Source: Candidatus Cryptobacteroides intestinipullorum (GTDB lineage: Bacteria; Bacteroidota; Bacteroidia; Bacteroidales; UBA932). From it: 32,227 nucleotides of DNA. Positions within the stretch are counted from its first letter, which is position 1, and every line of letters starts with the position of its first letter. Positions 1 to 32,227 of this stretch are shown in pieces. Where the stretch lies: positions 1 to 32,227 of the forward strand of contig DVIP01000170.1 of the NCBI GenBank assembly GCA_018711225.1, given 5' to 3'. The notes under the pieces are model-generated. The model saw only the letters and a program-made list of their open reading frames with translations. It ran no database searches and was not told the DNA's origin. The position numbers and the translations under genes are program-made.

Positions 1-357
1 GTCGCTGTACCCGGTAATCGTCCCTTCCGGGAATGTCACGGTATATGTCTGTCCGGCGTCAAGACCCGACAGACTGACCGTCACTTCCGTCATATAGGCT
101 TCAATGCCGTCTATCACAGCATCATTGTCCACGGTTATCAGTTCCCGCTGAGCCGTCGGACACATTACGTTCCTGTCAAAAACCATCGTCAGGTCGATGG
201 CATCACCGACAATACCGGTCGCCCCGTCCTCCGGATCCGATGAGACCAGCACCGGAGCCTCCGTTTCTCCGCCTCTGGGATTTTCTTCCTCCGGCTGACA
301 CGAAGATACCGTCAAAGCGAGTAACATGATTGTCGCAAGACTGAAAAAATATTTCAT
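1..357 (-). CDS. Partial lipoprotein with N-terminal Ig-like (Big_5-like) domain; likely last visible gene of the PUL operon (C-terminus outside window)
   Basis: Not in the ORF track. Reading the minus strand from ATG at 357 gives 119 uninterrupted codons: MKYFFSLATIMLLALTVSSCQPEEENPRGGETEAPVLVSSDPEDGATGIVGDAIDLTMVFDRNV...GYSD. It has a lipobox (VSSC) and an Ig-like domain style common at the N-terminus of Bacteroidetes CAZymes. Confidence 0.8.
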   Translation of the reverse strand, partial: MKYFFSLATIMLLALTVSSCQPEEENPRGGETEAPVLVSSDPEDGATGIVGDAIDLTMVFDRNVMCPTAQRELITVDNDAVIDGIEAYMTEVTVSLSGLDAGQTYTVTFPEGTITGYSD

Positions 358-421
358 TTTCAAATACTTATAATTCAATACCATAAATCGCCGTTCCTGC
401 CGTCAACGTTCTGTTGTCAAC

Positions 422-450
422 GTTCTGCCGGATATGCTATCCGGCAGAAC
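422..450. other. Perfect 13-bp inverted repeat (GTTCTGCCGGATA-tgc-TATCCGGCAGAAC), intercistronic hairpin
   Basis: Arms 422-434 and 438-450 are exact reverse complements, between the stop of the 472-2829 gene and the start of the 1-357 gene. Confidence 0.85.
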
Positions 451-471
451 AATAAACAGTATCGGACAATT

Positions 472-2829
472 TTATTCCGTAAAATAAATTCTCGTGACTG
501 TGGCTTTCTGACCGCCGACAACCATCCCGGAGGTCTTGATTGTTTCCAAATCCGCGTCACTTATTTTGTATGATATTTCTCCCTCACCGGCAGTTACAGT
601 CACCGTACCATATGCCGGATCAGCATCTGTTATTGACGGTATTACCGGCCACCCGTCCGAGGCGAACATGATCTTGAGCTGAGCGTTGGTTTCATCCGCT
701 GCAGTCGTGTATGCTACATGCAATGTCGCTCCCGAAGACAGACTCTGGAAAACGCTTGTATTTGTTACCGACACAGAGGTTGACCAACCCGTACCGAGGT
801 CTGTATTGCCGCTCCACACTTCGGTTTCCGACCCGCTTCCGGACGGTTCTGTCCTTATGGTTATTTTGTAAAGGGTATAGTTGCAGCCGGTGATTATAAC
901 TCCGTTGGCAGCTATGATTTCATCCAGCATCGCCTGGGTCAGAGGAATTTCCACAACAGTCTGTCCTGCTGTCATTTCAACAAAAATCTTGTTGGTGAAA
1001 TCCGGCCAGCCATCGGCAGGTGACTTCAGATTGAACTGCCAGTAGTTTACTGAAGGATCCTGCTCAAGTTCGGCTACAAGCGTCACATTCCCTGCAGAAA
1101 GGTCTATCGAGTTCCAGTCGAATGCGCCGTACGCAAGATCCTTGCTCGATGCAGCCCAGTTTCCTGTAACAAGTTCTCCGGTCCAGATGACATGTTCCGT
1201 AACTGAATTCGATATGCAGTCTATGGTGTATTCGGTCACTCCATTCGAAGAAACAAGTCTGATTACGGTAGATGCGCCTGCCGACATCGGAAGAGAAATA
1301 TACAGGCTTCCGCTGCTGAGCAGATAATCGGTATCCGCACCGTTTACCTGTACTCCGGTAAGTACATCACCGTTTTCTACAGGGACCACAAGGACTGTTC
1401 CGGCATATATTTCCTCATCCTCGGAAGGAAGTTCCGCAATATAGCAGGCTTCAGGTTTGTCGATCTGAAGTTCCGGAGCCTCCATCGTGCCGCCGTTGGC
1501 AAGATTGAATGTAAGCGCTCCTGTAACTGCGGCAGTCGGTACCGTGACTGTTATGGTTTCTGCGGCAGTCTCGATGGCCACTGAGACATCTCCTCCGAAC
1601 ACTATGCCTGTCACGAGTTTCAGATTGTCTCCCGTAATGGTGAGTTCCGACCCTGCGGACACAGGATTGGGGTTATAAGTTATGTTGGCCGGTTTTACCA
1701 GCGTAAACTTTACGGTGGCAGTCTTGCTGTTCGCCATGGTCAAGGTGATGTCACCTTCCTGAGCCGTTTCAGGTACTGTAAATGTTATGGAACCTTCCGA
1801 CAGCTGCCATCCTTCCACCTCTCCCGAATTAGGAAGGGAAACAGATGTCACCAGGTCGAGATCCTTCCCTGAAACAGTCAGGTTATCACCGGGATTTACA
1901 GGAGTTTCAGGAGAAACTGCCAGTTCCGTCGGGATTACGGTTTCATAGTTGCCCGCAAGTATCTCGATTCCTGAAGCCGTCACCACATAGGCATCTCCGT
2001 CCTGTGCTTCAGCCGGGAGGACAAATGTAATGGAAGTATTCGCATCGTTCAGGTTCAGTTCCGTAACGAAAACTCCGCCAGGAAGATCTACCGATGTCAC
2101 CAGATTCAGATCCGTCCCCGTAATCGTAACGGTCTCCCCTGCTTTCCATCTGGATGCCGTCATATCGGTGACGGCAGGCAGTGCGACGGTGAGGCTTTCT
2201 TCCGAATAGATGACATTCGGGAAGAGTCCGTCATTTTCCGGGAGGGTCATATCGAGATCACCCAGGCCGATTTCACCTGTCTGCGCCTCTGCAGGCACCT
2301 TCACCTGTATTTCATAACGGTCATGCTTCACGAAGTCCTTTCCGGACACTATGACTTCTTCCGCAAACACCACCTCGTTGATAAGATTCAGATAGTCTCC
2401 CTTAATGGTGATGACGTCACCCGGCTTTACTGATGCCGGAGAGAATCCGTCCAATACTATAGGCTCGGAATAGGTAAGCTCCGTTTTGGTGACGATTTCC
2501 GTCCCGTCGTCAGCGACGAGTGTGAGCAGTCCCGGTTCCGGACCGTCTTTCGGGACGATGATACGGATTTCGCTCGGAACACCTGCCTGAACCACTTCTA
2601 TCTCAGTTACAGGGTCCACTCCCGGTATTACCACCGAGACAATCCTGTCCAGATTGCTCCCGAGGAAACGGAGTTCACCTCCCCGGGCTACGGGCTGAGG
2701 GCCGTATGCGCTCAGGGACACGGCGTCAGAGGTGTACTGGTCGGTGCTCAGTTCTTCAGGAGAGCATCCGGCGAATACCGTAAGGCACATTGCTGCCAGT
2801 GCCGAATATATATACCTTAATGTTTTCAT
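472..2829 (-). CDS. Multi-IPT/TIG-domain surface lipoprotein with two tandem C-terminal beta-sandwich (putative glycan-binding) modules
   Basis: Lipobox FAGC. Five repeats of the type 'GD.LTI.G..L.LVT.V.LP.G'. Two C-terminal modules start 'EHVIWTGELVTGNW' and 'TEVWSGNTDLGTGW'. Located downstream of susCD and a SusE-like gene. Confidence 0.8.
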   Translation of the reverse strand: MKTLRYIYSALAAMCLTVFAGCSPEELSTDQYTSDAVSLSAYGPQPVARGGELRFLGSNLDRIVSVVIPGVDPVTEIEVVQAGVPSEIRIIVPKDGPEPGLLTLVADDGTEIVTKTELTYSEPIVLDGFSPASVKPGDVITIKGDYLNLINEVVFAEEVIVSGKDFVKHDRYEIQVKVPAEAQTGEIGLGDLDMTLPENDGLFPNVIYSEESLTVALPAVTDMTASRWKAGETVTITGTDLNLVTSVDLPGGVFVTELNLNDANTSITFVLPAEAQDGDAYVVTASGIEILAGNYETVIPTELAVSPETPVNPGDNLTVSGKDLDLVTSVSLPNSGEVEGWQLSEGSITFTVPETAQEGDITLTMANSKTATVKFTLVKPANITYNPNPVSAGSELTITGDNLKLVTGIVFGGDVSVAIETAAETITVTVPTAAVTGALTFNLANGGTMEAPELQIDKPEACYIAELPSEDEEIYAGTVLVVPVENGDVLTGVQVNGADTDYLLSSGSLYISLPMSAGASTVIRLVSSNGVTEYTIDCISNSVTEHVIWTGELVTGNWAASSKDLAYGAFDWNSIDLSAGNVTLVAELEQDPSVNYWQFNLKSPADGWPDFTNKIFVEMTAGQTVVEIPLTQAMLDEIIAANGVIITGCNYTLYKITIRTEPSGSGSETEVWSGNTDLGTGWSTSVSVTNTSVFQSLSSGATLHVAYTTAADETNAQLKIMFASDGWPVIPSITDADPAYGTVTVTAGEGEISYKISDADLETIKTSGMVVGGQKATVTRIYFTE

Positions 2830-2840
2830 AACCTGTCATT

Positions 2841-4172
2841 TTATCTGTTTGGTACTGCCCTGATATTGTCTATCCTGATTATCGGGGTACACTCCGTTCC
2901 CGTGAGGCCGCCTCCCACCACGAATATGTTCAGGCTGGCGAAATCATCGGCAGACAGTGTTCCCGTAGCCTGTGCCCCGCTGAAGCCGTATGTGAAGTCA
3001 GAGAACGGAACGGTGACCGTTATCCATTCGTCACCGGTGTCGAAACTGCCTGTATCGGACCACGGGCGGTAGAATCCGCGAGGCAGGACATCATCCTGGA
3101 AGTAGGTATTGTTCGGGCCGGCCATGGTATTGCCGTAAATGTCGGTTCCGGCATTGCCGTAGGAAACCTTGTCCGTACCGGCGAAAATCAGCTGCATGGT
3201 ACCGGCGCTCCACGGGTTGGATGACGGTATGTACATTTCGAATTTCAGTGACATGTTCTCGAAATCCGAGAAATCCACCAGATCTGTCAGCCGCAGTCCG
3301 TCAGCAGGATAAGAGGTGGGAGTGCTCCAGTCACCCGGCCAGTATTCGAAAGCGAACTGCGAATCGTTCCAGCCTCCGTCGGCAGACATCGCAGTGCTGC
3401 CGTCTCCGAGCTGGACGTAGTTTCCGCGGATTCCTCCTTCGGAAGCGATTACCCTGTTATGCCAGCCGTGGTTCGAAAGCCCGGTGCCGCCCTCGTCGAA
3501 ATCGAAGAGATAGCCCCTGCTGTCGAGATAATGGAAATAACCCTGCTGCTCGCCGTAGACTGTGGTTACTGTGACAGGACCTTCTTCTGCTCCCTCAGGT
3601 ACCACAAAGGTGATTTCACTCATGGAGACGGACTGTATTTCAGTCACAGGCACGTCGCCGGAAAACATGATTTCAAGCGGTACGTTAGGGTCATCCACGA
3701 AATAGTTTCCGTACAACGTGGCCACACTCCCGGCTTCCGCGTATTCGCACGACATGGAGCTGACTGTCGGTCCCGGCACAATGACACTGAAATCGTATGT
3801 CACGGTGTCCCTGGCTGCGGTTATCATATACATCTTGTCTGACACCACTCCCGGAATAGTGCCCGGAACCGTCACTATGAGAGTATTGTCCGTCATGTAG
3901 CTTGTATTTAGGATAGCCTGCTGGTCATTGAACCAGAGCTGGTAAATGCTGCGCAGATTGTCGCCCACGAGACATATCTGGTTGTCCATATAGGCTCCCG
4001 TCAAGAGGGAGTCGGATGCGTCCACGTCCACCGGACGGACATAATAGACTGTCGGCACCCCGTCGGCAAGTTCGAACTTGCCGGGCGTCTCCTCGCAGGA
4101 AGTCATGGCGAATCCTGTCATGACAGCTGCAGCCGCCCCTATGTATTTGAAATATCGGTATATGTTTTTCAT
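2841..4172 (-). CDS. SusE-position surface glycan-binding protein (TIG domains plus SGBP-B-like C-terminal domain)
   Basis: Lipobox TSCEE, TIG-like repeats. C-terminal region 'YLFDFDEGGTGLSNHGWHNR...GFYRPWSDTG...IIRIDNIRAVPNR' resembles SGBP-B glycan-binding domains. Adjacent to susD. Confidence 0.8.
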   Translation of the reverse strand: MKNIYRYFKYIGAAAAVMTGFAMTSCEETPGKFELADGVPTVYYVRPVDVDASDSLLTGAYMDNQICLVGDNLRSIYQLWFNDQQAILNTSYMTDNTLIVTVPGTIPGVVSDKMYMITAARDTVTYDFSVIVPGPTVSSMSCEYAEAGSVATLYGNYFVDDPNVPLEIMFSGDVPVTEIQSVSMSEITFVVPEGAEEGPVTVTTVYGEQQGYFHYLDSRGYLFDFDEGGTGLSNHGWHNRVIASEGGIRGNYVQLGDGSTAMSADGGWNDSQFAFEYWPGDWSTPTSYPADGLRLTDLVDFSDFENMSLKFEMYIPSSNPWSAGTMQLIFAGTDKVSYGNAGTDIYGNTMAGPNNTYFQDDVLPRGFYRPWSDTGSFDTGDEWITVTVPFSDFTYGFSGAQATGTLSADDFASLNIFVVGGGLTGTECTPIIRIDNIRAVPNR

Positions 4173-4184
4173 TGTATTCTGCCG

Positions 4185-5927
4185 TTAAAAGTCATAACTG
4201 TATGTTGCCCTGATGTCTACTTCCCGAGCCGGTTCCATGAGATGAGGGTTGAATACCACATCCTCTGACGGGAAAGGAAGGGTGAAGCTGGATGCTGTCA
4301 CGTTAGGTGCCGGAGTATCCGAGTCATACCTCATGGTACTCTCGTCCACGGTCCAGTCACCGTTATTGTAATAGTTCTCGTAAAGTTCTCCGAGACCGTA
4401 CCATGAATTTCTCTTCTGGTTCCTGATTTCGTTTATGGCACCCTCCATGTCATAGTATGAGCGGCGAACGAAATCATACCAGCGGTCGCCCTCCAGTGCA
4501 AGTTCAAGCCGGCGCTCCTTCCAGACATCTTCCCAGGTCAGGACACCGGAAGTGTTTTCCGATGCACCTGCACGGCGGCGGACCCTGTTGTATGCCTCGA
4601 TGGCTGTCTCGTCGGATGTAGTCTGTGAAGGCCCCATCTTGGCCTCGGCATATATCAGAAGCACATCGGCGAAACGGAGAAGATGCGTTGCAAGCCCGGA
4701 AGCCATGTTGGATGCACTCGTACCGAGACCGGCCACATGGTCGGCCTGACGGCCGGTAAGGTGTTTCACGGCATTCGCTCCGGTAGGAGACTGGAACTGT
4801 CCGCTCGGACCGCCCTTGCCGTAGTCTTCCGAATCATAGATGAAACGCAGATAGTCGAAACCGCCCTTGTCAGTCCAGAAATAATCGTATGTGTCACCTG
4901 CCATCATCATGGTAGCCTTGCGGCGTGAATCCGCCTCTGAGACACGCTCGGCAGGATTCTGGAGAGGGTCCACACCGAAAGCCTCCTGAAGGTCCACTGA
5001 CGGTCCGCGCCATCCGCCCCAGCAGTTTTCCTCGAAATCGGAGAATCCCGTCAGAGCCAGATCAGGCTGGAGGCTGTTCTGCTGTGTCCACGGATTACGT
5101 CCGGCAGACCACTGCCATGATATGAGGCATTCCTGGTTGATATTGTTTGCCAGACGGAAGATATCAGAGTAGACAGGCATGAGGTCACGCCCTGAGTTCT
5201 GTATCACATCCCATGCGTAGGCGGCCGCCTTCGAGAGATCATCGGCGCTCAAAGTGCCTGAAAGCCCGGCCCTGGTCAGATACACCTTGGCGAGAAGGGC
5301 CTCGGCAGCATAGTAGTCTATTCGTCCGTCTGCATTGACACCTGAATGAGGAAGCAGCTCCATGGCCTTTTCGAGGGTCATAATGATGTACTCGTAGACA
5401 TTGGCACGGGTGACCTTGTACAGGTTGTTGTAGTCACCGGACACGATAAGGTCGGTATTGTTGTGAACGATAGGCACTTCGCCGAATGTACGCACCATGT
5501 AGAAGTATGCGAATGCCTTCCATGTCAGGGCCTCGCCGATACACTGGTTTTTCACTTCCTGTGAAGGTCCTTCGGAATTGAGGATATTGTCTATCACCGT
5601 ATTGGCATGGCCGTTCACAGACCAGAGGGAATAGGACATGTTCACCAGGTCCACATCCGTGCCGTTCACGGAAAGGTCCAGATACTGGCTTTCTCCCATA
5701 TAGAGATTTCCCGACATGACCTCGGCCACCCAGAGAAATGCCCTCTGGAAGTCGTACCACGGCGAATTGTACAGATAGTTCACTCCCTGGATGCACTGAT
5801 CGTCATTCTGGTAGAAATTCGATACATTGTAGGTATCTTCGGCAGGACGGTTCAGGAAATCGCTGCATGATGCGGCTCCTGTGAGAAGAACGCCTGCCAG
5901 TGCAATTTTTATGATATCGTATTTCAT
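4185..5927 (-). CDS. susD: SusD/RagB family nutrient-binding outer membrane lipoprotein
   Basis: Lipobox AASCSDFLNRPAEDTY; C-terminal 'VWKERRLELALEGDRWYDFVRRS' SusD signature; directly follows susC. Confidence 0.95.
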   Translation of the reverse strand: MKYDIIKIALAGVLLTGAASCSDFLNRPAEDTYNVSNFYQNDDQCIQGVNYLYNSPWYDFQRAFLWVAEVMSGNLYMGESQYLDLSVNGTDVDLVNMSYSLWSVNGHANTVIDNILNSEGPSQEVKNQCIGEALTWKAFAYFYMVRTFGEVPIVHNNTDLIVSGDYNNLYKVTRANVYEYIIMTLEKAMELLPHSGVNADGRIDYYAAEALLAKVYLTRAGLSGTLSADDLSKAAAYAWDVIQNSGRDLMPVYSDIFRLANNINQECLISWQWSAGRNPWTQQNSLQPDLALTGFSDFEENCWGGWRGPSVDLQEAFGVDPLQNPAERVSEADSRRKATMMMAGDTYDYFWTDKGGFDYLRFIYDSEDYGKGGPSGQFQSPTGANAVKHLTGRQADHVAGLGTSASNMASGLATHLLRFADVLLIYAEAKMGPSQTTSDETAIEAYNRVRRRAGASENTSGVLTWEDVWKERRLELALEGDRWYDFVRRSYYDMEGAINEIRNQKRNSWYGLGELYENYYNNGDWTVDESTMRYDSDTPAPNVTASSFTLPFPSEDVVFNPHLMEPAREVDIRATYSYDF

Positions 5928-5946
5928 TTTTATGCTCCTATTAAAA

Positions 5947-8900
5947 TTAGAATGTGATATTCAAACCTACAGAGTATGTTGTAGGGCTCGGGTAACGCCC
6001 GTTGTCCACGCCATACGTAAGTCCTGCCGAATCCTGAGTGCTCGCACCGATTTCCGGGTCATATCCCGAATAATTGGTGAAAGTATAGAGGTTCTGTATG
6101 TTGCAGTATATGCGGAGGTTCTCGATTCTGGCCTTGGACAGCCACTTCTTGGGGAAGGTGTAGCCCAGAGTGATGTTCTTGATACGGAGGTATGAACCGT
6201 CCTCGATGTATCTGTCGCTCATGCGGTCATTGTCGTTAGGGTCGTTGATTGACGCGCGAGGGGTCTTGGTACCGGAATTGGCTACCTTGACATTGGTGAT
6301 GTCATCATACCAGTTCGAGCCGTCCTCATATACCTTGTCGGCATCTATAGGCACGAGCTTCGCCCTGTCGGAAACGGAGTTGAGCTGGTTGGTCCATGCG
6401 CTGTTCATGTGCGTAAGGGTGATAGAATTGTAGTTCAGCACCTTGTTCCCGTAAGACCCGTTCAGGAATATGCTCAGGTCGAAATTCTTGTAATAGAAGC
6501 TGTTTGTCCATCCGAAGGTGAATACCGGAAGCGGAGAACCGAGGTTCACGCGGTCGTTCTCGTCGATGACTCCGTCACCTGCGTCCGCCACTCCGTCGCC
6601 GTCAGTATCAACGGTCAGCTGGTCCTTGTACTTGATATCGCCCACCCAGACGGTATTGGTTCTGTTGAACACCCCGTCGGCAGGATAGGATGACGGCTTC
6701 GGAGAGTTCTGGATATCTTCCAGAGACTCGTACACGCCTTCCACTTCATAGCCGTAGAAATTGTACAGGGATTCTCCTACCGTAGACATGGACACCACAT
6801 CGTTGTACTGTCCGTACCCTACCAGCGCGGCATTTTCCGTTCCGGAGAGGGAGAGAAGCTTGTTCTTGTTGAATGAAATCTGGAAATTGCTGTCCCATGA
6901 GAATTTGCCCTGGACAGGATGCGCGTCGAGGGTTATTTCAAGTCCCCTGTTCTCTATGCTGCCGTAGTTTCCCTTAGGTGCGGCAAGTACTGAGGATATG
7001 TTACCCTGCGTTCCCATGTAGGAAGGAAGCTGCATGGACATGAGCATGTCATCGGAACGTTTCAGATACGCATCCACGATAAGGTTCAGCCTGTCATCGA
7101 AGAATCCGAGGTCGAGACCGATGTTCCACTGTGACTGGGATTCCCATCTGATACCTGTATTAGGTATGTTGGACGGTCTGTAGCCCATTCCCAGGCCGGT
7201 AGGCATCCTGCTTATGGCAGAGCCCCATGCGTATGCGCCGATATTTGCGTTTCCTGTCTGTCCCCAGCCCACACGGAGTTTTCCGTTGCTGATGACATCC
7301 CTCACGCTCTCGAAGAATTTCTCGTTCGAGAATCTCCATGAAGCGGCTACGGAATGGAATCCAGCCCATCTGTTGTCGGGACCGAAGTTCGAGGAACCGT
7401 CATATCGGAAAGTATAGGTCAATAAGTAGCGGTCGTCATAGTTGTAGGTTTCACGTGTGAAGACGGACGCCATGGAAGAACTGCCGAATCCTGAAGATAT
7501 GACTGGAGTACCTGTTCCGAGAGCCGGATTGTGCACGGCATCGGAAGGAAGGCCGTTGTTGAACACGCTGGCGTTTTCATAACGGGATTCCCACATTTCA
7601 TGTCCGACCATCGCAGTCAGGCTGTGTTTTCCCCATGTATTGGAATAAGTGAGGTAATTTTTCAGCTGCCAGAACGTATTCTTGTTGTTCTGTATGCTGC
7701 TCTCGTTCGTCTCTCTGGTCCAGTTTCCGAAGTCGAGCATCGGCTTGTAGCGTTCAGCCTTGCTCCAGCCCAGATCAAAACCGAGTTCGGTATGCCATAC
7801 GAGGTGCTTTACCGGGGTGATGTCGGCGAAAATGCTTCCGGTAAGTTTCTGGCGGTTCAGCAGAATGTCATCCTCCATGGCTATTCCGATAGGGTTCGGA
7901 TTCGTGTTGTGCTCATCCACTATGGAGGCGTAGTTCCCGTCGAGATCATAGATAGGGATGTCCGGGCGTGTCGTAAGGGAGTAATAGATAAGTCCGGAAT
8001 TGGAATCGGCCAGTTTCAGGTCATCATTCGTGGTGGCGAATGTGACGTTCAGTCCGAGCTTTATCCATTTCTTGAGCTGGGCGTCGAGGTTCGTACGCAC
8101 ACTGAAACGGTCGAAGTTGCTGCCGATGATGGTTCCCTGCTGGTCCATGTAGGAACCGGACACATAATACTGCACCTTGTCCGTACCTCCGGATACTGAA
8201 ACCTGATGCTGGTGCTGGTAGGCCGTGCGGAAAATGGCATCCTGCCAGTTCGTGCCCTCTCCGAGAATGGACGGGTCCGAATAAATTTCGCTCGGGTCGG
8301 ACATCTCGCCCACTACGGCGAGGTCATTGTAGAACTCGGCGAACTCCCTGAGATTCATCATATCCAGACGCTTGTTCTGCTGCGAAACGGCGAACATTCC
8401 GTCATACGAAATCTTGGCTTCTCCGGCCTTTCCCCTCTTGGTGGTGATAAGAACCACTCCGTTCGCACCCTGGGCGCCGTAAATCGCTGTAGCCGACGCA
8501 TCCTTCAGGATTTCCATGCTCACGATATCGGCAGGGTTGATGGTAGACAGAGGCGATATGGTGGAAACCTTTCCGTTTCCCAAAGCGTCAGAGAGACCGA
8601 AATCCGCTCCGGATGAGCCTCCGCCCTGTACGATGACACCGTCTATCACATAGAGAGGTTCGGCATTGGCATTGATGGTAGCCTGGCCGCGGACACGGAT
8701 TGAAGATGAAGAACCCGGGGCACCGGATGTCGTCACTGCCGATACACCGGCCGCCCTTCCCTGGAGGGACTGGTCCAGCGATGATATGACCGAGCCTTTG
8801 AGAGCTTCTTCATTCACGGACACCGAAGCTCCGGAAAGGTCGCTCCTTTTCATCGTACCGTAACCTACGACTACCACTTCGTCAAGGAGTTCAGTATCCT

Positions 8901-9192
8901 GCGCGAGTGTGATGTTGTATACGGTCTGCGTCCCGGTGACCTGTATCTGGACAGTCTTGAATCCGATAGAAGACACATCCACAACGGAGCCCGCGCCCAC
9001 TTCCAGAATGTAGTTTCCATCAAGATCCGCAATGGCACCGTTCTGGGTACCGCTTTCTATGACACTTGCTCCGATCACCGGCTCGCCGGCTTCATCCAGG
9101 ATCTTGCCGGTAATCGTGACCTTCTGTCCCTGGGCCGACAGCGCAAGACAGAAAAAGAGCAATGCCACACTGACAATCAATTTACTCTTCAT
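5947..9192 (-). CDS. susC: SusC/RagA family TonB-dependent outer membrane transporter
   Basis: Signal peptide, carboxypeptidase-regulatory-like domain 'VTGKILDEAGEPVIGASVI', 'VVVGYGTMKRSDLSGA', plug 'ASATAIYGAQGANGVVLITTKRGK', C-terminal beta-barrel ending in F. Confidence 0.97.
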   Translation of the reverse strand: MKSKLIVSVALLFFCLALSAQGQKVTITGKILDEAGEPVIGASVIESGTQNGAIADLDGNYILEVGAGSVVDVSSIGFKTVQIQVTGTQTVYNITLAQDTELLDEVVVVGYGTMKRSDLSGASVSVNEEALKGSVISSLDQSLQGRAAGVSAVTTSGAPGSSSSIRVRGQATINANAEPLYVIDGVIVQGGGSSGADFGLSDALGNGKVSTISPLSTINPADIVSMEILKDASATAIYGAQGANGVVLITTKRGKAGEAKISYDGMFAVSQQNKRLDMMNLREFAEFYNDLAVVGEMSDPSEIYSDPSILGEGTNWQDAIFRTAYQHQHQVSVSGGTDKVQYYVSGSYMDQQGTIIGSNFDRFSVRTNLDAQLKKWIKLGLNVTFATTNDDLKLADSNSGLIYYSLTTRPDIPIYDLDGNYASIVDEHNTNPNPIGIAMEDDILLNRQKLTGSIFADITPVKHLVWHTELGFDLGWSKAERYKPMLDFGNWTRETNESSIQNNKNTFWQLKNYLTYSNTWGKHSLTAMVGHEMWESRYENASVFNNGLPSDAVHNPALGTGTPVISSGFGSSSMASVFTRETYNYDDRYLLTYTFRYDGSSNFGPDNRWAGFHSVAASWRFSNEKFFESVRDVISNGKLRVGWGQTGNANIGAYAWGSAISRMPTGLGMGYRPSNIPNTGIRWESQSQWNIGLDLGFFDDRLNLIVDAYLKRSDDMLMSMQLPSYMGTQGNISSVLAAPKGNYGSIENRGLEITLDAHPVQGKFSWDSNFQISFNKNKLLSLSGTENAALVGYGQYNDVVSMSTVGESLYNFYGYEVEGVYESLEDIQNSPKPSSYPADGVFNRTNTVWVGDIKYKDQLTVDTDGDGVADAGDGVIDENDRVNLGSPLPVFTFGWTNSFYYKNFDLSIFLNGSYGNKVLNYNSITLTHMNSAWTNQLNSVSDRAKLVPIDADKVYEDGSNWYDDITNVKVANSGTKTPRASINDPNDNDRMSDRYIEDGSYLRIKNITLGYTFPKKWLSKARIENLRIYCNIQNLYTFTNYSGYDPEIGASTQDSAGLTYGVDNGRYPSPTTYSVGLNITF

Positions 9193-9239
9193 GGTTATTG
9201 TTTTTATTGTTAATAATTAAGATAAATCCGTTGCAGATA

Positions 9240-11861
9240 TTATCTTCCGTTAATCAGGTTTCCGAAAAATGCGTCCCTGGCAGTCCACCATCCCGGTTCC
9301 GTCTCCACATGATGGCCGGAAAGAGGGAAGGTGACATAACTTTTCGACGAAGTTATCTGATTGTATCCCGCGAAATTGGTATGAGGCGGACAGACATCGT
9401 CCTGAAGTCCGAATCCCATGAGTACAGGACAAACGATTCTGTCCGTAAAGTTCTTCACGTCGAAATAGGAAAGCGTGCGGTAGAGTTCTTCATCAGAGAG
9501 GCCAAGCCTTTCAGCTTCAGCCAATACCGGTCCGGCAGGCCAGCCTGCAATCCTGAAATAGTCAGGAAAGTCCGAAAGGAAAGGCACGAACGGGGCTATG
9601 CCCTTTATTCTCCTGTCCAGGGAAGCCGAGACAAGCGTGAAGGCACCTCCCTGGCTGCCGCCCTCGGCGAAAATCCGGGATGTGTCGGCTTTCTCACGTG
9701 AAGCCGCGAAATCCACGGCCCTGACCACATCCATGAAAGCGCCTCTGTAATAATAAGTGTCCCTGTCCGCAAGTCCCCTGATCACCCAGTCGTCCTTTTC
9801 CCCGGGCTTGCGGTTCAGACCCTGGTTCCTGACACAGAGGGTGAACTCCGCAACCTCAGGACGAGCGGAAGGGTCGTTGTACCAGACCTCCGCCCCGTAG
9901 CCCATATAATTTATGAAAACAGGGTATCTGCCCTCCTTCACGGGCTCGATATAGATTCCGGATATGTCTTCACCTCCGAAGGATTTCATATCCACACGGT
10001 AGGTCCTCCGGATATCATTTGAACGTTCAGGTATGAGGGTCAGCCTGTATTCCGGCCTTACCGCGGCCAGCTCTTCGAGACTTTCCGCCCAGAAATCATC
10101 GAAATCCACGGGTTTGTCCTGCGGTGATATTATCTTTTCCGGATCGCAGCCGATATTGAAAGTCCCGACAGTCCTGTACCCGCCGTCACTTGCGTGGATA
10201 TTGTCATTGGAAGGTATATTGCCGCCGGCGGCAATATTGTCATTGACAGAAGTATTGCCGTTTACGGAATTATTGTCCTTTACGGAATTATTGTCCTTTA
10301 CGGAAATTATTGCCTTATAGAATCCAGGGTCGAGACGGAATCCGAATGAAAGGGTATCTGTCGCATGCCTACCCACCCCCAGAGGATTTTCAGATACCGA
10401 CACAGTGTCTCCGAGATCAGTCAGAAGGATGACTTTCAATCCCTTTTCGGATGTTCCAGAGGTCCTGACAGCTACCCTGAGGACAGCCTTCTCACCGGAA
10501 GAATACATCCAGTCGTTTTCAAGGACGGCGCTGGCGCTTATTCCGGAAATGCCGGACAGTTCTTCCACGGATTTTCTGACAAGCTCCACAGTGCTGCTGT
10601 CTGCCATGTATACCGAATTCAGTCCCTGCTGCTCCTGTGCGGGATCACCGCAATAGTCGTCTCCCGGTCTCCAGTATTCGTTCCCTGACTGGGATGCCGT
10701 TCCACCCCAGCCCCAGAAATTCGCCCCTGCAAGCAGCCCGCACTCACGTTTGGAATCCATGACACGACGGAATATGTGTGAATAATAAGTGTCGCGTGCG
10801 AATGTGGGTGTGCCTTTTTCGAATCTGAATCCGTCTCTCGGATATCCGAATTCCTCTATGACTACGGGCTTGCTGCATCTTCCGGCCACGGCCAGATGGG
10901 CGTCAATATATTCGTCTGTCTTCTCTATGGCTGACTGAAGGTCTTCCGAAACGGTGTTCCTGCCGGTCCAGCTCCAGTTGTAAGGCCAGACATGCACTGT
11001 AAGATAGTCTATATCGGGACATGAATGTATCTTCTCGTAAAGGCTGATATCGTTTTCGCATCCCCAGCTTCCTTCACTGCCTGCCGATACCATGTGGTTA
11101 GGATCAATGGACTTGATAAGTGCGGCGGACTCTGCAAGCCACTCTGCAAAAGCCGTCTTCACGCTGTCGTCTTCGGAAAAGCATCTCGGTTCGTTCGCTA
11201 TCTGCCAGGAGAAAATGGCCGGGTCCTCCCTGTAAGGAATCCCGGTAACGGTATTGGTACGTGAAACCACGGTCCGGATATGGTCGGCGAAAAGTTCCTT
11301 CGCCCTGTCGTCTGTCACGAACCGTGAAGCGTATTCCATGTATGCAGGCCACCCGTCGACGGAAGGGAGCACAGCCTTTCCGGCACCGGCCCACTCCAGG
11401 TATCTGGCATAGCCTCCGGACCATTCCCATGCGTTGTTCAGGTACAGTACGGCCGACATCTTGCGCTTTCCCATCTCGGCAAGCAGCCAGTCGAGTCCGC
11501 GGAAAACCGATTCATCATAGACACCGGCTTCTGTCTGAAGGCTCGGCTCTATCTGTGACGGAATCCCTGCCGGGCCGTCACCGCCGACAAGAATGCGCAG
11601 GTTATCTATTCCGAGTGACTTCAGGGAATCCAGTTCGGCAGAAAGCCTTTCCCTGTCCCCGAAGGCCGTTTCCGAACCGAGGATGGCCCCGTACCAGAAA
11701 TTGGCACCTATATAATAATAAGGAGAATTTTCCGACCAGCCTTCCGCAGGTATGAAATACCCGTCCGCCACACGGAAAAAACGGTTTTCAGGCTCCGTTC
11801 CCGAGCATGCCGCCAGGAACAGAACTGACAATAGTGTAAAAGGGAAGAATTTCAGTAACAT
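9240..11861 (-). CDS. Bimodular lipoprotein: GH5 (mannanase-like) catalytic domain fused to a C-terminal acetyl xylan esterase (CE7/AXE1-like) domain
   Basis: Lipobox AACSG. GH5 motifs 'FWYGAILGSE', 'NEPR' (acid/base) and 'VIEEFGYPR' (nucleophile). C-terminal 'DFDDFWAESLEEL', 'GGSQGG', 'GLQDDVCPP' and 'GHHVE' fit the Ser/Asp/His triad of CE7 esterases. Confidence 0.9.
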   Translation of the reverse strand: MLLKFFPFTLLSVLFLAACSGTEPENRFFRVADGYFIPAEGWSENSPYYYIGANFWYGAILGSETAFGDRERLSAELDSLKSLGIDNLRILVGGDGPAGIPSQIEPSLQTEAGVYDESVFRGLDWLLAEMGKRKMSAVLYLNNAWEWSGGYARYLEWAGAGKAVLPSVDGWPAYMEYASRFVTDDRAKELFADHIRTVVSRTNTVTGIPYREDPAIFSWQIANEPRCFSEDDSVKTAFAEWLAESAALIKSIDPNHMVSAGSEGSWGCENDISLYEKIHSCPDIDYLTVHVWPYNWSWTGRNTVSEDLQSAIEKTDEYIDAHLAVAGRCSKPVVIEEFGYPRDGFRFEKGTPTFARDTYYSHIFRRVMDSKRECGLLAGANFWGWGGTASQSGNEYWRPGDDYCGDPAQEQQGLNSVYMADSSTVELVRKSVEELSGISGISASAVLENDWMYSSGEKAVLRVAVRTSGTSEKGLKVILLTDLGDTVSVSENPLGVGRHATDTLSFGFRLDPGFYKAIISVKDNNSVKDNNSVNGNTSVNDNIAAGGNIPSNDNIHASDGGYRTVGTFNIGCDPEKIISPQDKPVDFDDFWAESLEELAAVRPEYRLTLIPERSNDIRRTYRVDMKSFGGEDISGIYIEPVKEGRYPVFINYMGYGAEVWYNDPSARPEVAEFTLCVRNQGLNRKPGEKDDWVIRGLADRDTYYYRGAFMDVVRAVDFAASREKADTSRIFAEGGSQGGAFTLVSASLDRRIKGIAPFVPFLSDFPDYFRIAGWPAGPVLAEAERLGLSDEELYRTLSYFDVKNFTDRIVCPVLMGFGLQDDVCPPHTNFAGYNQITSSKSYVTFPLSGHHVETEPGWWTARDAFFGNLINGR
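10216..10237. repeat. Perfect 22-bp palindrome ATATTGCCGCCGGCGGCAATAT inside the linker coding region
   Basis: 216-226 and 227-237 (of 10 kb block) are exact reverse complements. Confidence 0.9.
10225..10314 (-). repeat. 18-bp in-frame tandem repeat encoding an Asn/Ser/Asp-rich hexapeptide linker (SVKDNN-type) between GH5 and CE7 domains
   Basis: Two exact copies of tttacggaattattgtcc (10261-10278, 10279-10296) flanked by degenerate copies with period 18 (10243-10260, 10297-10314). Confidence 0.9.
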
Positions 11862-11893
11862 CCGAGCATCATCAATTTATGTGGTTGACGATG

Positions 11894-11925
11894 CAAAGGT
11901 ATCAAGACAGCGGCTGACAAACAAA
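11894..11925 (-). promoter_or_regulatory. Predicted Bacteroidetes-type promoter for the PUL operon (-33 TTTG, 20-nt spacer, -7 TACCTTTG)
   Basis: Minus strand reads TTTG-N20-TACCTTTG, matching the Bacteroides consensus TTTG / TAnnTTTG, 33 nt upstream of the GH5-CE7 start codon. Confidence 0.75.
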
Positions 11926-11940
11926 TACTAAGTTATCCAA

Positions 11941-11985
11941 TAATGATACTATACCACTACCTTAATGATACTATACCACTACCTT
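11941..11985. repeat. Perfect 22-bp tandem direct duplication (taatgatactataccactacct x2)
   Basis: 11941-11962 and 11963-11984 are identical. The second copy contains the araC stop codon; the array lies 15 nt upstream of the predicted -33 box. Confidence 0.95.
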
Positions 11986-12846
11986 GTTCTTTTTGTACAT
12001 GGCTCGGAACTCCTTAGGAGTGACTCCCCTGCGGGCCTTGAATATGCGGTTGAAATTCGAAAGATTGTTGAAGCCGCATTCGAAACATATCTCCGATATG
12101 TTCGTGGTAGTGTCCACCAGCTGCCGTGCGGCAAAGCCGAGCCTGATGTCCAGGATATAGTCGGAAAGGGTCTTACCTGTCCTGAGTTTGAAGAAACGGC
12201 TGAACGATGTGGGTGTCATTCCGACCATCGCTGCCAGATCTTCAAGTCTGAACGGTTCCTTATAGTGGTCGTTTATGAACTGCTTGACCTTCTGCACGCG
12301 GCGGCTTTCGGGGTTCCGCTCCGCGTGTGAAAAGGAACTACTGGCCAGAATCCTGTAGTCGCTTCCGGACAGGTTATACAGCAGTTTGAGGAACTTGAGA
12401 AACCTCATGAAACCCTCCTGGACGGAGGCCAGACCGTCTATCATGGAATACACTTTCATGATAGTATGCCTGGAGAAAGCCAGGCCGTGGTCCGCATCCC
12501 TGAACATTTTCATGATAGGTGCGAACTGGTTCTTCATCATCAGACTGCCGGAAAGCAGGTCGGGAGAAAACTGTATGGTCACCTCCCGGATGTCTCCGGA
12601 ACTGCATCTGCCGTTGTCCCAGGCATGTTCCAGATTTTCGGAGCATATCAGCACCAGGTCATAATCCCCGATTTCCTCTACGCTGTCGCCTACGATGCGC
12701 TTCACTCCGGCGGCATTCTCGATGAAATTAAGTTCATATTCCCTGTGCTGGTGCAGAGGATAGGTAAATTCCGTCTTGTGCCGGTCAACGATATAGAAAC
12801 AGTCCTTTTCGGACAGAGGCGTGATTTCTTCAAGTACTTCACTCAT
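11971..12846 (-). CDS. AraC family transcriptional regulator (cupin-like N-terminus, C-terminal HTH)
   Basis: 'VKQFINDHYKEPFRLEDLAAMVGMTPTSFSRFFKLRTGKTLSDYILDIRL...ISEICFECGFNNLSNFNRIFKARRGVTPKEFR' is a canonical AraC HTH. Confidence 0.95.
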   Translation of the reverse strand: MSEVLEEITPLSEKDCFYIVDRHKTEFTYPLHQHREYELNFIENAAGVKRIVGDSVEEIGDYDLVLICSENLEHAWDNGRCSSGDIREVTIQFSPDLLSGSLMMKNQFAPIMKMFRDADHGLAFSRHTIMKVYSMIDGLASVQEGFMRFLKFLKLLYNLSGSDYRILASSSFSHAERNPESRRVQKVKQFINDHYKEPFRLEDLAAMVGMTPTSFSRFFKLRTGKTLSDYILDIRLGFAARQLVDTTTNISEICFECGFNNLSNFNRIFKARRGVTPKEFRAMYKKNKVVV

Positions 12847-12977
12847 AATTATCGGCTATCAGTTTAAGGTCAACACAAAAATAGGAAACTTATACGCAAA
12901 ATGATACTTTTTTATCAATTATTTATTGTTAAGGAATAATTGTCATACCCCGGCAGATACCTTATAAATATTAATAT

Positions 12978-12985
12978 TACTTTTG
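12978..12985 (+). promoter_or_regulatory. Candidate -7 box (TACTTTTG) for the epimerase gene
   Basis: Exact match to TAnnTTTG about 73 nt upstream of the ATG; no clear -33 TTTG at the expected spacing. Confidence 0.4.
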
Positions 12986-13058
12986 GTACATGACAATCCG
13001 GGGCCGGGTTCAAAAAGGCGGAGGCCATTTGACCCGAACTCATTAAACAGACAAGAAG

Positions 13059-14258
13059 ATGACAGATGCCAGGGCTATCAGAATGAGAGAGGAAATGCTC
13101 TCGGAACTCACGGAAGACATACTTCCCTTCTGGATGGACAGAATGAAGGATGAAAGGAACGGAGGCTTCGCGGCCAGAATCACGGGAAAAGGTGTGAAAG
13201 ACGAATGCGCCGAAAAAGGCGCCATACTGAATGCCAGAATCCTGTGGACATTTTCAGCCGCATACAGGGTGCTCGGAAAACAGGAATATCTGGAGACGGC
13301 CACACGCGCCAAAAGGGAAATAATCGACAGGTTCCATGACAAGACATACGGAGGGATATACTGGAGCCTGACACCTGACGGCAGGCCGTCCGACAGAAAA
13401 AAACAGATTTATGCCATCGGATTCGCCATTTACGGACTCAGCGAATACTGCAGGGCCACCGGGGATGCGGAAGCCCTTGAATATGCGGCAAAACTGTACC
13501 ACGACATCGAGGACCACAGTTTCGACCATGAGAGGAACGGGTATCTGGAAGCATTTGCAGAAGACTGGAGCCCGCTTCAGGACATGAGGCTGAGTGAAAA
13601 GGACATCAACGAATGCAAGACCATGAACACACACCTGCATATCCTCGAACCTTATACCGCGCTTTACAGGGTATGGAAGGATGAAGGTCTCAGGGAAAGG
13701 CTTGAAAACCTCATACGTCTGTTCACGGAAAAGATAATGTCTCCGGAGACAGGACATCTGAGGCTCTTTTTCGACGAGAACTGGGTCAGCAGCCATGACA
13801 TAATATCATACGGGCACGACATTGAGGCTTCGTGGCTCATCCATGAGGCCGCCTCGGTACTGGAAGATCCCGAACTCATGTCAGCGACGGCACCAGCAAT
13901 AAAGACCATCGCGGAGGCTGCTTCAGAGGGATATGTACCCGGCGGCGGGATGATATACGAATTTCACGGAGACACGGGAGCGATAGATGCGGACAGACAC
14001 TGGTGGGTTCAGGCTGAAACCGTCGTGGGTTATTTCAATCTGTGGCAGCTTGCGGGAAGGGAAGACGCTCTGGAAAAAGCCTGCGGATGCTGGGAGTTCA
14101 TCAAACGCCATATCATAGACCGGGAAAACGGAGAATGGTTCTGGAGCCTGCGCGCAGACGGTACCGCCAACACTGACGACGACAAGGCCGGATTCTGGAA
14201 ATGCCCTTACCACAACAGCCGCATGTGCCTGGAAATCATAGAAAGGGCATCCGTCTGA
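13059..14258 (+). CDS. AGE family cellobiose/mannobiose 2-epimerase
   Basis: 'NTHLHILEPYTALYRVW', 'DADRHWWVQAETVVGYFNLWQ', 'KCPYHNSRMCLEI' motifs of cellobiose 2-epimerase; neighbours a mannanase PUL. Confidence 0.88.
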   Translation: MTDARAIRMREEMLSELTEDILPFWMDRMKDERNGGFAARITGKGVKDECAEKGAILNARILWTFSAAYRVLGKQEYLETATRAKREIIDRFHDKTYGGIYWSLTPDGRPSDRKKQIYAIGFAIYGLSEYCRATGDAEALEYAAKLYHDIEDHSFDHERNGYLEAFAEDWSPLQDMRLSEKDINECKTMNTHLHILEPYTALYRVWKDEGLRERLENLIRLFTEKIMSPETGHLRLFFDENWVSSHDIISYGHDIEASWLIHEAASVLEDPELMSATAPAIKTIAEAASEGYVPGGGMIYEFHGDTGAIDADRHWWVQAETVVGYFNLWQLAGREDALEKACGCWEFIKRHIIDRENGEWFWSLRADGTANTDDDKAGFWKCPYHNSRMCLEIIERASV

Positions 14259-14279
14259 GATTATATCCGCGAATGACAC

Positions 14280-15431
14280 TTACGCCTCGGGGCTGTCCGT
14301 TTCCAGAGATTTGGCATAGACCCTGCGGCGTTTGTGTATCTGGCTGTCGAATGTACTCCACAGTGTCTGAACCTTCAGATTGGTCTCCAGTTCCGGATTG
14401 CTTTCGGCATACTTGAATCCGAGCTTTATCAGAGACGGAATAAGGTCATAGAACATTACCGAATTTAATCCCTTGCTCCGGTACTCCGGCTTGGCAGCTA
14501 CCAGCAGCAGGTCCAGCGTATCAGGACGGTTCACATAGAGGGCGTTCAGCAGATGCAGCCATCCGAACGGAAAAAGTCGCCCGCGAGCCTTCTTCAAGGC
14601 CATGGCCAGGGAAGGAAGCGTGATTCCGCAAGCCACCAGCTCGCCTTCAAGGTTTTCTATGAAGGTCACCATCCTCAGGTCGATGAATGTCAGGTACTGG
14701 CTTACATACTGGTCCATCTGCTTCTCCGTCAGCATCGAATATCCGTAAAGGTCCTTGTAGCATTCGTTTATAAGGCGGAACATCTTGTGGCCGTATTTTT
14801 CCTTCCTGATATCGGACATGGTCAGATGCCTGATTTTCAGGCGGTTCTTTTCCATGACCATGTTTGCCATCTTCTCGAAACGCTCAGGAAGGGATTCAGG
14901 CAGTCTGATAAGGTATTCCACCCAATCCACTTCCTTGTGATAGCCGAGCCTTTCAAAAAAGGCTGGATAATATTCGTAGTTATAGATGGTAATCATCGTC
15001 CCCATCTTGTCGAAACCGTCCACCAGCATGCCTTCCGGATCGAAATCCGTAAATCCCAGAGGACCGGCTATATCCGTCATGCCCCTCTCCCTGCCCCAGT
15101 CCGAAACGGTCTTCAGCAATGCCTCCAGCACTTCAATGTCCTCGATAAAGTCTATCCATCCGAAACGGACCTGGCGCACGTTCCAGGCTTCATTGGCCTT
15201 ATGGTTTATAATGGCTGCCACACGCCCTGCCACCTTCCCGTCCTTATAGGCCAGGAAATAGTCGGCCTCACAAAATTCAAAGGCATGGTTCTTCTTCCTG
15301 TCAAGCGTAGCTGCATCGTCTGAAAGAAGGTTCGGGACATAACAGGGATGATTCTTGTACAAATTGTACGCAAAACTGATAAAAGTGCGCATCTCTCTGC
15401 GGGAAGACACTTTTTTCACTACAACTGGCAT
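14280..15431 (-). CDS. GNAT-like N-acetyltransferase family protein
   Basis: Full-length ORF. 'YFLAYKDGKVAGRVAAIINHKANE...VRFGWIDF...GPLGFTDFDPEGMLVDGFDKMGT' resembles a conserved Bacteroidetes GNAT-fold family. Confidence 0.6.
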   Translation of the reverse strand: MPVVVKKVSSRREMRTFISFAYNLYKNHPCYVPNLLSDDAATLDRKKNHAFEFCEADYFLAYKDGKVAGRVAAIINHKANEAWNVRQVRFGWIDFIEDIEVLEALLKTVSDWGRERGMTDIAGPLGFTDFDPEGMLVDGFDKMGTMITIYNYEYYPAFFERLGYHKEVDWVEYLIRLPESLPERFEKMANMVMEKNRLKIRHLTMSDIRKEKYGHKMFRLINECYKDLYGYSMLTEKQMDQYVSQYLTFIDLRMVTFIENLEGELVACGITLPSLAMALKKARGRLFPFGWLHLLNALYVNRPDTLDLLLVAAKPEYRSKGLNSVMFYDLIPSLIKLGFKYAESNPELETNLKVQTLWSTFDSQIHKRRRVYAKSLETDSPEA

Positions 15432-15469
15432 GGTTTAGGTCTTCTTTTGGTTTTCGGTTTTACTACACT

Positions 15470-15526
15470 AATGTCAGTTCGACGAATTATTTTACTCTGT
15501 ATCAGAGATCCCGTCGAACTGACGTT
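15470..15526. repeat. Inverted repeat (15-nt arms, one mismatch) with nested inner hairpin CTCTG-TAT-CAGAG
   Basis: aatgtcagttcgacg (15470-15484) pairs with cgtcgaactgacgtt (15512-15526); inner hairpin 15495-15507. Confidence 0.85.
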
Positions 15527-15559
15527 ACGATTTCTTCGAAATCCCTTTTCATTTTCGTG

Positions 15560-15627
15560 TCACCCCTCTTAAATTCTCCCCTCCATAGGGGAGAACTTAC
15601 GCCGGACTTCGTCCTCTATAGAGGTGA
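15560..15627. other. Putative multi-branched structured element (TTCTCCCC/GGGGAGAA, GGAC/GTCC, closing TCACC..CCTCT/AGAGGTGA)
   Basis: Perfect stem 15574-15581/15588-15595, perfect stem 15604-15607/15611-15614, outer arms 15560-15569 with 15620-15627. Confidence 0.6.
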
Positions 15628-15797
15628 TTCTCTGAAATTCATTCCTTTCATTTCATCGAATCCACATTACATTAATGCGAATATAATGCATACTTGCTAT
15701 TCTGCCAAAAAAAATTCACGTACGGAATCTGCAGGACAAGGATCTTTTCAGAGACCGTGCCGGCAGGATTCTGCGAATTATATTGTAAATTTGCCGG

Positions 15798-16643
15798 ATG
15801 AAAATCATCGTAAGACATCCCTCCACTCTTCTGGAGTATCTTTATGAAGCCCTGGCCCCTCAGAGCCGGACAAGCATAAGGTCTCTGCTCACCCATTCCG
15901 GAATATCGGTAAACGGACAGATTACAACGGCTTTCGACCACCCGTTGGCCGAAGGTGACTGTATCATTACAGGGGCGGCCAGGAAAGAAAAGCAAATTGA
16001 CAGAAGGCTGAAAATAGTCTATGAAGACAGGTGGCTCATAGTGGCAGACAAGACAAACGGGCTGCCTGCAATATCCACAGGGAAGGAAAATGAAGTGACA
16101 GCATATTCCATACTGTACGACTATGTAAGGTCTTCCGGTGACGGGAGCAGGATATTCATCGTGCACAGGCTCGACAGAGATACATCCGGCATCATGGTCT
16201 TCGCGAAAGACGAAAGTACCAAAAGGCTGCTGCAGGAAAACTGGAACGAAGCAGTGACGGAAAGGAAGTACACAGGAGTGGCCGAAGGAAGATTGCCGGA
16301 AACTGACGGAGAAATCGTATCTTGGCTGAAAGAAAATCCCAAATCACTGAAAATGAGCGCAGTTCCGTATGACAACGGCGGCAAGAAAGCTGTTACATCC
16401 TATCATCTTGCCGGTTTCAGGAAAGGGCTGTCCCTCGTGGAAATAACACTGGAAACGGGACGCAAGAACCAGATAAGGGTGCAGTTCGCAGCCATAGGCC
16501 ATCCGATAGCCGGGGACAAAAAATACGGGGCGCAGACCAATCCTTTCGGCAGGCTTGCCCTCCATGCGTCTGTCCTGGAATTCCGGCATCCCCACACCGG
16601 GAAAACCATGAGATTCGTCTCTCCCGCCCCTTTCAGACTGTAG
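15798..16643 (+). CDS. RluA family pseudouridine synthase
   Basis: 'HRLDRDTSGIMVFAKD', 'GRKNQIRVQFAAIGHPIAGDKKYG' RluA motifs. Confidence 0.92.
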   Translation: MKIIVRHPSTLLEYLYEALAPQSRTSIRSLLTHSGISVNGQITTAFDHPLAEGDCIITGAARKEKQIDRRLKIVYEDRWLIVADKTNGLPAISTGKENEVTAYSILYDYVRSSGDGSRIFIVHRLDRDTSGIMVFAKDESTKRLLQENWNEAVTERKYTGVAEGRLPETDGEIVSWLKENPKSLKMSAVPYDNGGKKAVTSYHLAGFRKGLSLVEITLETGRKNQIRVQFAAIGHPIAGDKKYGAQTNPFGRLALHASVLEFRHPHTGKTMRFVSPAPFRL

Positions 16644-16645
16644 TT

Positions 16646-17614
16646 TTACAACGTATATCCTGCCTCTCTGATACGTCCCATATCGGTATCTATGTCAGCC
16701 CCCACCGTAGTGAGCATGTCTCCCATGATAGCGGCATTTATGCCGATACGGTAAGCTTTCATCATTGTATCCGCAGACAGTCTTGCCCTGCCTCCGGCAA
16801 AACGCAGTGCTGCATCGGGAAGGATGAAGCGCAGTATGGCTATTGTACGCAGTATTTCGTCCTCAGGTATCAGAGGCTGTGTTCCGAGAGGGGTTCCAGG
16901 GATGGGCGAAAGAATGTTGACAGGTACGGACTTCACGCCGAGGTCCCTCAGAAAGAAGGCAAGTTCCATCCTCTGGGCCAGGCTTTCCCCCATTCCGATT
17001 ATCCCTCCGCTGCATATTTCCAGTCCGGCTTTCACCGCAGCCCTGAGAGTGGCTGTCTTTTCCTCCTGCGTATGGGTTGTACACAGTTTTCCGAAATATG
17101 AAGGCGCCGTTTCGAGATTGCAGTGGTACCTGGAAATACCTGCTTCCGCTACAGCCTTCATATCCTCTTCTGAAAGAAGACCTGCAGAAAGGCACAGGGA
17201 AATATCCACATTCTCCGCAAGCATCCTTACAGACTTGCACAGTTCATCTATTTCCGAAGGTTTCAGACGTCTGCCGCTGGTCACTATGGAAAATCTGCCT
17301 ATCCCCTTCTTCCTGCTGTACCGTGCCGCCTCTATCAGTTTTCCAGCATCCACCAGCGGATATTCCCGGATATCGGAATGATAATGGGCAGACTGCGCAC
17401 ACCATTTGCAGTCTTCGGGACATTTTCCGGATTTTCCGTTGATGATGGAGCAGGTATCGAACTTCCCTGATGCGCAGGAAAACGTAATGCGCGAAGCCGC
17501 CCCGCACAGCGCATCAAGCGGAGCCTCCGCCAGACATGAAGCCTCATCCGGAGATATCCCTTTCTTCTCTCTTATCACCCTGTCAGCCAAAGACGTCACA
17601 AAATCCTCTTTCAT
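16646..17614 (-). CDS. bioB: Biotin synthase (radical SAM)
   Basis: 'CPEDCKWCAQSAHY' and 'CSGGIIGMGES' plus overall BioB-like sequence. Confidence 0.95.
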   Translation of the reverse strand: MKEDFVTSLADRVIREKKGISPDEASCLAEAPLDALCGAASRITFSCASGKFDTCSIINGKSGKCPEDCKWCAQSAHYHSDIREYPLVDAGKLIEAARYSRKKGIGRFSIVTSGRRLKPSEIDELCKSVRMLAENVDISLCLSAGLLSEEDMKAVAEAGISRYHCNLETAPSYFGKLCTTHTQEEKTATLRAAVKAGLEICSGGIIGMGESLAQRMELAFFLRDLGVKSVPVNILSPIPGTPLGTQPLIPEDEILRTIAILRFILPDAALRFAGGRARLSADTMMKAYRIGINAAIMGDMLTTVGADIDTDMGRIREAGYTL

Positions 17615-17622
17615 ATCCCTGT

Positions 17623-18159
17623 CTAATAGAATTTGACAATATCACCGGCCTCCTTTCTTCGCGGCTTCTCCACGCCGGAAGCACGTTCCCCAAGAGCAAT
17701 GACCGAAAGGATGCATTCATTCTCCGGAATATGAAGTATGCCGCGGATGGCGTCTGCATCGCGTATTCCCATCACCAGGGAATCCACTCCTTCTTCAGCC
17801 GCTCTCAGGAGGAATATGGAATTCTGGAGACCGGCATCATAGATACCCCAGCCGTTTCCAAGCTCATTGGACGGTGTCCCGTCCTTCTCGTATCCGGAAA
17901 TATTCCTGACGAATGTGCACACCACCAGAGCCTGCACGTTCTCGGTATTGCGGATATTCCACGAATAAAGGCACTCGCGCACGGCTGCTATCTTTTCGGG
18001 AGACATGACTGCGTGATACCGTGCAGTTTCCGTGTTTTTCCAAGACGGGGCCTCAAGAGCGGACGAAACAAACGAGCGTACAATATCTTCCGTCACTCTC
18101 TCCCCTTTCGCGAAGTCCCTTATGCTCCGCCTCTTTTCCAATATATCCTTCAGTTCCAT
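17623..18159 (-). CDS. Nitroreductase family protein
   Basis: 'LEKRRSIRDFAKGERVTEDIVRSFVSSALEAPSWKNTE...GIYDAGLQNSIFLLRAAEEGVDSLVMG' nitroreductase fold motifs; 8 bp from bioB on the same strand. Confidence 0.9.
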   Translation of the reverse strand: MELKDILEKRRSIRDFAKGERVTEDIVRSFVSSALEAPSWKNTETARYHAVMSPEKIAAVRECLYSWNIRNTENVQALVVCTFVRNISGYEKDGTPSNELGNGWGIYDAGLQNSIFLLRAAEEGVDSLVMGIRDADAIRGILHIPENECILSVIALGERASGVEKPRRKEAGDIVKFY

Positions 18160-18200
18160 ATCCGGTATTATAAATGAAACAACGTTATATCATACATAAA

Positions 18201-18239
18201 TGAGGTAGCGTTTTCCCCGGAAAGGAAAGCACTACCTCA
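18201..18239 (-). terminator. Hairpin downstream of fbaA, possible terminator
   Basis: TGAGGTAG (18201-18208) pairs exactly with CTACCTCA (18232-18239), with further internal pairing; only a weak T-rich tract follows on the minus strand. Confidence 0.45.
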
Positions 18240-18263
18240 ACCTGATTTCCGGAAACTGTCCGA

Positions 18264-19265
18264 TTATTCGGCCTTTCCGTCAGAACCGAGCACATTGATG
18301 ATCTTGTGCTCATAAAGCTTCTTCATCTCGTCACGAGCCGGTCCGAGGTATTTGCGAGGGTCAAATTCAGCAGGTTTCTCTGCGAATACCTTGCGGATGG
18401 CGGCAGTCATTGCAAGACGGGAGTCAGAGTCGATGTTGATCTTGCAGACAGCAGACTTGGCAGCCTTGCGGAGCTCTTCTTCAGGAATACCGATGGCAGC
18501 CTCAAGGTTTCCGCCGTATTTGTTGATCATGTCCACATACTCCTGAGGCACGGATGACGAGCCGTGAAGTACGATAGGGAATCCAGGGAGCTCCTTCATC
18601 ACGCCGTCGAGGACGTCGAATGCAAGTGGCGGAGGTACGAGACGGCCTGTCTTTGGATCGAGAGTGCACTGCTCCGGTTTGAACTTGTAGGCTCCGTGTG
18701 ATGTTCCGATTGAAATGGCGAGAGAATCGCAGCCTGTCTTGGAAGTGAAGTCCACCACTTCTTCAGGCCTTGTATAAGTGTGGTGTTCAGCCTGTACTTC
18801 ATCCTCAACGCCTGCGAGGACTCCAAGTTCGCCTTCTACAGTCACATCATACTGGTGTGCATAGTCAACGACTTTCCTGGTAAGGGCGACATTCTCGTCG
18901 TATGGAAGATGGGAGCCGTCGATCATGACTGATGAGAAGCCCATGTCTACACAGCTCTTGCAAAGCTCGAAAGAATCGCCGTGGTCAAGGTGAAGGACGA
19001 TCTGAGGATTTTCCCAGCCGAGTTCCTTCGCATATTCTACTGCACCCTCTGCCATATAGCGGAGAAGGGTCTGGTTTGCATAGTTGCGCGCACCCTTTGA
19101 TACCTGGAGGATCACAGGTGACTTGGTCTCTGCAGCAGCCTGGATAATGGCCTGAAGCTGCTCCATGTTGTTGAAATTGAATGCAGGGATTGCATAACCC
19201 CCATTGATAGCCTTGGCGAACATTTCCTTGGTGTTCACAAGGCCAAGAGTCTTATAAGATACCAT
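18264..19265 (-). CDS. fbaA: Class II fructose-1,6-bisphosphate aldolase
   Basis: 'HLDHGDSFELCKSCVDMGFSSVMIDGSHLPYDENV', 'VLHGSSSVPQEYV', 'KINIDSDSRLAMTAAIRKVF'. Confidence 0.95.
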   Translation of the reverse strand: MVSYKTLGLVNTKEMFAKAINGGYAIPAFNFNNMEQLQAIIQAAAETKSPVILQVSKGARNYANQTLLRYMAEGAVEYAKELGWENPQIVLHLDHGDSFELCKSCVDMGFSSVMIDGSHLPYDENVALTRKVVDYAHQYDVTVEGELGVLAGVEDEVQAEHHTYTRPEEVVDFTSKTGCDSLAISIGTSHGAYKFKPEQCTLDPKTGRLVPPPLAFDVLDGVMKELPGFPIVLHGSSSVPQEYVDMINKYGGNLEAAIGIPEEELRKAAKSAVCKINIDSDSRLAMTAAIRKVFAEKPAEFDPRKYLGPARDEMKKLYEHKIINVLGSDGKAE

Positions 19266-19318
19266 AACCTTAATATATTAAAAGTATTGTTTCATCTTCA
19301 GGGAATCACGGAACAAAG

Positions 19319-19350
19319 AGGGTGACCCAAAAGTGACTTTTGGTCACCCT
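19319..19350. repeat. Long near-perfect inverted repeat (AGGGTGACC(c)AAAAGT / ACTTTTGGTCACCCT)
   Basis: 15-bp stem with a single bulged C, 54 bp upstream of the fbaA start codon. Confidence 0.85.
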
Positions 19351-19355
19351 CAAAC

Positions 19356-19521
19356 GTCTTTCTTCGAAAGACTAGACCCATCCTAACCCCCTACACCCCC
19401 TATTAGGGGATTAACCTTGACAGGTTTTCCTCCTTCGCACCTCAGGAATATCCAAATAAATTTGGTATTCCGTTCGGTTTGTCGTCGGTTGTGCGACTCC
19501 CAGTCGCGGTCCCTTCGGGAC
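19356..19521. other. Array of consecutive short hairpins in the fbaA/gmk divergent intergenic region
   Basis: GTCTTTC-ttc-GAAAGAC (19356-19372); CCCC-tatta-GGGG (19397-19409); GGAATA(t)CCAAAT-aa-ATTTGGTATTCC (19445-19471); GCGACT-ccc-AGTCGC (19493-19507); GTCCC-ttc-GGGAC (19509-19521). Confidence 0.75.
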
Positions 19522-19575
19522 TTTTGACCCAGCCCCTTCATTCTGTCCTTTTTCTTCCGTTTTTCCCAAAACAAC

Positions 19576-19595
19576 GCAAAAATAATTATTTTTGC
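19576..19595. promoter_or_regulatory. 20-bp perfect palindrome GCAAAAATAATTATTTTTGC carrying a TATTTTTG -7 box on each strand (candidate bidirectional promoter for gmk and fbaA)
   Basis: Plus-strand TATTTTTG 19587-19594; minus-strand TATTTTTG 19577-19584; between divergent genes. No convincing -33 TTTG on either side. Confidence 0.55.
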
Positions 19596-19683
19596 AGAAT
19601 ATAAAAAATAAAAGAATATAATAACAAGTCCGACAGGAGCGCGGATCACGCAATACTCCGTACCGGACCGTCATGATTCCGTT

Positions 19684-20280
19684 ATGAACAAGGTTATAAT
19701 ATTTTCAGCCCCGTCCGGATCAGGGAAAAGCACCATAGTCAACCATATCCTCGGCCTGTATCCGGAACTGGAATTTTCAGTATCGGCGACTTCCCGCGCC
19801 CCGAGAGGCCGGGAGCAGGACGGACGCGAATATTATTTCTTCACGGCCGACCGGTTCAGGGAGATGATAGAGGAAGGGAAATTCGTGGAATACGAGGAGG
19901 TCTATCCCGGCTCCTTCTACGGTACGCTGAAATCAGAGGTCGAAAGGATATGGCAGAAAGGCCATGTCATCATTTTCGATGTGGATGTGAAAGGCGGAGT
20001 GAACCTCAAGCGGATTTTCGGGGACAAGGCCCTCTCCGTATTCATCAGCGCCCCGTCCGTGGAGGTGCTCAGGGACAGGCTCGAAAAAAGGGCGACCGAC
20101 AGTCCGGAAGCCATAGCCGGACGTGTAGCCAAGGCTGCGGAAGAAATGACATACGCCGGACAGTTCGACTATGTCCTGGTCAATGACAATCTTGAGAAGG
20201 CGTATGCCGAGGCGGACAGGGTCATAGGAGGATTCATACGCGAAGACCTGAGGCCGGAAAAGCAGGTATTTCAGGAGTGA
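19684..20280 (+). CDS. gmk: Guanylate kinase
   Basis: P-loop 'SAPSGSGKSTIVNHIL', 'VSATSRAPRGREQDGREYYF', 'FVEYEEVYPGSFYGT'. Confidence 0.96.
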   Translation: MNKVIIFSAPSGSGKSTIVNHILGLYPELEFSVSATSRAPRGREQDGREYYFFTADRFREMIEEGKFVEYEEVYPGSFYGTLKSEVERIWQKGHVIIFDVDVKGGVNLKRIFGDKALSVFISAPSVEVLRDRLEKRATDSPEAIAGRVAKAAEEMTYAGQFDYVLVNDNLEKAYAEADRVIGGFIREDLRPEKQVFQE

Positions 20281-20306
20281 AGCCGGAGAAGACAAATTCC
20301 ATCAGG

Positions 20307-20873
20307 ATGAAAATAGCCGTATATCCAGGATCTTTCAACCCCCTCCATATCGGGCACAAGGCCATAATCAGGTATCTGACTGCCGATATGGACTTCGACA
20401 ACGTGTATCTGATAGTCTCACCCAAAAACCCGCTGAAGGACAATATCAGCGCCGAAAGCGCCAGAGACCGGTTCGAAGCGGCATGCAAGGCCGTAAGCAG
20501 GTCAGGGCTAAAGGTAAAGGCCGATGACATAGAACTCGGGATGCCGGCTCCGCAATACACGATAAGGACACTGGACGCCCTGAAGGAAAGGGAGCCGGAT
20601 AACGACTTCACACTGGTAATCGGAGCCGACAACCTGGCGAACATCTGCCGGTGGAAGGACTACGAAAGGATTCTGTCCGAGTACGGGGTCGTCGTATTCC
20701 CGCGAAAAGGGACAGACTGCCGCCCTGTCAAGGAAAATATTGAAAAAAGGTTCCGCGAGAACGGCATGGTCTGCCGCATCGCCATCGCAGATGCCCCGAT
20801 GGTGGATATCTCTTCCACGGAAATCAGGGAGGGCATCGGAAAGGGTGCCGACATGTCCGGATTCCTCATGTGA
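20307..20873 (+). CDS. nadD: Nicotinate-nucleotide adenylyltransferase (start revised from the track's 20277 GTG)
   Basis: 'MKIAVYPGSFNPLHIGHKAIIRYL', 'FTLVIGADNLANICRWKDYERIL', 'VDISSTEIREGI'. The ATG at 20307 precedes the conserved motif; the GTG at 20277 overlaps the gmk stop. Confidence 0.92.
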   Translation: MKIAVYPGSFNPLHIGHKAIIRYLTADMDFDNVYLIVSPKNPLKDNISAESARDRFEAACKAVSRSGLKVKADDIELGMPAPQYTIRTLDALKEREPDNDFTLVIGADNLANICRWKDYERILSEYGVVVFPRKGTDCRPVKENIEKRFRENGMVCRIAIADAPMVDISSTEIREGIGKGADMSGFLM

Positions 20874-20924
20874 TTTCCGCCTGGACGGGACATGCCGGAC
20901 AGTACCGGAAAAAAAGAATTGGCA

Positions 20925-21404
20925 ATGCATATAGAAACAGAAAGGAAATTCCTGGTCAATGATGACTCGTACAAGGAGATGGAGACAGAGTGTCACAGGC
21001 TGACGCAGGGCTACATCTGCCGGGAAAAAGGAAGAACGGTCAGAGTCAGGCTCTGGGATGACAGGGCATACCTTACGATAAAGGGGGCCGGAAGCGCCAG
21101 CGGTATGAGCAGGTATGAATGGGAAAAGGAAATATCCGCAGAAGATGCTGCGGACCTCTTCCGCCTGTGCCGTGAAGGATTCATAGACAAGACCAGACAC
21201 ATCGTCCCGTATGGAGGGAAGATATTCGAAGTGGATGAATTTCATGGAGAAAACTCAGGACTCACAGTGGCCGAGATAGAGCTCGGCTCGGAAGACGAGA
21301 CGTTCTCCAGACCTCCATGGCTCGGAAAGGAAGTCACGGGTGACCGCCGCTATTATAACTCGATGCTGGTCATCTCCCCCTATTCAGACTGGGCGTCCGA
21401 ATAA
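20925..21404 (+). CDS. CYTH domain protein (start likely 20925; 20892 possible)
   Basis: 'MHIETERKFLVND', 'TVRVRLWDDRAYLTIKG', 'VAEIELGSEDE' CYTH motifs. Confidence 0.9.
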   Translation: MHIETERKFLVNDDSYKEMETECHRLTQGYICREKGRTVRVRLWDDRAYLTIKGAGSASGMSRYEWEKEISAEDAADLFRLCREGFIDKTRHIVPYGGKIFEVDEFHGENSGLTVAEIELGSEDETFSRPPWLGKEVTGDRRYYNSMLVISPYSDWASE

Positions 21405-22162
21405 GGCTCACCGCCGGGAAGAAGGACTGATTCAGGTATTCCCTTCCATGCATAAGGGACGGGTGCTTCAATCGTCATTTCTTCCTTCCTGACAGGATGG
21501 ATGAAGTTTATCCTGCGGGAATGCAGGCTGATGCTGCCGTCCGGATTCGATCTCGGAGCCCCGTATTTCAGGTCTCCCTTTATGACACAGCCCATATCAG
21601 AAAGCTGGCACCGTATCTGGTGATGCCGGCCAGTAAGCAGTTTCACTTCCAGAAGCCAGTATCTGTCGGTCCTGCACAGAAGCCTGTATTCCAGTTCCGC
21701 CAGTTTGGCATTCTGCCTGCGTGCCCCGGGACGGCACATGTATGACTTGTTCCGCTCTTCGTTCCTGTATATGTACCCGGAAAGACGGGCCTGACTTTCC
21801 GGAGGGGCAGAACATACCAGCGCCCAATAATATTTATGCATGCCCCCCGTCCTGAACATTTCGTTCAGCCTGGCAAGCGCCTTGGAAGTCCTGGCCAGCA
21901 CCACGATGCCGCTTACAGGACGGTCCAGACGGTGCGGCACTCCGAGGAAGACGCTGCCGGGCTTGGAATCCCGCATCGCGATGAAAGATTTGTAAAAGTC
22001 CGTGAGTGTCTCGTCTTCGGTCTTGTCAGCCTGTACGATCTCCCCCGCCCTCTTGTTCACGACAAGCAGATGGTTGTCTTCGTACAGAATGCGCTGTTCT
22101 GCGTCGGCATACTCTTCCGGAGCAAGCCGTCTGTAAGGTTTGAAAGGTGTACCGTTCTCCAT
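21380..22162 (-). CDS. RluA family pseudouridine synthase (start revised to ATG 22162)
   Basis: 'HRLDRPVSGIVVLARTSKALARLNEMFR', 'GRHHQIRCQLSDMGCVIKGDLKYGA'. The track start at 22186 is a TTG overlapping a -7-like sequence. Confidence 0.9.
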   Translation of the reverse strand: MENGTPFKPYRRLAPEEYADAEQRILYEDNHLLVVNKRAGEIVQADKTEDETLTDFYKSFIAMRDSKPGSVFLGVPHRLDRPVSGIVVLARTSKALARLNEMFRTGGMHKYYWALVCSAPPESQARLSGYIYRNEERNKSYMCRPGARRQNAKLAELEYRLLCRTDRYWLLEVKLLTGRHHQIRCQLSDMGCVIKGDLKYGAPRSNPDGSISLHSRRINFIHPVRKEEMTIEAPVPYAWKGIPESVLLPGGEPYSDAQSE

Positions 22163-22327
22163 CCTGACATCATTAAGGCACGGCAAAGTTAAGTTAAGTT
22201 TTCATATTGTAACACATCACTTGAAATATATTCCCCTAATTGGACGAAAAATCTATTTTCCCGCCGTTCATGTACTCGTCCCGAATATCCGTCGATTGTA
22301 TATCCAGACAGACACATGCCGCATTTG

Positions 22328-22341
22328 GCTGACATGTCAGC
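22328..22341. promoter_or_regulatory. 14-bp palindrome GCTGACATGTCAGC upstream of dnaK, with a related CTGACATTTTGACATG at 22351-22366
   Basis: Perfect palindrome directly following a TTTG (22324-22327), in the rluA/dnaK divergent region. Confidence 0.5.
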
Positions 22342-22525
22342 AAGGATAATCTGACATTTTGACATGTTTGAAGCTTTTCAGGACAATGGCACAAGTTTCG
22401 ATATTAGCCAGACGTCTTCCGGAACGGACATGGAAGTCCGGGAAGGAGGCAGGGCCGGTCGCTTCTGCAGATGCAGGGGCTTCCGGAAAAGAAAAACGAA
22501 AATAATCAAAAGGAGAAACAATATT

Positions 22526-24421
22526 ATGGGAAAAATCATTGGTATTGACTTGGGAACCACGAACTCATGCGTGGCAGTCATGGAAGGCAACAAGCCTACC
22601 GTAATCATCAACAACGAAGGTCAGAGGACTACGCCTTCAGTAGTCGCATTCACCGACGGAGGTGAAAGGAAGATAGGTAACCCTGCCAAAAGACAGGCCA
22701 TAACCAATCCTCACAAGACAGTCTTTTCCATCAAAAGGTTCATGGGAGAGACATACGACCAGGTAACGAATGAAGCCGAAAGAGTGCCTTACAAGGTAGT
22801 CCGCGGCGAAAACAATACACCGAGGGTCGACATCGACGGAAGGCTTTACACTCCACAGGAAATTTCGGCCATGATTCTTCAGAAAATGAAGAAGACAGCT
22901 GAAGACTATCTCAGGCAGGAAGTTACAGAAGCCGTCATAACGGTGCCTGCATACTTCTCAGACTCTCAGAGACAGGCTACAAAAGAGGCTGGAAAGATTG
23001 CCGGACTGGATGTAAAGCGTATCATCAACGAGCCTACGGCAGCAGCCCTTGCATACGGCCTTGACCAGAAAAACAAGGACATGAAGATAGCCGTATATGA
23101 CCTTGGCGGCGGTACATTCGATATATCCATCATGGAACTCGGCGACGGTGTATTCGAGGTGAAATCCACCAACGGTGACACCCACCTGGGAGGTGATGAT
23201 TTCGACCAGGTCATCATAGACTGGCTGGCATCTGAATTTGCAGCGGAAAACGGCGGAATCGACCTGAAGAAAGACCCTATGGCACTTCAGAGGCTGAAAG
23301 AAGCTGCAGAAAAAGCCAAGATAGAACTTTCAAGCCAGACATCTACCGAAATCAACCTTCCGTACATAATGCCTGTAGACGGTATTCCTAAACATCTGGT
23401 AAAGACTCTCACCAGGGCCAAATTCGAGCAGCTGGCAGACAGCCTTATCCAGAGGACGGTGGAACCGTGCCGCAAGGCTCTTGCAGATGCAGGCTACAGC
23501 GCATCGGATATCGACGAAGTCCTGCTTGTCGGCGGTTCTACACGTATTCCGGCTATCCAGGCTATCGTAGAGAAGTTCTTCGGAAAAGCTCCTAACAAGA
23601 GCGTGAACCCTGACGAGGTAGTGGCCATAGGTGCCGCAATACAGGGCGGCGTGCTGGCAGGTGATGTAAAGGACGTACTGCTGCTCGATGTCACTCCGCT
23701 TTCACTCGGTATCGAGACACTCGGCGGCGTGATGACAAAGCTCATCGACGCGAACACTACCATCCCTACCAGGAAATCACAGGTATTCTCTACAGCTGCA
23801 GATAACCAGCCTTCAGTAGAAATACACGTCCTCCAGGGTGAGAGGCCGATGGCCAAGGACAATAAGGAAATCGGCAAATTCCACCTGGACGGCATAGCAC
23901 CTGCTCCAAGAGGTGTTCCTCAGATCGAAGTGACATTCGACATAGACGCAAACGGTATACTTAACGTATCTGCAAAAGACAAGGCTACCGGCAAGGAGCA
24001 GAACATCAGGATCGAGGCTTCTTCTGGACTTAGCGAAGAGGAAATCAAGAGGATGCGTGACGAAGCCAAGGCAAACGAGGCTTCCGACAAGGCAGAAAAG
24101 GAAAGAATCGACAAGATAAACAATGCTGACGCACTCTGCTTCCAGACCGAAAAGAATCTGAAGGAATACGGAGACAAGATTCCTGCCGACAAGAAAGGCG
24201 CTATAGAATCTGCCCTGAACAATCTGAAAGAGGCTGTGAAGAGCCAGAACATATCTGATATAGACAGATACAACAGCGAACTCGAATCAGCATGGCATGC
24301 AGCATCCGAGGATATGGCCAAGGCCGCAGGCGCCCAGCAGGGCGGGCCGCAGGGACCGTTCCAGGGAGGCCCTCAGGGACCGCAGAACGGACCTGACAAC
24401 CAGGGACCTGACGAGCAGTAA
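22526..24421 (+). CDS. dnaK: Hsp70 chaperone DnaK (start revised to 22526)
   Basis: '[27 protein letters not shown]' through the substrate-binding domain; the track's upstream 54 residues lack DnaK similarity. Confidence 0.97.
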
Positions 24422-24441
24422 AGTTTGTGTGCAATAAAGAG

Positions 24442-24480
24442 CGGCTGTGCCGGAGACAAATCCGGCGCAGCCGTTTTTTT
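24442..24480 (+). terminator. Rho-independent terminator of dnaK
   Basis: CGGCTGTGCCGGA-gacaaa-TCCGGCGCAGCCG stem (one G-U wobble) followed by TTTTTTT. Confidence 0.93.
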
Positions 24481-24488
24481 CTTCCAAC

Positions 24489-25574
24489 TCATTTCAGGAC
24501 AAAATCCGAAACGTTCTTCAGACCTACAAGTCCATAATAAGAACTTTCTATGTCTCCTTTCAGACATACGAGTCTTCCCAGCATCTCCGGATTCAGAGCC
24601 AGATTCAAGGCATCCCTGACATCACCGGACGGCAGCTGTACCGCGATGCAGTTATTCCTGGACGAAACTGTGGAACGAGGTCCCAGAAGGATATTCGAGG
24701 CCGATTTGAACGGAGGCTCAAACGACGCATTGGCGGAAGTCAGGTCTCCCCCGACAATAAAACCGGAAACCCACACGTCATCCCTGCCGACATTCTCCGC
24801 TGCCTGTGCCACAGATATGGCAGACCCCGAAGATTCCCCTTTGGAGGATTCCTGACTTCCCAGATAATAGTCCTCCATAGTCCAGACCCTGGATGTATCC
24901 AGACTTATGGAAATACCCCTGGACCCCTCAGGATCAGACGCGGAAACGGAAATTTTCATGACAAGTATCTCCTGAGCGACTACCGTCCTGGTCAGAAGAA
25001 CAGTCTCCCTGCCTCCGTCATACAATATAAGGGATATGGATCCTGGACTGAAATAGGCAATTCTGTCCTCCGAATAACTGTACATCAGCCTATGCGTCCC
25101 TGATTTCAGGAACAGCACCCCATCCGGATACTCCGTAAGAAAATCCGGAGAGATGTCCAGCCTGATTCCGGAATTGATCTGCCGGCAGTCCAGGCTGACC
25201 GCAATGTCTCCGGATGGAGGGACTACGACGCACTGTTCGTCCCCGTACTGGGGCGCCGAAAACTTCAAACCGGAAAAATCCTCAGACCGGACATATATGC
25301 TGTAACTGCCCGGATCTACGGAAATGGCTTCAGGCAATTCACCGTATATGCCGTCAAACACCTCTTTCCCGTTTTCATCTGTGACTGTGATAAGGAATTC
25401 ATTCGTATCCGGCAACTCCTTTGAAACCTTGGAAATATCTTCCGGACTGCTGTCAAACCTGAACATCAGCCTGCCTTCAGCAGTATCTTCATTTACCTGC
25501 TTCCGACATGAAAAAGATACCGCCAACGCCATGAGCAGCATCGCGGCTGCAAGAACTCTTTTCAACTTCTTCAT
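24489..25574 (-). CDS. DUF4493/DUF6359-type lipoprotein (start revised to MKKLKRVL at 25574)
   Basis: Lipobox VSFSC; 'EFLITVTDENGKEVFDGIYGELPEAISVDPGSYSIYVRS' DUF4493-like; C-terminal 'VSGFIVGG...NCIAVQLPSGDVRDALNL' OB-fold DUF6359-like. Confidence 0.7.
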   Translation of the reverse strand: MKKLKRVLAAAMLLMALAVSFSCRKQVNEDTAEGRLMFRFDSSPEDISKVSKELPDTNEFLITVTDENGKEVFDGIYGELPEAISVDPGSYSIYVRSEDFSGLKFSAPQYGDEQCVVVPPSGDIAVSLDCRQINSGIRLDISPDFLTEYPDGVLFLKSGTHRLMYSYSEDRIAYFSPGSISLILYDGGRETVLLTRTVVAQEILVMKISVSASDPEGSRGISISLDTSRVWTMEDYYLGSQESSKGESSGSAISVAQAAENVGRDDVWVSGFIVGGDLTSANASFEPPFKSASNILLGPRSTVSSRNNCIAVQLPSGDVRDALNLALNPEMLGRLVCLKGDIESSYYGLVGLKNVSDFVLK

Positions 25575-25722
25575 TTCTCCTCCTCTACTTAAACCGCCGC
25601 ACCATTGCAGCTGACGGCAAAAGTATAACACGGCCAGGAAAAAGGTTTATCGAAAAAGAAAAAAGACTTTGCAGAAAAAGAAAATCCTTGCAGGAAAAGA
25701 AATTCCATTCCGTACTTCCGTT

Positions 25723-26523
25723 TCAGGCCTGCAGGAAAAATACAGGTGACGGATACGACCTCGGGAGGCAGCGCAGATGTACCGTCCCCTTCTCCACCCC
25801 GATTCCGGCCAGAGCCTCCGAAGAGGCCCTGTATGCCAGCTCTGGAGTATTGTTGTTCTCGCTCAGATGGCACAGGAAAATATTCCTGAGCTCCGGATGG
25901 AATACACGTTTCAACGCCTCCGCACACTCCGTATTGCTGAGATGCCCGCTGCCCTGTATTATCCTCATCTTCAGCTCGTATGTATAGGAGCCGGACATCA
26001 GCATCTCCTTGTCATAGTTCGACTCCAGAACCAGTGTCTGCGCCTGTGACGCATATTTCAGGAGGTCATCGGTTATCTGCCCGATATCGGTGGCTATCAT
26101 GAATTTATGTCCGTCGAAGTCAATCGCATAGCCTACCGTCTGTACGGCATCGTGAGGCACCTCGAAACATCTGACCCCTATACCTGACAAATCCGTTTCG
26201 ACCCCTTCTTCAAGTGTTTTCCTGTATGCGCCTATGATTCCTGCCGTAAAAGGATGTCTGGAAAGGGCATTGCCTATCGTTTCTGTCGTATATACCGGTT
26301 TGTGAAGTTTCTTGCAGAATGTTCCGAGGAATTTTATATGATCCAGATGCGCATGCGTGATGAGAATCCCCTCTATCGCATCCGGACTTATCCCGTTGTC
26401 CTTGAAAAACCTGGACAAACGCCTCAGGCTGACTCCGGCGTCGATTATGATTCCGCGTTCTTCCGAACCGAGATAATAACAGTTGCCGCAGCTTCCGCTG
26501 GACAGGCTAAAGAACTTCAGCAT
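25723..26523 (-). CDS. MBL-fold metallohydrolase (YycJ/WalJ-like)
   Basis: 'SLSSGSCGNCYYLG', 'ITHAHLDHIKFLGTF', 'HDAVQTVGYAI', 'FLCHLSENNNTPELA'. Confidence 0.9.
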   Translation of the reverse strand: MLKFFSLSSGSCGNCYYLGSEERGIIIDAGVSLRRLSRFFKDNGISPDAIEGILITHAHLDHIKFLGTFCKKLHKPVYTTETIGNALSRHPFTAGIIGAYRKTLEEGVETDLSGIGVRCFEVPHDAVQTVGYAIDFDGHKFMIATDIGQITDDLLKYASQAQTLVLESNYDKEMLMSGSYTYELKMRIIQGSGHLSNTECAEALKRVFHPELRNIFLCHLSENNNTPELAYRASSEALAGIGVEKGTVHLRCLPRSYPSPVFFLQA

Positions 26524-26541
26524 CTTCCTCGCAACCCTCCA

Positions 26542-28560
26542 TCAGTTTTCATCTTCACAATACTTGTTTATCACGCTGTACGCCTCCGCGACCCCGAGTT
26601 CTCCTGCACGGGACAGATCTATACAGCCTTTCTCCCTGTCTTTCAGATATATGAGCACCAGTCCTCTGTTGAAATAGGCGTCGCCCATATAAGGATAAAG
26701 TTCGATGGCTTTCGTATAGCTTTCTATGGAATTGATATGTTCTGCGGACAGACAATAAAGATTTCCAAGATTGAAATGGAAATAAGGTATGTCCGGAACT
26801 GTCTCCACGGCGGACTTCATGTCGTTTATGGCTTCGGTATAGTCATACTGGTGCGTTATCTGATCCTTTACCCTGGCTCTGGTATTTCCGGAATCATCCA
26901 TGGTAAGCACCTGGACATTGCTCTCTATGGATGAAATGAATTCTATCATCTGCGCCCTGAGCACAGCCCTGTTCATATAATAGAAAGCCTTGTAGTACTT
27001 TTCCAGCCCCGAATCCCCGGCTGACGACACGGCCTTGTCGTAGTAGTTGAGAGCCGAATTGAACTGTCTGGCATCAGTCTCGTACAATGCCCGTCCGAAA
27101 CTGTTCATGGAATCTTCGGTGCCGTATCCGTACAATACCTTCTCCGCCGCGGACATCACTGCATCATCGGAAGAAATGGTATCGGCGGCCGTCAGGAGCA
27201 TACCCACCCTGGAATCATTCATGAATCTGGAAATGAGAGGGTTTTCATAAGTATGCTCAAGGGCATACTGGACCTCCGGCTTCTTCTCGGCCAGAACGAA
27301 ACGGTACAGAGGTCTCAGCCTGACATCTATATCACGGTGCTGCAGGAGTTCGTCATTGAAATCCTTCTGAGCGAAATCAGCATCCAAAGCCAGCAGCGCA
27401 TTGTATTTTCTGGTGGTATCGGCAAAGGAAGCTTCACCCGAAGTGGTCTTCTGCCTGTACTCCTGCACCTTTTCGCGTGCGGTCTCGTAGTCCTGTCTGG
27501 AAGAGGCATAATCTCCGAGAAGATTTTTCACGTAAGCCCGGTTCATATACGCCTTCGCGAAATCAGGATACAGACTTATCGCCTTGTCGTAATCCTCCAG
27601 GGCATCACGGTAACGGCCCAGTTCGATGAAAATGGAAGCCCTGTTGAAATACGCCAGGACATTTTCCGGATTTATGTTCAGGACCCTGTCCATGTCGGAC
27701 AACGCCGCCTCGTATTCTCCGACCTGGGCGTTTATCAGCCCCCTGTTGTAAAGTGTGAGGGCATTGCCGGGCTCGTCCCTGAGGACACGGTTCAAATCGG
27801 ACATGGCGCTTATGTAATCCTGTGTTTCATAATACATTATCGCCCTGTTGAAATACGCGAAAGTATTGGACGTATCCAGATCTATGGCCCTGTCCATATC
27901 GGCAATGGCCTTGTCATACTCCTGTCTGGAGGCATATACGCGTCCCCTCCTGATATACCCTTCTGGATCGAACCTGTCCAGCTTGATGGCCCTGTTGTAA
28001 TCATCAAGCGCCTTTGTGGTATCCTTAAGGAAAAGATAGCATGCACCCCTGTTCAGATATGCCGACGGATCCTTGGGTTCTTTCCTGATATAGCGGTTGA
28101 AGTCAGAAACGGCCTTGTCGAACTGCTGGGACAGGAAATAAGTGACACCGCGGCTGAAATACAACCCCACAAAACCGGGCCTCAGGCTGATAGCCTTCTC
28201 GAAATCCTCCAGCGCCGCCTCGTATCTTCCGGCCCTGCTTTCGGTTATGGCACGGTAATGATAGCCGGAAGTGAATACCTGATTCAGTCGGACAGACGTG
28301 TTGAAATCATTGTACGCACCCCTGACATCCCCCAGATTATATTTGGCGATTCCGCGGAAAAAATATGTCATGTAGTTCGTGGAATCAAGGGAAGCCAGGA
28401 TATTGAAATTCTCTATCGCATCGGCATATTTCCCTTCGAATATAGACTGTCTCCCCCTGAAGAAGAATACGTTTGTATCGTACTGAGCCGACGCCTCCCC
28501 TACAAACAGCGCAAACAGCAGCACGGACACAGCGAATATTTTCCTTAAAACCTCCGGCAC
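26542..28560 (-). CDS. Signal-peptide-bearing TPR repeat protein
   Basis: N-terminal signal peptide; about a dozen TPR units such as 'AYFNRAIMYYETQDYISAMSDLNRVLRDEPGNALTLYNRG'. Confidence 0.93.
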   Translation of the reverse strand: MPEVLRKIFAVSVLLFALFVGEASAQYDTNVFFFRGRQSIFEGKYADAIENFNILASLDSTNYMTYFFRGIAKYNLGDVRGAYNDFNTSVRLNQVFTSGYHYRAITESRAGRYEAALEDFEKAISLRPGFVGLYFSRGVTYFLSQQFDKAVSDFNRYIRKEPKDPSAYLNRGACYLFLKDTTKALDDYNRAIKLDRFDPEGYIRRGRVYASRQEYDKAIADMDRAIDLDTSNTFAYFNRAIMYYETQDYISAMSDLNRVLRDEPGNALTLYNRGLINAQVGEYEAALSDMDRVLNINPENVLAYFNRASIFIELGRYRDALEDYDKAISLYPDFAKAYMNRAYVKNLLGDYASSRQDYETAREKVQEYRQKTTSGEASFADTTRKYNALLALDADFAQKDFNDELLQHRDIDVRLRPLYRFVLAEKKPEVQYALEHTYENPLISRFMNDSRVGMLLTAADTISSDDAVMSAAEKVLYGYGTEDSMNSFGRALYETDARQFNSALNYYDKAVSSAGDSGLEKYYKAFYYMNRAVLRAQMIEFISSIESNVQVLTMDDSGNTRARVKDQITHQYDYTEAINDMKSAVETVPDIPYFHFNLGNLYCLSAEHINSIESYTKAIELYPYMGDAYFNRGLVLIYLKDREKGCIDLSRAGELGVAEAYSVINKYCEDEN

Positions 28561-28642
28561 CCTATAAAAATTTCCGATTGATACTTAATTTTCCTAATTT
28601 TGCCGGCTTGTAACCGGCAACCGACAAAGATAATCATTTATC

Positions 28643-29677
28643 ATGCCCAGCAAGAAAAAAACAGACAAAAATAAATTCATATTCCTGGTCCTGGCCGTCA
28701 TGATCTGTGCCAATGCCGGAACACTCGGTGCACAAAGTTTCTGGATATCAAACGACAATGCGGCACACAACCTGGTATGGAAAGAAAAACTGGAACGCAG
28801 GATAGAATTTCTAAGCGACTCGCTGTGTGAAGGCAGGGCTACAGGGACAAGAGGTGCTACGGAAGCCGCATTCCGGATCATGAGCCATTTCAGGCAGGCC
28901 GGGCTAATGCCTTTTGACAGCACCTATTCCAAATCCTTCATTGCAGGAGAAGGCGTTACGGGCCATAATATCATGGGGATGCTGCCCGGCTCCAGAACCA
29001 GGCCGTGCGACTCGTACATAATTCTGGGAGCACATTACGACCACCTGGGAATACTCGGAGGAAAGATGTACCCGGGAGCGGACAACAATGCGTCAGGTGT
29101 AGCCGCACTGATGAGTCTGTGCGACATGTTCTCAGCCATGAAGACAGCCGGACGGGCATACGGAAGAAACATAATATTCGTCTGTTTCGATGCCAAGGAA
29201 ATGAACATGGCAGGTTCAAGGGCTGTATGGGAAATGATTGAAAACGGCCAGCTGAAAGACCCTCTTTCAGGAAAACCCATCACGAAAGACAAGATATACG
29301 CCATGGCCAACATGGAACAGATAGGCAGCTCGCTCGCCCCTCTGGATTCCGGCAGGAAAGACTATCTGATAGCACTGGGAAACAACACTCTCCCTTCGGA
29401 GGGGACCAGAAGGCTTCTGTCCCTGTGCAACCGCTTCTACGGCACTATGCTGGAACTGTCCGAGACCTATTACGGCAGCGCCAAATTCACGGATATCTTC
29501 TACGGCATTTCCGACCAGAAGATATTCGCCGACAACGGGATTCCCGCAGTATTCTTCACATCGGGCATCACGCTGAACACGTTCAAAACTTACGACACCG
29601 TAGAGACCCTCGATCTGGATGTCCTGAGAAAAAGGATCATTCTGATATTCCACTGGGCAGAGAAACTTCTCGGCTGA
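28643..29677 (+). CDS. M28 family peptidase-like protein (active site appears degenerate)
   Basis: 'IILGAHYDHLGILGG', 'GADNNASGVAALMSLCDMF', 'FVCFDAKEMNMAGSRAVWE' fit the M28 fold; signal-anchor N-terminus. Confidence 0.85.
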   Translation: MPSKKKTDKNKFIFLVLAVMICANAGTLGAQSFWISNDNAAHNLVWKEKLERRIEFLSDSLCEGRATGTRGATEAAFRIMSHFRQAGLMPFDSTYSKSFIAGEGVTGHNIMGMLPGSRTRPCDSYIILGAHYDHLGILGGKMYPGADNNASGVAALMSLCDMFSAMKTAGRAYGRNIIFVCFDAKEMNMAGSRAVWEMIENGQLKDPLSGKPITKDKIYAMANMEQIGSSLAPLDSGRKDYLIALGNNTLPSEGTRRLLSLCNRFYGTMLELSETYYGSAKFTDIFYGISDQKIFADNGIPAVFFTSGITLNTFKTYDTVETLDLDVLRKRIILIFHWAEKLLG

Positions 29678-29693
29678 AAAAGGAGGATTCCGG

Positions 29694-30731
29694 CTACATC
29701 AGTTCGTTGTAAATGTCGATATACCTTCTGGCCGTACGTTCCCATGAAAAACTCAGGGCATGTTTTTTCATGTCTTCCAGATCTTTCGCTCCGCCGGCGA
29801 ATTCCTCCATTCCCTTGCGGAACTGGGCTGTCATGATGTCCGGGTCGAAATTATGGTCGAAATAGAAAGCATAACTGCCGCCGATTTCCGGCAAGGAAGT
29901 CCTGTCCGAAAGGAAAATGGGCTTCTGGTAATACATCGCCTCAATGACAGGCAGCCCGAATCCTTCGGCTACGGACGGGAACAGAAAGGCTGAACAGTTC
30001 TTTATATACCAGTATTTTACCGGATCCGTCACAGGTCCCGTAATATGCACACGGTCCCTGACACCGTATTTGTCAGCCTCTTCCATTATCCTGTTCTCAT
30101 ACGGAGACCTGTTGCCCGCTATGATCAGCTGATAGTCATTGTCCCTCAGCAGGACCGGCAGTACGTGGAAATTCTTTTTCGGAACTACGGAACCTACGGA
30201 AAACAGGAATTTCCCTTTCGGTCTGGAAACCGGAGGCACCATATCCCCGTCAAAGTGGTTGAGTCCGTTGTATACGACCTCGACATACTTTCCCCTCATG
30301 TTGAGATTGTCCAGCAAGTCGCGCTTCGTACTCTCGGACACGGCCACGATATGGTCTGCCCTGTCCAGATTCTTCTGTATGACTGAAAGGTATTTGCGGT
30401 GTTTTCTGAGAGGCTTGTCGTAAAGGAAGTTCAGGTCATGGACAGTAAGGACCACTTTCACCCGGGCAGGTGGCATAAAGGACGTCTGCTGGAATGCCGA
30501 ATGCCATACCCTGACATTGGAATTGCAATGCAGATAGACCTGGTCAAGCGCATGCACGGGCCTGTAAAGCACTTCTTCTCCCCATAATCCGCGATACCTG
30601 GACGGAACGAAAAATTCAAGCCGGTCATGGACAGACATCCTCTGCTTCACCAGATTTTCGGCAATATTATTACAGAAGACCGCCAGACCGGTATTAGGAT
30701 ATTTCATCCTCTCACAATCGAAAACAACCAT
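29694..30731 (-). CDS. Glycosyltransferase family 4-like (group 1)
   Basis: 'VLTVHDLNFLYDKP', 'VAVSESTKRDLL', 'FLFSVGSVVPKKNFHVLP', 'AFLFPSVAEGFGLPVIEAMYYQKPIFLSDRTSLPEIGG'. Confidence 0.93.
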   Translation of the reverse strand: MVVFDCERMKYPNTGLAVFCNNIAENLVKQRMSVHDRLEFFVPSRYRGLWGEEVLYRPVHALDQVYLHCNSNVRVWHSAFQQTSFMPPARVKVVLTVHDLNFLYDKPLRKHRKYLSVIQKNLDRADHIVAVSESTKRDLLDNLNMRGKYVEVVYNGLNHFDGDMVPPVSRPKGKFLFSVGSVVPKKNFHVLPVLLRDNDYQLIIAGNRSPYENRIMEEADKYGVRDRVHITGPVTDPVKYWYIKNCSAFLFPSVAEGFGLPVIEAMYYQKPIFLSDRTSLPEIGGSYAFYFDHNFDPDIMTAQFRKGMEEFAGGAKDLEDMKKHALSFSWERTARRYIDIYNELM

Positions 30732-30826
30732 AGATAAAGTCTTATTTCCGACAAATTTAGAAAAAAGTCACCAACTTTCCATACCCTCAGGCCCCAAATA
30801 TTGCCCAAATATTGCACTGCCGGCAC

Positions 30827-32152
30827 CTACTCTTCATCCTGTATCTGCGGCAGCGGATTCCGGTCGCTCTGCCGTGCCCCGAGCTTCTGCAGCTTCACAC
30901 AGGTCTGAAGAATACTCTGGCCTGACGGGGACAGCTTCCGCCCCGCTTCCTCATACGACTTTGAAGCCGCCTCGAGAGACTTTCCGAGAGCTTCGTATTT
31001 TTTCATGAACTGCCCTACCCTGTCAAGCATCTCGTTAGCGAGGGCGTAGACCTTTTCATGATTCTGGGCCTGGGCTATCTGTGTCCATGTCATGTTTATG
31101 ATACGCAATGCGGCGAAAAGAGTCTGTTCGTCCGCGATGAACACATTCATTTCCATAGCCTTGCGCCACAAATCAGGTCTGGAGTCCAGTGCAGCCCACA
31201 AAGCGCCGCTGTGCGGGACGAACATTATCACATAATCCATCCTGGTCTTGGGCGGGAGTATATATGATGAATAGTCTTTCGCCGCCAGTTCCTTCACGTG
31301 TCTCCACACGCTTTCGACATGCTGCCTGAGATACCTGCGCCTGTCATCTTCAGTCCCGGCATTGACATAGTCCATATAAGCGGACAGGGAAACCTTGGAA
31401 TCTATTATGACATCCCTTTTGGTATCAAGGTGCAGTATCACATCCGGTCTCATGCTGCTTCCGGAATCTGTCCTGACTAAATTTCCTGAAGCATCCCTGA
31501 CGGAAGACTGGACATCATAATGGATGCCCTCTGTCAGCCCCTGTGATTCAAGAAGTTCCGACAGAACCGTCTCGCCCCAGTCTCCCTGCACCCTGGTCCC
31601 GTGCCTGAACACTCTGGCAAGCTCGTCGGTACTTTTCCTGGCTGCCTCGCTGTGACGGATCATGTCTTCTGCCGTGGCCTTCATCGTACTTCCCAGCTCT
31701 GTCTGCTTCAGGGTGCTGTCGTCCATGGCCTTCCTCATCTTGTCTATAGTCTCCTTCAGCGGGGTGACTATCTGCCCCAGACCCGCACTGCTCGACTCCG
31801 AAAACTCCTTCTGGCGCTGTTTCAGCATCTCTCCGGCAGCAGACTTCATTTCCTCGGAAACCTTGTCTATGGTGACATTGAACCTGTCCTGCAGAGCCTT
31901 CATCGCTTCTTCATGCCGTCTTTCCTGTGCTGCAAGCATCTCCCGGCATGACTTTTCCTTCTCTTCCACCGCCTCCGACAGCCGGCGTGCGGACTCTTCC
32001 TTCATGATATCCATCTGTCGGAGGGTGTCGTCGAGTCTGGCCTGAAGCACTTCCGCCCTGGTGACTGCAGCCTGGCGTCCGGACCTGGCTGCCAGGAATC
32101 CGGCAAGGATTCCCGCCAGACCGCACAATACAGGTAAAATGAATGTTTCCAT
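30827..32152 (-). CDS. rmuC: DNA recombination protein RmuC homolog
   Basis: N-terminal TM and coiled coil, then 'QGDWGETVLSELLESQGLTEGIHYDVQ...RPDVILHLDTKRDVIIDSKVSLSAYMDYV'. Confidence 0.93.
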   Translation of the reverse strand: METFILPVLCGLAGILAGFLAARSGRQAAVTRAEVLQARLDDTLRQMDIMKEESARRLSEAVEEKEKSCREMLAAQERRHEEAMKALQDRFNVTIDKVSEEMKSAAGEMLKQRQKEFSESSSAGLGQIVTPLKETIDKMRKAMDDSTLKQTELGSTMKATAEDMIRHSEAARKSTDELARVFRHGTRVQGDWGETVLSELLESQGLTEGIHYDVQSSVRDASGNLVRTDSGSSMRPDVILHLDTKRDVIIDSKVSLSAYMDYVNAGTEDDRRRYLRQHVESVWRHVKELAAKDYSSYILPPKTRMDYVIMFVPHSGALWAALDSRPDLWRKAMEMNVFIADEQTLFAALRIINMTWTQIAQAQNHEKVYALANEMLDRVGQFMKKYEALGKSLEAASKSYEEAGRKLSPSGQSILQTCVKLQKLGARQSDRNPLPQIQDEE

Positions 32153-32154
32153 GA

Positions 32155-32227
32155 TTATAATCCATTGTCTCCGTTCCGGTTCCCGTCAGGAGCCTGGCTG
32201 TCTATATTCTTCAGCGACGGAAGGCTG
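32155..32227 (-). CDS. Possible C-terminus of a truncated upstream CDS (...SLPSLKNIDSQAPDGNRNGDNGL*)
   Basis: Open frame from the window edge to a TAA at 32155-32157, 2 nt before the rmuC ATG; spacing consistent with operon packing, but no homology recognisable. Confidence 0.35.
   Translation of the reverse strand, partial: SLPSLKNIDSQAPDGNRNGDNGL

Follow-up and report, generated by a model that had tools for sequence, protein, structure and literature searches.

The window (the whole 32,227-nt stretch analysed, contig DVIP01000170.1 of Candidatus Cryptobacteroides intestinipullorum) carries a minus-strand PUL, the gene of an AraC/XylS-type regulator preceding it on the same strand, and a divergent epimerase gene on the plus strand. 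The features considered here are the following.

4185..9192, minus strand: susC (5947-9192; TIGR04056, 919 bits) and susD (4185-5927; SusD_RagB)
9240..11861, minus strand: lipoprotein with GH5-like and CE7 (AXE1) domains, first PUL gene (Pfam AXE1, 1.7e-58; Cellulase, 3e-4)
11894..11901, minus strand: -7 element of the PUL promoter, TACCTTTG, 28 nt from the AGTAT of half-site 2
11922..11925, minus strand: -33 element of the PUL promoter, TTTG, inside half-site 2
11922..11937, minus strand: putative half-site 2, promoter-proximal, GATAACTTAGTATTTG, an exact fit to GnTAA-N4-GTATTTG that includes the -33 TTTG
11943..11950, minus strand: core of putative half-site 1, AGTATCAT, 21 bp upstream of half-site 2
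11941..11984, no strand assigned: perfect 22-bp tandem duplication (sequence search and Tandem Repeats Finder)
11965..11972, minus strand: extra, third AGTATCAT resulting from the duplication, 22 bp upstream of half-site 1 and overlapping the araC stop
11971..12846, minus strand: AraC/XylS-type regulator, 291 aa (Pfam HTH_18, 8.8e-23)
12876..12883, minus strand: -7 element of araC, TATTTTTG, 25 nt from the AGTAT of the araC-upstream site
12901..12916, minus strand: araC-upstream site, GATAAAAAAGTATCAT, a putative lone half-site in the promoter of araC itself; the epimerase -7 element is 77 bp away
12978..12985, plus strand: -7 element of the epimerase gene, TACTTTTG
13059..14258, plus strand: cellobiose/mannobiose 2-epimerase-like protein (Pfam GlcNAc_2-epim, 1.6e-43)

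Further genes of the locus encode a TIG/SGBP-B protein and an additional TIG protein. Taken together, the GH5 domain, the CE7 domain and the epimerase suggest that the substrate of this PUL is acetylated (gluco)mannan. The epimerase scores 359 bits against the NCBIfam EpiA model, under its cut-off of 800 bits. A 785-aa PUL protein encoded at 472-2829 exhibits a TIG domain only, with no match to a glycosidase family in Pfam or NCBIfam. Within the GH5-CE7 gene, an 18-bp tandem repeat (10235-10316; 4.6 copies, 86%) encodes a repeated SVxDN-like linker joining the two catalytic domains.

The regulator exhibits the C-terminal double-HTH domain of the AraC/XylS family (HTH_18, 80.8 bits, residues 204-282). 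No Pfam match at 1e-3 was obtained before residue 204. With the HTH domain alone, and no kinase or receiver domain found by Pfam in its 291 aa, the protein does not have the composition of an HTCS. Its PDB matches are RamA, AraC, MarA and XylR, and among the closest solved chains are RamA and a hybrid two-component system protein.

The 22-bp tandem duplication at the araC stop

A protein search (E <= 1e-40) covering 200 genomes of the same genus found araC orthologues in 97 of them; others came from 80 GTDB loci and from a DNA search of 400 genomes. With additional regions included, the set comprised 229 loci, which yielded 150 non-redundant orthologues with at least 48% identity. The gene order, araC followed by GH5-CE7 and susC, is widely kept among these relatives.

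The sequence TAATGATACTATACCACTACCT is present as two perfectly tandem copies, at 11941-11962 and 11963-11984 (Tandem Repeats Finder: 11941-11985, period 22, 100% match), confirming the direct repeat overlapping the araC stop that an initial annotation of this DNA had described. Allowing three mismatches reveals no further occurrence in the window, and the number of matches expected from dinucleotide shuffles is 0.00. Because the minus-strand araC ORF ends at 11971, its stop codon (11971-11973) is inside the araC-proximal copy (11963-11984), and the other copy (11941-11962), on the side of the PUL promoter, falls past the stop. The description of the "proximal" copy as the one carrying the stop is accurate if proximal refers to araC, but not if it refers to the PUL promoter.

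The same annotation had taken the two copies for the half-sites of the regulator's operator, and had set a comparison of this junction among relatives as the test of that reading. A 22-bp tandem duplication at the araC stop is retained in none of the 149 other non-redundant orthologues. Since the duplication is absent from the other orthologues sharing the same araC-PUL pair, it is itself not the operator; the 22-bp repeat was discarded in that role, and the conserved pair is instead AGTATCAT plus AGTATTTG. At 83-87% protein identity, the nearest orthologues keep a single copy of the shared element and have no 22-bp duplication. Two close relatives, L004 and L036, exhibit the same junction with one copy and the conserved AGTATTTG 21 bp off; in L004, where the junction reads ...gttgtagtatagTATCATTATCGGATAATTAAGTATTTGTTTG...TACCTTTG, the araC stop already overlaps the element. 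Among the 150, one other locus (L226) has a tandem duplication, an unrelated one of 13 bp located further downstream and not at the stop.

The duplication, being found in the window alone among the 150 orthologues, is best read as a derived event of one lineage. Other short tandem duplications occur in the window at 25669-25706 (19 bp, two copies) and 30793-30815 (11 bp, 2.1 copies), so that slippage would suffice as an explanation. As far as the sequences tell, the duplication is incidental, adding to the conserved operator only one further AGTATCAT, 22 bp upstream. A third core at this 22-bp offset scores 8/8 in the window alone among the orthologues compared, its nearest analogues being found in L020 (7/8 at 23 bp) and in the Alistipes loci L073 and L074 (6/8 at 21 bp).

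A two-half-site element at the PUL promoter

The element common to the orthologues reads, on the minus strand, GnTAA-N4-GTATCA and, 21 bp on, GnTAA-N4-GTATTTG. Its AGTAT starts in the window are 11950 and 11929 (minus strand), 21 bp apart. The second of these half-sites, AGTATTTG (minus strand, 11929-11922), was overlooked in the initial annotation and is the better-conserved half of the operator. We scored the half-sites AAAGTATCAT and ATAGTATTTG at 24 spacings (12 to 35), with a maximum score of 20. For the 109 non-redundant PUL-adjacent orthologues a spacing of 21 gives a unique peak, with a mean of 15.12/20 versus about 12-13.75 elsewhere; for loci without a detected PUL gene there is only a faint rise, at the 21-bp spacing. 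The arrangement is that of a direct-repeat operator with two half-sites about 21 bp apart.

Aligned, 91 of the operators give the column profile GttaAAAaaGTATCAtTaTTnGaTAAaTTtGTATTTGTttg-N16-TAnnTTTGC. In half-site 2 the GTATTTG positions are conserved in 67-98% of these operators and the G at +13 in 99%. Both this G and the TAA at +15 to +17 (79-93%) were unused in the search, and their strong conservation across the 91 loci indicates that each half-site fits GnTAA-N4-GTAT. The two blocks of this motif are separated by about one helical turn, the layout expected for the double-HTH domain of an AraC protein. The element is still present in homologues from Paludibacter and Phocaeicola with 49-54% protein identity. 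A downstream PUL gene is found at 91 of 98 loci with the operator versus 17 of 49 without it (p=1.5e-13), and the operator co-occurs with the araC-upstream site (p=3e-5); both values ignore phylogeny and, the loci being related, are too small. Seventeen PUL-adjacent orthologues have no recognised operator.

The PUL promoter, TTTG-N20-TACCTTTG, is of Bacteroidetes type and is located as previously claimed, with 15 nt between the 22-bp repeat and TTTG. A -7 element of the form TAnnTTTG begins exactly 28 nt after the second AGTAT start in 92 of the 109 PUL-adjacent orthologues, in which the -33 TTTG and the N20 up to the -7 element are likewise conserved. The proximal half-site thus covers the -33/-35 region at a fixed distance from the -7 element, the geometry of a class II site. 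Very probably, an AraC operator of direct half-sites lies next to the -33 element upstream of GH5-CE7/susCD. The initial annotation had the place and the kind of this operator right, as well as its direct half-sites two turns apart, but not the bases that it assigned to them. Nor is the supposed embedding of the operator in the 3' end of araC a general property: in most relatives the operator starts between 2 nt before and about 70 nt after the araC stop. As for the window, araC coding sequence or its copy stands in place of the GnTAA box of half-site 1, and the duplicated third core shares this defect.

The araC promoter, the epimerase gene and the extent of the regulon

A partial match to the repeat, AATGATACT at 12900-12908, had been proposed to link the epimerase to the same regulon. 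This match is real and conserved, being part of GATAAAAAAGTATCAT, the best-conserved feature upstream of araC, which is conserved as TGttAAAAAAGTATCA in 99 orthologues. The site lies 22-26 nt before the araC -7 element at most loci with a recognised -7 element. Because it occupies the usual -33 position, autoregulation of araC is likely. The profile of the 99 loci exhibits no conserved second half-site 21 bp from it. Eight araC orthologues of about 65-68% identity (L018, L021, L025, L134, L136, L139, L140 and L142) have no PUL after them and no downstream operator, and in the six scanned upstream (L018, L134, L136, L139, L140 and L142) the araC-upstream site is missing as well. The regulator in such non-PUL orthologues (L018, L021, L025, L134 and the like) may have a new target.

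The distance from the araC-upstream site to the epimerase -7 element is 77 bp in the window. Forty loci combine an adjacent epimerase gene with a distance in the range 50-105. One of them is at 56, 14 are at 64-67, 22 at 76-79, two at 87 and one at 100, with none between these groups; at four loci left out of this set the nearest -7-like match is at 26, 28, 183 or 267. The distance thus varies by whole helical turns, as for a class I site, the exceptions being L075, at 100, and a few loci in which the -7 element is unclear. The pattern is much weaker when distances are measured to the start codon of the epimerase gene instead. On the araC tree, at least 11 changes of distance class occur. The helical phase was first noticed post hoc on 31 loci; a further 14, added after that, agree with it (mean cosine 0.83, p about 1e-5 on the assumption that the loci are independent). 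For all loci, p is 2e-5 with 11 effective events and 3e-4 with eight. Helical phasing, with the site facing the same side of the helix, favours the earlier suggestion that the epimerase belongs to the same regulon, and the bound AraC is a probable class I regulator of the epimerase promoter as well.

The regulon appears to be local, comprising the PUL, araC and the epimerase gene. No other exact or one-mismatch match to AGTATCAT-N13-AGTATTTG was found in the 87%-complete genome, and control patterns gave as many weak matches as this one. The shorter GnTAA-N3-AGTATCA has one other exact match in the genome, within an ORF, and a one-mismatch match at 28579-28593, between the genes of a TPR protein and a peptidase, that is within chance numbers. 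A wider regulon was accordingly rejected, the remaining pattern matches being inside an ORF or within chance numbers. Very probably, then, this regulator controls its own gene, the epimerase gene and an operon for the digestion of a plant polysaccharide, which is probably mannan.

Proposed mechanism and comparison with known systems

We hold with considerable confidence that this locus carries a two-half-site AraC operator, acting as a class II site at the PUL, together with autoregulation and control of the epimerase gene, and that a lineage-specific slippage duplication came on top. It is put forward as the best explanation of the observed sequences, spacings, conservation and phasing, and of the absence of the duplication elsewhere; AraC as the binder, the sign of regulation and the ligand are inferences. 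Most likely, two subunits of the AraC protein encoded by the adjacent gene would occupy the 21-bp operator, both on one face of the DNA. In the presence of a glycan ligand, the protein, whose promoter-proximal half-site overlaps the -33 element, would contact RNA polymerase and act as a class II activator of the GH5-CE7/susCD promoter. Very probably it would also bind the single site at 12916-12901 in its own promoter, resulting in autoregulation, and from there would act on the divergent epimerase promoter at the helically phased distance. Recent slippage would have copied half-site 1 and the end of araC, generating a third, possibly weak, half-site in near-phase. In a bolder version, which we regard as rather unlikely, one site in the araC promoter serves two divergent promoters, with the epimerase held at whole-turn distances of 56, 66, 77 or 87 bp through evolution, and the duplication of this lineage creates a three-half-site array at the PUL with altered induction.

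That the two 22-bp copies are the two half-sites of the operator, held by selection, is scarcely credible: each copy does contain one AGTATCAT core and a spacing of 22 is near two helical turns, but no other of the 150 non-redundant orthologues is duplicated, and L004 and L036 are single-copy with AGTATTTG 21 bp away. The duplication might alternatively be adaptive, the third half-site raising AraC occupancy and making up for the degraded GnTAA box that half-site 1 has at the overlap between operator and araC end. Half-site 1 of the window indeed has no GnTAA box, the extra core is 22 bp on and in near-phase, and the Alistipes loci L073 and L074 have a 6/8 third core at 21 bp. However, L004 and L036 have the same overlap and no third core, selection is not assessable from a single lineage, and short tandem duplications occur elsewhere in the window; we therefore consider an adaptive origin unlikely. 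An assembly error is highly improbable. The duplication comes from a single metagenome-assembled genome of 187 contigs, and a second genome of the species was not found, but its surroundings align normally to relatives and 44 bp of tandem repeat would fit within typical reads and k-mers. Finally, the conserved element could be bound by a regulator other than the adjacent AraC, for instance a global sugar regulator. We judge this very unlikely, given that the site occurs at both ends of araC and tracks araC across genera, that the sole exact full operator of the 87%-complete genome is at this locus (the one other GnTAA-N3-AGTATCA lying in an ORF), and that direct repeats 21 bp apart have been published as characteristic of the AraC-type domains of Bacteroides (PMC3878776).

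The proposed AraC-based mechanism has parallels in known systems. At class II sites of Escherichia coli AraC and RhaS, two direct half-sites are about 21 bp apart, the proximal one over a -35-like element, and the regulator gene is divergent and autoregulated. The present locus resembles these in the half-site spacing, in the proximal half-site on a -35-like element and in its divergent, putatively autoregulated araC. Unlike them, it has a -33/-7 Bacteroidetes promoter, and its PUL operator is downstream of araC, outside the divergent region. In Bacteroides, the published motifs of AraC-type HTCS lie in the promoters of operons for polysaccharide utilization and consist of two directly repeated sites at a spacing of about 21 bp; binding of a dimer on one DNA face has been proposed (Ravcheev et al. 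2013, PMC3878776). The 21-bp direct repeat, the PUL promoter and the AraC-type DNA-binding domain are shared with those operators (PMC3878776). In contrast, the regulator here is a one-component AraC of 291 aa, with no kinase or receiver domain found, and its own promoter has a single site. The likeness drawn here between GnTAA-N4-GTATC and the HTCS motifs is one of spacing (PMC3878776). CgrA, an AraC-family positive regulator of the carrageenan regulon of Zobellia as shown by deletion, likewise belongs to a polysaccharide locus of Bacteroidetes; however, the substrate differs, the CgrA cluster is without susCD, and the available part of that report gives no CgrA operator (PMC5698469).

Literature searches on mannan/glucomannan PULs with AraC returned nothing about this regulator, those on binding assays found none, and those on PUL regulation in Cryptobacteroides returned nothing relevant. 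The predicted binding motif, GnTAA-N4-GTATC doubled at 21 bp, is precise and, with the promoter geometry, testable. It concerns one-component AraC regulators that form a large group and belong to probable mannan-type PULs, both in Cryptobacteroides-like Bacteroidales and outside them; their hosts are mostly uncultured gut bacteria with little-studied PUL regulation. In the whole-turn steps between the site and the epimerase promoter, evolution has left an unusually clean trace of helical phasing at a promoter in bacteria.

A minor observation concerns the weak AGTAT-like third core upstream of the operator in the Alistipes loci L073 and L074, which possibly represents an independent three-half-site array.
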